DNA of 64,000 bases from Pseudanabaena galeata CCNP1313 (GTDB taxonomy: Bacteria > Cyanobacteriota > Cyanobacteriia > Pseudanabaenales > Pseudanabaenaceae): NCBI RefSeq assembly GCF_029910235.1, contig NZ_CP112874.1, positions 2,356,001-2,420,000 on the forward strand, given 5' to 3'. Both the position numbers and the translations under genes were made by a program. Each line of letters starts with the position of its first letter. Position 1 is the stretch's first letter. Shown piece after piece: positions 1 to 64,000 of the stretch. The notes beneath the pieces are model-generated. The model ran no database searches, was not told the DNA's origin, and was given only the letters and a program-made list of their open reading frames with translations.

Positions 1-965
1 TCGCCAAACAAATATCATCGAAAATGGCTAATGGGGTAGCAAGAGAAGTACAACGAGATTTGCGTGATAATCATGGGCGTGAGGTAGCAGTATCCTATAT
101 TCAGAGATTGAGCGAAGCGGTTGGCAGCATTGTGCAAGCAAAAGAAGAAAGTGACAATTATGAGCCGCCAGAGATAGATGTCAAGATTGAATCGGTTGGT
201 ATAGGGTTAGATGGAACCTGTATGCTGATGTGTGAAGATGGCTGGCGAGAAGCTATGGTAGGGACGATATCATTATATGATAGTGAAGGAGAACGTCAGC
301 ACACGATCTATCTGGGAGCAACACCAGAATATGGTAGGAAGCGATTTTTAGAACGATTAGAGCGAGAAATCAGACAAACAAAAGATCGATATCCTAATGC
401 AACCTATGTAGGAATTGCTGATGGAGCCGAATCCAACTGGAAATTCTTAAATGAACACACAGAAGAGCAGATCCTCGATTTTTATCATGCTTCAGGTTAT
501 TTGGGAATACTAGCCGAAGTTCTACATCCTAAGCAAATTCCCGAACAAAAAGAATGGCTTAAAAATAGTTGTCATCAACTCAAACATGAAATCGGAAGTG
601 CCGAAAAATTCTACAACCAGATGGTACTGGCGATGACTGAAAATAAGCTAACCGAAACCATGAGGGAAAAGCTCCAAGCTTCGATTACTTACTTTAACAA
701 TCATTTGTGGCAAATGGACTATGCTCAATTCCAACAGAAAACCTATCCGATTGGCTCTGGTGTGACCGAAGCTGCTTGCAAGACTTTAATAAAGCAACGA
801 TTATGTTGCTCTGGGATGCGTTGGAAGGACAAGGGGGCGAGCATAATTTTGAGTTTAAGAGCTTTAGTTTTAACTTCTACTCGTTGGGAGCAATTCTGGG
901 ACAATCTCAATCAGTATGGGTTTCCTGCTGCTGTCTAATAATTGTATTGTATTGAGGTCGCACCC
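1..965 (+). mobile_element. ISKra4-type insertion sequence, right part (cut by window edge)
   Basis: Bases 1-965 match the right part of the complete copy at 43211-44588, with no difference noticed by eye. Identity stops after GAGGTCGCACCC at 965, which is the right terminal inverted repeat of the complete copy. The left end lies outside the window, so its target duplication cannot be read. Confidence 0.9.
3..938 (+). CDS. ISKra4-family transposase, 5' end outside window
   Basis: This is the C-terminal part of the 426-residue transposase seen whole at 43281-44561; the reading frame is open to the window edge. The internal ATG at 24 is not a real start. The C-terminal block GSGVTEAACKTLIKQRLCCS followed by GMRWK is the recognisable signature of ISKra4-type DDE transposases. 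The protein agrees with the second copy throughout, which points to recent transposition or gene conversion. It would cut and join the ends of its own element. Whether the missing 5' part is intact cannot be told here. Confidence 0.9.
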   Translation, partial: AKQISSKMANGVAREVQRDLRDNHGREVAVSYIQRLSEAVGSIVQAKEESDNYEPPEIDVKIESVGIGLDGTCMLMCEDGWREAMVGTISLYDSEGERQHTIYLGATPEYGRKRFLERLEREIRQTKDRYPNATYVGIADGAESNWKFLNEHTEEQILDFYHASGYLGILAEVLHPKQIPEQKEWLKNSCHQLKHEIGSAEKFYNQMVLAMTENKLTETMREKLQASITYFNNHLWQMDYAQFQQKTYPIGSGVTEAACKTLIKQRLCCSGMRWKDKGASIILSLRALVLTSTRWEQFWDNLNQYGFPAAV

Positions 966-1138
966 TTTCTCAGGGCGAACAACTCGCGGAATTTTGCGAA
1001 AATGGACGAATGAGTCGGGTCACTATCGTCCTCCTGCGGATGCTAGAAGTAATGCTTGTCTTCCTGAGGAGAAGTTTCAATTAGGGCAGTTTAGAAGTTT
1101 GTTCAGTGTCGAATTTTAGATAGGCTAGGAAAATCATT

Positions 1139-1555
1139 ATGACAAGTTCTATAGATTTGCAAAATCATAATTCTCAAGCTTTGATGAGCCTATCAGAAGA
1201 TCAACAGTTTGAGCATGTTTGTCTGTTGCTTGAAAAAGATATTGTTGAGGCGCTAAGGGTTGCTAATTCTACACTTAAAAGTAAGAAATATTTTCAGGAT
1301 TTGCTGGAAAGAGGGTTAGAGGTTGCTGATGCTAGTGAGATTGAGGTTTGGCTGAGGTATCTAGTTCCTAGGTTGGGAATGCGATATGTGATCAATGTGC
1401 TTGAAGGTAAGTTGATTGAGCGATCGCAGCAGGTGAAAAAGGCTATGTATTGGTTGCCAAAGTTTTTAAATAGGGCAAATGATAAAGAGGTGAATTTGTT
1501 TAGAGGTTTGGAGAATAAAATTCTTAAATCATCAGTAAGTCGCGTCACTGTATGA
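1139..1555 (+). CDS. hypothetical protein, 138 aa
   Basis: The product is not recognised. It is a charged, mostly helical protein without a signal peptide or membrane segment, and starts MTSSIDLQNHNSQALMSLSE. It lies 173 bases after the ISKra4 end and 84 bases before the membrane-protein/TIR pair on the same strand, so it could be a third member of that cluster or an unrelated neighbour. The bases between the IS end and this gene hold a short open frame (966-1119) that may be the remnant of a gene broken by the IS, but I could not assign it. Confidence 0.6.
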   Translation: MTSSIDLQNHNSQALMSLSEDQQFEHVCLLLEKDIVEALRVANSTLKSKKYFQDLLERGLEVADASEIEVWLRYLVPRLGMRYVINVLEGKLIERSQQVKKAMYWLPKFLNRANDKEVNLFRGLENKILKSSVSRVTV

Positions 1556-1639
1556 CTTTTGACTGGTACTATGATGTTATTTAACCGAGAAATAAATTTA
1601 AAGTCAAAAAGTTGTTAGAACTAAGAACGAGGTATATCT

Positions 1640-2053
1640 TTGGAAGCTAAGTTGAAACACCTTGAGATGGTTCAAAGCGTTATAAACCGAATGGCAGGAA
1701 ATTCTTTTTTGATTAAGGGTTGGAGCGTTACTTTGACATCGGCACTTTTTGCACTTGCCGCCAAGGATTCAAATTCATTCTTTGTATATTTAGCCTATTT
1801 CCCATGTGTAACTTTTTGGTCTCTAGATGGTTATTTTCTTCGTCAAGAAAGACTTTATCGGAAGCTCTACCAAGTAGTTGCAAAAAAGAAAATTGACGAT
1901 ATAGACTTTTCTATGAACGCCGATGTTTATGAGGACAAGGTTGATTCTTGGTTTTCAACTTGCTTCTCAATAACGCTTAAGATTTTTCATGGAACTATCT
2001 TCAGTACAATTATCATTATCATAGTAATTATTGCAGCAACAGGAGGGAAATAA
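1640..2053 (+). CDS. small three-helix membrane protein paired with a TIR protein
   Basis: A 137-residue protein starting at TTG. A basic, amphipathic N-terminus is followed by hydrophobic segments at about residues 24-41 and 46-62, a charged middle part (about 65-105) and a C-terminal hydrophobic segment at about 113-134 rich in isoleucine. Its stop overlaps the ATG of the TIR gene by one base (TAATG), and AGGAGGG at 2041 serves as that gene's ribosome site, so the two are translationally coupled. By context it may be a membrane effector whose activity is controlled by the TIR protein, similar in concept to SLATT-type proteins of bacterial conflict systems. Membership of a named family is not claimed. 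Confidence 0.75.
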   Translation: MEAKLKHLEMVQSVINRMAGNSFLIKGWSVTLTSALFALAAKDSNSFFVYLAYFPCVTFWSLDGYFLRQERLYRKLYQVVAKKKIDDIDFSMNADVYEDKVDSWFSTCFSITLKIFHGTIFSTIIIIIVIIAATGGK

Positions 2054-2586
2054 TGGCTAGACGAGTATTCTTCAGCTTTCACTATCAACGCGACGTTTGG
2101 CGCATAAATCAGATTAGAAGTATTCCTAACATTACAGGCTGTGCAGCAGCTGGATTTCAAGATGCCTCACTTTGGGAAGATGCTAAAAAAAAGGGTGATG
2201 CCAACATTAAAAGAATGATTGACAATGCACTCTACAACACTAGCGTCACTGTTGTTTTCATTGGAAATCAAACTGCGAATAGAAAATATGTCAACTATGA
2301 GATTGAACAGTCTATTGCGCGTGGTAATGGAGTGGTTGGAATACAAATTCACCATTTATCAAATCATTATGGACAAAGCGATCAACCAGGTGCTACCCCA
2401 AAACTGATTCTAGAGCATGGCTTTAAGGTCTATAAGTACTTTAACTATAAAATGTTGGCTGATAGAATTGAAGAAGCTGCGGAGATTGCACAAGCTAGGA
2501 AGATTAAGAAGAATTTGCGTAGTTTGGGCTTATTAAGCCAAAAGCTTCCTCTTACAGCTAGAGCTATGTACAGGCGAAATGATTAA
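2053..2586 (+). CDS. TIR-like (DUF1863/ThsB-type) domain protein
   Basis: A 177-residue soluble protein. The first about 120 residues look like the MTH538/DUF1863 TIR-like fold found in Thoeris ThsB proteins: RRVFFSFHYQRDVWR at the N-terminus, DASLWEDAKKKGD near residue 40, the strand TSVTVVFIGNQTA near 63-75, and KYVNYEIEQS with Glu83 as a candidate catalytic residue. Such TIR domains usually act on NAD+ or make a cyclic nucleotide signal after phage infection. The C-terminal about 55 residues are basic and helical. It is coupled to the membrane protein upstream. No ThsA with SIR2 or macro domain is nearby, so this is not a standard Thoeris system. Confidence 0.85.
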   Translation: MARRVFFSFHYQRDVWRINQIRSIPNITGCAAAGFQDASLWEDAKKKGDANIKRMIDNALYNTSVTVVFIGNQTANRKYVNYEIEQSIARGNGVVGIQIHHLSNHYGQSDQPGATPKLILEHGFKVYKYFNYKMLADRIEEAAEIAQARKIKKNLRSLGLLSQKLPLTARAMYRRND

Positions 2587-2906
2587 CCTTGTTTGTCAAA
2601 GTTTTTGGGTTTTAGGCGATCGCGGGTTTTTAAGATTGAGTTGAGGGGTGATCGCTTTTTGATGGGTTGCGATTGAGGCGATCGCAGGTTGTTGAGATTG
2701 AGTGGAGAGGAGATCGCTTTGCTATGGTCAAAAATTAGGTCGGCGCAATGATGCTGATTAACCACAGCATATTTCACGTAAGCACTTACAAAAATCAACT
2801 GATTCTTCATGTCTTCAGCAGATTTTTTGTTAATCAAATTTATGAATAGTGCTTGAATAGATCTGCTATGGAACCAGAATAATTCCACTAAGTAGATGGG
2901 CATAAT
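2587..2906. other. non-coding gap with HIP1-like sites
   Basis: No convincing gene. The stretch holds three near-repeats of a GATCGC-containing motif (around 2620, 2650 and 2680), which look like degenerate HIP1 sites. A minus-strand frame at 2583-2903 has no family signature. Confidence 0.5.
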
Positions 2907-2910
2907 TAAT

Positions 2911-2993
2911 TACAAACCCAAACCTGTAAAGTTGCGCCCCTGCGGGGCGCAACTTTACAGGTTTGGGTAATTTATTCTGCACAGGTACTTATG
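2911..2993. repeat. palindromic repeat family B, copy 1
   Basis: A near-perfect hairpin with core AAAGTTGCGCCCC-TG-CGGGGCGCAACTTT flanked by CAAACCTGT / ACAGGTTTG arms, followed by a conserved tail AATTTATTCTGCACAGGTAC. Other copies are at 13270, 16167, 46013 and 50349. Confidence 0.9.
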
Positions 2994-3006
2994 CTCTAAA
3001 TACCAG

Positions 3007-3034
3007 TTCACAAAAGTTTGGTCACACTTTTGTG
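3007..3034. repeat. short palindrome family G, copy 1
   Basis: TTCACAAAAGTTTGGTCACA continues into an inverted match ending CTTTTGTG. Related hairpins are at 16752, 40062 and 56532. Confidence 0.7.
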
Positions 3035-3082
3035 TATTAAAAACCAAACCCAATAAGGGTAATACCAAGACACACAATGACA

Positions 3083-3175
3083 TATAGCGCTCCTAAATGA
3101 GTTGTAAGATTTTGAAAGTTGTGAGAGTGCGCCCCTTTGGGGCGCACTCTCACAACCTATTTAGGATTGCTATAG
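3083..3175. repeat. palindromic repeat family C, copy 1
   Basis: A 93-bp element starting TATAGCGCTCCTAAATGAG and ending TTTAGGATTGCTATAG, with core GAGAGTGCGCCCC / GGGGCGCACTCTC. Further copies are at 16074, 22704, 46971 and 50444, in both orientations. Confidence 0.9.
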
Positions 3176-3301
3176 CAAAACTTTCTTTGCAATATGATTT
3201 GAAATCCCAAATTTCTAGCTTTCACGAATTTTATAGTATTTCTGAAAACCACGATAAAATCTTAGATCAGTTGTAACAAATTTCTTAGAAATCCCGATCG
3301 C

Positions 3302-4801
3302 ATGATTTTCCCTGAGTATTCTGACTTTATTGAGCTTGCTAGCAAAGGTAACTTTGTACCTGTATATATGGAACTGGTTGCCGATCTTGATACGCCTGTT
3401 TCGGCTTGGTATCGTGTCTGTCAAGGTCAACCCTACAGTTTTTTATTAGAGTCAGTGGAAGGCGGCGAGAGGCTTGGTCGTTATAGCTTATTGGGTTGCG
3501 ATCCTCTATGGGTACTAGAAGCAAGAGGCGATCGCACCACGCAGACATTTCGTGATGGCACAATAAAGGAATTTATAGGCAATCCCTTTCAGCATTTGAA
3601 TAATTGCCTTGCACCGATCCATCCTGTGCATTTGCCACAGTTGCCGCCCAGTTTAGGGGGACTATTTGGATATTGGGGCTATGAGTTAATTAATTGGATC
3701 GAGCCGAAAGTACCTGTATTTTCTTGCCAAGAGGGAGACACGCCTGATGGGGTGTGGATGCAAGTGGATAGTTTGCTAGTGTTCGATCAGGTCAAACGTA
3801 AAATTTGGGCGATCGCCTATGCAGATTTAAGTACTGGCAATGATCTGGAAACTGCCTATAAATCAGCTTGCGATCGCTTGACGGTGCTGGTGGATAAACT
3901 GCGATCGCCGCTGGATCGTCACAAAACAGCGATTACTTGGACAAACCCCCGCTTGCAACCTCCTGTGAGTTACACCAGTAACGTTACTCGCGAAAAATTC
4001 TGTCAAGCTGTGGAAAAAGGCAAGGAGCATATTAAGGCTGGTGATGTCTTCCAAGTGGTGCTTTCACAAAGATTGACAACAGAATTTAAGGGTGAGCCAT
4101 TTAGCTTGTATCGTTCTCTGCGAGTAGTAAATCCTTCGCCTTACATGGCATTCTTTAACTTCAAAGATTGGCAGCTAATTGGCTCTAGCCCTGAAATTAT
4201 GGTCAAAGCGGAAGTAATCGATGGTGTCTCGCGTACAGTCCTCCGCCCGATCGCTGGAACGCGCCCTAGAGGGGCAACACCGACGGAAGATGCCGAACTA
4301 GCCAAGGATTTACTTGCCGATCCGAAGGAAGTTGCCGAACATGTGATGCTCGTAGATTTGGGCAGGAACGATCTCGGTCGTGTTTGCAAAAGTGGCACGG
4401 TGAAAGTCGATGAATTGATGTCGATTGAGCTTTATTCCCATGTGATGCATATCGTCAGCAACGTCATTGGCGAAATTCGTCCCGAAAAGACAGCTTGGGA
4501 TTTGCTTCAGGCTTGCTTCCCTGCGGGTACGGTAAGCGGTGCGCCAAAGATTCGAGCCATGGATATTATCCATAACTTAGAAGGCGATCGCCGAGGTACT
4601 TATGCTGGAGCCTATGGCTACTATGACTTTGAAGGTCAGCTAAACACAGCCATCACGATTCGGACAATGGTAACGAAGGATGGAACGGCTAGTGTTCAGG
4701 CGGGTGCTGGTGTGGTAGCTGATTCTGATCCTGAGAAGGAATATCAAGAAACCTTGAATAAAGCAAAGGGAATGTTGGAGTCTCTGCGCTGTTTGGGATA
4801 G
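3302..4801 (+). CDS. trpE: anthranilate synthase component I
   Basis: Converts chorismate and glutamine-derived ammonia to anthranilate, the first step of tryptophan synthesis, with a TrpG partner not in this window. At 499 residues it has normal length. The N-terminal domain carries LLES followed ten residues later by Ser (LLES-x10-S), the motif of tryptophan feedback binding, so the enzyme should be inhibited by tryptophan. The C-terminal chorismate-binding domain shows GTRPRGATPTEDAEL, GRNDLGRV, FPAGTVSGAPKIRAM and YAGAYGYYDF. It is a stand-alone gene between repeats; no leader peptide or attenuator was evident. Confidence 0.97.
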   Translation: MIFPEYSDFIELASKGNFVPVYMELVADLDTPVSAWYRVCQGQPYSFLLESVEGGERLGRYSLLGCDPLWVLEARGDRTTQTFRDGTIKEFIGNPFQHLNNCLAPIHPVHLPQLPPSLGGLFGYWGYELINWIEPKVPVFSCQEGDTPDGVWMQVDSLLVFDQVKRKIWAIAYADLSTGNDLETAYKSACDRLTVLVDKLRSPLDRHKTAITWTNPRLQPPVSYTSNVTREKFCQAVEKGKEHIKAGDVFQVVLSQRLTTEFKGEPFSLYRSLRVVNPSPYMAFFNFKDWQLIGSSPEIMVKAEVIDGVSRTVLRPIAGTRPRGATPTEDAELAKDLLADPKEVAEHVMLVDLGRNDLGRVCKSGTVKVDELMSIELYSHVMHIVSNVIGEIRPEKTAWDLLQACFPAGTVSGAPKIRAMDIIHNLEGDRRGTYAGAYGYYDFEGQLNTAITIRTMVTKDGTASVQAGAGVVADSDPEKEYQETLNKAKGMLESLRCLG

Positions 4802-4813
4802 TGAATAAATGAG

Positions 4814-4860
4814 AATGCGATCGCTCAAATCTATTAGTTGAGATTAATGGTGATCGCATT
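4814..4860. terminator. inverted repeat after trpE, possible terminator
   Basis: AATGCGATC and GATCGCATT form the outer arms about 30 bases apart, just after the trpE stop. There is no good U-tract, so the terminator role is tentative. Confidence 0.4.
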
Positions 4861-5084
4861 TATCCGATGCAATTGAGTCTGACAAGATAGATTTAGAGCA
4901 GAGACTAACGAAACTAGAACGCAAAAGAGCAGAAAGAGATAAATTTAGCGATCACTATTTATCTCTTTGATGATTAGAGATCGCAGTTTGTGAAGTGACT
5001 TGATCAACTCTATCGGTTATAACTATTATTTTAATAAGCGACCTCCAAAATCCAACATCGGTTGAGAGTAAAAGAGCGATTTTA

Positions 5085-6365
5085 TTAAACTAAATGATTA
5101 TGAATCGAGCCTTTAGGTAGTTCGTCATAATCCCCGTCCCAAGAGAATCTCAAACGATTTTTGTAGACACCTTGATAGTTAAAAAGATCTAAAAGAACAA
5201 GCTCTAAATACCACAAACTTAAGCGCCAAGACTGTTTTCTTATATTTGTGGGATGTACTTTTTTCTTTTGGTTAAGATGCGTAAGCCTATTACGAACTTC
5301 CGTAATTGCCTTAGGTATACTAATTTTCTTTCCCTCAGCAAATTTTAGCAGGTCAGTAATATACTCCAATTTAGTATCAGTGTGACTTGTAGGAAGTTTT
5401 GACATTTCAAAAAGCTTCACTAGTTTCTTATCAGCAGAATCATTAATATATTTACCGATTCGATGTTCATATAAAAGTTCAAGGGCTGAATGAGTCAAGA
5501 TGATTGAACCTTCAATAGCTCCTGCCTGAAGGTTACTTTCTACATACCAGTGAATAGCAAGTTGTAGTGGCTGCTGCCAATCTGAATCTTCCCAAAGATT
5601 CATAAATCCTACAAAAGCTTCTGTTAAATTTTCAGGTCTTTGAACTGGGAACCACGAAGTTATATTTCGTTGGTATGCGGATGCTGTAGAAGAATACCAA
5701 ATTTCCCATGTAGGAATATTTTCAGCATTAAAACCAATAGGCAGTAAAAGTCCTACCCATAATCCTCTAGCAAATGATAGAAAAGATGATAAACCACTTA
5801 AAATATCTAGTGCTTCTTCAGAGGTAAATGTATGTTTGTTGCTCTTTTCAAGTTTAGCTACATGGGTAATTGCATATCCGCCATCATCTTCTAGAGAGTT
5901 AGTCAGTTCTTTGATTTTTTCTACTGGAGCAATCGTTATTTTCCATCCATTTGATTCTAATAAAAGCTGACAGCTATGAAAATTTGTGAGGTGAAATATT
6001 ACATAGGAAAGATTTGAATTAGAAGTGATAACAGCAGGCTCATGTAAAAAGCCTGAAACCTCTGTTTTTATTCCTACCGATAATTGATATTTAGTGGCAT
6101 TAGCCTTACAGGAAACCTTTAAATTGACCAATTCTAAAACATGTGGTTTTTCATAATTAAACGCAACACTATCGTTAGATTCAAAAGAATATTTGATTCT
6201 TGTTGTGGGAAACCAATTAAGTTTTACGACTCCAGTTCCATGAGCTACGATATCCCGATCTCCTTGTTTTCCAATAAATTTCATGTCTCCTTCGTAGAGA
6301 GTCAATGGTTGGTTTATCTCCTCTGTTACATATACTGGAGTTAGTGATTGAGGATCAATACTCAT
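5085..6365 (-). CDS. HEPN-like protein with R-x4-H motif (ApeA-like candidate)
   Basis: A 426-residue soluble protein on the minus strand. The N-terminal about 190 residues are beta-rich (LYEGDMKFIGKQGDRDIVAH and following), and the rest is helical. Near the end, ITEVRNRLTHLN contains Arg358-x4-His363, the catalytic signature of HEPN ribonucleases. The arrangement of a beta-rich N-terminal region before a C-terminal HEPN domain resembles ApeA-type antiphage proteins, but the match is by architecture and motif only. It stands alone, next to a toxin-antitoxin cluster on the other strand, which fits a defence or stress role. It could instead be a HEPN protein of unrelated function. Confidence 0.65.
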   Translation of the reverse strand: MSIDPQSLTPVYVTEEINQPLTLYEGDMKFIGKQGDRDIVAHGTGVVKLNWFPTTRIKYSFESNDSVAFNYEKPHVLELVNLKVSCKANATKYQLSVGIKTEVSGFLHEPAVITSNSNLSYVIFHLTNFHSCQLLLESNGWKITIAPVEKIKELTNSLEDDGGYAITHVAKLEKSNKHTFTSEEALDILSGLSSFLSFARGLWVGLLLPIGFNAENIPTWEIWYSSTASAYQRNITSWFPVQRPENLTEAFVGFMNLWEDSDWQQPLQLAIHWYVESNLQAGAIEGSIILTHSALELLYEHRIGKYINDSADKKLVKLFEMSKLPTSHTDTKLEYITDLLKFAEGKKISIPKAITEVRNRLTHLNQKKKVHPTNIRKQSWRLSLWYLELVLLDLFNYQGVYKNRLRFSWDGDYDELPKGSIHNHLV

Positions 6366-6551
6366 TTGATTACATTTTTGATTTTTTTGTATTTAACTAT
6401 GACAATAATCTTTGTTTTATGAAAATTCAAGTAAGAGCAGCAAATTTTTTGTGCAGAGGGGTATTCCTTAGGAATTTGAGATCGCGAAATTGCTCATGTG
6501 AGGGCGATCGCATAAACTAGAATGTAATCAATAAATACAGGTAATTAAGCA

Positions 6552-6812
6552 ATGCAAATTACAGTTGATATTCCCGATGAATTTCTACCAAAAATCAAAC
6601 AAACAGGCTTCTCCCTGCAAGAAATTGTTGCGAAGGCAGTTCAGCAATATCTTAATAGTGAACCAACTCTACTACAAACACAAACTTGGCAACTATGCGG
6701 TAAACTGCAAATTTCACAGCTAAAAGAAACGAATATCGTCGATGTTTCCACTATTGAAACAAACTATGCTGAACAGATTGACGATATTTTGTATGGGAAT
6801 CTCTCATGTTAG
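6552..6812 (+). CDS. VapB-like antitoxin
   Basis: An 86-residue protein that starts MQITVDIPDEFLPKIKQTGF, typical of small DNA-binding antitoxins of the VapB type in cyanobacteria, with a helical middle (LQEIVAKAVQQYL). The acidic C-terminus (ETNYAEQIDDILYG) probably wraps the toxin. Its stop overlaps the start of the PIN gene by seven bases, so the pair is co-translated. It is expected to bind and silence the toxin and repress its own promoter. Confidence 0.8.
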   Translation: MQITVDIPDEFLPKIKQTGFSLQEIVAKAVQQYLNSEPTLLQTQTWQLCGKLQISQLKETNIVDVSTIETNYAEQIDDILYGNLSC

Positions 6813-7216
6813 AAGTTATTCTTGATACATCAGCACTTATAGCCTTTTTTGTCGGCTCAGAAAAACACCATAAAGCAATACGCGATTACTTTTTCGCCAA
6901 TCCTAAAACAAAATGGGTAATCATCTCAACGGTCTTTGATGAAACCGTCACTTGGCTTCGTGTCAAAGTTTCTATTAAAGACTCAATCACTATTGGTCAT
7001 CTATTACGAAACGAACATCGTTATATTGCTCTATCTGAGATGGATGATACATGTGTATGGGAATCATTTCAACGGTACAATGACAAAACATGGAGTTATA
7101 CAGACTGTTCACTATTAGTTATGTCTCAACGATTAGAGATACCTACCATTGTTTCTTTTGATGAGCATATTCGTCAAATGAGTGGGCTAGGAGTTAATTG
7201 TGTACCGTTAATTTGA
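6806..7216 (+). CDS. PIN-domain ribonuclease toxin (VapC-like)
   Basis: A 136-residue PIN nuclease. The metal-binding acidic residues are visible as Asp7 in VILDTSALIAFF, Glu46 in FDETV, Asp100 in SYTDCSLLV and Asp119 in VSFDEHI. Toxins of this family cleave RNA, commonly tRNA or rRNA, when not held by the antitoxin. It follows the antitoxin with a seven-base overlap and is followed six bases later by a HicB-like gene. All four acidic residues are present, so the enzyme looks intact. Confidence 0.88.
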   Translation: MLEVILDTSALIAFFVGSEKHHKAIRDYFFANPKTKWVIISTVFDETVTWLRVKVSIKDSITIGHLLRNEHRYIALSEMDDTCVWESFQRYNDKTWSYTDCSLLVMSQRLEIPTIVSFDEHIRQMSGLGVNCVPLI

Positions 7217-7222
7217 GAACCT

Positions 7223-7447
7223 ATGAAATACACAATTACACTGCAATGGTCTGATGAAGATAAATGCTTTGTTGTTTTCTTGCCAGACTTTACCAACATC
7301 AACCAACCTTGCACTCATGGCAAAACCTATTCTGAAGCACTACAAAATGCTAAGGAACTGATCGAAATTCTAATAGAGCTTGCGATCGAAAAGAATGAAC
7401 CATTACCGAAGTATAAACCATATTACTATGGCAAAATCTCAGAATGA
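7223..7447 (+). CDS. HicB-like protein without HicA partner
   Basis: A 74-residue protein with the HicB fold signature: an N-terminal strand MKYTITLQWSDEDKCFVVFL, then PDFTN, HGKTYSEALQNAKELIEILI and a polar tail. HicB normally neutralises the HicA RNase. No HicA-like gene is next to it; the gene lies six bases after the PIN toxin on the same strand. Either it is an orphan, or it has joined the VapBC-like operon as a third member. It lacks the C-terminal DNA-binding domain of longer HicB proteins. Confidence 0.75.
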   Translation: MKYTITLQWSDEDKCFVVFLPDFTNINQPCTHGKTYSEALQNAKELIEILIELAIEKNEPLPKYKPYYYGKISE

Positions 7448-7551
7448 TTAAGTGGGAAATTACTCATGTGAAGGCGATCGCCTAAACTAAGATTTAAGCT
7501 TGATAAATATTACAAATAGAACTTAGCCAGACTTTACTGAATATTAACTAA

Positions 7552-8256
7552 ATGATAAAACCTCTATTGATTGTTGGCAGTGATACGGGTGTAGGGAAGA
7601 CTGTTTTAACAGCAGCTTTAGCGGCTTATTGGTTGACCTATCGCGATCGCAATGTATCTCCAACCGAACCTAGTAAATCTCTCGGTATTTACAAGCCTTT
7701 GCAATCAGGAGAAGGCGATCGCGAGTTTTATAATCAGACTTTTAATCTTTCGCAAACCCTTGCCGAAATTACACCTTTGTATTTTGAAACGCCGATCGCT
7801 CCTGCGATCGCGGCTTATAAAGAAGGAAAACCCATCGATTTAGGGATAATTTGGCAACAGTTCCAAAAATTGCAACAACAGAAGGAATGCCTATTAGTTG
7901 AGGCTATGGGTGGTTTAGGCTCACCAATTACCGATGAGTATATCGTGGCAGATTTGGCGCGAGATTGGGCTTTAGATACTATTTTGGTTGTGCCTGTGCG
8001 TTTAGGTGCGATCTCTCAGGCGATCGCCAATGTAGCTTTGGCGAATATGCAAAAGGTGAAGCTCAGAGGGATTGTGCTGAGTTGTTCTCAAGTTTATTCT
8101 ACGGAAGAGATTGAAGAACTTGCTCCGCCACAGATGATTTCGCGACTTGCTTCGGTTCCCATTTTAGGCATTCTGCCTTATATTAAGGATTTGAGCGATA
8201 TTGCACAATTGGCGCTTGCGGCTTCAGAGTTAGACATAGAAAGAATTCTGATTTAG
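7552..8256 (+). CDS. bioD: dethiobiotin synthetase
   Basis: Closes the ureido ring of dethiobiotin from 7,8-diaminopelargonate, CO2 and ATP, the step before biotin synthase. The protein has 234 residues. The P-loop is GSDTGVGKT at the N-terminus, with KPLQSGEGD and VEAMGGLGSPIT later as the substrate and nucleotide loops. Other bio genes are not in the window. The next gene follows after 49 bases on the same strand and may be co-transcribed, without an obvious functional link. Confidence 0.95.
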   Translation: MIKPLLIVGSDTGVGKTVLTAALAAYWLTYRDRNVSPTEPSKSLGIYKPLQSGEGDREFYNQTFNLSQTLAEITPLYFETPIAPAIAAYKEGKPIDLGIIWQQFQKLQQQKECLLVEAMGGLGSPITDEYIVADLARDWALDTILVVPVRLGAISQAIANVALANMQKVKLRGIVLSCSQVYSTEEIEELAPPQMISRLASVPILGILPYIKDLSDIAQLALAASELDIERILI

Positions 8257-8305
8257 TAAAGGCGATCGCATAGTAAGGCACATTACTAGTGATATAAATG
8301 AAGCT

Positions 8306-9628
8306 ATGTATGATCGCCTTACTCCTATAGCTTTTCTCAAGCAAATTTCTGCCGATCACCAAGATGTTGATCGCGGTGAAATTGTGGCGACTTTGGGCGA
8401 TCGCTCGATTACCTTGGGGCGCGATCCTAGTTGTGAAGTGGCGATCGATATCAATATCTATGGCTCAGTGTCGCGCCGCCATGCTGAAATTCGTCCTCTT
8501 TTTGCGGATCAGAACAAACGTCAAGATGCTATGCGAAAGTTTGTGGGGTGGGAAATTTGCGATCTTGATAGTGCTAACGGCACATTTATCAACGATCACC
8601 GTTTGTATAGCTGCTATCTACTCAAACATGGCGATCGCATCCAACTAACTAAAGATGGTCCCCAATTTGTATTTGAATTAGAGGCTAGTCCCGACACAAC
8701 TTTAGAAACAGATGTTAGGGAACGTCCGCGATCGCAGATTACCAGCATTACCCTCACGAAACTCTTACCAATTTTCTCCACGGGAAATGATTTGTGGAAA
8801 AAAGCCTATCTCTTACCAGGGATTGCGACAGTGGGATTTGTGGTATTGATGTTTGCTTTTTTGGGGCAACCGCAATTATTTAACCTCACAATTTCCGTAT
8901 ATATCAGCCTTGCCGCCTATTATTTTGTCTATCAACTTTGTGGCAAAAATAAACCTTGGTGGATCATTTTAGGCGCAGCGATATTTACAGCATTGATTCT
9001 CAGAAGTCCCATTTTAAATATTTTTTTCTGGTTCTTTTACAAGGTTTTACCAGGGACTGCACCAACGGGGCAAGTTAGCTTTATCAGTGTTTTGATTGCG
9101 ATGTTTTTTGGGGCGGGCATGATGGAGGAGTTGCTCAAAGCTTTGCCAGTGTTTGCGCTCTGGTTTTTAGGGTTACGTCTGGGGAAAAAATGGCGATCGC
9201 GTGTGGGTATTAGCGAACCTTTAGATGGAATCTTAATTGGTGCAGCTTCAGCAGTGGGTTTTACGCTGACGGAAACCTTGGGCTTATATGTACCGAGTAT
9301 TATTCAGAGTGTAGCAAATCAAGCGGGTGGTGCTGAGATTGCGGAACTGACTGGTTTGCAATTATTGATTCCCCGTGTACTTGGTTCAGTAGCTGGTCAT
9401 ATGGCATATAGCGGTTATTTCGGCTATTTCATTGGATTGAGTATTATGAAACCTTCCCTCCGTTGGCAAATTCTCACTATTGGATATCTCAGTTCGGCTT
9501 TCCTTCATGCCCTTTGGAATACGAGTGCCTTAGTCAGTTTTTGGCTATTGGCAATAGTGGGCGGTCTTTCCTATGCATTTCTTGTGGCAGCAATTCTCAA
9601 AGCCCATAGTTTTTCTTCTAAGGTATAG
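8306..9628 (+). CDS. FHA domain fused to PrsW-type membrane protease
   Basis: A 440-residue fusion. Residues about 25-125 form an FHA phosphothreonine-binding domain: ITLGRDPSCEVAI, SVSRRHAEI and DSANGTFINDHRL carry the conserved Gly-Arg, Ser-x-x-His and Asn-Gly-Thr positions. From about 167 on it is a polytopic membrane protein with PrsW features: Glu274-Glu275 and Lys278 in MMEELLKALP, Glu323, His365 in VAGHMAYSGYF and His401 in FLHALWNTS. PrsW enzymes cleave membrane proteins such as anti-sigma factors. The FHA domain could recruit phosphorylated substrates, linking Ser/Thr kinase signalling to membrane proteolysis. The substrate is unknown. Confidence 0.9.
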   Translation: MYDRLTPIAFLKQISADHQDVDRGEIVATLGDRSITLGRDPSCEVAIDINIYGSVSRRHAEIRPLFADQNKRQDAMRKFVGWEICDLDSANGTFINDHRLYSCYLLKHGDRIQLTKDGPQFVFELEASPDTTLETDVRERPRSQITSITLTKLLPIFSTGNDLWKKAYLLPGIATVGFVVLMFAFLGQPQLFNLTISVYISLAAYYFVYQLCGKNKPWWIILGAAIFTALILRSPILNIFFWFFYKVLPGTAPTGQVSFISVLIAMFFGAGMMEELLKALPVFALWFLGLRLGKKWRSRVGISEPLDGILIGAASAVGFTLTETLGLYVPSIIQSVANQAGGAEIAELTGLQLLIPRVLGSVAGHMAYSGYFGYFIGLSIMKPSLRWQILTIGYLSSAFLHALWNTSALVSFWLLAIVGGLSYAFLVAAILKAHSFSSKV

Positions 9629-9704
9629 AGATCTGGTGGTAAGGATTCTGCGATTTAATAAACTGCTCCTATTGACGATAGACATCGCTTTCAAAATTTA
9701 TCTT

Positions 9705-9817
9705 AACGTGAGTTCGATATAGCCATTTGCGGCGTGCTTCGCACGCCGCAAATGGCGAAAAATGGAAAGAATCGCTTAGCGATTCTTTCCATTTTTCGCT
9801 TTCGTCGAAATGACGTT
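9705..9817. repeat. palindromic element family A, copy 1 (113 bp)
   Basis: Begins AACGTGAGTTCGATATAGCC and ends TCGTCGAAATGACGTT, with two internal hairpins: TTTGCGGCGTGC-TTC-GCACGCCGCAAA and AATGGAAAGAATCGC/GCGATTCTTTCCATT. The ends resemble those of the IS982-family element at 60069-61073. Confidence 0.9.
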
Positions 9818-9822
9818 ATCTT

Positions 9823-9971
9823 AACGTGTGTTCGGGATAAGCTACAAAATTTTAGGAGCCAAAACAGTAAAACCCTCGCTTCGCGAGGGTTTTACTGTTT
9901 TGGCTCCTAAATAGGGTTCGTGCAGCGAACCCTATTTAGGAAGTGATTTGAAATTAACCCGAACTGAGGTT
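9823..9971. repeat. palindromic element family D, copy 1
   Basis: Begins AACGTGTGTTCGGGATAAGC and ends AACCCGAACTGAGGTT, with two hairpins: CCAAAACAGTAAAACCCTCG around CTTCG, and CCTAAATAGGGTTCG/CGAACCCTATTTAGG. The terminal sequences loosely resemble family A. Confidence 0.85.
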
Positions 9972-10150
9972 ATCTTATGGCTCGATTAATCGATAGTTAC
10001 TGTGTGTCTCTAAGCGTAACTACTCAAGCGTTATAAATCTGAGTCAGCAGATCTTGAGACATGGGGTTAGATTGCGGGAAGTTTTGACAGCATTATAGAT
10101 CGCTAGATTAATTGTTGGGCAAGTCAGCCAAGCGATCTCCTATAGATTCA

Positions 10151-10846
10151 TTAATTCAAAAAATGATAGGGTGGCAGAGCATTACTCCATGAGATCTGCC
10201 AATGGGAATGTTGCTCTTCCCACGATCGCAAGGCTACTTGTAAATCCTCAACCTGCGATCGCGGCAACAATGCATAAACGCGCACATCCTCTGAGCCTTG
10301 AGTTTCCACATGCTGAAATTCAGGCTTATAGAGATCAGGGTTTAAGTTATCCGTAATCGTCTGGCGATAGTCGAGAACCTCCTCTTGTAACTGCGATCGC
10401 CATTGTTCCTGTTGCAAATATTGCGATCGCTTAGCTAGGAGATAATCCTTACCTTTGAGGTTCGTAGCAGCTTCCACTTTGGGGGCGATCGCTGAACCAG
10501 TAATTAGAAATTCGGCATAGCCATCTAGTCTATCCAAACTTGCTAATAGTCTTTCTGATTCTGTTTGCAAATAAGTTTCCAAAGCCGCAATGGAAACAAA
10601 CGCCGTTCCAAAACGCAAAGGTAAAAGCGTGCGCTCATTAAACAACTCACAAACTAGGCGATCGTGTTGAATAATTACTTGCATCAGAGATGGCTCTGGC
10701 AATAGTTTCAGCGCATCAATATCAATGTCTGGCTCGATCGCCGCAATCAGGCGATCGCATTGCAAATATTGAATAGGTTTACCTGTAATTCCCAACGGTC
10801 GCTCATCTAGTGCTGGCGCAAGCAAAATCGCAAAAGTATAAAGCAT
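10151..10846 (-). CDS. GvpF/GvpL-family gas vesicle protein
   Basis: A protein of 231 residues when started at the ATG at 10846 (MLYTFAILLAP); an upstream in-frame start would only add a low-complexity GKRKKEK stretch encoded by a heptamer repeat. Family marks are FGTAFVS after LLPLRFG, a middle region with GSAIAPKVEAATNLKGKDYL, and the C-terminal LPRSQVEDLQVALRSWEE. GvpF/L proteins are minor components needed for gas vesicle assembly. No other gvp gene is in the window, so the rest of the cluster must lie elsewhere or be absent. Confidence 0.88.
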   Translation of the reverse strand: MLYTFAILLAPALDERPLGITGKPIQYLQCDRLIAAIEPDIDIDALKLLPEPSLMQVIIQHDRLVCELFNERTLLPLRFGTAFVSIAALETYLQTESERLLASLDRLDGYAEFLITGSAIAPKVEAATNLKGKDYLLAKRSQYLQQEQWRSQLQEEVLDYRQTITDNLNPDLYKPEFQHVETQGSEDVRVYALLPRSQVEDLQVALRSWEEQHSHWQISWSNALPPYHFLN

Positions 10847-10881
10847 TTTTTCCTTTTTCCTTTTTCCTTTTTCCTTTTTCC
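10847..10881. repeat. heptanucleotide tandem repeat at the gvpF/L ribosome site
   Basis: Five exact copies of TTTTTCC on the plus strand, which read GGAAAAA five times directly before the ATG at 10846. The GGA of the last unit can act as a weak Shine-Dalgarno. Seven-base units are prone to slippage. Confidence 0.9.
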
Positions 10882-10892
10882 TTGGACAAAGG

Positions 10893-11699
10893 TTATCTTC
10901 GGAGCTTAATCTGTTTGGGAACTTTGATCTCATGGGTCTTATGGAAGTCATCTTGCACTTTTGCGGTCAAGCTTTTGGAAACACGCTGCACAATGAATCC
11001 CAACACACTATCACCTGTTTTCTGAATCATATCCTTAGCCAATTGCTGAATAAAAGCAGGAAAATGTAGGGAAACCGTAAGATGTAAATCCCATTCAATC
11101 GAGGTGATGATTGGGTTATTGCCTAGCTTTTCTCCTGCTCTTAGTTCCAGTTTCTTCTCCTCTAAGCGCATCTCCGCTTGGAAATCCACTTCATAGCCCT
11201 GTGGTTTCTGCTCAGGAATTGGAATCGTCACAATCCGATAAACGCAATTATCATCGGGGGGTAGCAAATTTAGCCCCACTCTGGCATCCACCTGAAACCC
11301 CAAAGCTCCGACTTTGCCAATCCCCATCGCATAGCCAGTGTTACCAATTGGCTCAGCCTTAAAAGGATGAGCGCATCGACGAAACCAACCCTGATGGGCA
11401 TCAAGATATTTCATCACAGTTGTTTTGTCAGCCAACAGATCCATGTTGCCAATGTAATGATTATGAAAATGTTGGAAATCAGAGCTTGGGGCATCTTTGG
11501 GGGTTAAATTTTTGCCATCCTTGGGATCAGTCTGATCGTCAGGATCTTGAAGATCAAACTGAGAATCGTCAATATTGCCATACTCGGCTAGCATGGCGGC
11601 TTCCTGTTCAGCCGTTAACACAAACTCAGAATCATCATCCCCTGTTGACTCTGAAATGAAATCTTGATTTGCAGGCGATCGCATTGGTTCTTGCTGCAT
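10893..11699 (-). CDS. DUF1997 family protein
   Basis: A 268-residue protein. The first about 80 residues are acidic and probably disordered (SESTGDDDSEFVLTAEQEAA and following). The remainder matches the DUF1997 family of cyanobacteria and plastids: a SRPBCC-like lipid-binding fold with WFRRCAHPFKAEPIGNTGYAM, GFQVDARVGLNLLP, and a C-terminal helix IQKTGDSVLGFIVQRVSKSL. Its function is not known. The stop is 47 bases upstream of the gvpF/L start on the same strand, so the two may be co-transcribed. Confidence 0.85.
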   Translation of the reverse strand: MQQEPMRSPANQDFISESTGDDDSEFVLTAEQEAAMLAEYGNIDDSQFDLQDPDDQTDPKDGKNLTPKDAPSSDFQHFHNHYIGNMDLLADKTTVMKYLDAHQGWFRRCAHPFKAEPIGNTGYAMGIGKVGALGFQVDARVGLNLLPPDDNCVYRIVTIPIPEQKPQGYEVDFQAEMRLEEKKLELRAGEKLGNNPIITSIEWDLHLTVSLHFPAFIQQLAKDMIQKTGDSVLGFIVQRVSKSLTAKVQDDFHKTHEIKVPKQIKLRR

Positions 11700-11782
11700 G
11701 ACGGATATCCTAAAATTGCTGATGCGCTAGTTGTTAACTATTTCCATCATAATAGTCTTAGAAGTTCGATTAGGGAAAGCAT

Positions 11783-13078
11783 ATGGCTCCGCGTACAGCA
11801 GTGATGGAAGCCGTCGAAAAGCTCAACTATCGGGTCACGATAGGTGATGTGGCGGCACAGTCTGGACTTGATCTCAATACAGCACAGCGCGAAGTGCTGG
11901 CACTTGCCTCGGAAACTGGTGGCAATCTCCAAGTTGCCGAGTCGGGCGAGGTAGCCTACAAATTTGCGCCAAATTTCCGTCAAGTCCTTGTCAGTCGTTC
12001 ATTTTGGCTACAGGTCAAAGAATGGCTCAAGGGTGCTTGGAAATGGGTGTTTTACGCAATTCGGATTTCCTTTGGCATTTTGCTGATTGTCTCGATTTTG
12101 ATCGTGGTACTGGGCATTATTGCCGCGACGATCGCCATCCAAAGTCAAGGACGCAGCGACAATGATCGCGATGATCGCCGTAGCGATAATCGCGGCGGTG
12201 GCGGTGGATTTATTTGGCTCGGCGGGTGGGGCAATCCTTTCGGCAACCCATTCATCATGTTTGATCCTTACTACTACGAGCCAGAACAGGTTCGTCAACG
12301 TGATCCCAATGAAATGGGCTTTTTAGAAAGCGTATTTTCATTTTTATTTGGTGATGGTAACCCTAACTCTGATCTCGAAGAACGCCGTTGGCGCGAGATT
12401 GCGACCATGATTCGCAGCAATAACGGTGTGGTTGTCGCTGAGCAAATTGCGCCCTACCTTGATGAAACTAGCCGTCTAGAGGGTGATGAATATTTTGTGA
12501 TTCCCGTCCTATCAAAATTTAACGGGTTCCCCGAAGTCAGCGATGCAGGAACCCTTGCCTATAAGTTTCCTGAATTACAAAAAGTTGCCTCCGAGCGCAA
12601 AGCCAAGACTACCAGTTCTTATTTGCAAGAAAAACTCTGGAAATTTAGCCAAGCCCCTCACGGCAAAATTGCTTTAGCGATCGGTTTAGGCATTTTTTAT
12701 CTAGTCGCCTCGCTATATCTAGGTAGTCTGCTCAGTAATCCTAGATTAGCCACATCTCTGGTGGGATTTTTAGGTTTTATCAAAGCCGCCTATGGTTTCT
12801 TGCTAGGTTATGCCATCTTGTTCCTGTCTACGCCTTTGGTGCGCTATTTTGTGTTGCAGTATTTGAATGGCGGAATAAGCGATCGCAACCAAAAACGGGC
12901 ATCCCGTGCTGAGCAATTAAAAAATGCATCATCAACTCTGCGCGAAAAGCTAAATTTTGCGCGTACTTTTGCCATGAAGCAAGAGGCGATTGATCAAAAT
13001 AATCTTGCCTACACCACTGAGCAAGATTTGGCGGATCAAGAATATGCCAAGATGCTCAAAGAAAATAAAGATAAATAA
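11783..13078 (+). CDS. conserved membrane protein, function unknown
   Basis: 431 residues. The first about 70 look like a winged-helix-like domain (VMEAVEKLNYRVTIGDVAAQ, followed by NTAQREVLALASETGG). A membrane segment follows at about 92-117 (ISFGILLIVSILIVVLGIIA). Then comes a basic/acidic linker ending in Gly-rich GGGGGFIWLGGWGNPFGNPF, a second alpha/beta domain with EQIAPYLDETSRLEGDEYFV that resembles the first, two or more further membrane segments at about 295-365, and a charged C-terminus. I recognise it as a conserved cyanobacterial type but cannot name a function. It is divergent from DUF1997, with an 83-base gap. Confidence 0.75.
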   Translation: MAPRTAVMEAVEKLNYRVTIGDVAAQSGLDLNTAQREVLALASETGGNLQVAESGEVAYKFAPNFRQVLVSRSFWLQVKEWLKGAWKWVFYAIRISFGILLIVSILIVVLGIIAATIAIQSQGRSDNDRDDRRSDNRGGGGGFIWLGGWGNPFGNPFIMFDPYYYEPEQVRQRDPNEMGFLESVFSFLFGDGNPNSDLEERRWREIATMIRSNNGVVVAEQIAPYLDETSRLEGDEYFVIPVLSKFNGFPEVSDAGTLAYKFPELQKVASERKAKTTSSYLQEKLWKFSQAPHGKIALAIGLGIFYLVASLYLGSLLSNPRLATSLVGFLGFIKAAYGFLLGYAILFLSTPLVRYFVLQYLNGGISDRNQKRASRAEQLKNASSTLREKLNFARTFAMKQEAIDQNNLAYTTEQDLADQEYAKMLKENKDK

Positions 13079-13203
13079 CCTCAGTTAGGATTAATTTCAA
13101 ACCATCTCCTAGATAGGGTTCGCGCAGCAGACCCTATCTAGGAGCCAAAACAGTAAAAGTCTCGCTTTGCGAGGCTTTTACTGTTTTGGCTTTTAAAATA
13201 TTA
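13079..13203. repeat. palindromic element family D, copy 2 (one end lost)
   Basis: Begins ACCTCAGTTAGGATTAATTTC directly after the stop of the preceding gene and carries the paired AGGGTTCGCGCAG and ACAGTAAAAGTCTCG hairpins. The distal terminal repeat is missing and joins another palindrome. Confidence 0.8.
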
Positions 13204-13206
13204 ACT

Positions 13207-13267
13207 AACGCCAGTTTTCGCCATTTGCGGCGTGCTTCGCACACCGCAAATGGCAAAAACTGGCGTT
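13207..13267. repeat. perfect long palindrome
   Basis: AACGCCAGTTTTCGCCATTT and its inverse around GCGGCGTGC-TTC-GCACACCGC form a stem of almost 29 base pairs. The core is shared with family A. Confidence 0.85.
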
Positions 13268-13269
13268 AA

Positions 13270-13343
13270 TTACAAACCAAAACCCGTAAAGTTGCGCCCC
13301 ACAGAGGCGCAACTTTACGGGTTTTGGTAATTTATTTTGCACA
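13270..13343. repeat. palindromic repeat family B, copy 2
   Basis: ACCAAAACCCGTAAAGTTGC pairs with GCAACTTTACGGGTTTTGGT. Its tail supplies the last codons and the stop of the neighbouring minus-strand gene at 13332. Confidence 0.9.
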
Positions 13344-14246
13344 GATCCTTAAATTCTGACAACTAGCTTCCCAACCCAATATTGCGGTCTTGCGCTCCAA
13401 TCCCCAGCGATAGCCACCTAACTCACCCGATTCTCGAATGACGCGATGACAGGGAATGATGAAACTAATGGGATTGCTGCCAACAGCATTACCGATCGCT
13501 CTGGCAGCATTAGAACGACCAAGCGATCGCCCTAAGCCCTGATAAGTGGTAATCCCTCCAAAGGGAATTCGTAGCAAAGCTCGCCAGACTTGGATTTGGA
13601 AGTTAGTGCCTTTGACGTAGAGAGTGAGGGGTGGTTGACTAACAGTATTCAGATTAGGAAGATTGCTAAATAAACGATCGCTAATTGGTTGGGTAATTTT
13701 GCAATCGTAAATAATTTCCGCCTTAGACCATTCCTCTCGCAGCATTAATGCGGCAGATTGATTATCCATTCCATCGAGAAAATGTAAATTACAGATACCT
13801 CGCTCTGTGATGGCAATCAAGCAATCACCAAACATGGTTTCATGGATACCAAAGCAAATCTGTAAATCCGCACCACCAGTTTTAAACTCGTGCGGTGACA
13901 TCGCGTCGAGGTTCACAAATAAGTCATGCAATCGCCCCGCACTAGATAACCCCATATCTCCCATCAATTCCAATAGGTTCCTAGTTTCTGCAATTTTGGA
14001 CTTAGCATATTCCACCGTCAGATATTGCAAAAATCGCTTAGGACTAATCCCCGCCCATTTGGTAAACAAGCGCTGAAAGTGATATTCGCTCAGATGTACC
14101 TGTTGAGCGATCGCAGCGAGGTCTGGCTGTTCCCGATGGTTTTGACGGATAAAGGCGATCGCTTTTGCCATCAGTTCATAGGTAGCGCGATCGCTCATAT
14201 TCTCATCTAGAAATTTGTCCATCGGGGAGTTCATAGTCTGCAACAT
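13332..14246 (-). CDS. AraC-type regulator fused to O6-alkylguanine-DNA alkyltransferase (Ada-like, no zinc domain)
   Basis: 304 residues in two parts. Residues about 20-115 are an AraC/XylS helix-turn-helix domain (HLSEYHFQRLFTKWAGISPK). The C-terminal part is a methylguanine-DNA methyltransferase with acceptor Cys266 in PCHRVIRESGELGGYRWGL. The protein repairs O6-alkylguanine by suicide transfer and probably regulates its own gene. The N-terminal zinc/methylphosphotriester domain of full Ada is absent. The stop codon and last few residues lie in the tail of a family B repeat, so the natural C-terminus has probably been replaced. Confidence 0.93.
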   Translation of the reverse strand: MLQTMNSPMDKFLDENMSDRATYELMAKAIAFIRQNHREQPDLAAIAQQVHLSEYHFQRLFTKWAGISPKRFLQYLTVEYAKSKIAETRNLLELMGDMGLSSAGRLHDLFVNLDAMSPHEFKTGGADLQICFGIHETMFGDCLIAITERGICNLHFLDGMDNQSAALMLREEWSKAEIIYDCKITQPISDRLFSNLPNLNTVSQPPLTLYVKGTNFQIQVWRALLRIPFGGITTYQGLGRSLGRSNAARAIGNAVGSNPISFIIPCHRVIRESGELGGYRWGLERKTAILGWEASCQNLRICAK

Positions 14247-14281
14247 GAGGGTTTACTCTCAATTTAGCAATGATTTGATAT

Positions 14282-14388
14282 TTACAGCAATTGCCGATCA
14301 AACGAGCCACAAGAAAAAAATGAAAGCCTTGCAAAGCAACGCTTTCATTTTTTTTCTTGGTTTGGATTTGAGCGCAAAGCGCTGTAAA
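14282..14388. repeat. palindromic repeat family E, copy 1
   Basis: Starts TTTACAGCAATTGCCGATC and ends TTTGAGCGCAAAGCGCTGTA; the hairpin core is AATGAAAGC-CTTGCAAAGCAAC-GCTTTCATT. Other copies are near 24891, 39954 and 46437. Confidence 0.85.
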
Positions 14389-14427
14389 CTAACCATTCCT
14401 TGCGATCTCCTAGAATTCTAGTAAACT

Positions 14428-14540
14428 AACTTCATTTCGACGAAAGCGAAAAATGGTAAGAATCTCTAAGCATTTTTTACTATTTTTCGCCATTTGCGGC
14501 GTGCTTCGCACGCCGCAAATGGCGATATCGAACTCACGTT
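14428..14540. repeat. palindromic element family A, copy 2 (113 bp)
   Basis: Inverse orientation to copy 1: begins AACTTCATTTCGACGAAAGC and ends GATATCGAACTCACGTT. The length is again 113 bp. Confidence 0.9.
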
Positions 14541-14580
14541 AAACTAAGTAGCTAGGCATAAGTAAACTAAAAATCTAGAA

Positions 14581-14611
14581 GCTATCCCGCCCGCTACGCG
14601 GGCGGGATAGC
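14581..14611. repeat. GC-rich palindrome family L, copy 1
   Basis: GCTATCCCGCCCGC-TAC-GCGGGCGGGATAGC. The left flank TAGCTAGGCATAAGTAAACT is shared, inverted, with the second copy at 16281. Confidence 0.85.
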
Positions 14612-14634
14612 AATCCTAAATAGGTTTGCTATAG

Positions 14635-15876
14635 CTACTGAGATGTATCTGAAGAATCAATGGATGAGATCTCCTCTGGCTCATTGTCAAATGGAAGAAG
14701 GTATCTCTGGATTTGTTCACCAATCTTTTCATTACCCGCAGTTTTGGATATAAAAGCTGTTGCACCGACAAATTTAGATCTTAGGCGATCGAATAACGTA
14801 TCATTACTAGTCAAAATCAGAATAGGGGTATCTTTAAACTCTGGTATGCGGCGAATTTGAGTGCAGAGTTCATAACCACCAACAATCGGCATCACCAAAT
14901 CTAAAATAATCATCTCTGGCTTCAGTTCAACCAGTAGTGGTAATACATTAATTGAATCTCGAATGCCTAAAAAGCCAAACCCAAATCCCGTAACTATCTG
15001 TTCGATGGTTGCACATACTTGATTGCTATCATCAACGCAGGCAATCAGAGGACGAGCCATCAGGTTTAATTTTTTCTGCGGTGAGCTACTTTCAGACAAT
15101 TTGGTTTGCTCATTTCTTGCCGCATTTAGCGAAAAAGAGGCGACAGGAGATTCGATATCCTGAACTTCCACTAGCCCAACCATACCGCGATGATAATATG
15201 CCATCAATGACTGTACAAGGTTAAGCAAATCCTTCTTCATCCATGTTGATAACTCCCGCAGCGATCGCCTACCATCAAGAATCGTAATCAAAGTTTTGTA
15301 AGTGAGTTCTGAAGCTTCCTCTTTAAGTTGTGATGGTCGCTTGATCCAAGGAGCAAGATTTGGCGAAAAATCGGCGATTCCTGCTTTGCGCCATGTTAAC
15401 CATTTTTGGTGAGCTTGATTAATTGCATGTTCCGCATGGATCAGAGCAATCACTGGGGTAATCTCATCTTCAAAATCACAGTAATAGGTAATCTTCTCAT
15501 TTGCCGCACATTGGATAATATCAAACAGTACCTCCTGTACAAAACCTTCAATAATCGGCGTGATTTGCTCACGGGATAAGACCAAGCGTTTCATCAAGAT
15601 TACTAACACTTGATAGTCCCAAAGCCTAATCTCATCGGCAGTACGGAAAGAAATTTTATTAAAGTCTATTTGAAGCTTATACTGCCCCATCAGTCTCTGC
15701 CAACGGCGATGATTATGCACTCCCCCTGAAGCCCACACCAGCCTGCCATGACAATAGTAGATACTCCATTTGTAATCTTTGACACTATGAAGTTCCAGCT
15801 TGCCAGTAAACTGCTTGCGACCATAGCCAAGTAACTGTTCAACAAGACTATAAACGGCTAGATTATCTGTATCCAT
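14635..15876 (-). CDS. PATAN-domain response regulator (PatA/PixG type)
   Basis: 413 residues. The N-terminal about 110 residues are a DUF4388/PATAN domain (SLVEQLLGYGRKQFTGKLEL, then WSIYYCHGRLVWASGGVHNH). A helical middle domain follows, and about residues 275-395 form a CheY-like receiver with acidic pocket in CVDDSN, phospho-acceptor Asp in MIILDLVMPIVGGYELC and the switch residues ILTSND and ISKTAG. Such proteins control phototaxis, pili or heterocyst pattern in cyanobacteria. No cognate kinase is adjacent, so the specific pathway is unknown. Confidence 0.92.
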   Translation of the reverse strand: MDTDNLAVYSLVEQLLGYGRKQFTGKLELHSVKDYKWSIYYCHGRLVWASGGVHNHRRWQRLMGQYKLQIDFNKISFRTADEIRLWDYQVLVILMKRLVLSREQITPIIEGFVQEVLFDIIQCAANEKITYYCDFEDEITPVIALIHAEHAINQAHQKWLTWRKAGIADFSPNLAPWIKRPSQLKEEASELTYKTLITILDGRRSLRELSTWMKKDLLNLVQSLMAYYHRGMVGLVEVQDIESPVASFSLNAARNEQTKLSESSSPQKKLNLMARPLIACVDDSNQVCATIEQIVTGFGFGFLGIRDSINVLPLLVELKPEMIILDLVMPIVGGYELCTQIRRIPEFKDTPILILTSNDTLFDRLRSKFVGATAFISKTAGNEKIGEQIQRYLLPFDNEPEEISSIDSSDTSQ

Positions 15877-16005
15877 GTGTCATCTATACTTCCTATGAAA
15901 TTGAGCTTTCTAGTTTCTAAGGATGGAAAGAAACAAACTTTTAGTCATCAAGATGAGCTTTCTTTTAAAAGTTTGTTTTTGATAAAACTATACTCAAAAG
16001 AATAC

Positions 16006-16064
16006 AGTAATTCTCATTATCCAATTGATTTTTGAGTTTACAGTTAGTAATTCTCATTATCCAA
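16006..16064. repeat. short direct repeat pair
   Basis: AGTAATTCTCATTATCCAA occurs at 16006-16024 and 16046-16064, 40 bases apart, upstream of the PATAN regulator gene. It could be two copies of a regulator site. Confidence 0.7.
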
Positions 16065-16073
16065 ATCACTTCA

Positions 16074-16166
16074 TATAGCACTCCTAAATGAGTTGTAAGA
16101 TTTTGAGTGTTGTGAGAGTGCGCCCCTTTGGGGCGCACTCTCACAACCTATTTAGGATTGCTATAG
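16074..16166. repeat. palindromic repeat family C, copy 2
   Basis: 93 bp like copy 1, from TATAGCACTCCTAAATGAG to TTTAGGATTGCTATAG. It directly abuts a family B copy. Confidence 0.9.
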
Positions 16167-16250
16167 TAAGTACCTATGCAGAATAAATTACCCAAACCCG
16201 TAAAGTTGCGCCCCTGCGGGGCGCAACTTTACGGGTTTGGGTTTGTAATT
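16167..16250. repeat. palindromic repeat family B, copy 3
   Basis: Inverted relative to copy 1: the tail TACCTATGCAGAATAAATTA precedes the hairpin CCCAAACCCGTAAAGTTGCG and its inverse. Confidence 0.9.
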
Positions 16251-16280
16251 GCTAGCCATAATTAAAACCTAAAACCAGAA

Positions 16281-16311
16281 GCTGTCCCGCCCGCTTAGCG
16301 AGCGGGACAGC
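16281..16311. repeat. GC-rich palindrome family L, copy 2
   Basis: GCTGTCCCGCCCGC-TTA-GCGAGCGGGACAGC. The second stem position differs from copy 1 on both arms, so pairing is kept. Confidence 0.8.
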
Positions 16312-16422
16312 TTTCTAGATTTTTAGTTTACTTATGCCTAGCTACTTACAGCAATTGAAAAACACAGTGATTTTTAATGAAAATATACCAAAGATGGATT
16401 TTTATCAAAAATTATTTTTATT

Positions 16423-16535
16423 AATGTCAGTTCGACGAAAGCGAAAAATGGGAAGAATCGCTAAGCGATTCTTCCCATTTTTCGCCATTTGCGTCGTGCT
16501 TCGCACGACGCAAATGGCGATATCGAACTCACGTT
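16423..16535. repeat. palindromic element family A, copy 3 (113 bp)
   Basis: Begins AATGTCAGTTCGACGAAAGC and ends ATCGAACTCACGTT, with the internal hairpin GGGAAGAATCGC/GCGATTCTTCCC. Confidence 0.9.
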
Positions 16536-16568
16536 TTATTAAGAGCCTGTTTGAGAATTATCCTATCT

Positions 16569-16714
16569 AACCTCAGTTCGGGTTAATTTCAAACTATCTC
16601 CTAGAAAGGGTTCACAGCACGAACCCTCTCTAGCCAAAACAGTAAAAGCCTCGCTTCGCGAGGCTTTTACTGTTTTGGTTTTTAAAGTTTTGTAGCTTAT
16701 CCCGAACTCACGTT
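16569..16714. repeat. palindromic element family D, copy 3
   Basis: Begins AACCTCAGTTCGGGTTAATT and ends GCTTATCCCGAACTCACGTT, so both terminal repeats are intact. Confidence 0.85.
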
Positions 16715-16751
16715 ATCTAGTATAAATTTCTGCTTTTACTCCCTCTAACTA

Positions 16752-16788
16752 TCGATTCACAAAATTGTGGTCACAATTTTGTGAATCG
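16752..16788. repeat. short palindrome family G, copy 2
   Basis: CGATTCACAAAATTGTGG and CACAATTTTGTGAATCG; the arms differ from the other G copies but pair within this copy. Confidence 0.75.
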
Positions 16789-16817
16789 GTAGTTGGACTC
16801 AAACAGGCTCTAAAACC

Positions 16818-16854
16818 CTAAAACCTGTGACGCACACTGCGTCACAGGTTTTAG
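16818..16854. repeat. hairpin upstream of the DUF3352 gene
   Basis: CTAAAACCTGTGACGCA-CAC-TGCGTCACAGGTTTTAG, a perfect 17-bp stem. Confidence 0.85.
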
Positions 16855-16982
16855 TTCTAGATTTCAATTAGACCTAGATACGTAGGGCGACTGTTACTCT
16901 GACGACTTTTGACCGATTCTGTAGTATCTTGATTGAGACTTGGTGCTTAACATCTTGCAACTTTTAGGTTTATTCCATACCC

Positions 16983-18701
16983 ATGTCAAAGTCATCTAGA
17001 ACCAACAAATCTGCTAAACAAAAGCAATCAGCAATGCTGATATATATCGGTATTGGGGCAGCCGTGATCGCCGCAGGAGCAGGGGGTGCGTATTTCTATT
17101 TTACGCAGAAAGCACAGGCGATTAAAGGGATTTTAGGTGCGGCGGCGGCGATCCCTCAAGAAGCACAAGTAGTGATGGCTTTTAATACCCAAACTGAGCC
17201 TTGGAATAAACTTGCCCAATTTGGCACGCCTGCCTCGCAAAAGCTAATCAGTGAAAGTATTACTAAGTCACCGTTAAATTCGTTGCTAGTCCAGAGCAAA
17301 ACTGAATATAGTCGCGATGTGCAGCCTTGGTTAGAGGGTTATATCATTACGGCGCTTGTCCCAAATGCGGCACAGCCACAAGCACCTGCGGCAACTTTAG
17401 TAATCGCCCCAACCCGCGATCGCAGCAAGTCTGATGCTTTTTTGTCAAAATACCGTGAAGCCTTAGCCCAACAAGGGGCAAAATTTACCGCTAAGCAATA
17501 TAAGGACGTTACCTATTACGAGTCCCCCACACGCGACCCTAATAACAGCGTGGTCACAGCAGACATTGGTGGACAATATGTAGCGATCGCCACCAGCCCA
17601 AAATTGATCCAACAAGCGATCGATACCTACAAAGGCAGCAGTCCATCCCTTGCCAAGAAACCGATCTTTGCCAAGATTTATGGGGCAAACAATCAAACTA
17701 AACTGGTTGAGCCATTAGTGCAAGTTTATCTTGATGGGGAAGTTGCCCTTGAGTTTATCGGCTCTCAAGCTAATCTCAATCTCAACGAAGCAGCGATCGC
17801 GCAGTCAAAGCGAGAACTCGATGCCATGACTTTGACGGGTGGTACTCAGAAAGAAGGCTTGCGGTTTGAGATTAATACTTATCTCAAGAATGATAATTCT
17901 AATCCCCTTGCCAATAACGAAGCCAAGGTTCTCAATCTCTTACCACAGGAAACATTTTTATTAGTTTCGGGCGTAAATCTCTATCAGTCTTGGCAATCGC
18001 TAGTCGCCCAAGCCAAGGGGAACTCCAGTTCCGCGCAACTGATTGAGCAGATTCGCAAAGCCGTAAAAGATAGTACTAAACTCGATCTCGATCAGGATAT
18101 TCTCAAATGGATGAATGGTGAATTTGCGATCGCCGCCATTCCTAATAATCAAGGAATCTTAGCGAATCCGGGGTTTGGATTTGTGGCGATCGCTCAAGCC
18201 AGCGATCAGAATGCTGCTAAGACAGCCCTTGATAAAATCGATAAGGTTGCCCAAACAAATTCTGGCGGGTTACTGCCCAAAGGAGTTGATCTTAAACCCA
18301 AGCAAATTGGTGACAAATCGGTGATTACTTGGGCGATCGGTAATACCAATGTGGCAACACGCGGCACGTTAGATAATAACTTTGTGTTCTGGTCTATGGG
18401 CGATCTTGTCAATACCTTTGTGCCAAAACCTGCTAACAGCCTACCTGAAAGTAGTTCTTTCAAAATTCTCACTACCGACATTCCTAAATCCAATGGCGGC
18501 TATTTCTATCTGAATATGACTACGGCGCTATCCCTTGCCGATCGCCTCTTGCCACCTGAAGTCAAGTCTAATCCTAGTTTTACTGAAATTCGGTCTGTAC
18601 TTGATGCCATTAACGGCATTGCCGTGACTTCTACCAATGTTGATGCTAAAACAACCCGCCTAGATTTCTTATTTACGCTGAAGCCCACCCCTGGGAATTA
18701 G
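16983..18701 (+). CDS. DUF3352 domain protein
   Basis: 572 residues. A basic N-terminus with one membrane segment at about residues 18-41 (AMLIYIGIGAAVIAAGAGGA) is followed by a long soluble region that matches the cyanobacterial DUF3352 type: AAIPQEAQVVMAFNTQTEPW, LVIAPTRDRSKSDAFLSKY, and GGYFYLNMTTALSLADRLLP near the end. It is probably anchored in a membrane with the large domain outside the cytoplasm. The function is unknown. It stands between repeat-filled gaps. Confidence 0.85.
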   Translation: MSKSSRTNKSAKQKQSAMLIYIGIGAAVIAAGAGGAYFYFTQKAQAIKGILGAAAAIPQEAQVVMAFNTQTEPWNKLAQFGTPASQKLISESITKSPLNSLLVQSKTEYSRDVQPWLEGYIITALVPNAAQPQAPAATLVIAPTRDRSKSDAFLSKYREALAQQGAKFTAKQYKDVTYYESPTRDPNNSVVTADIGGQYVAIATSPKLIQQAIDTYKGSSPSLAKKPIFAKIYGANNQTKLVEPLVQVYLDGEVALEFIGSQANLNLNEAAIAQSKRELDAMTLTGGTQKEGLRFEINTYLKNDNSNPLANNEAKVLNLLPQETFLLVSGVNLYQSWQSLVAQAKGNSSSAQLIEQIRKAVKDSTKLDLDQDILKWMNGEFAIAAIPNNQGILANPGFGFVAIAQASDQNAAKTALDKIDKVAQTNSGGLLPKGVDLKPKQIGDKSVITWAIGNTNVATRGTLDNNFVFWSMGDLVNTFVPKPANSLPESSSFKILTTDIPKSNGGYFYLNMTTALSLADRLLPPEVKSNPSFTEIRSVLDAINGIAVTSTNVDAKTTRLDFLFTLKPTPGN

Positions 18702-18709
18702 ATATAGAT

Positions 18710-18861
18710 CTGAATGTTACGCGGAATGAAGATTGCCCTCACCCCCCAGCCCCCTCTCCCAGAGAGGAGAGGGGGAGAAGAATCCAGAAAATTCTTGTTC
18801 CCCTCGCCCTTTGGGAGAGGGGCTAGGGGTGAGGGTCTTAGAAACTTCCACGTAACATCAG
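18710..18861. repeat. MITE-like element family H, copy 1
   Basis: Terminal repeats CTGAATGTTACGCGGA and TCCACGTAACATCAG enclose a CCCTCACCCC / GGGGTGAGGG palindrome with CCCTCTCCC blocks. Further copies are at 26366, 38995, 54718, 59758 and 63988. Confidence 0.85.
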
Positions 18862-18868
18862 ATAGATC

Positions 18869-18916
18869 TCAAAAAACTGTAGTGGCAATTCATGAATTGC
18901 CACTACAGTTTTTTGA
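18869..18916 (+). terminator. perfect 24-bp palindrome, likely rho-independent terminator
   Basis: TCAAAAAACTGTAGTGGCAA continues to TTCA and then its exact inverse, ending in a T-run. It lies 167 bases after the DUF3352 stop and before the DUF3386 gene, and it can work on both strands. Confidence 0.6.
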
Positions 18917-18989
18917 TGATTGTATAGCTGAGATTGCTATATTAGCTATGCAATCAAAATATAAAAATCCTTAATACCTTTAACAAAAA

Positions 18990-19706
18990 ATGGTTACAGC
19001 AGCACCTAATACTCAATCTGATACTAGCGCCCGTGACCTATTTCAGGCTGCTTACGAAAATCGCTATACATGGGATCATAATTTCCCAGGCTTAACTGCC
19101 AATGTATCCGTAGCGATCGATGGCGTAGCCCGTACTGGCAAGGCAAAGATTGCGCCAGATCTGACCGTCGAAGTGAGCATGGACAAACCTCAATTGGTTG
19201 AGCGCACTACCCGCACCCCTAGCGGTGAAGAAAAGACTGTTTCTGTGGATGAAGGTCAAGAATGGCTATACAACCAACTACGCGATGTGGTGACGCATCG
19301 CAAGCGCAAAACCTTTGACGAAGCCCATGGCAAATCATCCTTTAACCTTGGCGCAACTGACGAATCGGGAGCCGTAGAAATTTTGGTTACTGGTGACTCA
19401 ATGGGGTCAAACTACAAAGTCCGTGGCAAAGAGATCTCGATGGTTAGCCGCGTAATGGGACGGATTGGCTTTGTAATTAATCACCTTGGTCACTTGGATA
19501 CTGGCGAAGGCTATATTTCATCTCTTTATACGGCGGTGTTTCGTAATCCGATGAATGATGAAATCGTGCGCCAAGCTCGTTTTGAAGATATCTACGAAAA
19601 GCTTGGTAATTACTATGTGATGACCAAACAAATCGTGCAATCTAACGAACAAGGTCAAACCAAAAACCATGAAATTACCTTCGATGATATCCAGCTACTA
19701 GGCTAG
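18990..19706 (+). CDS. DUF3386 family protein
   Basis: 238 residues, soluble, with the features of the cyanobacterial/plastid DUF3386 family: ARDLFQAAYENRYTWDHNFP, GLTANVSVAIDGVARTGKAK and SSLYTAVFRNPMNDEIVRQA. It is mostly beta-strand with no signal peptide. The function is not established. The gene is followed after 18 bases by a perfect palindrome and then by a membrane protein gene on the same strand. Confidence 0.88.
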   Translation: MVTAAPNTQSDTSARDLFQAAYENRYTWDHNFPGLTANVSVAIDGVARTGKAKIAPDLTVEVSMDKPQLVERTTRTPSGEEKTVSVDEGQEWLYNQLRDVVTHRKRKTFDEAHGKSSFNLGATDESGAVEILVTGDSMGSNYKVRGKEISMVSRVMGRIGFVINHLGHLDTGEGYISSLYTAVFRNPMNDEIVRQARFEDIYEKLGNYYVMTKQIVQSNEQGQTKNHEITFDDIQLLG

Positions 19707-19724
19707 GTTATTCACCAGCAAGAA

Positions 19725-19744
19725 CAAGGGGCTTAAGCCCCTTG
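19725..19744. terminator. short perfect palindrome after the DUF3386 gene
   Basis: CAAGGGGCTTAAGCCCCTTG, a 10-bp stem without loop, between two genes on the plus strand. It could terminate or attenuate; there is no U-tract. Confidence 0.45.
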
Positions 19745-19759
19745 CCAGTCCTCACAAAA

Positions 19760-20602
19760 ATGACGGTGACGACAATTATGAGAACCGATCTGGAACGGTT
19801 ATTGATCTCGGAAGCAGAGCTATTGGAATTGACAGGTTTCGATCGCCAACAGATTTTACCATCACTAAAGTTGACTTCACGACAGATCAAAATCCAACGC
19901 GCGATCGCCTTAGGGGTTACTGCAATTAACTTTATTTCATTTGCCAGTATCTTTTTGCCGCCACTACGGATTGCGGGGGTAATCTTTTTGATTAGTTTGA
20001 TATTGGGGGCGTTGAGTTTAGCGATCGAATTTGTGGAAGTAACTGTACTTTTCTTTTGTGTGGCTTTAGGTGCAACTATTTATTCACTTTATATTTTGAC
20101 AGGAGCGCCATTAGGTATAGTTTTTCTATGCCTTGGATTGGCGATCGCTAGCGGAATTATTGCTTTATTGCTCACAAGATTAATTATGCAGCAATGGCGA
20201 ATGTCAAAAAATTTACATCGACAAAAAGGTATTCCCAAAGTTATTTTGCGCCTATTTACGGAAGTTGACAAATGCAATAAGACGATCCGTGATATCGATG
20301 TATTCGATCAGTTACAAGATGCAGGCAATCCAATCAAATTAGAGTCTAGGGAATCGGCGATCGCGGCCTTAAGAATGACCCGCAATGATATTGTCCGCGC
20401 CCTCAAAACTGAACGGATTTTACGGGAGCATCCTGACTTTCATCCCGATCGCTTTGATATTGATTTAAATGCTTTTGAAGCGATCCAGATCAATAATCGA
20501 GCAAAGGAATATGGACGTATTTTTGATACGACTTTACAAATTGCGATCGATGTTCAGAAAGCGATGACAGAATTACAAGAATTCACTTCCGATTTTCCAT
20601 AA
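19760..20602 (+). CDS. hypothetical membrane protein
   Basis: 280 residues from the ATG at 19760; an earlier TTG at 19742 lies in a palindrome and is less likely. After a charged N-terminus (LERLLISEAELLELTGFDRQ) there are three to four hydrophobic segments between about residues 58 and 150, including FISFASIFLPPLRIAGVIFL and IVFLCLGLAIASGIIALLLT. The C-terminal about 120 residues are charged and helical (KGIPKVILRLFTEVDKCNKT). I do not recognise a function. It is probably a cyanobacterial inner-membrane protein. Confidence 0.7.
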   Translation: MTVTTIMRTDLERLLISEAELLELTGFDRQQILPSLKLTSRQIKIQRAIALGVTAINFISFASIFLPPLRIAGVIFLISLILGALSLAIEFVEVTVLFFCVALGATIYSLYILTGAPLGIVFLCLGLAIASGIIALLLTRLIMQQWRMSKNLHRQKGIPKVILRLFTEVDKCNKTIRDIDVFDQLQDAGNPIKLESRESAIAALRMTRNDIVRALKTERILREHPDFHPDRFDIDLNAFEAIQINNRAKEYGRIFDTTLQIAIDVQKAMTELQEFTSDFP

Positions 20603-20603
20603 A

Positions 20604-20651
20604 ACCCCAAAAGCATGAGGTAGTGCTCTGCGCTGCCTCATGCTTTTGGGG
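20604..20651. terminator. hairpin after the membrane-protein gene
   Basis: ACCCCAAAAGCATGAGGTAG and CTGCCTCATGCTTTTGGGGT pair over 19-20 bases around TGCTCTGCG, two bases after the stop at 20602. A terminator role fits the position but there is no U-run. Confidence 0.5.
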
Positions 20652-20844
20652 TAATACTGATATTATGTGGAACCTACATTCAGCAGGTTATTTAAGACAA
20701 AATCTAATTTTGCAGTTTCTCGGAGCCTCTTCTCGTATATTTAGGTGATCGAGTTTGGTAATGATTACAATAGGTCTATGCCAACTTGTCTACTCTGGCA
20801 AGTGGTAGCGATCGCCCCAAAATTAGCAACCCAAATCAAAGATC

Positions 20845-20876
20845 TGTAAATATCTGGAGCTGTCCAGATATTTACA
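20845..20876. promoter_or_regulatory. 14-bp-stem hairpin 35 bases before the Ycf45-like gene
   Basis: TGTAAATATCTGGA-GCTG-TCCAGATATTTACA. This perfect stem in the leader region does not match any of the repeat families here. It could be an operator or a leader structure. Confidence 0.5.
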
Positions 20877-20911
20877 AGTAAAAAACTAACTGTAAAACCT
20901 AAAAAAGCCTA

Positions 20912-22654
20912 ATGGACTCCATCCGCAAACAAGTTACAGACAACCTCGATCAACTCCTCGATATTCTGCCACCACGCATCAAAAGTAGCCTCGAACTCTG
21001 CGGCGGGTTAGAACAACTTGTCGAAATTGTGATGGATCTAGGCAGGTTGCCAGAAGCGCGTTATTTTGACAGTACTAAATATTTAACCGATGACCCGATT
21101 ACCAAAGAAGATTTAGCCCTCTGTGTGCATCAAGTAGGCGAATTTGGTGGCGACAATCGTGCAGGCATTGAGCGCACCCTGCACCGCATCAGTGCCATCC
21201 GCAACCGCAAAGGTGAAATCATTGGGCTAACCTGTCGCGTTGGTCGCGCTGTCTATGGCACGATCGCTATGATTCGCGACTTAGTGGAAACAGGCAAATC
21301 GATTTTGTTGCTAGGCAAACCCGGAATGGGCAAAACCACAGCCCTACGCGAGATTGCCCGTGTGCTTGCCGATGACCTGAATAAGCGGGTGGTAATTATA
21401 GACTCCTCCAATGAAATCGCTGGTGATGGCGATATTCCTCACCCTGCGATCGGTCGGGCGCGACGGATGCAAGTCTCTCAACCAGAATTGCAGCACCAAG
21501 TAATGATCGAGGCAGTGGAAAACCACATGCCTGAAGTAATCGTCATTGATGAAATTGGTACAGAACTCGAAGCATTAGCGGCAAGAACGATCGCTGAGCG
21601 TGGGGTGCAACTTGTCGGTACGGCGCATGGTAATCAACTCGCCAATTTAATCAAAAATCCTACGCTCTCAGACTTAATTGGCGGCATTCAATCCGTCACC
21701 CTTGGAGATGAAGAAATGCGGCGGCGCGGCTTACCCCAAAAGAGCATCCTTGAACGCAAGGCGCAACCGACCTTTGATATTGCGGTGGAAATGTGGGAGC
21801 GTTACCGTTGGGCTGTCCATGCAGATGTCGCGGGAACCATTGATATGCTCCTGCGCGATCGCGACCCCGGCCGTCAGATTCGGGCGGTCAGTGATGCTGG
21901 TGAAGTTACGACTACCGAAGAAAAGCCCAAAAATCCTGAAGTGATGCGAAATCCTGCGGTCAAGGGTTGGCGAGCTACAGGTAAACTCAAGCCGATCCCC
22001 CTCGATCCACAGGTGCAAATGCGTTCTGAAATTGCTGATTTGACGAGCAAGATTAGTAATACTGCTGTAACAGAATTAAACGATGCTAGCGAAGAAGAGG
22101 AAGAGGAATTTGGCGATCTTTCTTCCTATGGGGCGATGCGAGAGCGTTTTGGTACGTTGAATGTTTATCTCTATGGAGTCAGCCGTCATCAAACTGAACA
22201 GGTGGTGCAATCGATTAATTTACCAATCGAAATCACTAAGGATCTTGATGAGGCGGACATTGTGTTGGCATTGCGATCGCAGATTCGCACCAGTTCCAAA
22301 GTGCGCCAAGTTGCTGAAGCACGTCAGATTCCCATTCACGCGATCAAAACTAGCACCCTCCCCCAAATCACTCGCGCTCTGCGAAGGATTTTACACATTG
22401 ATGAAAGTCCTGCGGATACGATTAGTGACTTGAATATGTTCGCCTATGGTGACTCTGAGGATGAAATTGAAGCCCTTGAAGAAACTCGTCTCGCTGTCGA
22501 GCAGATTGTGATTCCTAAAGGTCAACCAGTGGAGTTACTACCGCGTTCATCGATTATTCGGCGGATGCAGCATGAATTAGTGGAGCATTATCAACTGCGC
22601 TCGGAGAGCTACGGCTCCGAACCAAATCGGCGTTTACGCATTTTCCCTAATTAG
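20912..22654 (+). CDS. Ycf45-like AAA ATPase with C-terminal nucleic-acid-binding region
   Basis: 580 residues. It starts with a cyanobacteria/plastid-conserved domain (LPPRIKSSLELCGGLEQLVE), followed by an SpoIIIAA-like ATPase: P-loop GKPGMGKTTALREIARVL, Walker B VIVIDEIGTELEA, sensor region GVQLVGTAHGNQL. After an acidic linker (EEEEEFGD) there is an alpha/beta domain and a basic C-terminus (RRMQHELVEHYQLRSESYGS) that resembles an R3H-type single-strand-binding segment. This matches the chloroplast-encoded Ycf45 type. The cellular role is unknown; RNA or DNA handling is inferred. Confidence 0.88.
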   Translation: MDSIRKQVTDNLDQLLDILPPRIKSSLELCGGLEQLVEIVMDLGRLPEARYFDSTKYLTDDPITKEDLALCVHQVGEFGGDNRAGIERTLHRISAIRNRKGEIIGLTCRVGRAVYGTIAMIRDLVETGKSILLLGKPGMGKTTALREIARVLADDLNKRVVIIDSSNEIAGDGDIPHPAIGRARRMQVSQPELQHQVMIEAVENHMPEVIVIDEIGTELEALAARTIAERGVQLVGTAHGNQLANLIKNPTLSDLIGGIQSVTLGDEEMRRRGLPQKSILERKAQPTFDIAVEMWERYRWAVHADVAGTIDMLLRDRDPGRQIRAVSDAGEVTTTEEKPKNPEVMRNPAVKGWRATGKLKPIPLDPQVQMRSEIADLTSKISNTAVTELNDASEEEEEEFGDLSSYGAMRERFGTLNVYLYGVSRHQTEQVVQSINLPIEITKDLDEADIVLALRSQIRTSSKVRQVAEARQIPIHAIKTSTLPQITRALRRILHIDESPADTISDLNMFAYGDSEDEIEALEETRLAVEQIVIPKGQPVELLPRSSIIRRMQHELVEHYQLRSESYGSEPNRRLRIFPN

Positions 22655-22703
22655 TCCTCATAAATAGCTAAGATCATGTTCTTGGCTAAAAGCTCAATCC
22701 ATC

Positions 22704-22796
22704 TATAGCAATCCTAAATAGGTTGTGAGAGTGCGCCCCGAAGGGGCGCACTCTCACAAAACTCAAAATCTTACAACTCATTTAGGAGCGCTATAT
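22704..22796. repeat. palindromic repeat family C, copy 3
   Basis: Inverted relative to copies 1 and 2: CTATAGCAATCCTAAATAGG ... CATTTAGGAGCGCTATAT. The loop is CGAAG-type instead of TTTGG. Confidence 0.9.
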
Positions 22797-22905
22797 AAAA
22801 GATCTAAATCAAGTCAACCTGTTTCAACAGGTCTTAGCTCTTATCCAGCACTTGAGTGATGGGCTTTCTAACTGGGCTTTCTAACCATCAATTTGACTTT
22901 TAAAT

Positions 22906-24717
22906 ATGGCTAAACGCAAACATTCCAAATCTAGCCCAGCAAAACAGCAACCTATTACTAAAGAGCATCCGATCTCTGCAAATCACGAGCAAGATGCGTT
23001 ATGGCGACAAAGGCAATGGGTGAAGTTGTTTGCGGAAGTTACGCTGAAAATTCGCCAATCCTTGCAGTTTAAGGAGATCTTACGAGCAACCGTAACGGAA
23101 GTCCAGCGAATCTTACAGGCTGATCGCGTCCTAATTTACCAAGTTTTACCCGATGGCACTGGAAGAGCTATTAGTGAAGCCGTTCTCCCCGATTATCCAG
23201 CCCTTCTCGATTTGGCATTTCCTGAAGAAGTTTTTCCTACGGAATACCAAAACCTATATGCTAAGGGACGAGTGAGGGCGATCGCCGATGTCCATGATCC
23301 TAAAGCTGGCTTATCTCAATGCTTAATTGAATTTACCAATCAGTTCAATATCAAAGCTAAGTTAATCGTCCCGATTCTGCAAAATCTCAATTCCCATCAA
23401 CAAAATGAAGCTATTGCTCCCAATCAGCTATGGGGGCTGGTGATTGCCCACCACTGCGATCTCCCTCATCATTGGGTTGATTTTGAACTGGAACTAATGC
23501 AACAACTTGCCGATCAGATCAGCATTGCCCTAGCACAAGCTCAATTATTGGAACATCTCGAAGAAATTGTGGAAGTACGCACTGCGGAGTTACAAGAAGT
23601 CAACCGTAGTCTTCAGCAAGAAATCAACGATCGGATGTTAGCTGAGGCGGCTTTGAGGCGTAGTGAAGAACAGTTGCGACTAATCACCAATGCGTTGCCA
23701 GTTCTGATTGCCTATGTCGATGAACATCAGCGCTATCGCTTTAACAACAAAGCTTATGAAGATTGGCTAGGACAGTCACCATCTGATATTTATGGTAGCA
23801 ACATCCAAACTGTTTGGGGTTCTGAATGTTATGAACGAATGCAAATCCATGTGAAGTTAGCATTATTAGGACAAGCAGTTACCTACGAAAATGAAATCAC
23901 CTTAAAGGATGGACTACCCTGCTCGGTGAATGTTACCTATATCCCTCACCTTGATGAACAAAACAAAGTTATTGGGTTCTTTGCGCTAACTAGTGATATT
24001 AGCGATCGCAAAGCGATCGAACGCATGAAAGATGAATTTATTGCCGTAGTCAGTCATGAATTACGCACACCCTTAACATCTCTACATAGTGCTTTAAAAA
24101 TTTTGGCAACTGGACGCTTAGGCAACTTGTCTAGAGATGGCAAGCAAATGCTAGAAATCGCTGATGACAATACAGAACGATTGGTGCGCTTAGTTAATAA
24201 TGTCCTTGATTTGCAGCGAATTGAGTCAGGGGAAGTGCAAATGGAAAAGCAGATCTGTAATGTTTCTGCTTTAATGATTCAAGCTACGGAATCTATGCAA
24301 CCAATGGCTCAACAGCAGGGTGTAATTTTGGCGGCGAAGCCTATCGACATCGAGATTTTAGTTGATTCTGATTATATTGTTCAAGCCCTTACCAATCTAC
24401 TCAGTAATGCGATCAAATTCTCGTCAACTGATGGTACTGTTTGGTTAACTGCTGATCGCAAATCTGATAACGAAGTATTATTTTCAGTTCAAGATGAAGG
24501 ACAAGGAATTCCGTCGGACAAATTAGAAAGTATTTTTGAAAGATTTCAGCAAGTAGACTCATCGGATTCAAGGCGTAAGGGGGGAACGGGACTAGGACTA
24601 ACCATCTGTCGCAAGATCATTGAACAACATGAAGGTAAAATTTGGGCTGAAAGTATTCTCGGTAAAGGCAGTACATTTTCGTTTACTTTACCTTTATTAC
24701 CCCCTTCCCAAGAATAG
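22906..24717 (+). CDS. sensor histidine kinase, GAF-PAS-HisKA-HATPase
   Basis: 603 residues, soluble. Residues about 45-220 form a GAF domain (RILQADRVLIYQVLPDGTGR; VIAHHCDLPHHW), followed by a coiled coil, a PAS domain at about 255-370 (RLITNALPVLIAYVDEHQRY), a HisKA dimerisation helix with VVSHELRTPL (phospho-acceptor His) and an HATPase domain with LLSNAIKF, DEGQGIPSDKLESIFERF and GTGLGLTICRKI. It probably senses a small ligand or pigment; the GAF domain does not show the canonical chromophore Cys that I could be sure of. No response regulator is adjacent. Confidence 0.95.
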   Translation: MAKRKHSKSSPAKQQPITKEHPISANHEQDALWRQRQWVKLFAEVTLKIRQSLQFKEILRATVTEVQRILQADRVLIYQVLPDGTGRAISEAVLPDYPALLDLAFPEEVFPTEYQNLYAKGRVRAIADVHDPKAGLSQCLIEFTNQFNIKAKLIVPILQNLNSHQQNEAIAPNQLWGLVIAHHCDLPHHWVDFELELMQQLADQISIALAQAQLLEHLEEIVEVRTAELQEVNRSLQQEINDRMLAEAALRRSEEQLRLITNALPVLIAYVDEHQRYRFNNKAYEDWLGQSPSDIYGSNIQTVWGSECYERMQIHVKLALLGQAVTYENEITLKDGLPCSVNVTYIPHLDEQNKVIGFFALTSDISDRKAIERMKDEFIAVVSHELRTPLTSLHSALKILATGRLGNLSRDGKQMLEIADDNTERLVRLVNNVLDLQRIESGEVQMEKQICNVSALMIQATESMQPMAQQQGVILAAKPIDIEILVDSDYIVQALTNLLSNAIKFSSTDGTVWLTADRKSDNEVLFSVQDEGQGIPSDKLESIFERFQQVDSSDSRRKGGTGLGLTICRKIIEQHEGKIWAESILGKGSTFSFTLPLLPPSQE

Positions 24718-24752
24718 CTGAGATCTTGCACCATTCTAGAAAGAGATAATCT

Positions 24753-24865
24753 AACGTGATTTCGATATAGCCATTCGCGGCGTGCAAAGCACGCCGCAAA
24801 TGGCGAAAAATGGTAAGAATCGCTTAGCGATTCTTACCATTTTTCGCTTTCGTCGAACTCAGCTT
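24753..24865. repeat. palindromic element family A, copy 4 (113 bp)
   Basis: Begins AACGTGATTTCGATATAGCC and ends CGTCGAACTCAGCTT; the hairpin loop is CAAAG where the other copies have CTTCG. Confidence 0.9.
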
Positions 24866-24890
24866 CGCGCCGCCACTCATCTTTTGGGTC

Positions 24891-24997
24891 TTACAGCAAT
24901 TACCGATCTAACGAACCACAAGAAAATTTTTAAAAGCGTTGCTTTGCAACGCTTTTAAAAATTTTCTTGGTTTGGGTTTGAGCGCAAAGCGCTGTAC
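24891..24997. repeat. palindromic repeat family E, copy 2
   Basis: TTACAGCAATTACCGATC ... TTGAGCGCAAAGCGCTGTAC, with a core of AATTTTTAAAAGCGTTGC pairing to GCAACGCTTTTAAAAATT. Confidence 0.85.
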
Positions 24998-25210
24998 ATC
25001 CTAATCAAAACTTACATTACTATACAATGTAGGTTCATCTTTAGGTTCATCTTATTGTGACTAACGTTTGATTTGTATATTTATCCCTTGCGAAGTAATA
25101 CATTTAAAAAATCTATGGGTTCAGAATTGATGGCAAAGTGCTATAAGTCGCTTTGCCTGTGATTAAGATAAAGAAGTTTGATGTGATATTCGTTTATTGG
25201 GATTAACCAA

Positions 25211-26323
25211 ATGTATACAGTTTTAGAAGCGATCGCTACTAGCAATCCTGCTTATAAGCTCACGCAATCCGAAGCCGCCGACTTTATGTTAAAGACAGAA
25301 AGTTTATCGGCTTCTATTAGAAAAAGAATTCCATCAATTTATGCAAATTCAGGAATTGATTATCGCTTTAGTTGCATTCCAGACTATGGCGGCGATCTCC
25401 AAAAATTTGAACTCTATCCTGATAATTGGGAACTCACACCCACACCAACCACCTTTAGTCGCAATCAAAAATATGAAATCCATGCACCTAAACTTGCGCT
25501 GCAAGCAGCACAACAAGCGATCGCTGAAACAGAAAATCTTCGCGCTCAAGACATTACCCATTTAATAGTCGTCAGTTGTACGGGCTTTTCGGCTCCTGGT
25601 ATTGATATTCACCTGATCAAGCAACTAGGGCTTTCCTATACAATTTCTCGGACGATGATTGGATTTATGGGCTGTCATGCCGCCTTTAATGGACTTAGAA
25701 CTGCCCATGCGATTTGTCAAAGCGATCGCCATGCCAAAGTTCTTTTAGTTTGTGTGGAGTTATGTTCATTGCATTTTCAAGTGGCTGACACTCTAGAGAA
25801 TACGATTATTAATGCTATCTTTTCCGATGGAGCCGCCGCCGCTATTTTAACTTCTCGCCCATTCTCTGAAGCTGAAGGAAAGCTTGCCTATACCGATGGA
25901 TCGAGTCTACTCATAGAAAACACTGAAGAACTAATGAATTGGACAATTGGTGATACGGGCTTTTTGATGGGTCTATCTCCGAAAGTTCCTGATGTAGTGG
26001 TAGGACATTTACCTAATTATCTACAAACTTTTTTAAGTCAACATCATCTCACCTCAGAGGATCTAGATTTTTGGGCGATTCATCCAGGGGGGAGACGAAT
26101 TATTGAAAAGATTCAATCTGCTTGTGAGCTTAGCGATCGCATGGTTGCCGATTCCTATGAGATTTTGCGACGTTATGGGAATATGAGTTCGCCAACGATT
26201 CTATTTATTCTTAAAGAGATTTTAACCAAGCATCAAGTAGGCGCAAGTCCATTTCAAAATGGGATTGCCTTAGCCTTTGGTCCTGGACTATCGATTGAAG
26301 GTTGTTTATTTCAAAAAGTTTAA
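25211..26323 (+). CDS. type III polyketide synthase (chalcone/stilbene synthase superfamily)
   Basis: 370 residues. The Cys-His-Asn triad is visible: Cys155 in MIGFMGCHAAFNGL, His291 in FWAIHPGGRRI and Asn324 in RYGNMSSPTI. Such enzymes extend an acyl-CoA starter with malonyl-CoA units and cyclise the chain to pyrones, resorcinols or phloroglucinols. A methyltransferase follows after 200 bases on the same strand, so the polyketide may be methylated. The starter unit cannot be predicted from sequence alone. The intergenic gap holds a hairpin and a MITE, which may have separated a former operon. Confidence 0.95.
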   Translation: MYTVLEAIATSNPAYKLTQSEAADFMLKTESLSASIRKRIPSIYANSGIDYRFSCIPDYGGDLQKFELYPDNWELTPTPTTFSRNQKYEIHAPKLALQAAQQAIAETENLRAQDITHLIVVSCTGFSAPGIDIHLIKQLGLSYTISRTMIGFMGCHAAFNGLRTAHAICQSDRHAKVLLVCVELCSLHFQVADTLENTIINAIFSDGAAAAILTSRPFSEAEGKLAYTDGSSLLIENTEELMNWTIGDTGFLMGLSPKVPDVVVGHLPNYLQTFLSQHHLTSEDLDFWAIHPGGRRIIEKIQSACELSDRMVADSYEILRRYGNMSSPTILFILKEILTKHQVGASPFQNGIALAFGPGLSIEGCLFQKV

Positions 26324-26327
26324 CTGC

Positions 26328-26360
26328 CAATATTTGTAGCGCTTGGCGCTACAAATATTG
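26328..26360 (+). terminator. hairpin after the polyketide synthase
   Basis: CAATATTTGTAGCGC-TTG-GCGCTACAAATATTG, a perfect 15-bp stem five bases after the stop. It could terminate transcription or be a repeat. Confidence 0.5.
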
Positions 26361-26365
26361 ATTAA

Positions 26366-26498
26366 CTGATGTTATGTGGAAGTTCTAAGACCCTCCCCCC
26401 TAGCCCCTCTCCCAAAAGGGGAGAGGGGAACAAGAAATGCTCCCTCTCTCCCCTTTTGGAAGAGAGGGCTGGGGGGTGAGGGTTCCACGTAACATCAG
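26366..26498. repeat. MITE-like element family H, copy 2
   Basis: CTGATGTTATGTGGA ... TTCCACGTAACATCAG, with CCCTCTCCCAAAAGGGGAGA inside. Confidence 0.9.
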
Positions 26499-26523
26499 TG
26501 ATTTATAAAAATTAGGAGCATAT

Positions 26524-27255
26524 ATGCCTTCATTTCAAATCCGCACCAATCAAGATGAATTGATGGATGATTTCTCCATTCAGGATGAACGTCTCACCGA
26601 TGCCTTAGAACAACTGCGCCCCATTAACCAACTTCTAGGCGGATATGCCACCACAATGGAAGTTCTCGCGCCTTTTCTCAAAAAGAGAGCGCGATCAAAT
26701 CAAACTACGCGCATTCTTGATATCGGCACTGGTATTGGCGATTTCCCTGAATATATCGTGCGTTGGGCTGCGGCTCAGTCCCCTGCAATCAATGTCGAAA
26801 TTGTGGCGATCGATGCTAATCCTGTAACCGTTGATTATGCCCGCGAAGCTCTCAAAAAGCGATTACCACCAGATCTACAAGCAAAAATCAAAGTAGAAGT
26901 TGCTGATGCTTTAGCGCTACCCTATGCAGATGACGAGTTTGATGTGGCGATCGCAGCGATGTTTTTGCATCACTTTGCCCATGAGAATGCTGTACAAATT
27001 GTGCGATCGATGCAGCGTATCTCGAAGCAAGGTATTCTGATTAATGATTTGCATCGACATCCCCTTGCCTATTATGGAATCTATGCCCTCACAAGGCTAT
27101 TACCTGCGGTGCAAATGGTTCGCAATGATGCCCCTCTGTCGGTTTTGCGTGGATTTAAATCCCCTGAGTTAAAAAATATTGCCGAGTCCGCAGGATTAGT
27201 TGATTTCTCTCTCAAATGGCGCTATGCCTTTCGTTGGGTGCTGCATACAATTTAG
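26524..27255 (+). CDS. class I SAM-dependent methyltransferase
   Basis: 243 residues. Motif I is ILDIGTGIGDFPEYI, followed by VEIVAIDANPVTVDYAREAL (motif post-I acidic residue) and ADALALPYADDEFDVAIAAM (motif II), then FLHHFAHENAVQIVRSMQRI. The hydrophobic C-terminus fits a small lipophilic acceptor. It sits downstream of the type III polyketide synthase, suggesting O- or C-methylation of its product. No hydroxylase is nearby. It is followed by ccdA on the same strand after a hairpin. Confidence 0.9.
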   Translation: MPSFQIRTNQDELMDDFSIQDERLTDALEQLRPINQLLGGYATTMEVLAPFLKKRARSNQTTRILDIGTGIGDFPEYIVRWAAAQSPAINVEIVAIDANPVTVDYAREALKKRLPPDLQAKIKVEVADALALPYADDEFDVAIAAMFLHHFAHENAVQIVRSMQRISKQGILINDLHRHPLAYYGIYALTRLLPAVQMVRNDAPLSVLRGFKSPELKNIAESAGLVDFSLKWRYAFRWVLHTI

Positions 27256-27266
27256 CTCAAACCCAA

Positions 27267-27303
27267 GAAGTGAGGGGCGGCGCGAAGCGCCGCCCCTCAC
27301 TTC
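27267..27303. repeat. GC-rich palindrome family F, copy 1
   Basis: GAAGTGAGGGGCGGCGC-GAA-GCGCCGCCCCTCACTTC, perfect 17-bp stem. The GGCGGCGC-GAA core recurs at 41294, 48919, 52449, 52522, 55020, 56462 (shorter) and 59979. Confidence 0.85.
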
Positions 27304-27350
27304 AAGACTGACGACAGCTATAGAATAAAAATAGTTTAATAATAATCACG

Positions 27351-28097
27351 ATGCTGCAATTTATTGATACTTTCTTGGGTGGTCTACCAAACTGGTTTTA
27401 TCAACTTGAACAATGGACTGATGCTTTGGTGAATAGCCAACTCAATCAAGCCTCATGGACAAGCATTGGCGTAGTGTTTTTAGCAGGACTGGTCACCAGT
27501 CTGACCCCTTGCACCTTGTCAATGTTGCCACTCACGATTGGCTATATTGGCGGCTATGAATCTAAAAGTACATGGACATCGGCGCTGCAATCAGCATGGT
27601 TTTGTCTCGGCTTTGCGATCGCCCTCACGGGTTTTGGACTGACCGCCGCGCTTCTCGGTAAAATTTATGGACAAACGGCTTGGGGGTGGTCGGTGGTGAT
27701 GGGAATAATCGCGATCGCGATGGGATTGCAACTATTGGAAGTGATTTCTTTCCGTTTACCCAGCTTTGGGAATTGGGAAGTATCTCAAAATTTGCCACAG
27801 GGATTACGATCGCTATTAATCGGATTATCTTTTGGGTTTGTGGCTTCGCCTTGCAGCACCCCCGTATTAGTCACCCTTTTAGCTTGGGTGTCAGGCTCAG
27901 GAAATTTGCTGGTGGGTACAGAATTTCTACTTGCCTATGCGATCGGCTCTGTATTGCCATTAGCGATCGCAGGGACATTTACAGGGCTAATTAAACAGTT
28001 TTTAGAATTGCGCCGTTGGTCAAGTTGGCTCAATTGGGGAAGTGGGCTTATTTTGATTGGGTTCGGCACACTTTCCATTTTGAGCAAGATTGCCTAA
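27351..28097 (+). CDS. ccdA: cytochrome c biogenesis protein CcdA
   Basis: 248 residues with about six membrane segments. It carries two Cys-Pro-type sites: SLTPCTLSMLPLTIGYIG in the first segment and VASPCSTPVLVTLLAW in the fourth. CcdA passes reducing equivalents across the thylakoid/plasma membrane to keep apocytochrome c cysteines reduced for heme attachment (system II). The partner CcsB/CcsA is not in the window. The first about 40 residues precede the family core. It converges with the next gene with only two bases between the stops. Confidence 0.95.
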   Translation: MLQFIDTFLGGLPNWFYQLEQWTDALVNSQLNQASWTSIGVVFLAGLVTSLTPCTLSMLPLTIGYIGGYESKSTWTSALQSAWFCLGFAIALTGFGLTAALLGKIYGQTAWGWSVVMGIIAIAMGLQLLEVISFRLPSFGNWEVSQNLPQGLRSLLIGLSFGFVASPCSTPVLVTLLAWVSGSGNLLVGTEFLLAYAIGSVLPLAIAGTFTGLIKQFLELRRWSSWLNWGSGLILIGFGTLSILSKIA

Positions 28098-28099
28098 AT

Positions 28100-28537
28100 C
28101 TATTGCCGCCACTCCTGATCAAATTTTCCCCAAAGACTGAGCAATCTCGGATCGATCTCTGTGTCAAGTAGAACAGCGGTAACGATTGAACGTATTTTTA
28201 ACAGATCGCCAAAACTAGCCCGAATGAAAATTTTGCCAGAAGCGACAGACTTTTCGAGTGTAGATTTACCAAACATGATGTTGCGTAAAGCTAGCCCAGT
28301 GCTTTCAAAGTCATTGACTGCGTCAGGCTCAGCCTCGGAAATTGTGATTTGCAATTCCTGTCCTCCTTCGACCTGCACATGGATGCGAGTTTCATCGATC
28401 GCGATCGTTGCCGATTTCCCAGAAGCAACGCGCACAATCGCTGCCCATGTGTCACCTTGGCGATCGCGCAAAATCTCGATTAATTCTAAAAGCATGGACG
28501 AGAGCATTGCGGCGCGAGGTGATAGCGAATCGGACAT
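28100..28537 (-). CDS. hypothetical protein with possible SCP2-like fold
   Basis: 145 residues from the ATG at 28537 (a TTG at 28552 is the longer option). The C-terminal half reads TGLALRNIMFGKSTLEKSVA, then SGKIFIRASFGDLLKI, a pattern like the SCP2 sterol-carrier fold seen in lipid-binding proteins. The N-terminal part is helical. The assignment is weak. It is convergent with ccdA. Confidence 0.6.
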   Translation of the reverse strand: MSDSLSPRAAMLSSMLLELIEILRDRQGDTWAAIVRVASGKSATIAIDETRIHVQVEGGQELQITISEAEPDAVNDFESTGLALRNIMFGKSTLEKSVASGKIFIRASFGDLLKIRSIVTAVLLDTEIDPRLLSLWGKFDQEWRQ

Positions 28538-28650
28538 GGTCGTATTAGGCAATTAGTTAAAAAGATATAAAGATTATAGGATTATGAGATGTCATCTTTT
28601 AAGCAAATATACTAATCCTACATATAGCAATTCCCAATAATCCACATAAT

Positions 28651-29277
28651 ATGAAAATTTTTTTATATTCTTTAACGATCGCCCTAGGACTATCCTGTAT
28701 CGCGATCGCTCCTGTAGCATCACAAACGATCTCGAAATCTCAACAGTTTGGAGTTGCTCCGCCAGCCTGCGAGAAAGAAGCCCAGCTTTACCTAAACATT
28801 TGCGCTTCTCGTTGGGCAAAAACTGCTGATTTCTTGCGATCGCTAATTTATGACGAAGTTTATAGTCAGATCCCTAAAGCTAGACAGTCCCAACTCAAAG
28901 CAGTCGAAAAAACTTGGAATTCCTATCGAGATATTCATTGTAAGGAGTTGAGTGAACCATTCCGTAAAGGCTCCATTTATCCTCTCTTGTATTTCAGTTG
29001 TCGAGCGAGACTGACTAATGATCGCATTGCTGATTTACAAGGGACGGGTAATTCTCAGCTTACGTCAGATGTCACCACCCAAAGGCTAGCTAAAATTCTG
29101 AAGCGGGACAATATACAAAATTCTGCGGGGCAGCGTCAATGGTTGCTCTACCAAGCACAGCACTGTCAGATTGAATCATTAATTTCTCTGGATAACTCGC
29201 GATCGGTCAAGCAATGTCGCGATCGCCTAGCCGAAGGTCGGCTTCGGCAGTTAGAAGCAATGCTTGGTACTCGATAA
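28651..29277 (+). CDS. secreted LprI/DUF1311-like protein
   Basis: 208 residues with a clear N-terminal signal peptide (MKIFLYSLTIALGLSCIAIA, cleavage probably after PVAS). The mature part holds two repeats of a cysteine-bearing helical unit: PPACEKEAQLYLNICASRWA ... CKELSE ... YFSCRARLTNDRI, and SAGQRQWLLYQAQHC ... SVKQCRDRLAEGRLRQLEAM. This matches the DUF1311 family, which includes lysozyme inhibitor LprI. It should act in the periplasm or outside. Confidence 0.8.
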   Translation: MKIFLYSLTIALGLSCIAIAPVASQTISKSQQFGVAPPACEKEAQLYLNICASRWAKTADFLRSLIYDEVYSQIPKARQSQLKAVEKTWNSYRDIHCKELSEPFRKGSIYPLLYFSCRARLTNDRIADLQGTGNSQLTSDVTTQRLAKILKRDNIQNSAGQRQWLLYQAQHCQIESLISLDNSRSVKQCRDRLAEGRLRQLEAMLGTR

Positions 29278-29508
29278 CGGATAGAGATGGACTGAAGCTT
29301 GTGCTAATGTATCAATAGATTTTATCTTACTATCTATCCATCCAAAACAAAGCGTTTCGTCTACCGCATCGCTATATGTTATGGAAAGTTTGCCACTACG
29401 TTTTTTGTAATAGATTAACCAATTATCGATTAATTTATCGCACATTGCATTAACGCACTCTACGCGATCGGCGAGAATATTAGACATTCTATAGAGTGAA
29501 ATTTTCAA
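29251..29508 (-). pseudogene. YdeI-family remnant, fragment
   Basis: The frame encodes NWLIYYKKRSGKLSITYSDA followed by VDETLCFGWIDSKIKSID, which is the core of the YdeI/OmpD-associated family. About 40 residues match and both sides are unlike the family. The full family has about 190 residues. It overlaps the end of the DUF559 gene by 20 bases. A second, separately broken copy is at 35686-36143. Confidence 0.75.
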
Positions 29509-29851
29509 TTCTCAAACAAACCCCTTCAAAGTCAGCTAAAACTTCTTCATTTGTAAACCTTACTACTTGCAATCCATAACCTTCTAATCTCTGCGATCGC
29601 TCCAAGTCATAATCTCTCGCATCTTGACTGTTGTGCGTGTCGCCATCAATTTCAATCACTAGCTTTAAGGCTGGGCAATAGAAGTCTACGATGAAGTTAT
29701 CGATGGGTCTTTGTCGATAAAATCTGGTGGAAAGGTGGCGAAGATAGTCATACCAAAGTTTTCGCTCTGCTTTGGTCATATTTTTGCGAAGTTCTTTAGC
29801 GCGATCGCCTAGTTTTGGGTTGTAAGGCAGATGGTTGTCGGTTTGGAGCAT
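29489..29851 (-). CDS. DUF559 protein, Vsr-like endonuclease fold
   Basis: 120 residues. It has the DUF559 core: RAKELRKNMTKAERKLWYDY, RQRPIDNFIVDFYCPALKLV and EIDGDTHNSQDARDYDLER, with the Asp and the Glu-x-Asp of a PD-(D/E)xK-like active site. Members are thought to be nucleases, but the function is not shown. The first about nine codons are copied in each unit of the tandem array upstream. Confidence 0.85.
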   Translation of the reverse strand: MLQTDNHLPYNPKLGDRAKELRKNMTKAERKLWYDYLRHLSTRFYRQRPIDNFIVDFYCPALKLVIEIDGDTHNSQDARDYDLERSQRLEGYGLQVVRFTNEEVLADFEGVCLRIENFTL

Positions 29852-30656
29852 AGATTCTCATTTTGTGAAGTTGTCTAAAGCCCCCCTTTCTAAGGGGGGT
29901 AGGGGGGATCTAAACTTTTTGCTTTCATCAGTTGTTTATCTTATGGAATTCTGCCATATGTTCGAGAATGACTTTCTTGCTACATTTGAGGGTTTGATCC
30001 CCCCTACCCCCCTTGCAAAGGGGGGCTTTTTGTTATTCTTTGTTGAATAGGTGGTTGTCGGTTTGGATCACGGATTCTTAAAAGCCCCCCTTTCTAAGGG
30101 GGGTAGGGGGGATCTAAACTTTTTGCTTTCATCAGTTGTTTATCTTATGGAATTCTGCCATATGTTCGAGAATGACTTTCTTGCTACGTTTGAGGGTTTG
30201 ATCCCCCCTGCCCCCCTTGCAAAGGGGGCTTTTTGTTAATCTTTGTTGAATAGGTGGTTGTCGGTTTGGAGCATAGATTCTTAAAAGCCCCCCTTTCTAA
30301 GGGGGGTAGGGGGGATCTAAACTTTTCGCTTTCGTCAGTTGTTTATCTTATGGAATTCTGCCATATGTTCAAATTGGGAGAATGACTTTCTTGCTGCGTT
30401 TGGAGGTTTGATCCCCCCTACCCCCCTTGCAAAGGGGGGCTTTTTGTTATTCTTTGTTGAATAGGTGGTTGTCGGTTTGGATCATGGATTCTTAAAAGCC
30501 CCCCTTTCTAAGGGGGGTAGGGGGGATCTAAACTTTTCGCTTTCATCAGTTGTTTATCTTATGGAATTCTGCCATATGTTCAATTGGGGAAGGACTTTCT
30601 TGCTGCATTTGAGGGTTTGATCCCCCCTACCCCCCTTGTAAAGGGGGGCTTTTTTG
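29829..30656. repeat. tandem array of four ~210-bp units
   Basis: The anchor GTGGTTGTCGGTTTGGA occurs at 30051, 30254 and 30465, and as an ATGGTTGTCG variant at 29831, so period is about 203-220. Each unit carries AAAGCCCCCCTTTCTAAGG, then TTTGCTTTCATCAGTTGTTT, then TGATCCCCCCTACCCCCCTT. The anchor is the inverse complement of the 5' end of the DUF559 gene. The last GC-rich block supplies the C-terminus of the next gene. Confidence 0.9.
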
Positions 30657-33600
30657 TATTTGTTGGACTTGTTCTAACCAACTCTGAACTGTGGCTGCGT
30701 CGGGGGATTTGAGGTGTTGCAGGATAGTGAGAGATTCTTGGAGATAGGAAATCGCCGTTTGAAAATCACCATTGTTCGCTGATAAAACTCCCATCATCGC
30801 GAGTGTGGCGGCTTTGCCCTGCACGTCACCGATGCGTTCTTTGATTTCCAAGGACTGCTGATAGAGGGCGATCGCTTGGTCTACCTGTCCCTGTTGGGCA
30901 TAGATACCTGCCATTTGATGCAAAGTGGCGGCTTTATACCCAATATTTCCAATGCTTTCGTAAATTTCTGTAGCCTTTTGATAACGTTTAAGCGCTTCAT
31001 CAACCTGACCTTGATTTGCATAAATTAATGCTATTTGGTGTGACATTGTTGCTTCTAATTCAACAGCACCAATTTGACGCGCAATTTCTAAAACTTGATG
31101 ATATTGTTCAAATGCTTTATCGACTAAGCCTTGAGATTGATAAATATTTGCCATTTGCGCTAATGTGGCGGCTTTGCCCTGCACGTCACCGATGCGATCT
31201 GTGATTTCCAAGGACTGCTGATAGAGGTCGATCGCTTGCTCTACCTGTCCCTGTTGGGCATAGATCATTGCCATTTGATGCAATGTGGCGGCTTTGCCCT
31301 GCACGTCACCGATGCTTTCTTCGATATCTACGGACTGCTGATAGAGGGCGATCGCTTGGTCTACCTGTCCCTGATCGGCATAGATACCAGCCATTTGATG
31401 CAATGTGGCGGCTTTGCCCTGCACGTTACCGATGCGTTCTTCTATATCTATAGACTGCTGATAGAGGGCGATCGCTTGGTCTACCTGTCCCTGTCGGTTA
31501 TAGATACCTGCCATTTGATGCAATGTGGCGGCTTTGCCCTGCACGTCACCGATGCGATCCCAGATTTCCAAGGACTGCTGATAGAGGGCGATCGCTTGCT
31601 CTACCTGTCCCTGTTGGTTATAGATCATTGCTATTTGACTCAAAGAAGTCGCTTTTCCCTGTAAGTTACCAATGGATTCTTTTAGCTCCAAAGATTGTTG
31701 ATGTAATGCAAGAGCCTCTTCAACCTTTCCTTGATTTTGCAAGAGTATACCCATTTGACTCAATGTCGCGGCTCTGCCCTGCACGTCACCGATACGTTCT
31801 TTGATTTCTAAGGACTGCTGATAGAGGTCGATCGCTTGGTCTACCTGTCCCTGTTGGGCATAGATTACTGCCAAGTTGTGAATAATTGCGGCTTTTTCTG
31901 ATTGCTCATCTGTGGTTTCAGAAGGAGAAGCATCTAAGGCTTTTTGATAGTTATTTTTTGCAAGTTCGACTTCACCTAAAACTTTTTGCGATCTAGCGAG
32001 TTGATGCAAAATTCGATAGTCGTCTGTGATTTTTAATGTGGATTCGCATAAATGAATTGCTTCTCGAAATCGACTTTTATTTTTCCATTGGCTTGTTAAG
32101 ATTACTCCAATCTTAACCGCAATCTCTTTCTCATCACCCAACAAAGCCAACCGATGAATTTCTAGCTTCTGCTCCTCAGTAGAAGACTCAGATTCTTGAA
32201 ACCAAACTCGATAGAGTTCCCTTGATGCTGTTGCATAAATCTCCTGCGTAAACTCAGGACTTAACAACTCCACCAAAATCTTCGGCACACGATAAAGATC
32301 GCCATTCACTTCTAACAAACTGATCGCCTTTGCCCGAACTTGATGCGACTTGAGATTCTCAACCCCCTCACATACCTTCGCAAACACCAACTCAGGCACA
32401 GGCAAATCGAACACCAAACCCAGCTTTAACATTTCCCGCAAATCTGGACTTTGCTGAGCCATTAACGTCTCCGCGAGAATATTTTCGCGAAACTCAATTT
32501 GCTTCGCCATCATCCGATCCAAAACTTCCTGCTTTTGTGCCTCCGTCAACAGATCGTTCGGCAAAATCGCCGCCAACCACTCCAACAACCTCGGATTCCC
32601 ATCCGCCACCGCGATCGCCTGTTTTTGCAACGCCACCAAAGGCTCCGCCTCCTCACGCGACAACATCGGCAACTGAAACCCCGCAAGGCGATCGCACTTC
32701 TTCTTGAGATCCACACCCCGCAACGAAAACAACGGCACGCGAAACAGCCTTGCATTTAGCGCTACGTCTGGCAAATTAAAATCATAGCGACAGGTCACAA
32801 TCAACCGATGACGCAAACCAGAACGGGCGATCGCACTCACCAAAGCCATCAAAGGCTCCACCACCTCAAACTTCAGCACCCATACCCCATTCACATTCTC
32901 TTCCAGATTCTCCTCAAAATCATCCAACACAAACATCAAACAGCGATCCTTATCGTTCATGCCCTCCTTGAGAAACTTCGTCAGCTTCTGCATTAGCGGC
33001 AACCTGCCATTGAGAATCTCATGCCCCGCCTCAGAAGTGCAATTTCTCGCCAAATCCTGCAACAGCTTCCCTTCATCAAACTGCTTGAAATTAAAAATCG
33101 TGTCATAGTTCGAGTTTTGCGGATCGGCAATTCGTTCCAACAACCGCTTCGCCACCGTCGTCTTACCCAAACCACCCATCCCATGCAACAACACACCCAG
33201 ATCACTCCCCTGCAATCGCCGCAAACTTGATTGCAAGATCCGCCGCCGTCCCACAAAATCCTCACGCCGCACCACCCTCGGCGTAGTCGCATCATCAGGA
33301 TCGAGAAATAACTGCTCGATCTCCGAACTCAAAGGCAACAGGCGATCGCCCAACGGCAACACCAACGCCGCCAAACTCACATCCAACTTGCCGCGCCCAT
33401 ACAACCGCAACAAATACCAATTAGGAATATTCTCCTCTCGCAATTTCTGATAGGTCGCCGCGATCGCCTCTACCAAACTATTAGCCGAAGCCAAAGACTC
33501 ATACAAACAAGCCGCCGCCAGAGTCGCCACATCATCCCCAATCGGACGACCCCAACCCAACACCGCCGTCAATCCCAAATTTAACAAAGCCTCCGCCATC

Positions 33601-34391
33601 GAAGGCGTAGCTCCCTGCTCTCCCGCCTGACCCGTGCGACAGCCCGACAAAAATACTAAACGCGGCAACCGAAACCGCAACGCATCAACAATTTCACCCG
33701 CCTTCGCATCATAGCGATCGCCCGTCTCTGTTTCCGTAATAAAAAACGGCTGACCATCATCAGCGATCGAAGCATGACCCGTCAAATGAAACACATCAAA
33801 ATGATTGTCCCCATAGCGCCGCCAAGTCTTTTTTAACTCACTCACGCAGCCACTCTCCTCCACCCGCAAGGTCAGCGCCGCCCCACGAGTCGCATCCAAA
33901 ATCCGCCCCTCTTCCCCCTCAAAATTCAAGCGCGGCTCCACCCCTTCAGGATCAGTCGCCATAAACATCACCCGCAAAGGGCGATCGGCTGGCTCACTTG
34001 CTACCACCTCTCCCTTAGTCCAGCGCACAGGTACAACTTTAGGATAAGTGCGATCGATCAAAAATCCCTCGCGATCGTGCAGCACCTCCCAAGGCAAATG
34101 TGGCAGTTTAGCAAGATTAGCGATCGCTAATACCAACAACTCCCCCTGACAATCCGCCAAGGCGCGACTCAACCAGCGCCCCTCCCCATCCAACCAGCCA
34201 AATAATTGCTTCCCCATCGCCACAGGATCGGACATAGACACATAAATATCCCGTTCTGCTAAAGCGATCAAATCTGCGATCTCGCTAATCTGCAAGATCT
34301 GCTTTTCATAGCCCTGACCATTCAGCTTTTGATACCGCAACTCAACCGATGCTTCATTGCGCGGATGTAACTCGATATACAGGATCTGCAC
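30627..34391 (-). CDS. CHAT protease-like domain - STAND NTPase - TPR protein
   Basis: 1254 residues. Residues about 90-335 form a CHAT caspase-like domain with catalytic His206 in FHLTGHASIADDG and Cys251 in LVFLSGCRTGQAGE. Residues about 375-700 are a STAND/NB-ARC-type NTPase: linker REDFVGRRRIL, P-loop GMGGLGKTTVAKRL (404-417), Walker B CLMFVLDDFEE. About residues 830-1240 hold ten or so TPR units of 40 residues, many almost identical (QGKAATLHQMAGIYAQQGQV). The layout (sensor repeats, switch NTPase, protease effector) is that of a conflict or cell-death protein. The last residues (IQKSPPLQGG) come from the adjacent GC-rich repeat. Confidence 0.93.
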   Translation of the reverse strand: MQILYIELHPRNEASVELRYQKLNGQGYEKQILQISEIADLIALAERDIYVSMSDPVAMGKQLFGWLDGEGRWLSRALADCQGELLVLAIANLAKLPHLPWEVLHDREGFLIDRTYPKVVPVRWTKGEVVASEPADRPLRVMFMATDPEGVEPRLNFEGEEGRILDATRGAALTLRVEESGCVSELKKTWRRYGDNHFDVFHLTGHASIADDGQPFFITETETGDRYDAKAGEIVDALRFRLPRLVFLSGCRTGQAGEQGATPSMAEALLNLGLTAVLGWGRPIGDDVATLAAACLYESLASANSLVEAIAATYQKLREENIPNWYLLRLYGRGKLDVSLAALVLPLGDRLLPLSSEIEQLFLDPDDATTPRVVRREDFVGRRRILQSSLRRLQGSDLGVLLHGMGGLGKTTVAKRLLERIADPQNSNYDTIFNFKQFDEGKLLQDLARNCTSEAGHEILNGRLPLMQKLTKFLKEGMNDKDRCLMFVLDDFEENLEENVNGVWVLKFEVVEPLMALVSAIARSGLRHRLIVTCRYDFNLPDVALNARLFRVPLFSLRGVDLKKKCDRLAGFQLPMLSREEAEPLVALQKQAIAVADGNPRLLEWLAAILPNDLLTEAQKQEVLDRMMAKQIEFRENILAETLMAQQSPDLREMLKLGLVFDLPVPELVFAKVCEGVENLKSHQVRAKAISLLEVNGDLYRVPKILVELLSPEFTQEIYATASRELYRVWFQESESSTEEQKLEIHRLALLGDEKEIAVKIGVILTSQWKNKSRFREAIHLCESTLKITDDYRILHQLARSQKVLGEVELAKNNYQKALDASPSETTDEQSEKAAIIHNLAVIYAQQGQVDQAIDLYQQSLEIKERIGDVQGRAATLSQMGILLQNQGKVEEALALHQQSLELKESIGNLQGKATSLSQIAMIYNQQGQVEQAIALYQQSLEIWDRIGDVQGKAATLHQMAGIYNRQGQVDQAIALYQQSIDIEERIGNVQGKAATLHQMAGIYADQGQVDQAIALYQQSVDIEESIGDVQGKAATLHQMAMIYAQQGQVEQAIDLYQQSLEITDRIGDVQGKAATLAQMANIYQSQGLVDKAFEQYHQVLEIARQIGAVELEATMSHQIALIYANQGQVDEALKRYQKATEIYESIGNIGYKAATLHQMAGIYAQQGQVDQAIALYQQSLEIKERIGDVQGKAATLAMMGVLSANNGDFQTAISYLQESLTILQHLKSPDAATVQSWLEQVQQIQKSPPLQGG
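30800..31880. repeat. in-gene 120-bp tandem repeats coding TPR units
   Basis: GCGGCTTTGCCCTGCACGTC recurs about every 120 bases on the plus strand (for example near 30808, 31168, 31288, 31408, 31528 and 31768). The DNA similarity is higher than expected for old TPR units, so copy number probably changes by recombination. Confidence 0.9.
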
Positions 34392-34422
34392 AAACTATTC
34401 CTAAGTTGATTACAAATTTTTC

Positions 34423-34503
34423 GTAGGATGCGTTAGCGCCAGCGTAACGCATCTAAACCTTGCTCATGGGTGCGTTACGGCTTCGCCTAACAGCACCCTA
34501 CAA
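34423..34503. repeat. REP-like inverted repeat
   Basis: GTAGGATGCGTTAGCGCCAG and CGCCTAACAGCACCCTAC form the outer arms, with CGTAACGCATC and GGTGCGTTACG inside. It lies between the CHAT gene and the small ORF. Confidence 0.7.
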
Positions 34504-34507
34504 ATAA

Positions 34508-34678
34508 CTATTCTTGTGGTGAGAAGGGAATAAAATCGGTTGTCAATTCCTGTTCCTGTACAAATTGAAAACAAGAAGCTTGTATCCCCATTTCTATGGT
34601 CTCTGGCATCATTTTTTTCGCAAGTTCCCTATCATCTCTGATTTGCTCTTGCAATTTAATTTTTACAGGAAACTTCAT
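34508..34678 (-). CDS. small ORF, 56 aa, not recognised
   Basis: ATG at 34678 to TAG at 34508. The product begins MKFPVKIKLQEQIRDDRELA, has KKMMPETIEMGIQASCFQFV in the middle and ends TDFIPFSPQE. It begins 18 bases after the stop of the PhnD-like gene and lies upstream of the CHAT gene on the same strand, so it is probably co-transcribed. The composition and codon use look like a real gene. I know no family. Confidence 0.55.
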   Translation of the reverse strand: MKFPVKIKLQEQIRDDRELAKKMMPETIEMGIQASCFQFVQEQELTTDFIPFSPQE

Positions 34679-34696
34679 TCTGCATAGCTTGCATTT

Positions 34697-35416
34697 TTAT
34701 TCAGCCATTGCGAAAAGAGATTGCAGTGCGTCTGCGGGTACTAATTCCCAAGCTTCAACTTTTAGCTCTTGCAAGACATCCAGACCCGATGGATTAAGGT
34801 GCATCTGTTGGAGAACCGATGATATAGCTTGAGCGTGATCCCTAGCTTTGGGGTTGAGGTACAACGCGTGAAATGCTTTGTGTTCTGTAGAAGTAGCGAT
34901 CGCTATAACCATCTCCTTAGTTTTGAGAGAAAGTTCATCGTAGGTGTCTTTGTAGACAAATCCTAGGCTTGCTTCATCCTTAGCAACAGCATTAACCACG
35001 CCCAGCCAAGACTCTTTATTGACTACTTCTGTTGGCATGATATCTTGACGTTGGAGAATTGAAGTCGCAAGCTTAGTAACCATACTGTTAACGGTGACTA
35101 CTTTAGAGCCTTGATAGGACTGCAATGAAGGATTATTGAGATTAGGATTAGCAATAAATACTACTTCGTCAAATAGGTTTGTGGAACGAACGATGGGGAT
35201 AAACTGCTCTTTGGTTACGAGATTTACACCATCCGCAGGGTTTGCATAGACTATATCCGCTGTGGATAGTTGATCGTGGAATTCTTTGAAATCCAGAGAA
35301 ATTGTAAAGTGAACGGTGAAATCAAGATTAAGGTTGAGATACTGCACAAATCGAAACCATTTTTCGGGTTTTTTTGCTGTGTCGTGAGGGCAAATCATCA
35401 GATTCAGTTTACTCAT
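34697..35416 (-). CDS. PhnD/SsuA-like substrate-binding protein without signal peptide
   Basis: 239 residues. The fold marks of the periplasmic phosphonate-binding family are LMICPHDTAKKPEKW, ADIVYANPADGVNLV, TVNSMVTKLATSI, VNKESWLGVVNAVAKDEASL and GFVYKDTYDELS. There is no signal peptide or lipobox, and no transporter genes follow, so it is probably a cytoplasmic ligand sensor. Downstream on the same strand are the 56-residue ORF and the CHAT-STAND-TPR gene. A joint signalling unit is possible but inferred from order only. Confidence 0.8.
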   Translation of the reverse strand: MSKLNLMICPHDTAKKPEKWFRFVQYLNLNLDFTVHFTISLDFKEFHDQLSTADIVYANPADGVNLVTKEQFIPIVRSTNLFDEVVFIANPNLNNPSLQSYQGSKVVTVNSMVTKLATSILQRQDIMPTEVVNKESWLGVVNAVAKDEASLGFVYKDTYDELSLKTKEMVIAIATSTEHKAFHALYLNPKARDHAQAISSVLQQMHLNPSGLDVLQELKVEAWELVPADALQSLFAMAE

Positions 35417-35503
35417 AGCTACTCACCTAGATTTCAATACTATTTAATTTTAATACTATTTAACCCATACTCCCTTCCCACCAAATAAATAGACATATAA
35501 AAC

Positions 35504-35548
35504 CAAGAAATAGCGGTGCGTGGCAAAGCCACGCACCGCTATTTCTTG
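35504..35548. repeat. GC-rich palindrome before the PhnD-like gene
   Basis: CAAGAAATAGCGGTGCGTGGCAAAGCC and its inverse, stem of about 21 bp around CAAAG. Confidence 0.8.
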
Positions 35549-35685
35549 ACTGGGAAAGGAGTAGCTAAACTGTAAACGCTATAGAATATAAATCATTACA
35601 AATGCAACATAAGTTTATTGATTTTATTCTAAATACAGGACAAAAGTTTAAGGGCGTTAAAAAGTCTTGAGAATTGAGTTGAAGG

Positions 35686-36143
35686 TCAGATAGGTTTTCT
35701 TTGATTTTCTGCGGAAAATACAATTTCTCTAATGCGTTTTTGCCTCGTCTCTTCCCTTTTCGCTAAAGTTATCCATTGCAAAAGATTGCACTTGTCAGTT
35801 CGACTTAAATTCAAAAAAAATTCCTTTGCCGCTAGATTGGAAGATAATGCTGTCATCAAGTCATCGGGAATGATTAAGAACCTATTTAAGAATTGCTTTA
35901 GATCCCCCCCAGCCCCCCTTAAAAAGGGGGGAGAATTAAATTTTTTCCCCTTTTTAAGGGGGATAGAGGGGGATCTCTTTGGGCTTTTAGCCATAGAAAG
36001 TAATTCTTAAATGGTTTCTAAGTTATGGAAGGTTTGCCACTACCTTTTTTGTAATAGATTACCCAAACAGAACTTTCAATATCATGATTTTTATCTAACC
36101 ACTCTCGCCACTGTTGTCGATTTTCGGGATAAAAAGTGTTCAT
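35686..36143 (-). pseudogene. YdeI-family gene broken by a MITE-like element
   Basis: The N-terminal piece (36143 to 36021) encodes MNTFYPENRQQWREWLDKNH, then SSVWVIYYKKGSGKPSIT, and runs into a stop in the element. The C-terminal piece (about 35890 to 35686) encodes FLIIPDDLMTALSSNLAAKE, then FLNLSRTDKCNLLQWITLAK, then REETRQKRIREIVF. About 90 residues between the two are missing, so the element came with, or was followed by, a deletion. The function is lost. Confidence 0.85.
35874..36020. repeat. MITE-like element family I, copy 1
   Basis: Terminal repeats TTAAGAACCTATTTAAGAATT and AATTCTTAAATGGTTTCTA enclose GATCCCCCCAGCCCCCCTT and its approximate inverse. The second copy is at 56586-56731. 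Confidence 0.85.
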
Positions 36144-36267
36144 TTTTGTTTGGCAGATGAAAGCTGCGATCGCTATAAGTTTCTGAGTAACAGTCTGGGC
36201 TAACCAGATCCTCAACAATTAATATAAATCTACAATGCAATTTGTATTAATCTTAAAAAAATCGCTT

Positions 36268-36951
36268 ATGCATATTAACTCTACGCCCTATCCTTACCCC
36301 TACAACGGCGACCTCAGACCAGAGAATACGGCTCTGATCATCATCGATATGCAGACAGACTTTTGCGGTGTCGGCGGCTATGTGGACAAAATGGGCTATG
36401 ACCTCTCACTCACCCGCGCCCCCATCGAGCCAATCAAAAAAGTCCTGACCCTGTTTCGTGAAAAAGGTTTTTTGATCATCCATACTCGCGAAGGGCATCG
36501 CCCCGACTTATCAGATTTACCTGAAAACAAGCGCTGGCGATCGCAAAGAATTGGCGCAGGAATTGGTGATGAAGGTCCCTGCGGCAAAATCTTAGTACGC
36601 GGTGAAAAGGGTTGGGACATCATTCCAGAGCTTTACCCGATCGCAGGTGAACCGATTATCGACAAACCGGGGAAAGGCTCATTTTATGCCACCGATCTCG
36701 ATCTGATTTTGAATCGTAATGGTATTAAAAATATTATTTTGTCAGGGATCACCACCGATGTTTGCGTGCATACGACCATGCGTGATGCCAACGATCGCGG
36801 CTATGAATGCCTGATGTTGTCAGATTGCACAGGTGCTACGGACTATGGCAACCACCTTGCAGCGCTAAAAATGATCGAAATGCAAGGCGGCGTATTTGGT
36901 GCAGTCAGTGATTCTGAAACATTGACTACAGCGATCGCCAAAAATTTCTAG
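36268..36951 (+). CDS. cysteine hydrolase of the isochorismatase superfamily (biuret/ureidoacrylate hydrolase type)
   Basis: 227 residues from the ATG at 36268; an earlier ATG at 36235 adds a poor leader. The catalytic triad is Asp27 in [11 protein letters not shown], Lys133 in [12 protein letters not shown] and Cys166 in [20 protein letters not shown]. The N-terminal [17 protein letters not shown] is typical of the biuret/RutB-like subgroup, which cleaves C-N bonds in small ureido compounds. A second paralogue lies 2.3 kb downstream with an ABC ATPase and a cupin between them, suggesting uptake and breakdown of a nitrogen-rich compound. Confidence 0.88.
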
Positions 36952-36986
36952 TTAAATCATAAAAATGCATAAAAGTATACGTCGCT

Positions 36987-38624
36987 ATGGAAAAACCGAT
37001 GCCTGACGATCTTGAAAGCGATCTTGCTGCTAATCTGGTCGAAGAAGAATCTATGAAAGAGTCGATACCATCCTTGACTATTCCATCTAGTGTCTCTGCT
37101 GATGCTTTGCGATCGCACCTACCGCCCGAACTAGAACTAGTAAATATCTCTAAGAGATTTGGTTCTTTCGTGGCAGTTGACAACGTGTCACTTAAGCTTG
37201 CCCCCGGAACTTTTCACGCCTTACTTGGTGAAAATGGCGCAGGCAAAAGTACTTTGGTCAAGTGCATTATGGGCTTCCATAGTGCGAGTCATGGCGATAT
37301 TTTAATTAACAAACAGTCCCGCGATATCCATAGTCCTCGTGATGCCTATAACTATGGTATTGGCATGGTTTATCAGCATTTTACTGTTGTGCCTGCAATG
37401 ACAGTTGCAGAAAACCTTTTGCTGGTGCGACCTGACACACCAACGATTATCAATTGGAAAGATGAATTAGAAAAGCTGGAAGCATTTATGGCTTCGGCTC
37501 CTTTCAAAATTGATCTCAATACCCCCATCTCACAACTGGCGGCTGGACAAAAGCAAAAGTTAGAAATTCTCAAACAGCTTTATCTTAAAAGTCGCATTCT
37601 CATTCTTGATGAACCCACATCGGTGTTAACGCCCCAAGAAGCTGATGAAGTATTAGGGCTATTGCGGGAAGAAGTGACCGCAGGTAGATTGAGCGTACTG
37701 ATGATCAGTCACAAGTTTCGCGAGATTACAGCCTTTGCCGATAATGTCACAGTGCTACGTAAAGGCAAATTCGCAGGAACAGGTTCTACAAAGGAACTAT
37801 CAGTCTCTGATATGGCTGCGATGATGTTAGGTGAAGCGAAAGAAGCTCGTCAAGTTGTCAAAACAGAAGTTGCTACAGATAATCTGGTGCTCGATGCGCG
37901 TAATCTCCATGCCGATCGCGACAATGGTTTAGAAGCTGTCTCTGGTGTCAATTTAAAAATCAAGAGTGGCGAAATTGTTGGTGTCGCTGGTGTCTCAGGC
38001 AACGGTCAGAAGGAGTTAGTAGAAGTTCTATCTGGTCAGCGCATCCTCACATCTGGTGAGATTTTTGTTAATGGCGATCGCTATACGGCTACCCGCAAGG
38101 AAATGTATAGCCATCAAGTGTTTTCACTACCTGAAGAACCTCTGCGAAACGCCTGTGTGCCACATATGAGCGTCGCCGAAAATTTGGCTTTACGCACCTT
38201 TGATCGTCCTCCGCAAGCTAAAGGAGTTTTGCTACTGTTCAAAGCAATTCGCGAAACTGCTAAGAATTTGATCAAGGTCTTCTCCATTAAAACGCCATCG
38301 CCTGAAACGCCTGTGGGTAACCTCTCAGGTGGTAATGTGCAGCGTACCGTTCTTGCTAGAGAGCTATCTGCTGAGCAGATCAAATTATTGATTGTGGCAA
38401 ATCCTGTCTTCGGCTTGGACTTTGCGGCGGTTGAATATATTCACAATCAAATTGTCGAAGCGCGAAATCGTGGTGTTGCTGTCCTCCTAGTCAGTGAAGA
38501 TCTCGATGAGATTTTGACACTAAGCGATCGCATTTTGGTGATGAGTGATGGTCAATTCGTTTATGAAAGCACCAGTGCTGAAGCTAATCTCGCTGAGATT
38601 GGACAGAAAATGGCAGGACATTAA
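36987..38624 (+). CDS. ABC transporter ATP-binding protein, sugar/nucleoside (RbsA/NupA) type
   Basis: 545 residues with two fused ABC cassettes. The first has Walker A LLGENGAGKSTLVK, Q-loop YQHFTVV, signature-like LAAGQKQKLEILKQL and Walker B ILILDEPTSVLTP. The second has the degenerate GVSGNGQKELVEVLSG, signature LSGGNVQRTVLARELS and LLIVANPVFGLDFAA, as usual in this family. It powers import through two permeases and a binding protein, which are not in the window. The first about 45 residues are an extra, probably disordered leader. A cupin gene follows two bases later. Confidence 0.93.
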   Translation: MEKPMPDDLESDLAANLVEEESMKESIPSLTIPSSVSADALRSHLPPELELVNISKRFGSFVAVDNVSLKLAPGTFHALLGENGAGKSTLVKCIMGFHSASHGDILINKQSRDIHSPRDAYNYGIGMVYQHFTVVPAMTVAENLLLVRPDTPTIINWKDELEKLEAFMASAPFKIDLNTPISQLAAGQKQKLEILKQLYLKSRILILDEPTSVLTPQEADEVLGLLREEVTAGRLSVLMISHKFREITAFADNVTVLRKGKFAGTGSTKELSVSDMAAMMLGEAKEARQVVKTEVATDNLVLDARNLHADRDNGLEAVSGVNLKIKSGEIVGVAGVSGNGQKELVEVLSGQRILTSGEIFVNGDRYTATRKEMYSHQVFSLPEEPLRNACVPHMSVAENLALRTFDRPPQAKGVLLLFKAIRETAKNLIKVFSIKTPSPETPVGNLSGGNVQRTVLARELSAEQIKLLIVANPVFGLDFAAVEYIHNQIVEARNRGVAVLLVSEDLDEILTLSDRILVMSDGQFVYESTSAEANLAEIGQKMAGH

Positions 38625-38626
38625 CG

Positions 38627-38980
38627 ATGATCATTAATCAACAAGTTCGGGTCTTTCCCGAATTGCTTACTCGTCCTAGCTATGATGATCTATTGTGGGA
38701 GCCATTTCGCCAAGGAGTCGAAATCTATCCTCTATATAAGAGTGATACGGGAGCAAGTGCGGCTCTACTGCGCTATGAAGCTGGAGCCAAGGTTCCCCAT
38801 CATTCCCATTCTGGTTACGAACATATATTTGTATTGTCGGGTTCGCAAGCCGATGCCAATGGCAAATATACCAAGGGTTCCGTAATCATCAATCCTCCTG
38901 ATACTAGCCATCAAGTCTCTAGTGAAGAAGGATGTGTAGTTCTCATTGTCTGGGAAAAGCCTGTAATTATTCACGAGTAA
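38627..38980 (+). CDS. cupin-domain protein (ChrR-like)
   Basis: 117 residues. The metal-binding cupin motifs are HHSHSGYEHIFVLSG and, later, SVIINPPDTSHQV. The N-terminal RVFPELLTRPSYDDLLWEPF and GVEIYPLYKSDTGASAALLR resemble the anti-sigma ChrR cupin. It begins two bases after the ABC ATPase stop, so it is in the same operon. It may be an enzyme or a ligand-binding partner in the pathway of the two cysteine hydrolases. Confidence 0.88.
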   Translation: MIINQQVRVFPELLTRPSYDDLLWEPFRQGVEIYPLYKSDTGASAALLRYEAGAKVPHHSHSGYEHIFVLSGSQADANGKYTKGSVIINPPDTSHQVSSEEGCVVLIVWEKPVIIHE

Positions 38981-38994
38981 TTTATACCAACTCA

Positions 38995-39135
38995 CTGATA
39001 TTACGTGGAAGATTCCAAGCCCCTCACCCCTAGCTCCTCTCCCAAAAGGGGAGAGGGGAACAAGAAATTAGTCTTACTCCCCCTCTCCCAAAAGGGGAGA
39101 GGGGGCTGGGGGGTGAGGGTTCCACGTAACATCGG
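38995..39135. repeat. MITE-like element family H, copy 3
   Basis: CTGATATTACGTGGA ... TTCCACGTAACATCGG, enclosing CCCTCACCCCTAGCTCCTCT and its inverse-like GGGGGCTGGGGGGTGAGGG. Confidence 0.9.
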
Positions 39136-39230
39136 TAATTCACAAAACAACTTATTTGTGTTTTTGTATTTATCCATTAGTACAGGCAACGCGCTGCAAG
39201 CCCTGTACTCAAATTATTGAGGAGAAACCT

Positions 39231-39923
39231 ATGCCTGCGATCGCTGCTCAGCCCTATGAATACGAGCTACCAACTGATAGCAAGGTTGCTCTTGTGATTA
39301 TCGATATGCAACGAGATTTTTTAGAACATGGTGGATTTGGTGAAGCGCTTGGGAATGATGTTACCCAACTGCAAAGCATTGTGCCAACTGTCAAACAACT
39401 TTTAGAAACATTCCGATCGCTAAATTTTCCAGTCATTCACACAATTGAGGCGCACTCACCTGATCTATCCGATTGTCCTCCCTCTAAGCTCAATCGTGGT
39501 CAAGGCGATCATCTCAAAATTGGTGATCAAGGCTCAATGGGCAGAATCTTAATTGCTGGTGAAGATGGGAATAACCCTATCCCTGAACTTACACCTTTAG
39601 AGAATGAAATTGTAATCATTAAGCCTGGAAAAGGTGCTTTTTGTCGGACAAATTTAGAAGAGATTTTACAAAAGGAAAATATTACCCATCTTCTATTTAC
39701 AGGTGTAACTACGGAAGTTTGCGTACAGACAACCATGCGCGAAGCCAACGATCGCGGTTATGAATGCCTACTGATCGAGGACGGAACTGCTAGTTATTTT
39801 CCTGAATTTAAGCAATCAACCATTGAAATGCTTCGCGCTCAAGGTGGCATTATTGGCTGGACGGCTAGCTCTGAAGCGGTAATTTCTGCCTTAGCACCTA
39901 AAGCAATGGCTGCGTTAGTATAA
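39231..39923 (+). CDS. second cysteine hydrolase of the isochorismatase superfamily
   Basis: 230 residues from the ATG at 39231, which has GGAG eight bases upstream; the longer frame from 39156 runs over repeat-flanking sequence. The triad is Asp25 in VIIDMQRDF, Lys in [12 protein letters not shown] and Cys in [19 protein letters not shown]. It is a paralogue of the protein at 36268 (shared ANDRGYECL block) but clearly diverged, so it probably acts on a different intermediate of the same route. A family H element separates it from the rest of the cluster. Confidence 0.9.
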
Positions 39924-39953
39924 ACATCTTCTAAGTACTAGGCATACAGCAAT

Positions 39954-40037
39954 TGTCGCTCAAACCCAAACCCAGAAAAAAAGCGTTGCTTCGCAACGCT
40001 TTTTTTCTGGGTTTGGGTTTGAGCGCAGAGCACAGTA
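39954..40037. repeat. palindromic repeat family E, copy 3
   Basis: ATACAGCAATTGTCGCTC ... TTTGAGCGCAGAGCACAGTA; core CCCAGAAAAAAAGCGTTGC-TTC-GCAACGC... and its inverse. Confidence 0.85.
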
Positions 40038-40061
40038 AAATCCTTGCTGTGTTTGGTTTTT

Positions 40062-40095
40062 AATTCACAAAAGTGTGGCAACACTTTCGTGAATT
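40062..40095. repeat. short palindrome family G, copy 3
   Basis: AATTCACAAAAGTGTGG and ACACTTTCGTGAATT, followed by GGTAT. Confidence 0.7.
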
Positions 40096-40114
40096 GGTAT
40101 AATCTTGTAAAGTC

Positions 40115-41209
40115 CTACATCAATTCTGATAAAGCTTTTATCAATCGCTGATTTTCGCGTTCTAGACGTACAGCCACTCGGAAATAGCGATCGCCTAATT
40201 CAGGGAAACTCAGACAATCACGAATGAGAATCTTATCTTTTTCTAGTAATTCCTTTTGTAAAAGAGAACCTGCAATTTCTGTTTGAACTAATAGATAATT
40301 TGCAGCATTTGGTAAGGGATTTAAACCTGATATTTGTGACAAACCTGTAAATAGTTGCGATTTAGCACCTTTTAACCAATCCCATGTTTGTTGCTGAAAT
40401 TCCACATCTTCTAATACGGCAATACCTGCTGCTACGGCTAGACTATTGACACACCAAGGATCGCGCCATGCTTGCCAACGTTGCAAGCGGTCGGGATGGG
40501 CGATCGCGTAGCCAAGTCTCAATGCTGGCAAACTGTAGAACTTAGTCAGCGATCGCAAAATCACTAAATTAGGATGAGAGGGAACTAAATCGATTAGACT
40601 TTGTTGCTGCTCTAGTGTGAGAAAATCCATAAAAGCCTCATCAATCACCACCAAAGCAAACCTCTCTAGATAAGGCAGAATACTTTCTCTCGTAAATAAG
40701 TAGCCTGTCGGATTATGGGGATTATTGATTAAGATTCCTTTAGCATGAGAATCAGTGATTTCTGGCAGTTCCGCATTAAAATTTACTTCTTGATTTCCAA
40801 ATAGAAATGGATATCTTTCCACTTCACAATCAAAGGTTTTTAGAGCGCGAAAGTAATCTGTAAAAGCAGGTGTAAACAGAACAGTTGAGGATAACTGTGA
40901 AAGATCACGTCCTACCCAAGTTAATAGCTCAGCCACACCGTTACCAGCTAAAATCCACTCTGATGACAGTTGATGAAACTTGCCTAAAGCTTCTCTGAGC
41001 AATGTATATTCAGGGTCAGGATAATGACTCAAATCAGTTAAATGGGACTGAATCGCGGCGATCGCTGATTTAGGTACACCAAGAGGATTAATACTCGCCG
41101 AAAAATCTAAGATTTGCTCTGGTGATATACCAGCCATACTCGCCGCCCATTGACGATTTCCCCCATGAATTGGGCGTAGTATTGGGCGTAAGTAATCAGA
41201 CGATTGCAT
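40115..41209 (-). CDS. cobD: threonine-phosphate decarboxylase-like PLP enzyme
   Basis: 364 residues, aminotransferase class I/II fold. The N-terminal HGGNRQWAASMAGISPEQIL followed by DFSASINPLG is the hallmark of CobD/CobC-type L-threonine-O-3-phosphate decarboxylases of cobalamin side-chain synthesis. PLP sites are NNPHNPTGYLF, VIDEAFMDF and the Schiff-base Lys in LRSLTKFYSLPALRLGY. It would supply aminopropanol phosphate for the nucleotide loop. No cobalamin riboswitch was seen in the 5' region. A histidinol-phosphate aminotransferase is the alternative but less likely. Confidence 0.88.
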   Translation of the reverse strand: MQSSDYLRPILRPIHGGNRQWAASMAGISPEQILDFSASINPLGVPKSAIAAIQSHLTDLSHYPDPEYTLLREALGKFHQLSSEWILAGNGVAELLTWVGRDLSQLSSTVLFTPAFTDYFRALKTFDCEVERYPFLFGNQEVNFNAELPEITDSHAKGILINNPHNPTGYLFTRESILPYLERFALVVIDEAFMDFLTLEQQQSLIDLVPSHPNLVILRSLTKFYSLPALRLGYAIAHPDRLQRWQAWRDPWCVNSLAVAAGIAVLEDVEFQQQTWDWLKGAKSQLFTGLSQISGLNPLPNAANYLLVQTEIAGSLLQKELLEKDKILIRDCLSFPELGDRYFRVAVRLERENQRLIKALSELM

Positions 41210-41293
41210 AGTTTTTTGTTTAGATTTTAGTTCAGGTACATTACTTACTTTAAATGCTTGCTATTGCAAGATTTTCATTTATAGCTGTCGCCG

Positions 41294-41342
41294 AACCAGA
41301 AAGTGAGTAGCGGCGCGAAGCGCCGCTACTCACTTTCTGGTT
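41294..41342. repeat. GC-rich palindrome family F, copy 2
   Basis: AACCAGAAAGTGAGTAGCGG ... CGCTACTCACTTTCTGGTT around GCGC-GAA-GCGC. It lies in the divergent region between cobD and hisD. Confidence 0.85.
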
Positions 41343-41418
41343 TTTCAATGTTCGGTCACACAACTTATGGGAATACAGGTTAAGCTAGGATTAATCATCG
41401 CTTCTTACGTCACAATCT

Positions 41419-42717
41419 ATGCTACGAATTGTCACCCAGAGAACTGAAGCAGAATCCGAAATCAAGCGGATTTGCGATCGCATCTATGATGATCAGATGA
41501 TCCACAAGGAAGCCACTGTCACCGAGATCATTCAAACTGTCAAACGCAAAGGTGATACAGCCCTCTTGCACTATACCTCTGAGTTTGATGGTCAGGACTT
41601 TACATCGGCGGAACTGCGCGTCAGTGGATCGGAACTTGATGCTGCTTATCAGCAAGTCAAAGGTGGGCTGCTCAAAGCGATCGAATTAGCGCATCAGCGT
41701 ATCGAAGAATTTCATAAAATGCGTGTGCCGAAAAGCTGGGTACATTTTGGCGATAAAGATGTCGTGTTGGGCAAACGCTACACGCCTGTTGACTCGGCTG
41801 GTATTTATATCCCTGGGGGGAAAGCCGCCTATCCAAGTACTGTTTTGATGAATGCTGTCCCCGCAAGAGTCGCAGGGGTAAAGAAGATTGTGATGGTTAC
41901 GCCTCCTGGGCAAGAACGCACGATCAATCCTGCAATTTTAGTAGCTGCTCAAGTAGCAGGTGTAGAAGAAATTTATCGTGTGGGTGGAGCGCAGGCGATC
42001 GCTGCCTTAGCCTATGGAACAGAAACTATTCCCAAGGTTGATGTAATCACAGGGCCAGGCAACATCTATGTCACCCTTGCGAAGAAACAAGTGTTTGGGC
42101 GAGTTGGTATTGACTCGATCGCGGGACCATCAGAAGTTTTAATCATTGCCGATGCGAGTGCAAATCCCACCTATGTTGCTGCTGATATGCTTGCCCAAGC
42201 CGAGCATGACCAGATGGCCGCATCGATCCTGCTCACCAATGATTCGCGCCTTGCTAATCGTGTCTGTGAAGAAGTCAATCGGATGCTGGAAACTCATCCA
42301 CGCCGCTTAATGACCGAGAAAGCGATCGCCCATTATGGCTTAATCGTCGTTGTCGATACTCTGAAAACTGCCGCCGAACTCTCAAATCAATTTGCACCCG
42401 AACATCTAGAACTTGAAGTCGAAGAACCTTGGCAGTTAGTCGATCAAATCCGTCATGCGGGGGCTATTTTTATCGGACATTCTACGCCTGAAGCCGTTGG
42501 GGATTATTTAGCGGGACCAAATCATACTTTACCTACCTGTGGCGGAGCGCGTTATTCCTCGGCGCTAGGTGTCGAAACTTTCCTCAAACATTCCAGTTTG
42601 ATTCAGTACAGCCCCGAAGCCCTAAAAGAAGTGTCAGGAGCGATCGCTTTATTAACCGAAGCCGAAGGCTTACCCTCACACGGTGATTCAGTAAGATTAC
42701 GCCTACAAGATCTGTAA
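41419..42717 (+). CDS. hisD: histidinol dehydrogenase
   Basis: 432 residues, normal length. It oxidises L-histidinol twice with NAD+ to histidine, the last step of histidine synthesis. Family marks are GIYIPGGKAAYPSTVLMNA, ITGPGNIYVTLAKKQVFGRV, AGPSEVLIIAD, AEHDQMAASIL (zinc His), FAPEHLELEVEEP (His-Glu catalysis) and HTLPTCGGARYSSALGVETF. It is followed five bases later by a Uma2-family gene. Confidence 0.97.
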   Translation: MLRIVTQRTEAESEIKRICDRIYDDQMIHKEATVTEIIQTVKRKGDTALLHYTSEFDGQDFTSAELRVSGSELDAAYQQVKGGLLKAIELAHQRIEEFHKMRVPKSWVHFGDKDVVLGKRYTPVDSAGIYIPGGKAAYPSTVLMNAVPARVAGVKKIVMVTPPGQERTINPAILVAAQVAGVEEIYRVGGAQAIAALAYGTETIPKVDVITGPGNIYVTLAKKQVFGRVGIDSIAGPSEVLIIADASANPTYVAADMLAQAEHDQMAASILLTNDSRLANRVCEEVNRMLETHPRRLMTEKAIAHYGLIVVVDTLKTAAELSNQFAPEHLELEVEEPWQLVDQIRHAGAIFIGHSTPEAVGDYLAGPNHTLPTCGGARYSSALGVETFLKHSSLIQYSPEALKEVSGAIALLTEAEGLPSHGDSVRLRLQDL

Positions 42718-43210
42718 TCGCTATGGTTATAGCCAATTCCCTGCCAACATTAACAATTCTGGAAAACGGCGATCGCCTGAATCGCTTTGAATTTGAGCGG
42801 CGTTATACAGCCTCAAATATCAAAAAAGCGGAACTCATCGAAGGACTTGTATACGCGGCATCTCCCTTGCGTTTTACACCCCATGCCGAACCTCACGGTC
42901 GCATCATTGGATGGCTAATTGCATATCAAGCTATGGCAAGTGGTTTAAAAGTTGGCATTGAGCCAACAGTCCGACTGGATGCTGATAACGAACCGCAACC
43001 AGATGCAGTCTTATTTCGGCTAGGTGGTAATGCTCAAGTTGATGAGGATGGCTATATTACAGGCTCACCTGAATTAATTGTCGAAATTGCCGCGAGTACT
43101 GTTTCCTATGATTTGCACGCTAAAAAACGCGCCTATGAACGTAATGGGGTAAAGGAATACATTGTTTGGCGGACATTGGATCAACAAATTGATTGGTTTG
43201 TTTTAGAGAA

Positions 43211-44588
43211 GGGTGCGACCTTGACATAATACGAAGATTGTAGAACAATGAAAGAATAACGAAGGAGATCAAGAAAGAAAATGTCGGCAAAGTTAATAAG
43301 TGTAGAAGGCACAAAAGTAAAAATCGAACTTACAATTGAATTGAGTGAATCGATGTTAGATAGTGAAGGTAATATTCAAGAAGGATTGAACGAAGCAGGG
43401 TGTATAGCAGCTAAGGAAGCAATGAAACATTTAGATACAGATGGTTCAGCAATAAAGCTAGGAGAGAAAACATGGCGAACAAAGGGAGAGGAAGAGAAAG
43501 CATATCAAACTCCTTACGGCGAGGTAGTAGTAGCAAGGCATGTATATCAAAGTGCGGGTGGGGGAAAAACTTATTGCCCCATGGAAAGAAACGCACGAAT
43601 AGTTGTGACATCAACACCAAAGTTCGCCAAACAAATATCATCGAAAATGGCTAATGGGGTAGCAAGAGAAGTACAACGAGATTTGCGTGATAATCATGGG
43701 CGTGAGGTAGCAGTATCCTATATTCAGAGATTGAGCGAAGCGGTTGGCAGCATTGTGCAAGCAAAAGAAGAAAGTGACAATTATGAGCCGCCAGAGATAG
43801 ATGTCAAGATTGAATCGGTTGGTATAGGGTTAGATGGAACCTGTATGCTGATGTGTGAAGATGGCTGGCGAGAAGCTATGGTAGGGACGATATCATTATA
43901 TGATAGTGAAGGAGAACGTCAGCACACGATCTATCTGGGAGCAACACCAGAATATGGTAGGAAGCGATTTTTAGAACGATTAGAGCGAGAAATCAGACAA
44001 ACAAAAGATCGATATCCTAATGCAACCTATGTAGGAATTGCTGATGGAGCCGAATCCAACTGGAAATTCTTAAATGAACACACAGAAGAGCAGATCCTCG
44101 ATTTTTATCATGCTTCAGGTTATTTGGGAATACTAGCCGAAGTTCTACATCCTAAGCAAATTCCCGAACAAAAAGAATGGCTTAAAAATAGTTGTCATCA
44201 ACTCAAACATGAAATCGGAAGTGCCGAAAAATTCTACAACCAGATGGTACTGGCGATGACTGAAAATAAGCTAACCGAAACCATGAGGGAAAAGCTCCAA
44301 GCTTCGATTACTTACTTTAACAATCATTTGTGGCAAATGGACTATGCTCAATTCCAACAGAAAACCTATCCGATTGGCTCTGGTGTGACCGAAGCTGCTT
44401 GCAAGACTTTAATAAAGCAACGATTATGTTGCTCTGGGATGCGTTGGAAGGACAAGGGGGCGAGCATAATTTTGAGTTTAAGAGCTTTAGTTTTAACTTC
44501 TACTCGTTGGGAGCAATTCTGGGACAATCTCAATCAGTATGGGTTTCCTGCTGCTGTCTAATAATTGTATTGTATTGAGGTCGCACCC
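43211..44588 (+). mobile_element. complete ISKra4-type insertion sequence, 1378 bp
   Basis: Left end GGGTGCGACCTTGAC and right end GAGGTCGCACCC are inverted repeats of about 11 bp. The 8-bp target duplication TTAGAGAA flanks it at 43203-43210 and 44589-44596. One transposase gene is inside. It matches the partial copy at 1-965 throughout the overlap as far as I can see. Confidence 0.95.
43281..44561 (+). CDS. ISKra4-family transposase, full length
   Basis: 426 residues. The ATG at 43281 follows AAGGAG at 43262. An N-terminal domain (LISVEGTKVKIELTIELSES and the following helix) precedes a cysteine-poor region HVYQSAGGGKTYCPME and the DDE core: IGLDGTCMLMCEDGWREAMV, YVGIADGAESNWKFLNEH and DFYHASGYLGILAEV, then the C-terminal GSGVTEAACKTLIK and GMRWKDKGA. 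It looks functional. No accessory genes are present. Confidence 0.93.
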   Translation: MSAKLISVEGTKVKIELTIELSESMLDSEGNIQEGLNEAGCIAAKEAMKHLDTDGSAIKLGEKTWRTKGEEEKAYQTPYGEVVVARHVYQSAGGGKTYCPMERNARIVVTSTPKFAKQISSKMANGVAREVQRDLRDNHGREVAVSYIQRLSEAVGSIVQAKEESDNYEPPEIDVKIESVGIGLDGTCMLMCEDGWREAMVGTISLYDSEGERQHTIYLGATPEYGRKRFLERLEREIRQTKDRYPNATYVGIADGAESNWKFLNEHTEEQILDFYHASGYLGILAEVLHPKQIPEQKEWLKNSCHQLKHEIGSAEKFYNQMVLAMTENKLTETMREKLQASITYFNNHLWQMDYAQFQQKTYPIGSGVTEAACKTLIKQRLCCSGMRWKDKGASIILSLRALVLTSTRWEQFWDNLNQYGFPAAV

Positions 44589-44730
44589 TTAGAGAATGGT
44601 CAATATGTGGAGTTAGCTCCTGATGCCGCAGGAATTATTCATAGTCGGGAATTTGAAGGATTACGGCTCAATGTATCAGCCATCTTAAATGGTGACATAT
44701 CAACAGTGCTCAAAACATTGCAATAAAAAA

Positions 44731-44760
44731 AGAACCTCCCGTTGGGAGGTTCTTTTTTTT
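44731..44760. terminator. bidirectional rho-independent terminator
   Basis: AAGAACCTCCC-GTT-GGGAGGTTCTT flanked by A-run and T-run. It lies between the Uma2 remnant on the plus strand and thrC on the minus strand and can serve both. Confidence 0.85.
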
Positions 44761-45892
44761 AAAAGCCCATTACCTTGGCGACGCTGGTAATGTCTGGAGC
44801 GATGCCCTTATGTAACTTGGACTCGGCACAGGCGATCGCTGTATCAGGGTCTTTAATACCATTGCCTGTGAGTACACAGACAATCGTTGCGCCCGAAGGG
44901 ATTTGATCGCTGACTTTTAGTAGTCCCGCTACCGAAGCCGCACTAGCAGGTTCACAGAAAACTCCCTCTTCTCCAGCGAGGAACTTGTAAGCAGAGAGAA
45001 TTTCGACATCAGTGACACTATTAAAAGCGCCACCACTTTCTTCGCGAACCTTGAGCGCTTTCGCCCAGTTCGCAGGATTGCCAATTCTGATGGCAGTAGC
45101 GATCGTTTCAGGTTTGTCAAAAACTTGCCCAGTGACTAGAGGTGCAGAACCTGCGGCTTGAAAACCCATCATACGGGGCAGTTTTTTGGCTTTGCCCGAC
45201 GCATAGTATTGCGAGAAGCCCATCCAGTAGGCGGTAATATTGCCCGCGTTACCCATGGGAATACAGAGCCAGTCAGGAGAATCGCCGATCGCTTCGACCA
45301 GTTCAAAGGCGGCTGTTTTCTGACCTTCCAGACGATAGGGGTTGACAGAATTAACTAGAGTAATCGGGAATTTCTCAGACATTTCCCGCACAATTTCGAG
45401 AGCTTGGTCAAAGTTACCATCGATCGCAATTACTTCTGCACCATAGATTAGAGCCTGACTCAATTTACCCAGCGCAATCTTGCCATCAGGAATCAAGACA
45501 AATGCTTTTAACCCACCACGCTTAGCATAAGCTGCGGCTGCCGCCGATGTGTTACCTGTACTCGCACAAATTACCGCCGCCGAGCCTGCCTCTTTTGCTT
45601 TAGAGATCGCCATTGTCATACCGCGATCTTTAAAGCTGCCTGTGGGGTTAAGTCCGTCATACTTGAGCAAGACTTTGATATTACGCCCTAGCTTTTCACT
45701 AAGAGCGATCGCGGGAATTAGCGGTGTATTGCCTTCATGCAAAGTTACAATCGGTGTTTGGTCTGTAACTGGCAAATAATCCGCATAGCGACATATCAGT
45801 CCTGGCCAACCATTGGGAACTGTAGAGGCAGGGTAAAGATCGAGACGAGTATCAATCACGCTTTCTTCTATAAAATACTTATAAACTGTCAA
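44759..45892 (-). CDS. thrC: threonine synthase
   Basis: 377 residues, the PLP-dependent enzyme that makes threonine from O-phospho-homoserine. The N-terminal block [13 protein letters not shown]-like ([20 protein letters not shown]) precedes the Schiff-base Lys in [20 protein letters not shown], the phosphate loop [15 protein letters not shown] and [15 protein letters not shown]. It is the short cyanobacterial/plant-like class. The gene ends in the bidirectional terminator. Confidence 0.96.
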
Positions 45893-46012
45893 ACCTAGTT
45901 TAGCCTGATACCAATTTCAAAATCCAGACTGGGTTTGAGTTGTACTGGCAAACGAGTATAAGCTTATATATTACTGCAAATAGTTAAAGTGATCGCCAAA
46001 ATATACAGGGCA

Positions 46013-46095
46013 TAAGTACCTATACCGAATAAATTACCGAAACCCTTAAGGTTGCGCCCCTGCGGGGCGCAACCTTAAGGGTTTCGGTTTGTAAT
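46013..46095. repeat. palindromic repeat family B, copy 4
   Basis: Arms CGAAACCCTTAAGGTTGCG and the exact inverse; several arm bases differ from copies 1-3 on both sides, so pairing is retained. Confidence 0.9.
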
Positions 46096-46120
46096 GGAAA
46101 ACTGAAACTATTCAGTTTGG

Positions 46121-46387
46121 CTAGCTAAAATAACGATTTAGTAAGCTTTCAACCTGAGATGGCTTGACATAACTATGACGATCTTTAGTAGGCATAATCA
46201 TTAAATTAGGCGCTTGGTGGCATAGCTTTTGACATCCTGTTTTTTGAATTTGGATGCGATCGCTCCAACCGCGATCGCGCAATTCCTGATCCAAACGCTG
46301 ATACACCTCTTTCCCACCCTGTAGCCAACAGTCCGATTTTTGACAGATCAAAATACAGGATACTTTATATTTTTTCTTCTCAATCAC
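46121..46387 (-). CDS. (2Fe-2S) thioredoxin-like ferredoxin domain protein
   Basis: 88 residues. Four cysteines sit in the pattern of thioredoxin-like [2Fe-2S] ferredoxins: SCILICQKSDCWLQGGKEVY and KTGCQKLCHQAPNLMIMP. It is a small single-domain protein, probably an electron carrier. Downstream partners are unknown. It stands alone between palindromic repeats. Confidence 0.88.
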   Translation of the reverse strand: MIEKKKYKVSCILICQKSDCWLQGGKEVYQRLDQELRDRGWSDRIQIQKTGCQKLCHQAPNLMIMPTKDRHSYVKPSQVESLLNRYFS

Positions 46388-46436
46388 ATTGTGTATTACT
46401 AGAGGAATCTAACATTGGTTTTGGATTGTTATTTAT

Positions 46437-46541
46437 TGTCAATTGCCGCTCAAACCCAAACCAAGAAAGATTTTGAAAGCGTTGCTTTGCAACGCTTTCA
46501 AAATCTTTCTTGGTTTGGGTTTGAGCGTAAATTACTGTAAT
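46437..46541. repeat. palindromic repeat family E, copy 4
   Basis: CGCTCAAACCCAAACCAAGA ... TCTTGGTTTGGGTTTGAGCG, perfect over about 40 bp per arm, with inner core GAAAGCGTTGC-TTT-GCAACGCTTTC. Confidence 0.85.
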
Positions 46542-46671
46542 TTGTGATTTAGTTCGCTACTAAGGTAATTTAGCTGCATAAAGAAATGGGGCTTTTAGCT
46601 TCAGGATATCTTAACAAAATATTTATAGACAATTGTGACTGCTCTAATTCAGTAATTCTCGTTATGAAGCT

Positions 46672-46760
46672 GATTTTAGCGTTTCCAGCGCCCTCTTTGC
46701 TGGAAACGCTAAAATCGTTATTTTTGAAAGTCCGCCAACGGCGGACTTTCAAAAATAACG
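46672..46760. repeat. two adjacent long hairpins
   Basis: 46672-46715 is GATTTTAGCGTTTCCAGC ... GCTGGAAACGCTAAAATC. 46716-46760 is CGTTATTTTTGAAAGTCCGC ... its inverse. Neither matches the main families. Confidence 0.8.
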
Positions 46761-46792
46761 ATTTTTATAATGGAAATTGCTAGTTTGAAATC

Positions 46793-46925
46793 AACCTCAG
46801 TTTGGCTTAATTTCAAACTAGCTCCTAGAAAGGGTTAGTGGCGAGAACCCTCTCTAGGAGGCATAGGAGCCAAAACAGTAACAGCCTTGCTTCGCAAGGC
46901 TGTTTTCGATATCGCCATTTACGTT
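46793..46925. repeat. palindromic element family D, copy 4 (degenerate)
   Basis: Begins AACCTCAGTTTGGCTTAATT and ends CGCCATTTACGTT; the second end resembles family A, so it may be a hybrid. Confidence 0.7.
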
Positions 46926-46970
46926 AATTTAGTTTCTTACTCCAACCCCAAATTCACGTTTATTTATATA

Positions 46971-47066
46971 GCTGTAGCAATCCTAAATAGGTTGTGAGAG
47001 TGCGCCCCGAAGGGGCGCACTCTCACAACACTCAAAATCTTACAACTCATTTAGGAGCGCTATATA
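46971..47066. repeat. palindromic repeat family C, copy 4
   Basis: GCTGTAGCAATCCTAAATAG ... CATTTAGGAGCGCTATATAG, in the same orientation as copy 3. Confidence 0.9.
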
Positions 47067-47143
47067 GCCATTCTTGTTAGGACTTAAAAACCAAATAGTG
47101 TGAGGCGGCGCTTTGCGCCGCCTTCATTTTTTACGAAGACATC

Positions 47144-47178
47144 AAAAAAGGCTCTTGCTAAGCAAGAGCCTTTTTTAT
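47144..47178 (-). terminator. tmRNA terminator
   Basis: AAAAAAGGCTCTTGC-TAA-GCAAGAGCCTTTTTT, ten bases beyond the tmRNA 3' end; on the minus strand it ends in a U-run. Confidence 0.85.
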
Positions 47179-47187
47179 TAGGTTAAT

Positions 47188-47575
47188 GGAATCGGGCAGA
47201 GTCGAACTGCCGTCCGCACTAGCGCCTAACCTCCCAGTCATTCACAGGTTTATCCAATCTAATCCTCTTGGAGGGAACTGCTATTTATCTCTAGCAATGG
47301 GAGATGCACTGATAAAGTCTTAAGCGAAAAGCCTATCAGAGAAAGCTAATCACAGCATCCGTTGAGGGGTTGAGTGGTGCATTTAACGGAGTCATACAAC
47401 ACTCCTCGAAACCGAAAAGTTTGGTTCTTAGGCTGCTACTGGAGCTGCTTTACGAGAGAAAGATACAATGTTGTTCGCATGTACTTGTTTGAGCAATTGA
47501 TTTACGAGAGATCGCTCACTCTCGACCTGCATCAAGGGATAGCTTCTACTAACACGTCGAAACCCTTACGATCCC
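47188..47575 (-). ncRNA. ssrA: transfer-messenger RNA
   Basis: Minus-strand RNA of about 388 nt that rescues stalled ribosomes. The 5' end GGGAUCG pairs with CGAUUCC before the discriminator A at the 3' end (7-bp acceptor stem; CCA not encoded). TTCGACTCTGCCCGATTCC is the T-arm/acceptor 3' part and GTAAGGGTTTCGACGTG the conserved 5' part. The tag frame at about 47428-47481 (minus) encodes ANNIVSFSRKAAPVAA followed by TAA. The tag marks the nascent protein for proteolysis. Confidence 0.96.
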
Positions 47576-47638
47576 TTATGATCTAAATATAGCACATTAA
47601 GCAAAAATGTATGATGGTTTGCAGCAAGTCTCATTATG

Positions 47639-47797
47639 AAACCGACGTTAGTATTTCCAAGCCCACAGGATCTATCGCTATAGTCAGTCTTGTTAGGACA
47701 TAAAACCCAAATAGTGAGAAGTGGCACTTCTCACTATTTGGGTTTTGATTTGTCCTGATACAGGTGGCTATAGCTATAGAAATACTAACGTCGGTTT
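47639..47797. repeat. inverted-repeat element with 19-bp ends
   Basis: AAACCGACGTTAGTATTTC at 47639-47657 is exactly inverted at 47779-47797. Inside is AAAACCCAAATAGTGAGAAG with its inverse around TGGCA, related to family F. Confidence 0.85.
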
Positions 47798-47951
47798 GTA
47801 AAAAGTGCAAAGCTCCGTAAAAACTAAACCCATCAAGGTTTTTAAAAACTAAAAAGGTCATAATAGCCCTTTTTAGTTTTAGTATTAGGCGATCGCTAAT
47901 TCATAGGTTGAACTCCACTAAATTACTGGACTTTAAAGAAAGGGTAACAAA

Positions 47952-48869
47952 GTGTCTATTGCAAGCACAGAGATGGAATACATATCATCCAAGGAACTTA
48001 AAGAGTTGCATGGTTTAACCGATCACACGATCAAAAAGTTTTTAGGTGAATGTGACAAGACGGAGAAAAATCCAAAAAGCAAGAGTACAACTCTGCTCAA
48101 GCTCTATCGCATTGATCGAGTTAATGCAGTTTTAGACGATCCATCATTCGTTGAATGGCAAAGCAAGAAACAATCATCAACCACTAAACGCAAACAATCG
48201 ATTGTCAATGTCGAGGCTGTGCAAAATATTGATGTGGTTGTACCTGCTAAATCTACCACTATTGTTGAGTCTGTCGTTAAGGCAGATGCCTTTGATTTTG
48301 AGCAAGGATTATCGCTGTTACAGACTGCGGATTGGGTTGATTTTCAATGGGAACATTTTCGAGAGGAAGATGATGATAAATTCTCAGAAGAGCAACAATT
48401 ACATGCGGTGACGACGGTTAAAAAAATGTTGGTGGCTTGCTATTGGTTTGAGCCTAAAGATTTTTTCAAGGCTTTTAGTCAATATGGTAAGGGTGGCAAA
48501 GACAGTTCAGATGCAGTCAATGAATATAAATCAAGTATTTTGAAGGATGGATGGCGGGGAATTCCCTTGGTGAGTCTGATGATTAGCGATCGCCAAGATT
48601 CAACAAAAATGATGCTGGATTCTGGACATCACCGATGGACTGCGCTTAAGGAATTATGGGAAGCAGGAGAAATACCTAGCGATTTTAAAATTCCTGTTTT
48701 TGATTTAAAGAAATTGCGTCCAATTGTAAGGGATCAATACAATCCAAGCCTAGAATTTGCGCTGCGCTATGCAGTTACAGGTGGCTCATTGGGGCATGAT
48801 TTTGCTCTGAGAGTAATCGCAAAAAACTGGTTTACAAGACTTTGTACTGGGGTTGATTGCTCCTATTGA
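47952..48869 (+). CDS. hypothetical protein with ParB-like motif
   Basis: 305 residues starting at GTG. The N-terminal about 65 residues contain a helix-turn-helix-like segment (ISSKELKELHGLTDHTIKKF) and a Lys/Ser-rich linker. The C-terminal half carries DSGHHRWTALKELWEAGEIP (residues 223-242), which resembles the GHHR/GERR box of ParB/sulfiredoxin-like nuclease domains, preceded by WRGIPLVSLMISDRQDS. It could bind DNA. It stands alone behind a repeat element, with no parA partner. I know no close family. Confidence 0.65.
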   Translation: MSIASTEMEYISSKELKELHGLTDHTIKKFLGECDKTEKNPKSKSTTLLKLYRIDRVNAVLDDPSFVEWQSKKQSSTTKRKQSIVNVEAVQNIDVVVPAKSTTIVESVVKADAFDFEQGLSLLQTADWVDFQWEHFREEDDDKFSEEQQLHAVTTVKKMLVACYWFEPKDFFKAFSQYGKGGKDSSDAVNEYKSSILKDGWRGIPLVSLMISDRQDSTKMMLDSGHHRWTALKELWEAGEIPSDFKIPVFDLKKLRPIVRDQYNPSLEFALRYAVTGGSLGHDFALRVIAKNWFTRLCTGVDCSY

Positions 48870-48918
48870 GTATGCTCTCAAAATATTATAGTAACGCAAG
48901 AGATAGATAGGGCAAATC

Positions 48919-48973
48919 AAAACGAAAAATATGAGTGGCGGCGCAAAGCGCCGCCACTCATATTTTTCGTTTT
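48919..48973. repeat. GC-rich palindrome family F, copy 3
   Basis: AAAACGAAAAATATGAGTGG ... CCACTCATATTTTTCGTTTT around CGGCGC-AAA-GCGCCG. Confidence 0.85.
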
Positions 48974-49079
48974 ATGTCCTCAGCAAAACTTACATTGCTA
49001 TACATTGCTTTTCGCTCAAACCCATAACAAGAGAGCTTATAAGACCAAAACACAGAATGGCATAGCCATTGCTTAATTT

Positions 49080-49192
49080 GACGTGAGTTCGATATAGCCA
49101 TTAGCGTCGTGCGAAGCACGACGCTAATGGCAAAAAATGGTAAGAATCGCTTAGCGATTCTTACCATTTTTTGCTTTTGTCGAACTGACGTT
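49080..49192. repeat. palindromic element family A, copy 5 (113 bp)
   Basis: Begins GACGTGAGTTCGATATAGCC and ends TTTTGTCGAACTGACGTT; the GC hairpin is TTAGCGTCGTGC-GAA-GCACGACGCTAA, changed on both arms relative to copy 1. Confidence 0.9.
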
Positions 49193-49224
49193 AATTTGGT
49201 ATTACAGACTTTCTTGGTGGGGAA

Positions 49225-50334
49225 TTATGCTAAACGTTGATACCGCATTCCGGGACATGGGGCGATCGCACCTATCAGTTCTAAATGGGTTAAAGCACCC
49301 AATACCTCGCCCGAAGGCGACTTTGTTTGTTCGACAATCCAATCTAGACCCACGGGATCGCCAAAACCGATCGCTTGGAGAATATTTTGTTGTAATAGGG
49401 GAAGTTCAGAAATAGCGATCGCAGGGGCAGGTTTATCTAAATTTGGCAACATACCCAAAGCTTCCAATAACTCATCTATGCCTAAAATCGCCTGTGCGCC
49501 TTTACCCAATAATTTCAAGCAACCCTTGGCTTCGCTAACTTCAAGGGAATTCGGCAAGGCATAGACATCGCGTCCATATTCATTGGCTTGATAGGCGGTG
49601 ATTAAGGCTCCTGATCGCTCAGGTGCTTCCATTACTAAAGTAACTCGGCTCAATCCTGCGATAATCCGATTACGGGCTGGGAAATGAGTTTTATCGGGCG
49701 GAGTACCTTGGGGATATTCGCTCACTACTAGCCCTGAAGCGACGATTTGTTCGTAAAGAGATTTATGTTTGTAGGGATAAATGCGATCAACGCCCGTCCC
49801 AACTACTGCCAATGTTTGACCACTAACTTCCAAACAAGCTTTGTGGGCTTCGCCATCGATACCTTCAGCCATGCCAGAAATAATTGTAAAGCCACGACTC
49901 GCTAAGGCTGAGACTAATTTCTTTGTCCAGCGCTTTCCATAGGGTGTGGCGTTGCGCGTTCCCACGATCGCCACTGTATTGCGTTCATTCCACTGGATAA
50001 GATGTCCGTGATAATAGAGAATTGGCGGTGGATCGGGGATTTCCCAAAGTAACTGCGGATATTCGCGATCGCTGGGAGTCCAGAAATTGAGATTATTATG
50101 CTCATGTATCGCCAATAGCGACAATGGCTCGACTTCACGCTGTGCTTGGCGAATGGTTTCTAGCGTTTGACCGCCAATACCTTCCACTACTTGCAAATCG
50201 CTCGGCAAAGCCTGCCAAGCTTCTGACATGGAGCCAAATGCTTGATATAGTCGTTTTATCAACACAGGCCCAATGCCGCGAATTTGCGACCATGCTAACC
50301 AATAGGCTCTTTCAGAATTAGGGCTAAGGCTCAT
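49225..50334 (-). CDS. dprA: DNA-processing protein DprA
   Basis: 369 residues from the ATG at 50334 (MSLSPNSERAYWLAW); the upstream in-frame start at 50382 would run over a repeat. DprA loads RecA on incoming single-stranded DNA during natural transformation. It has an N-terminal helical domain (LAWSQIRGIGPVLIKRLYQA), the Rossmann core with AIVGTRNATPYGKRW, IISGMAEGIDGEAHKACLEV, VVGTGVDRIYPYKH, GTPPDKTHFPARNRIIAGLS and SGALITAYQANEYGRDVYAL, and a C-terminal winged helix (LTHLELIGAIAPCPGMRYQR). Confidence 0.95.
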   Translation of the reverse strand: MSLSPNSERAYWLAWSQIRGIGPVLIKRLYQAFGSMSEAWQALPSDLQVVEGIGGQTLETIRQAQREVEPLSLLAIHEHNNLNFWTPSDREYPQLLWEIPDPPPILYYHGHLIQWNERNTVAIVGTRNATPYGKRWTKKLVSALASRGFTIISGMAEGIDGEAHKACLEVSGQTLAVVGTGVDRIYPYKHKSLYEQIVASGLVVSEYPQGTPPDKTHFPARNRIIAGLSRVTLVMEAPERSGALITAYQANEYGRDVYALPNSLEVSEAKGCLKLLGKGAQAILGIDELLEALGMLPNLDKPAPAIAISELPLLQQNILQAIGFGDPVGLDWIVEQTKSPSGEVLGALTHLELIGAIAPCPGMRYQRLA

Positions 50335-50348
50335 GAATTCTATGGTGT

Positions 50349-50430
50349 TAAGTACTCGTGCAAAATAAATTCCCAAATCCACAAAGTTGCGCCCCTGCGG
50401 GGCGCAACTTTGTGGATTTGGGTTTGTAAT
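50349..50430. repeat. palindromic repeat family B, copy 5
   Basis: CCCAAATCCACAAAGTTGCG and its inverse, next to the dprA start. Arm bases differ from the other copies on both sides. Confidence 0.9.
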
Positions 50431-50443
50431 TAATTATGTTCAT

Positions 50444-50526
50444 CTATAGCGATTCTAAATGAGTCGTAAGATTTGGAGGGTTGAGAGATTGCGCCCCAAA
50501 GGGGCGCAATCTCTCAACCACTTATT
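50444..50526. repeat. palindromic repeat family C, copy 5 (3' end lost)
   Basis: CTATAGCGATTCTAAATGAG leads into GAGAGATTGCGCCCC / GGGGCGCAATCTCTC; the element stops at the end of the adenylate-kinase-like gene. Confidence 0.8.
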
Positions 50527-51085
50527 TCAGTAAATGGTTAATCCCATGCTCTAGACGAGCGCTGACAGTGGCTGCATCGCATTCACTATCGATAGTCAGC
50601 AATTTCTGTTTATAGCCGTAATATTCTAATAAAGGCATAGTTAACTCCAGAAATTGCTCAATCCGTTTCTGAATTACCTCGATTGTGTCATCGGAACCAC
50701 CACGCGATCGCGATCGCTGCATCAATGTCTCTTCCGAAGCTTGTAAATAAATAGCATGGTCAAGGGGACAGCCCAACTCATCTAGCAAAAAGTCTAACTC
50801 CTCCGCCTGAAAAGACGTGCGGGGATAGCCTTCTAAAATCCATCCCTGCTGCGTATCTTCCATACCCAGACGCAAGCGCATCATTGCAATCATCAGTAGA
50901 TCAGGAACAAATTCCCCTGCCTCAACAAAGTTTTTCACCTCTAAGCCTAAATCTGTTCCCGATGCCATCTCCAACCGCAAAATTTCGCTAGTTGAGATCA
51001 CAGGAATATTTAGCAAAGCCTGTAAATGTAAAGCTTGGGTGGTTCTCCCTGAGCCTGATGCACCTAATAGAACAAGTCTGACCAT
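50522..51085 (-). CDS. adenylate kinase-like protein with altered P-loop
   Basis: 187 residues in the adenylate kinase fold: LVLLGASGSGRTTQALHLQA, STSEILRLEMASGTDLG, GWILEGYPRTSFQAEELDFL and RSRSRGGSDDTIEVIQKRIE. Arg14 occupies the Walker A lysine position (GASGSGRTT instead of GxxGxGKGT). True adenylate kinases need this lysine, so activity is doubtful or specialised. The gene starts four bases after sufS and is probably co-transcribed. The usual adk of ribosomal operons is not in the window. Confidence 0.85.
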   Translation of the reverse strand: MVRLVLLGASGSGRTTQALHLQALLNIPVISTSEILRLEMASGTDLGLEVKNFVEAGEFVPDLLMIAMMRLRLGMEDTQQGWILEGYPRTSFQAEELDFLLDELGCPLDHAIYLQASEETLMQRSRSRGGSDDTIEVIQKRIEQFLELTMPLLEYYGYKQKLLTIDSECDAATVSARLEHGINHLLK

Positions 51086-51089
51086 AGAG

Positions 51090-52340
51090 TTATGCCATCA
51101 CATTTTTAAAAAAGGCGATCGCATCTTTTAGAGAAGCGACAAAGGTATCGATTTCGGCTTTAGTGTTATAGAAATAAACACTTGCTCTTGCCGTCCCACT
51201 AATTCCTAAAAAGCGATGCAATGGTTGCGTGCAGTGATGCCCTGAACGAATCGCAATGCCGTCTTGATCGAGCATAGCCGATAGGTCATTAGCATGAATC
51301 CCGTGAGCGATCGTGAATGAGGCTAAACCTGCGCGATCATGGCGGGGGCCATAAATTTGAATATCGGGAATATCATCGAGATAATCCATCAAGTAAGTAA
51401 TTAATTCCTGTTCGTAAGCGTGGATTTTATCCATGCCGATCGCGGTTAAATAATCCACCGCCGCACCAAGGGCGATCGCCTCACCAATCGCAGGAGTTCC
51501 CGCCTCAAATTTATGGGGTAAACCAGCATAGGTGGAATGATCGAGAAACACATCGGCAATCATTTCACCACCACCCATAAATGGAGGCATCTCTAGCAAG
51601 AGGTCACGCTTACCATAGAGAAAGCCAATACCAGTCGGCGCACACATTTTATGTCCTGAAGCCACGAGCCAATCACAATCGAGAGCCTGTACATCAATCG
51701 GCATATGTGGCACACTCTGGCAAGCATCCAGTAATACCTTGGCTCCCTGTGCATGGGCTAAGGGAATCATCTCTTCCACTGGATTCACACAGCCGAGAGT
51801 ATTGGAAACATGAACGATGGAAACTAATTTGGTTTTAGGATTGAGCAAGGATTTGAACTGTTCTACGCTCAATATTCCCTCACTAGTCGGTTCTAAAAAC
51901 TTGAGAACTGCGCCTGTACGCTGAGCAATTAGTTGCCAAGGCACGATATTGCTGTGATGCTCCATAACTGAGAGAATCACTTCATCCCCCTCTTTCAAGT
52001 TCGCCCAACCCCAAGTATAGGCAACTAGATTAATTGCTTCGCTGGCATTACGGGTATAAATAATTTCCTGAGATGACTGAGCATTAACAAATTTGGCAAT
52101 CTTTTCCCGCGCTCCTTCGTAAGCATCAGTGGCTCTTGCGCTGAGGGTATGAGCACCACGATGGACGTTAGCATTATCATGCTCATAATAATATTTCCAA
52201 GCATTGATTACTGCTTTCGGCTTCTGCGAACTAGCGGCATTGTCAAAATAAATGAGGGGCTTGCCGTTGACCTCTTGATTCAAAATTTCAAAATCTGCTC
52301 TGACCCGCTCTGCCAAGGTCTTTTCGTAGGTTAATGTCAT
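51090..52340 (-). CDS. sufS: cysteine desulfurase SufS
   Basis: 416 residues, class II cysteine desulfurase. PLP sites are [26 protein letters not shown] and the Schiff-base Lys in [18 protein letters not shown]; the active Cys lies in [15 protein letters not shown]. It mobilises sulfur from cysteine for Fe-S cluster assembly. The other suf genes (sufBCD), usually upstream in cyanobacteria, are not here. The adenylate-kinase-like gene follows. Confidence 0.95.
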
Positions 52341-52393
52341 GAGGCTTAGATGGTTGCTGTCGTAACTGCTATCTGCATTTTAACAGTTCAAAC

Positions 52394-52442
52394 CCCTAAA
52401 AAGCATGAAGCGTTGCGACGCAACGCTTCATGCTTTTTAGGG
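52394..52442. repeat. hairpin with family E-like core
   Basis: CCCTAAAAAGCATGAAGCGTTG-CGA-CGCAACGCTTCATGC... with exact inverse; the loop core GCGTTGC/GCAACGC is that of family E. Confidence 0.8.
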
Positions 52443-52448
52443 CATACC

Positions 52449-52477
52449 ATAGAGGCGGCGCTTTGCGCCGCCTCTAT
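52449..52477. repeat. GC-rich palindrome family F, copy 4
   Basis: ATAGAGGCGGCGC-TTT-GCGCCGCCTCTAT. Confidence 0.85.
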
Positions 52478-52521
52478 TCGTTTGGGTTTTATAGCTATAG
52501 CCACCTGTATCAGGACAAATC

Positions 52522-52576
52522 AAAACCCAAATAGTGTGAGGCGGCGCTTCGCGCCGCCTCACACTATTTGGGTTTT
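52522..52576. repeat. GC-rich palindrome family F, copy 5
   Basis: AAAACCCAAATAGTGTGAGG ... CCTCACACTATTTGGGTTTT around CGGCGC-TTC-GCGCCG. Confidence 0.85.
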
Positions 52577-52605
52577 AAGTTTACTTATGCCTAACTACTT
52601 ACAGA

Positions 52606-54672
52606 TTAATTCGCCAACTTCCAAACTTTTATCTTGCCGTCCAGACTGCCACTGATCAACAGTTTTTGATCAGTACTAAATCCCACCGATGACACACCTT
52701 GCTCATGCTCTGACAAAACCTGAGGTGATCGCTTGTTTTTTAAAAACCAAATCCGAATCGTCTTATCAGCACTGCCACTAGCTAGTAAACCGTTATCATT
52801 GCTGAAAGCGATCGTATGTACTTCTCCGTTATGTCCTGTGAGAACTTCCTTTAACTGTCCTGTCCCTCCATCCCATAGACGGACAGTATTATCTTCCATT
52901 GCACTAGCGATATTTTTGCCATCGTTGCTGTAGACAATCGATCGCACGGGGCTGCCAGTTTCCACTAAGGTTTTGAGGACTTTCCCTGTGTCCACATCCC
53001 ATAATCGAATTGCCCCATCTTTGCTGCCACTGGCTAAAACTTTGCTATCAGGTGTAAAGGAAACATCATAAACCCATGATTTTTCAGATAGTGTCCTGAT
53101 CGGTTTACCCGTTTCGGCATTCCATAAACGAATGGTGCGATCGCCGCTAGAGCTAGCGATCGTCTTCCCGTCAGGACTGAAGATAGCCGTGTATATCCGT
53201 TCTTGATGTCCTTCTAACGTATGGAGGATTTTACCTGTGGCTACGTCCCAAATAATCACTTTGCGATCGTCACTGCCACTAACTAACCGCTTGCCATCAG
53301 GACTGAAGTTCACATCATAGACTCTTCCTGTATGCCCTTTCAGAGTCCGCAATTTTTGATTCGTTTGTAAGTCCCATAGCCCAATGATTCGTTCTGAGTT
53401 AGCCCCTGCTATGATTTTACTGTCAGGGCTAATCGTAACTCCATAAATTGCATCCCTTGCACCATTGATGGGAAATTCTTTGACCAAGGATGGAACTACA
53501 TTTGATAAATTGGAAGAATTAGTTGCAGATTCTGGCAAGGCTGTTTTTTCTGGGGAATCGTCAGAACTATCTGAATTTATTGGCTTTGGGGAATGTCCAA
53601 ATGTCAGAACTAGAGCCGTAATCATAACCGCGCCCAGAGTAATGATGCCTAAACCCAAGTGCCAAGGCTGAAAATGTTGCCAAATACCTAATTTAGATAT
53701 TTCCTGTTTCTGGGCTGAATGGCGATCGCGCACAGGCTCATTGTTGGCATAGCTTCTAGGATTGTTGGCTTGAGTCGCCTCTGCACTGAGCAGTACCGTT
53801 GGCAAACTGTGATTGACCTGAGAACTCGGATAGCGATTGATAAATTCCTTGATCTCCTCATAGGTTGCTTCCGCACTAGGATAACGTTGCCGAAAATCAA
53901 ACCGCACCATTCGCGACAGAATATCCGCAAATTCTGGATAGACTTTGGGAGCAGATTCACGCCACATAATTTCTAGGTTTTCATCTTTGACCAGATGACT
54001 AGGGGAAAGCCCTGTCAGCGCTTGAATGCCAAGCATTCCGATCGCATAGATATCGCTAGCAAATTTTGGTTCACCATGCGCCTGTTCACTGGGCATATAT
54101 CCTGGAGTCCCAATTCCTACCGTATAGCCACCATTATCTGATTGTCCTTCTAATATCGCCGTGGGTGTAACGATTTGCTTCACTACGCCAAAATCAATTA
54201 AAAAAAGCTGTCCATCACGGCGACGAATAATATTTTCGGGCTTAATGTCACGATGGATTACATTGTTTTGATGGACAAAGCTGAGGACAGTTAAGAGATT
54301 TTGTAATAAATCCGCAACTGCGAACTGTTCCCAAATCTTGCCACGCGGTAGTTCATGACTAAGATCTTTGCCATCAATATATTCTTGAACTAAATAAAAT
54401 TCTGATAATTCCTCAAAGTGGGCAAACAGTTGGGGGATTTGGGGATGAGTTCCGAGTCGATAGAGAACTTGAGCTTCAGTTTCAAACAGTCGTCGGGATA
54501 GTTGCAAGACGCTAGCTTCTTGGATATGGGGACTCAGCCTTTTAATTACTCTGGTGGGGCGATCGGGTAGGTGTAAATCTCGTGAGAGATAGGTCTCACC
54601 AAATCCGCCACCACCCAAACGCGCCGTAACTTCGTAATGCCCACCGACTATTTGCCCAGTTGTAAGACTCAT
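52606..54672 (-). CDS. Ser/Thr protein kinase with WD40 repeats
   Basis: 688 residues. Residues about 1-290 are a Hanks-type kinase: GGGGFGETYLSRDLHLPDRP, the ATP Lys in TRVIKRLSP, NVIHRDIKPENIIRR and LFLIDFGVVKQ. A transmembrane segment lies at about 340-362 (GLGIITLGAVMITALVLTFG). The rest is seven WD40 repeats (IIGLWDLQTNQKLRTLKGHT is one), which face the outside if the kinase is cytoplasmic. The propeller may bind a ligand or partner. It is a cyanobacterial-type membrane kinase; no regulator is adjacent. Confidence 0.95.
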   Translation of the reverse strand: MSLTTGQIVGGHYEVTARLGGGGFGETYLSRDLHLPDRPTRVIKRLSPHIQEASVLQLSRRLFETEAQVLYRLGTHPQIPQLFAHFEELSEFYLVQEYIDGKDLSHELPRGKIWEQFAVADLLQNLLTVLSFVHQNNVIHRDIKPENIIRRRDGQLFLIDFGVVKQIVTPTAILEGQSDNGGYTVGIGTPGYMPSEQAHGEPKFASDIYAIGMLGIQALTGLSPSHLVKDENLEIMWRESAPKVYPEFADILSRMVRFDFRQRYPSAEATYEEIKEFINRYPSSQVNHSLPTVLLSAEATQANNPRSYANNEPVRDRHSAQKQEISKLGIWQHFQPWHLGLGIITLGAVMITALVLTFGHSPKPINSDSSDDSPEKTALPESATNSSNLSNVVPSLVKEFPINGARDAIYGVTISPDSKIIAGANSERIIGLWDLQTNQKLRTLKGHTGRVYDVNFSPDGKRLVSGSDDRKVIIWDVATGKILHTLEGHQERIYTAIFSPDGKTIASSSGDRTIRLWNAETGKPIRTLSEKSWVYDVSFTPDSKVLASGSKDGAIRLWDVDTGKVLKTLVETGSPVRSIVYSNDGKNIASAMEDNTVRLWDGGTGQLKEVLTGHNGEVHTIAFSNDNGLLASGSADKTIRIWFLKNKRSPQVLSEHEQGVSSVGFSTDQKLLISGSLDGKIKVWKLAN

Positions 54673-54717
54673 AAACTATTTCTTAAGCTAATTCTGTGGA
54701 TGTCTTGGACTTAATTA

Positions 54718-54881
54718 CTGATGTTACGTGGATGGAATTCCTACAATCACCTAAGTCTAGGGCTGGCACGGGGGTGCAGCCCCTACAAAATCTAAATTAT
54801 TAGGGTAGGGGCAATCCCCCCGTGGTTGCCCTGCTTTGCTAGCAACAAGAGATTCATCATCTGAGTTCAACGTAACATCAG
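54718..54881. repeat. MITE-like element family H, variant with different interior, copy 4
   Basis: CTGATGTTACGTGGA ... GTTCAACGTAACATCAG flanked by TTAATTA on both sides, but the interior (AGGGCTGGCACGGGGGTGCA ... GCAATCCCCCCGTGG) differs from copies 1-3. Confidence 0.85.
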
Positions 54882-55019
54882 TTAATTACAATCTTGCCAT
54901 ACAAGTTATAGCTGTCGCTATATCTGGAATTGCAGATCTTAGTCCAAATAGTGTGAGGCGGCGCTTCGTGCCGCCTCTTATCCTATGGCTGTCAACAGTC
55001 TTACGGCTCTTTGCACTCA

Positions 55020-55073
55020 AACCTTTAGAATTTAGGAGGCGGTGCTTCGCACCGCCTCCTAAATTCTAAAGGT
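55020..55073. repeat. GC-rich palindrome family F, copy 6
   Basis: AACCTTTAGAATTTAGGAGG ... CCTCCTAAATTCTAAAGGTT around CGGTGC-TTC-GCACCG. Confidence 0.85.
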
Positions 55074-55141
55074 TTACGAAGCACAGCTTAGCGCTAGCTT
55101 AAAGCAGTATAGTGATAGCTAAAGTGCAAGTTTAAGACGCT

Positions 55142-55570
55142 ATGACCCCTTTACCGAAATATCGCCCTAAACAACTATCTTTAGGACGCTTAGAATCAGA
55201 AATCCTCAATATTATTTGGGATAATACAAGGCTAGGTGCGACAGATATACACGATCGCATCTTGTCCGATCCCGATCGCGAGTTAGCCTATGGCTCAGTG
55301 ATGACGGTACTGCGACGACTAGAGCAGAAGGGTTGGATTCATTGCGAAAAAGAGGGGCGTTCGCTTTATTGGCAAGCACGAATTTCTCGTGAAGAAGCGC
55401 AAGCATTGGATGCTTATCATCAACTCAATCGCTTTTTAGAAGTGGGTGATGCGGATATTGTTGCTGCTTTTGCTAATGATCTCGATCATGCCAGTATGGA
55501 CAAGCTTGAAGCGATCGCTGTCCGTCTCAAAAATATCCGTCAATTGAGAGAACAATCACAAGAAGGTTAA
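55142..55570 (+). CDS. BlaI/MecI-family repressor
   Basis: 142 residues. The winged-helix domain is LGRLESEILNIIWDN, ATDIHDRILSDPDRELAYGS and VMTVLRRLEQKGWIHCEKEG, typical of BlaI/CopY/MecI repressors; the C-terminus is helical for dimerisation. It represses its own operon until cleaved by a partner protease. The M56 protease gene follows after four bases. Here it probably controls a stress or cell-wall function, since no beta-lactamase is near. Confidence 0.93.
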   Translation: MTPLPKYRPKQLSLGRLESEILNIIWDNTRLGATDIHDRILSDPDRELAYGSVMTVLRRLEQKGWIHCEKEGRSLYWQARISREEAQALDAYHQLNRFLEVGDADIVAAFANDLDHASMDKLEAIAVRLKNIRQLREQSQEG

Positions 55571-55574
55571 GTCC

Positions 55575-56462
55575 ATGCCCTTTTTCTCTATACATTTTGT
55601 GATGCTGTTTGGCTCTCTCTGTCTTGCATGGGGATTGCGCTATGGTTGGCAAAATAGCAGCGATGCTACTTGTCCTGTAAGTTGGCAGATGCGCTGGCAG
55701 AAGGCGCTAGTATGCTTTGTGCTGCCGCCATTGCTAGTGGTGATGACCGCGATCGCCGTGCTATGCATGGGAGCCGAAGGACAAATGATTGGCTTGCAAG
55801 CAGGACGACTCAGCTATGCGATCGCCATAATATTTTTGATTTACAGTGTGTTTCGGGGTGGTCAACTCTCTTGGAGCGGCTGGCAATCTTTACAAAAACT
55901 GCAAGAGATGGTTGCCGATGTGGAGCATGTTAACTCGGTTAATCAACCGATCCGCTTGCTGAATATGCCGATGCTATTTGCTGCTCAAATTGGCTTTTGG
56001 CGATCGCAACTTTTTGTGAGCCAAGGTTTACTTGACAGCCTTGATACCGAACATCTTGATGCAGTTTTGTGGCATGAACGCGCCCATGCCTATTACCGCG
56101 ATACATTTTGGTTTTTCTGGCTCGGTTGCCTGCGTCAAGTGATGCCTTGGTTGCCAAATACCCAAGCTTTATGGGAAGAGTTGCTACTGTTGCGAGAACT
56201 TCGCGCCGATCGCTGGGCGGCTCAATATACAGATGGTTTATTAATCGCTGAGTCATTACTAGCCATGGTTAGTAGTAATAATATGCACTCAACCCCAACT
56301 TTTGCCGCAGCCTTTGGGGCGACCAATACTAGCAATCGTCTAGAAGAACGGGTGAGCTTTTTACTTGCCGAGCCTGAACCGTTACCACAATTTTCTTGGC
56401 GATCGCTATTTTGGATTGGCTTTTCCCTGTTACCGCTTACTGTATTACCATTGCATTACTAA
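55575..56462 (+). CDS. M56-family membrane metalloprotease (BlaR1-like, no sensor domain)
   Basis: 295 residues with membrane segments at both ends. The zinc site is His167-Glu168-x-x-His171 in AVLWHERAHAYYRDTFWFFW, with Glu208 in LLLRELRADRWAAQ as the third ligand. This is the BlaR1/MecR1 protease core, but the penicillin-binding sensor domain is missing. It should cleave the BlaI-like repressor coded just upstream. The signal it answers is unknown. Confidence 0.92.
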   Translation: MPFFSIHFVMLFGSLCLAWGLRYGWQNSSDATCPVSWQMRWQKALVCFVLPPLLVVMTAIAVLCMGAEGQMIGLQAGRLSYAIAIIFLIYSVFRGGQLSWSGWQSLQKLQEMVADVEHVNSVNQPIRLLNMPMLFAAQIGFWRSQLFVSQGLLDSLDTEHLDAVLWHERAHAYYRDTFWFFWLGCLRQVMPWLPNTQALWEELLLLRELRADRWAAQYTDGLLIAESLLAMVSSNNMHSTPTFAAAFGATNTSNRLEERVSFLLAEPEPLPQFSWRSLFWIGFSLLPLTVLPLHY

Positions 56463-56498
56463 AAAGTAGAGAGGGCGCTTCGCGCCCTCTCTACTTTT
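56462..56498. terminator. hairpin directly after the BlaI/M56 operon
   Basis: AAAAGTAGAGAGGGCGC-TTC-GCGCCCTCTCTACTTTT, perfect 17-bp stem ending in T-run, overlapping the stop of the protease gene. Probably a terminator and also a family F relative. Confidence 0.65.
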
Positions 56499-56531
56499 AG
56501 GTTTTTAAAACTCTTTCTGGGTTTGATTTTT

Positions 56532-56565
56532 AATTGCCAAAAGTGTAACGACACTTTTGGCAATT
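56532..56565. repeat. short palindrome family G, copy 4
   Basis: AATTGCCAAAAGTGTAACG and ACACTTTTGGCAATT, followed by GGTAT as in copy 3. Confidence 0.7.
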
Positions 56566-56585
56566 GGTATTATTGGTATAAGCAT

Positions 56586-56731
56586 TTAGAAACTATTTAA
56601 GAATTACTTTTTAGTATAAAAAACCTAAGAGATCCCCCTCAATCCCCCTTAAAAAGGGGGAAGAAGATAATTCTCCCCCCTTTTTAAGGGGGGCTGGGGG
56701 GGATCTAGACAATTCTTAAATGGCTTCTTAG
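56586..56731. repeat. MITE-like element family I, copy 2
   Basis: TTAGAAACTATTTAAGAATT ... AATTCTTAAATGGCTTCTTA, interior CCCCTCAATCCCCCTTAAAA and inverse. Same ends as the element at 35874. Confidence 0.85.
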
Positions 56732-56789
56732 ATAAATCTAGATAAATCAGATCGCCACCATCATCTAGCCATGAGCAAAGCGAGTAAAC

Positions 56790-57893
56790 ATGAATCAACC
56801 CAAGTCCCAGTTTATCCGCGTTGATCGAGGTATTAGTCAGTTCAATCATGACTACTATGCCGCACTGGGCTTGCCAATCATCAGCAGTCCTGTTTACATT
56901 CGCCATGTCTATGTGAGCATTGCGCGGATACTACATCCTGATGTGTATGGCTTTTCATCTGAAGAAAAGGAAATCGCCACGCAATATCTAGCGAAATTGG
57001 TTAACCCAGCCTACAACGTCCTCATGAAGGATGAAGAGCGCAAAGCTTATCAAGGCATCTTTAAGCTGCTTGCTAAGAGGTTAATGCAAAAATCGCGCAA
57101 TGTGCCAATTCATTCGGCGATCGCCTGTGAGTTAATGATGGCTCCTAACGATGGTCTTTACGAGCGCTCAGTTTCTAAGATCGCGCAGGTACAGTATCAA
57201 TCCATCAAAACTATTCTGGAATATACAGCCCAAATCAGTGAACTAAATCTGGTTTACATTCTTTACAAAGAAGGCTATCAATACGGCGCAGACAATATGC
57301 CGCCAGTACTGATGCCCATGTCACCCACCCATCCCAAGCCTTATGTAGCCCCCTATCCTATCCCAGCCCCCAAAACTAGTTATCCCCAACCTACTCAATA
57401 CAAAAGTTACCAACCTCCGATTAATCGGAAATCTGACCCCGACGAAACGATAATTCAAACCAGAATTGAGGAACGTGATACTAGCGCGATCGCCGATCGC
57501 CTGAGAATCTGTGAAATCTATATTAGTCAGGGTGATTGGAAATCCGCACTCAAGGATTTGCGTGAGATCTTGCAACTTGATAAGAACAATAGTAGATGTC
57601 ACGCCATGCTGGGTGTGGTATATAAAAACGTCAACCAGCCGCAAATGGCAAAAGTTAGCTTGCAGCGATCGCTTCAGATTAATCCTCGAGAGCCATTAGC
57701 GCTCAAACATATTAAAGAGCTTGATAATCCCAATCCTAGCCAAACTAATACTAAAAACAACAGTAAAAGTGAACCGAAGCCCAATCCAGCGACTACTAAA
57801 AAAACACCGATTCCACCGCCACAAAAACGCGGCTGGCTGTCCAATCTGCTCGGATGGGCTTCACCCGATGATCGCGATGACTCACGTAAATAA
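56790..57893 (+). CDS. J-domain protein with TPR repeats
   Basis: 367 residues. An N-terminal J-like domain carries DYYAALGLPI and the HPD motif at residues 49-51 (ARILHPDVYGF), so it may stimulate an Hsp70 ATPase. Two TPR units lie at about residues 230-310 (ISQGDWKSALKDLREILQLD; AMLGVVYKNVNQPQMAKVSL). Between is a proline-rich linker (PTHPKPYVAPYPIPAPKTSY), and the C-terminus is polar and basic. The client is unknown. It is a cyanobacterial-type co-chaperone or scaffold. Confidence 0.85.
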   Translation: MNQPKSQFIRVDRGISQFNHDYYAALGLPIISSPVYIRHVYVSIARILHPDVYGFSSEEKEIATQYLAKLVNPAYNVLMKDEERKAYQGIFKLLAKRLMQKSRNVPIHSAIACELMMAPNDGLYERSVSKIAQVQYQSIKTILEYTAQISELNLVYILYKEGYQYGADNMPPVLMPMSPTHPKPYVAPYPIPAPKTSYPQPTQYKSYQPPINRKSDPDETIIQTRIEERDTSAIADRLRICEIYISQGDWKSALKDLREILQLDKNNSRCHAMLGVVYKNVNQPQMAKVSLQRSLQINPREPLALKHIKELDNPNPSQTNTKNNSKSEPKPNPATTKKTPIPPPQKRGWLSNLLGWASPDDRDDSRK

Positions 57894-57987
57894 AGATGAG
57901 TCATCGCGATCGCAACAATACACAGAGCGGCGGCAAAAGATATAGAATGAACCTAGTTAAAACCATAGTCAGGAGTTTTGAGAGAGT

Positions 57988-58197
57988 ATGCAGCCAATCA
58001 TTTTTCCAGGTTCTGCGGTGCGGGTTATCAATGAAGGTGATACCTATTATGGGTTTCAGGGGCAAGTGCAACGGGTAACCGATGGTCGTGTCGCCGTGAT
58101 TTTTGGTGGTGGGAACTGGGAAAAGATCGTTTCGTTTCGGGCTACTGAGTTAGAACTGATTGATACGACTGTTAGCTCTAAAGCAAAGAAGAAATAA
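57988..58197 (+). CDS. ndhS: NDH-1 complex subunit S
   Basis: 69 residues with the SH3-like fold of Ndh[41 protein letters not shown] and [14 protein letters not shown]. NdhS forms the ferredoxin-docking site of the photosynthetic NDH-1 complex and drives cyclic electron flow. The gene is followed three bases later by an OmpA-like gene. Confidence 0.92.
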
Positions 58198-58199
58198 TT

Positions 58200-58760
58200 G
58201 TGGCAAATTTACCGACTCCAGATAAGTCAATAGGTAAATCTTCGGGGCAACCATCAGACGATTTCAGTCAGGTGGGGCGCTCGGCTGTGAAATTTATTGT
58301 TCGCAGTGTATTTCTGGGCGTGAGTGCGATCGCAGGTACGGGTATTGGTTTAGCGATCGCCCTCACGCGACCAGATTTAGTCTGGCAACCCTCATTTAAC
58401 TTTTTAAATTACAAAAAGCAGCAATTTACCCTCTCTTCTGATGCATTGTTTGATACGGACAAGGCAAGTATTCGTCCAGAAAGTTTTCGGTTACTCGATG
58501 AAGTGGCGGCTCAATTACCCTTAGCCACGGGCAAGCGAGTCAGGATTAATGGGCATATGGATTTGGGTAGTGCAGGGGATGAACTGACTCTTTCATATTT
58601 ACGAGCTACAGCCGTTAAGGACTATTTGGCAAGACTGCGCGGTGAACAGACCTATTATTGGATGGTGGTTGGTTATGGTGCTAGTCGTCCCTTGGCTAGT
58701 AGTGCAGCCGATAGCAACGGCAAAAGTAACCGCCGCATCGAGATTTTTGTAGATGACTAG
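58200..58760 (+). CDS. OmpA-domain protein
   Basis: 186 residues, GTG start. A membrane segment at about residues 30-55 (IVRSVFLGVSAIAGTGIGLA) precedes an OmpA/MotB-like peptidoglycan-binding domain: FTLSSDALFDTDKASIRPES, RVRINGHMDLGSAGDELTLS, YLRATAVKDYL, SNGKSNRRIEIFV. It probably anchors the cytoplasmic membrane to the cell wall. It sits between ndhS and rnz with only two or three bases between genes. Confidence 0.9.
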   Translation: MANLPTPDKSIGKSSGQPSDDFSQVGRSAVKFIVRSVFLGVSAIAGTGIGLAIALTRPDLVWQPSFNFLNYKKQQFTLSSDALFDTDKASIRPESFRLLDEVAAQLPLATGKRVRINGHMDLGSAGDELTLSYLRATAVKDYLARLRGEQTYYWMVVGYGASRPLASSAADSNGKSNRRIEIFVDD

Positions 58761-58762
58761 AT

Positions 58763-59707
58763 ATGCAAATCACCTTTCTCGGTACTAGTTCGGGTGTACC
58801 CACACGCGGGCGCAATGTCTCCAGTGTGGCAGTGCGTCTACCTCAACGTGCCGAAGTTTGGCTGCTCGATTGTGGTGAGGCAACTCAGCACCAATTACTG
58901 CGAAGTGATGTAAAAATTAGCCAAATCACCAAGATCTTTGTCACGCATATGCATGGCGATCATATTTTTGGTTTACCAGGGTTGCTGGCAAGTTGTGGCA
59001 TGGCGGGGAATGTCAGCCATATTGATATTTATGGGCCATCAGGTTTGGGTGACTATCTTGATGCTTGTTTGCGCTATAGCGAGACGCGCCTCTCCTATTC
59101 GATCAAGGTACATAAGGTCAAAACGGGACTAGTTTGCGAAGATTCAGAATTTTATATGATGGCGGCTCCACTCAAGCATAAAGTCACAGCCCATGGTTAT
59201 CGCTTGGTAGAACGCGATCGCGCGGGTAAGTTTGATGTCGATAAGGCGATCGCAATGAATATTCCCCCAGGTCCAATTTTTGGCGAACTGAAGCAAGGGA
59301 AAACGGTGACGCTTCCCGATGGACGCAAAATAGATGGAAAGGAATTTTGTGGCGCTCCCCAGATCGGGCGGAAGATTGCCTATTGTACAGATACAATTTT
59401 TTGTGATAGTTCCGTGGAATTAGCTCAAAATGCGGATGTGCTAATCCATGAGACAACCTTTGCTCATCAAGATTCTGACATGGCTTTTCAGCGGTTACAT
59501 TCCACTAGTACGATGGCGGCTCAAGTAGCACTATTGGCGAATGTGAAGCAATTAATCATGACTCATTTCAGTCCTCGCTATTCGCCTGGTAATCCCATTC
59601 TATTGGAAGATTTAGTTAATGAAGCGAGGATGATTTTTGCGAATACGATTCCTGCCTATGATTTTATGACTTACGAGATCGCTCCTTCTCATCTTGCTAA
59701 GTACTGA
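58763..59707 (+). CDS. rnz: ribonuclease Z
   Basis: 314 residues, tRNA 3'-end endonuclease of the metallo-beta-lactamase fold. The zinc ligands are in THMHGDHIFGLPG, later CTDTIFCDSS and HSTSTMAAQ, with TFLGTSSGVPTRGRN at the N-terminus. It follows the OmpA-like gene with a two-base gap and is probably part of the ndhS-ompA-rnz operon. Confidence 0.96.
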   Translation: MQITFLGTSSGVPTRGRNVSSVAVRLPQRAEVWLLDCGEATQHQLLRSDVKISQITKIFVTHMHGDHIFGLPGLLASCGMAGNVSHIDIYGPSGLGDYLDACLRYSETRLSYSIKVHKVKTGLVCEDSEFYMMAAPLKHKVTAHGYRLVERDRAGKFDVDKAIAMNIPPGPIFGELKQGKTVTLPDGRKIDGKEFCGAPQIGRKIAYCTDTIFCDSSVELAQNADVLIHETTFAHQDSDMAFQRLHSTSTMAAQVALLANVKQLIMTHFSPRYSPGNPILLEDLVNEARMIFANTIPAYDFMTYEIAPSHLAKY

Positions 59708-59757
59708 TGTGAGTTGATGTAAGGATTAGTAGCGTGGGCTTTGCTCATCTTACCAAT

Positions 59758-59928
59758 TGATGTTACGTGGATAGAATTCCTACGATCATCCGATCATCTA
59801 AGTCTAGGGCTGGCACGGGGGCACAGCCCCTACAGAATCTAAATTATTGAGGTAGGGGCAATCCCCCCGTGGTTGCCCTGTCATGCTAGCAGCAAGCAAT
59901 TCATCATCTGAGTTCCACGTAACATCAG
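59758..59928. repeat. MITE-like element family H variant, copy 5
   Basis: TGATGTTACGTGGATAGAAT ... TTCCACGTAACATCAG, with the same interior as copy 4 (AGGGCTGGCACGGGGGCACA). Confidence 0.85.
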
Positions 59929-59978
59929 TTACCAATAGGTATCAACTATAGCATCGCAAGAGATAGATAGGACAAATC

Positions 59979-60032
59979 AAAACCAAAAAGATGAGTGGCG
60001 GCGCGAAGCGCCGCCACTCATCTTTTTGGTTT
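59979..60032. repeat. GC-rich palindrome family F, copy 7
   Basis: AAAACCAAAAAGATGAGTGG ... CCACTCATCTTTTTGGTTTT around CGGCGC-GAA-GCGCCG; flanking GATAGATAGG-ACAAATC is shared with copy 3. Confidence 0.85.
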
Positions 60033-60068
60033 TATGTCCTAAGCTAAACTTACATTGCTACAGTAATT

Positions 60069-61073
60069 AACGTGAGTTCGACGAACTAAAAGATGGCAGG
60101 AGGAAGAGCAGGTAAGCCTTTGAAGAGAAGATCTAAAGCAGGTTTAGTCTCTCGATATGTATAAGCAACCAACCCAGCTAAAAGGTTGACAAGAAAATTA
60201 AAAAAACTGCGATGTCTTGAATGCTCAATCTGAGAAATGTTTTTGAGTTGGTCATTGACGGACTCAATAATTGCGCGCTTACGCAGCAAAATCTTATCAA
60301 TCAACTTGACCAAACAGTTTTTCATATTTTTCTTGCGCTTAGTAATCAGTTGTAAACCTTGTTCATAGAGCTTCTCAAACAACTTTTGGGAGATATAACC
60401 ACGGTCACCAAACAATTGACCAAAGAGGTCTTGAGCCATCTCAGGCACAGGTTGTCGGTCATCAATATTGGCTGGTGTGAGCTTGAAGGCAAGCAATTCC
60501 CCTTTGTCATTGATAATCAAATGTAGCTTGAAGCCAAAGTGCCATCCCACTGAGTTTTTGCCCCAATTGACCATACCTTTGAATACTTTATGGGCATGGG
60601 CACGGCATGGTACACAGACATTGATCGGTGTGGAGTCGATGAATGATATTCCTGTCACTTCGCCTTTGCGGGTATGCAGAAAGCAACATAACAACATCAT
60701 TGTCCAAGGCATTAGCTCGACAAAGCGGGTGTAGCTTACCAAGTGGGGAAATGCTTTCCGCCAAAACGGTATTACAGTTAGGGTATAGAAGTCTTTGAAG
60801 GTCTTGTATCCTGACCCATGAAAGGCGATCGCGATGGTCATCACTTCACTCAACCTCATTCTTGAGCGACTTTTCCTTTCTCCCTGCATTGATGGCAACA
60901 TTGGTTGCTCTTGCCAGTGTTTTTCAAAGCTTTGGCAAAAATCATCCACTTCACAGAAGATTCGCGTGATATCCAAGTGCGATACGATACTGTTCATATT
61001 GCTGAGGCTTTTAGTTTGTCAAACCTAGTCTCAGCTTTTCTTTTGCTTTTGTCTACTCCATCGAACTCACGTT
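60069..61073 (-). mobile_element. IS982-family insertion sequence, about 1005 bp
   Basis: Left end AACGTGAGTTCGACGAACTA and right end CCATCGAACTCACGTT are inverted repeats of about 13 bp, flanked by TTAA-rich sequence on both sides (the exact duplication is ambiguous because the flanks are palindromic). One transposase gene fills it. Confidence 0.9.
60086..60997 (-). CDS. IS982-family transposase
   Basis: 303 residues. The DDE triad regions are FIDSTPINVCVP, FGDRGYISQKLFEKL and KRAIIESVNDQLKNI; SRMRLSEVMTIAIAFHGSGY is the typical N-terminal block. It looks complete and possibly active. Its element's ends match the ends of the 113-bp family A repeats, so it may mobilise these in trans. Confidence 0.95.
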   Translation of the reverse strand: MNSIVSHLDITRIFCEVDDFCQSFEKHWQEQPMLPSMQGERKSRSRMRLSEVMTIAIAFHGSGYKTFKDFYTLTVIPFWRKAFPHLVSYTRFVELMPWTMMLLCCFLHTRKGEVTGISFIDSTPINVCVPCRAHAHKVFKGMVNWGKNSVGWHFGFKLHLIINDKGELLAFKLTPANIDDRQPVPEMAQDLFGQLFGDRGYISQKLFEKLYEQGLQLITKRKKNMKNCLVKLIDKILLRKRAIIESVNDQLKNISQIEHSRHRSFFNFLVNLLAGLVAYTYRETKPALDLLFKGLPALPPAIF

Positions 61074-61088
61074 AATTAATTACATTTT

Positions 61089-63536
61089 ATGCAAAAACCT
61101 GAAATTCCAGCCAATGAAAGCGATCGCTTAGTTGCCCTCGATCGCTACAAAATTCTCGATACATTACCAGAGCAAGTCTATGACGACTTGACGCAACTTG
61201 CTGCGGATATCTGCGGAACGCCGATCGCCCTCATCTCCTTAGTTGACAAAGATCGCCAGTGGTTTAAATCTCGTGTTGGGCTAGATGCCACGGAAACCCC
61301 TCGCGATATTTCCTTTTGTGGTCATGCCGTTGCCGCCCATGCGACCTTAAATGTCCCTGATGCCAGTCAAGATCCCCGCTTTGCCGACAATCCATTAGTG
61401 GCAAAAGATCCCAACATTCGCTTTTATGCGGGAGTTCCTTTAATTACCCATGATAATTATGCGCTGGGGACTCTCTGTGCGATCGATTCCCAACCTCACA
61501 ACCTCACCGAAGCCCAAATCAGACAGTTAGAAGCCCTTAGCCGTCTGGTGATTAATCAACTGGAGTTAAGACTTAATAGTAACTTCACCGAATCACAATT
61601 GGATGAAGTCCTATCCCTTAAGCAGGCAATCTTAGACAACGCCAACTTTTCAATCATTGCGACTGACTTGGAGGGGACGATCCAAGACTTTAATGTTGCC
61701 GCAGAGAGGATGCTAGGCTATGCCGCATCAGAGATAGTGGGCAAGACTAGCCCAGCAATTTTTCATGAGCTTCATGAAATTGCCTCCCAAGCAAATCACT
61801 TATCGCAGGAGCTAAACACAGAAATTCCTGTTGGGTTTGAAGTCTTCACTGCTAAGACAAAATTGGGGCAGGTATATGAGCAGGAATGGACTTATATTCG
61901 CAAAGACGGCTCGAAATTTCCTGTCATGCTGACGATCACCGCTATTCGTACAGAAAGCGGAGAAATAACGGGATATATGGGCATTGCCAAAGATATTACG
62001 GAGGAAAAGCAATCAGCGAAACGAGTTAAAGATATTAGTGCTGCCCTCGACCAAACGGCAATTGTTGCTATTACTGATATCCAAGGAACAATTACATTCA
62101 TCAATGATAAATTTTGTGAAATCTCCAAATACAGACGAGAGGAACTAATTGGTCAAAATCATCGCCTGCTCAATTCAGGACATCATCCGCGATCATTTTT
62201 TGTGGAGATGTGGAAAGCGATCGCCAGTGGTCAAACTTGGCGGGCTGAAATCAAAAACCGCGCTAAGGATGGGACTTTCTATTGGGTTGATACGACTATC
62301 GTTCCTTTCTTGCATGAAGATGGCAAGCCTTATCAATACTTAGCGATTCGGAAGGACATCACGGCTCGTAAAGCGGCGGATATTGAGTTACAGAAGCTAT
62401 CTCTAATCGCTAGTAAAACGGACAATGTGGCGATCGTGACCAATGCTCAAGGCGAGATTGAATGGGTTAATCATAGTTTTCATAAACTGACGGGTTATAC
62501 CTTGGCTGAAGTCATCGGTAAAAAACCGGGGGGGTTTTTGCAAGGGGCGAAAACTTCGCAGGAGACAGTTGCCTCAATTCGTGAGGCGCTGGCAAAGCAT
62601 GAGCCATTCTCTGGAGAAATCCTAAACTACAGCAAGGACGGAAGAGCTTATTGGCTATCGCTAAATATCAACCCTGTCTTCGATGACGATGGAAATTTAT
62701 TGCAGTTCATTGCGATCGAGAATGAAATCACGACCCGCAAAGAAATCGAACTCAAACTGCGAAAGGAAGTGGAAGGGGCGATGAAAAAGTTAAACGTGAT
62801 GAATGAGCGACTAGAAGTCAGTAACCGAGAATTGTTAGACTTTGCCTATGTTTCTTCCCATGATTTGCAGGAACCCTTACGCAAAATTCAGGCTTTTGGC
62901 GATCGCCTCAAATCGACTTGCCAAGATTCCTTAAACGACAAGGGATTGGATTATTTAGAACGGATGTTAAATGCGGCGAGTCGCGCCCAGATCTTAATCA
63001 ATGATTTGCTCGACTTCTCGCGGGTGACGACCAAGGCACAGCCTTTTCAACCGATCAACTTATCTGAGGTTTTGGAGGGAGTTCTCTCTGACCTAGAGGT
63101 GCGGATCGAGAAATCAGGTGTAATTCTTGAGGTCGATCCTCTGCCCAGCGTCGAAGCTGATGCTCTGCAAATGCGACAAATTCTGCAAAATCTGATCGGC
63201 AATGCTTTGAAATTTTTGCGAGCAGAGGTTACGCCTGTGGTGCAGGTGCGATCGCGGGTTTACATGGAAAATGAGCAAGAATGGTGTGAAATTCGGGTTA
63301 TTGACAATGGCATCGGCTTTGAGCAGCAATATGCTGAGCGGATCTTTCAGATTTTCCAGCGACTACATGGGCGCAAGACTTTTGAAGGTACGGGGATTGG
63401 GTTAGCTATTTGCCGTAAAATTGCAGAGAGGCACAATGGAACCTTAATCGCACAGGGTGAACCTGATCAAGGCGCGACTTTTATTTTTACTTTACCAACT
63501 CATCAACCCAAAGGAGATCTACAGGATGCCGACTAA
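61089..63536 (+). CDS. sensor histidine kinase, GAF-PAS-PAS-PAS-HisKA-HATPase
   Basis: 815 residues, soluble. A GAF domain (CGTPIALISLVDKDRQWFKS; FYAGVPLITHDNYALGTLCA) is followed by three PAS/PAC units starting about residues 180, 320 and 440 (IVAITDIQGTITFINDKFCE; VAIVTNAQGEIEWVNHSFHK). The HisKA helix has SSHDLQEPLRKIQAFGDRLK with the phospho-acceptor His, and the HATPase has LIGNALKFL, VIDNGIGFEQQYAERIF and GTGIGLAICRKIAERH. The next gene, a response regulator, overlaps its end by 11 bases and is its likely partner. Confidence 0.95.
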   Translation: MQKPEIPANESDRLVALDRYKILDTLPEQVYDDLTQLAADICGTPIALISLVDKDRQWFKSRVGLDATETPRDISFCGHAVAAHATLNVPDASQDPRFADNPLVAKDPNIRFYAGVPLITHDNYALGTLCAIDSQPHNLTEAQIRQLEALSRLVINQLELRLNSNFTESQLDEVLSLKQAILDNANFSIIATDLEGTIQDFNVAAERMLGYAASEIVGKTSPAIFHELHEIASQANHLSQELNTEIPVGFEVFTAKTKLGQVYEQEWTYIRKDGSKFPVMLTITAIRTESGEITGYMGIAKDITEEKQSAKRVKDISAALDQTAIVAITDIQGTITFINDKFCEISKYRREELIGQNHRLLNSGHHPRSFFVEMWKAIASGQTWRAEIKNRAKDGTFYWVDTTIVPFLHEDGKPYQYLAIRKDITARKAADIELQKLSLIASKTDNVAIVTNAQGEIEWVNHSFHKLTGYTLAEVIGKKPGGFLQGAKTSQETVASIREALAKHEPFSGEILNYSKDGRAYWLSLNINPVFDDDGNLLQFIAIENEITTRKEIELKLRKEVEGAMKKLNVMNERLEVSNRELLDFAYVSSHDLQEPLRKIQAFGDRLKSTCQDSLNDKGLDYLERMLNAASRAQILINDLLDFSRVTTKAQPFQPINLSEVLEGVLSDLEVRIEKSGVILEVDPLPSVEADALQMRQILQNLIGNALKFLRAEVTPVVQVRSRVYMENEQEWCEIRVIDNGIGFEQQYAERIFQIFQRLHGRKTFEGTGIGLAICRKIAERHNGTLIAQGEPDQGATFIFTLPTHQPKGDLQDAD

Positions 63537-63987
63537 TAAAGGAAAAAGCGTTACCATCTTAGTCGCAGAAGACGATGAAGACGATCGCCTACTCATGCAA
63601 GATGCCCTAGAAGAAAATCGCCTAGCCAATGATTTACATTTTGTGGGTGATGGCGTGGAGTTGCTGGATTACCTAAATCGTCGCGGCGAATATAGCGATC
63701 CCGCGACTTCGCCTCGTCCTAGCTTGATCCTGTTAGATCTGAATATGCCGCGCAAGGATGGTCGAGAAGCCCTCAAAGAGATCAAAGCCGATCCCGATCT
63801 TCGCCAAATTCCCATCGTTGTCCTCACAACATCTAAGGCTGAAGAAGATATCCTCCGCACCTACGATCTGGGTGTGAGTTCCTTTATTGCCAAGCCAGTT
63901 GTATTTGATTCGATGGTACAAATCATGAAGATGGTGGGATCTTATTGGTTTGAAATTGTAGAATTACCAGATCGCGCTTCTAAATAA
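63526..63987 (+). CDS. single-domain response regulator (Rcp1 type)
   Basis: 153 residues from the ATG at 63526, which has AAGGAGAT upstream; the longer frame from 63457 is inside the kinase gene. The receiver has the acidic pocket VAEDDEDDRLLMQDAL, phospho-acceptor Asp in PSLILLDLNMPRKDGREALK, and VVLTTSKAEEDI and SFIAKPVVF as switch residues. There is no output domain, as in the Cph1 partner Rcp1. It overlaps the kinase gene and is translationally coupled. Confidence 0.95.
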   Translation: MPTNKGKSVTILVAEDDEDDRLLMQDALEENRLANDLHFVGDGVELLDYLNRRGEYSDPATSPRPSLILLDLNMPRKDGREALKEIKADPDLRQIPIVVLTTSKAEEDILRTYDLGVSSFIAKPVVFDSMVQIMKMVGSYWFEIVELPDRASK

Positions 63988-64000
63988 CTGATGTTATGTG
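63988..64000. repeat. start of a family H element at window edge
   Basis: CTGATGTTATGTG directly after the response regulator stop matches the left end of copy 2 at 26366. Confidence 0.6.

What the first reader, a model, noticed from the sequence alone, without database searches (positions are those of the whole stretch)
5085..6365. Stand-alone HEPN-like protein, ApeA-like layout
Seen: Arg358-x4-His363 in a helical C-terminus after a beta-rich N-terminal region. Known: ApeA and other HEPN RNases cut RNA during phage infection. Inferred: a single-gene abortive system. The neighbouring toxin-antitoxin cluster suggests a small defence region between trpE and bioD.
Basis: partly seen in the sequence, partly recalled or inferred. 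Interest (0 to 1): 0.55.

Follow-up and report, generated by a model that had tools for sequence, protein, structure and literature searches.

The report
HEPN defence protein related to ApeA
A cyanobacterial gene encodes a probable RNA-cutting (HEPN) anti-phage protein that is a distant cousin of the known defence protein ApeA and of the uncharacterised YopA protein of the Bacillus prophage SPbeta, which makes a little-studied family directly testable.

Summary
An intact 426-codon ORF lies at 6365-5085 on the MINUS strand, with R358-N-R-L-T-H363 near its end. R-x4-H alone is near chance (34% of shuffles), but R358, N359 and H363 are invariant in 18 of 18 full or near-full relatives down to about 24% identity. 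Of three partial copies, all keep R and H and two keep N. Relatives include YopA of phage SPbeta and an E. coli protein that RefSeq calls 'YopA family protein'. Profile-profile comparison aligns residues 171-399 with ApeA proteins, HEPN motif on HEPN motif (P 3.7e-7); shuffled and reversed controls fail. The first ~170 residues resemble nothing known, and the protein misses Pfam's ApeA cut-offs. So it is ApeA-like in layout and probable chemistry, but a sister family. Relatives often sit in restriction-modification, PD-T4-6 kinase or ApeA loci. Both AlphaFold models were too poor to test the fold. Best reading: a stand-alone HEPN RNase effector of abortive phage defence, at a variable spot between trpE and bioD. 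RNase activity, toxicity and defence are untested.

The parts
5085..6365 (-). 426-aa stand-alone HEPN protein of the YopA family
   Evidence: ORF; relatives; profile link to ApeA
5277..5294 (-). RNRLTH, residues 358-363, predicted HEPN catalytic motif
   Evidence: R, N, H invariant in 18 of 18 members
5169..5855 (-). residues 171-399: region homologous to ApeA (end of its N-terminal domain plus HEPN), including LSFARG
   Evidence: hhalign prob 92.9, P 3.7e-7
5856..6365 (-). residues 1-170: N-terminal region, beta-rich in a low-confidence model, no known relative outside the family; carries the conserved GGYxITH motif (162-168)
   Evidence: no NTD-NTD match to ApeA
6552..6812 (+). 86-aa antitoxin-like ORF, divergent neighbour
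   Evidence: no family match over a cut-off; also present in G409 at 98%
6806..7216 (+). PIN-domain (VapC-like) toxin
   Evidence: PF01850 5.3e-9; in G409 it aligns only over residues 1-44 and 115-136
7223..7447 (+). HicB-like antitoxin
   Evidence: PF15919 3.4e-7

Best explanation
The gene encodes a stand-alone two-part defence protein of the YopA family. The C-terminal ~190 residues form a HEPN domain, which works as a dimer with RNxxxH residues from both subunits forming a metal-independent RNase site (general HEPN knowledge). The N-terminal half senses infection and holds the RNase off; the conserved LSFARG segment, shared with ApeA, couples the two. When a phage trigger appears, host RNA (tRNA or mRNA) is cut and the infected cell stops growing or dies, sparing its neighbours. 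In relatives beside RM or kinase genes the same protein is probably a second line behind those systems. Shown here: the ORF, motif conservation, homology to ApeA, defence-rich neighbourhoods of relatives, patchy distribution. Inferred: HEPN fold, RNase activity, dimer, trigger, abortive outcome.
For: R358/N359/H363 invariant in 18 of 18 members. hhalign to ApeA: prob 92.9, P 3.7e-7, motif aligned on motif; best of 20 column-shuffled controls scored 22.2 against 55.2 for the true comparison; reversed control prob 0.2, HEPN-only still prob 86. PF18739 hits 8 of 17 members weakly, best E 3e-4. Eight of 18 members lie beside defence-type genes: Eco57I/type IIG methyltransferase with PLD-SNF2 helicase or GmrSD (L023, L024, L044), PD-T4-6 kinase (L041, L025), type I RM with DUF262 genes (L019, L020), full ApeA plus an ADP-ribosyltransferase-like ORF (L105). 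Patchy: 11 of 386 cyanobacterial genomes, full-length in 3 of 26 of the genus, 19 of 5,426 E. coli genomes with any match. Prophage-borne in SPbeta. HEPN gene dN/dS 0.50 against 0.034 for trpE and 0.065 for bioD.
Against: No usable structure: models at pLDDT 37.8 and 47.6; the Foldseek and VIA-align rows shown hold no HEPN chain that I recognised. The Pfam HEPN_Apea match is below its cut-off. Ten of 18 members, including the window's, have no RM, PD-T4-6 or ApeA neighbour that I recognised; neighbours were scanned selectively and without a random-locus control. No experiment on any member was found.
Confidence: 0.66

Rival explanations
1. It is a true ApeA: same trigger and same N-terminal sensor, only diverged beyond the Pfam models.
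For: Homology reaches from residue 171 to 399, i.e. into the end of ApeA's N-terminal domain; layout alike; a YopA-like gene sits directly upstream of a full ApeA in L105.
Against: No PF18862 match in any of 17 members; NTD against NTD prob 0.1. A YopA-like and an ApeA gene side by side in L105 suggests two different proteins, not one.
Confidence: 0.12
2. It is the toxin of a toxin-antitoxin module, held off by a neighbour (the divergent 86-aa or HicB-like ORF here; a small HTH protein beside the SPbeta and E. coli members).
For: TA-like genes adjacent; HTH genes follow yopA in SPbeta and the E. coli member.
Against: The 86-aa and HicB-like ORFs are divergent from it and were not seen beside other members except L017; the two HTH proteins belong to different Pfam families (HTH_26, HTH_73) and may serve the RES gene or the RM operon. 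HicB-like ORFs occur at this site without the HEPN gene in 3 of 25 genus loci (L081, L085, L097).
Confidence: 0.13
3. Catalytically inert or non-RNase HEPN: an RNA-binding or regulatory protein (for example of prophage physiology) rather than a defence effector.
For: No activity is known; some HEPN proteins probably lack RNase activity (stated in the abstract of PMC3710099, seen).
Against: That abstract describes the inactive HEPNs as lacking the motif; here the motif is fully conserved. Decay in several genomes and defence-type neighbours fit a defence gene better.
Confidence: 0.09

Closest known systems
YopA of Bacillus phage SPbeta (SPBc2p071) and RefSeq 'YopA family protein' in E. coli
   Same: Same family: tblastn E 2e-20 over 98% of the query for SPBc2 yopA; E. 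coli plasmid members E 1e-25 and 7e-24; same RNxxxH, GGY/FxITH and LSF/LAF motifs.
   Different: 24-27% identity; prophage or RM-island settings rather than a chromosomal gene between trpE and bioD. Function of YopA unknown in what I could search.
ApeA (PF18862 + PF18739), described in Anantharaman et al. 2013 (PMC3710099, passages seen) and listed as a defence system from Gao et al. 2020 (through PMC7699616 and PMC10952713, passages seen)
   Same: Beta-rich N-terminus then C-terminal HEPN; residues 171-399 homologous; RNxxxH at the same place; ApeA is also noted in R-M operons (PMC3710099).
   Different: Below Pfam cut-offs; first ~170 residues unrelated by profile; many members carry a C-terminal Y-x-G-x-Y-x-[NS]-R-L tail that I did not see in the ApeA set.
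487-aa distant relative elsewhere in the same genome (L032, G000:C1:4670426-4671211)
   Same: Profile-profile prob 97.8 over 382 columns; RNDAVH motif; similar C-terminal tail.
   Different: No Pfam or PADLOC match; very divergent; no detectable direct match to ApeA.

Membership tests
HEPN superfamily (predicted RNase class) | R-x4-6-H, commonly RN-x3-H, conserved in the family | tested here: met
   18 of 18 members; of 3 partial copies reaching it, R and H in 3, N in 2
HEPN superfamily (predicted RNase class) | Four-helix HEPN fold | tested here: inconclusive
   Domain model is helical but pLDDT 47.6; no significant PDB match
HEPN superfamily (predicted RNase class) | Homology to an accepted HEPN family | tested here: met
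   hhalign to ApeA-type proteins P 3.7e-7 with failed controls
HEPN superfamily (predicted RNase class) | RNase activity dependent on R and H | not testable with these tools
   needs bench work
ApeA | HEPN_Apea (PF18739) above its gathering score | tested here: not met
   14.8 bits against 24.4; best of 17 members E 3e-4
ApeA | ApeA_NTD1 (PF18862) N-terminal domain | tested here: not met
   no match in 17 members at E 1; NTD profile against NTD profile prob 0.1. The ApeA of L105 scores 4.5e-24
YopA family (NCBI name; no model of it found in the libraries used) | Full-length similarity to SPBc2 YopA and the E. coli 'YopA family protein' | tested here: met
Abortive-infection defence system | Protects a culture from phage by killing or arresting infected cells | not testable with these tools
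   only genomic context available

The most novel reading that the evidence does not exclude
The YopA family is a separate, uncatalogued family of abortive-infection HEPN effectors, spread over Cyanobacteriota, Pseudomonadota, prophages and plasmids. It shares ApeA's effector and coupling segment but has its own N-terminal sensor, and works alone (as here and in SPbeta) or as the suicide arm behind restriction systems and PD-T4-6 kinases.
Probability: 0.45. Interest if true: 0.58.

Novelty: new variant of a known kind. Interest (0 to 1): 0.42.

Why it matters
It gives a concrete, testable function to an uncharacterised gene of a model prophage (SPbeta yopA) and to a protein that NCBI names only after it. 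If right, PADLOC and Pfam (copies used here) miss a widespread HEPN defence family, and comparison with ApeA would show which part of these proteins senses infection and which part kills.

Tried and rejected
Family libraries: PADLOC, PHROGs and NCBIfam gave nothing convincing for the family (best E 0.015 and 0.017 in single members for PADLOC and PHROGs; none in NCBIfam). Solved structures: no match for the protein, for the family profile, for one ApeA, or for an ApeA profile (only rows at E 0.08 or worse). AlphaFold: two jobs with 3 and 4 sequences, both low confidence; the PDB searches run on the second gave globins, TolQ and the like with no E below 1 and Z at most 4.2, so nothing is drawn from them; no HEPN chain that I recognised appeared in the listed rows. 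Two viral-contig loci, L034 and L035, looked like weak hits (36% over 44 residues); the L034 match lies within a tape-measure-like ORF (my reading of its sequence) and both were dropped. The YopA-plus-HTH pairing as a TA module was considered and set aside because the two HTH proteins are of different families. Positive selection was considered for residues 297-348 (70% nt identity between the window and its 88% relative), but dS is high there too (0.91), which points to recombination instead. Rfam and tRNA scans near the gene were empty.

Full report
What is there. The ORF at 5085-6365 is on the minus strand, 426 aa, uninterrupted. RNRLTH occupies residues 358-363. In shuffles of the protein an R-x4-H turns up in 34% and RN-x3-H in 2.5%, so the motif needed support from relatives.

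Relatives. A protein search of 386 cyanobacterial genomes found matches in 11; the profile A2 found 13 of 386, some of them distant or broken. Within the genus, 3 of 26 genomes carry a full-length copy (G000, G409, G193, which searched 38 genomes of the order), G409 also holding a broken second one (L031/L033). Outside: 8 of 72,556 plasmid records, 1 of 50,697 phage records, namely yopA of SPBc2 (E 2e-20, 98% of the query), 19 of 5,426 E. coli genomes with any DNA match and 9 with at least 80% of the gene, and two viral contigs with a whole gene (L036, also fetched as L104, and L105) plus a fragment (L046). Some RefSeq records name the E. coli protein 'YopA family protein'.

Motif. In the 17-row alignment A2, 12 of 588 columns are invariant, among them R358, N359 and H363. 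With L105 that is 18 of 18. Partial copies left out of that count: L011 and L031 have RN...H, L009 has RK...H, and L010 does not reach the motif. Other conserved marks are GGYxITH (162-168), LSFxxG (196-201), Y274 and E296.

Link to ApeA. The window protein matches PF18739 (HEPN_Apea) at 14.8 bits, under the 24.4 cut-off; 8 of 17 members do so weakly, best E 3e-4. I collected PF18739-positive ORFs from the same 386 genomes (13 of 386 have one) and compared profiles. The family against 12 of these ORFs: prob 86.9, score 55.2, with 20 column-shuffled controls at most 22.2. Against 10 ApeA-type proteins including the full ApeA of L105: prob 92.9, P 3.7e-7, residues 171-399, RNRLTH on RNYLTH. HEPN part alone: prob 86.0; reversed ApeA: prob 0.2; N-terminal parts alone: prob 0.1. 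So the C-terminal module, with a stretch aligned to the end of ApeA's N-terminal domain (LSFARG), is shared, while the front ~170 residues are not detectably related. The own genome holds a further, more distant relative (L032, 487 aa, RNDAVH), related to this family over its length (prob 97.8) but not directly to ApeA (prob 0.2).

Structure. AlphaFold with three sequences and, for residues 176-426, four sequences gave mean pLDDT 37.8 and 47.6. Secondary structure fits (strands in front, helices behind), but the fold is undecided. The PDB searches on the second model were uninformative.

Neighbourhoods. The 18 members fall as follows. Nostoc and Planktothrix plasmids: Eco57I/type IIG methyltransferase, then the gene, then a PLD-SNF2 helicase, in Planktothrix with a sigma-70-like gene between (the Planktothrix methyltransferase and helicase by annotation only). 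G109 (L044): type IIG methyltransferase, GmrSD_N/AlbA protein, gene. G336 (L041) and Oscillatoria (L025): the called frames overlap a PD-T4-6 kinase gene by about 20 bases. E. coli (L019, L020): gene, HTH_73 protein, hsdM, hsdS, two DUF262 genes on IncY plasmids, and in chromosomal copies at uvrA-ssb1 two tyrosine recombinases and two hypotheticals before it and hsdR after. L105: ADP-ribosyltransferase-like ORF, gene, full ApeA (PF18862 4.5e-24, PF18739 3.2e-13). That is 8 of 18 beside defence-type genes. The other ten show none that I recognised: the window and L017 (TA-like genes only, within the trpE-bioD gap), L002/L037 (one neighbour with a weak PADLOC match, VakA 2e-7), L003 and L012 (both in L040, about 2.4 kb apart), L005/L042, L007/L043, L022, L026, and SPbeta (yopB HTH and yopC RES follow). 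Neighbours were scanned selectively and no random control was made. Some E. coli copies are cut by insertion sequences, and one B. subtilis strain is reported with yopA Trp234* (PMC6435635, passage seen): the gene is dispensable.

The locus. trpE, bioD and the FHA/PrsW-type gene after it are the frame. Among 25 genus loci around bioD, two have the HEPN gene (L079 = window, L080 = G409), nine have trpE within 1.5 kb of bioD and no HEPN gene, and 14 do not show trpE inside the fetched flank. HicB-like ORFs occur in five of the 25. In G409 the PIN toxin aligns only over residues 1-44 and 115-136. Between window and G409, dN/dS is 0.50 for the HEPN gene, 0.034 for trpE and 0.065 for bioD; dS is lower inside the gap (0.05-0.13) than in trpE (0.37), which suggests recombination across it. 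Residues 297-348 are a divergent patch (dN 0.29, dS 0.91). A PDC-M50A plus ThsB-like TIR pair stands at 1640-2586.

Mechanism. HEPN RNases act as dimers and are used in abortive defence: PMC3710099 (abstract and passages seen) and PMC13405049 (passages seen; a dimeric HEPN RNase cutting tRNA in a retron). [quoted passage not shown] I saw that title only, and the preprint is not held. I infer sensing by the N-terminal half, coupling through the segment shared with ApeA, RNA cleavage and growth arrest. Since the N-termini differ, the trigger may differ from ApeA's.

In print. Searches for yopA with SPbeta, yopA with prophage and Bacillus subtilis, 'YopA family protein', yopA/yopB/SPbeta prophage, yopA with HEPN, and SPbeta with HEPN and defense found no functional study of the family in the held library. 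Subscription journals and preprints are mostly not held, so this is not proof of absence.

Verdict. The protein is best called a YopA-family HEPN protein, a sister of ApeA rather than an ApeA, probably a stand-alone abortive-infection effector.

Noticed in passing
window 1640-2586 (+): Two-gene candidate defence pair: small membrane protein PDC-M50A (4.4e-53) and ThsB-like TIR protein PDC-M50B/ThsB (1.9e-46 / 5.8e-52); not seen upstream of trpE in L017.
   Followed up: partly
window 24-938 (+): Transposase-like ORF (304 aa; recognised by eye, no Pfam match over its cut-off) upstream of the TIR pair, suggesting a mobile insertion next to trpE.
   Followed up: no
window 6552-7447 (+): Antitoxin-like, PIN toxin and HicB-like cluster; in G409 the PIN toxin alignment lacks residues 45-114 while the two antitoxin-like ORFs stay at 98-99% identity.
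   Followed up: partly
L032:1423-2886 (G000:C1:4670426-4671211, minus): Distant 487-aa HEPN-like relative in the same genome, next to a RelE-like/antitoxin-like small ORF pair (my reading of the sequences); no Pfam or PADLOC match.
   Followed up: partly
L105:4237-7841: ADP-ribosyltransferase-like ORF, YopA-like HEPN and full ApeA in a row on an IMG/VR contig: two HEPN defence proteins side by side.
   Followed up: partly
window 5241-5477 (minus), residues 297-375: Patch of the HEPN gene just before and at the motif is far more diverged from the G409 copy than the rest of the gene (dS 0.91 over residues 297-348 against 0.06 over 1-296): likely recombination.
   Followed up: partly
L040:7656-9092 and 11515-12837: Two different family members about 2.4 kb apart in one cyanobacterial contig with integrase-like neighbours (integrase by eye).
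   Followed up: no
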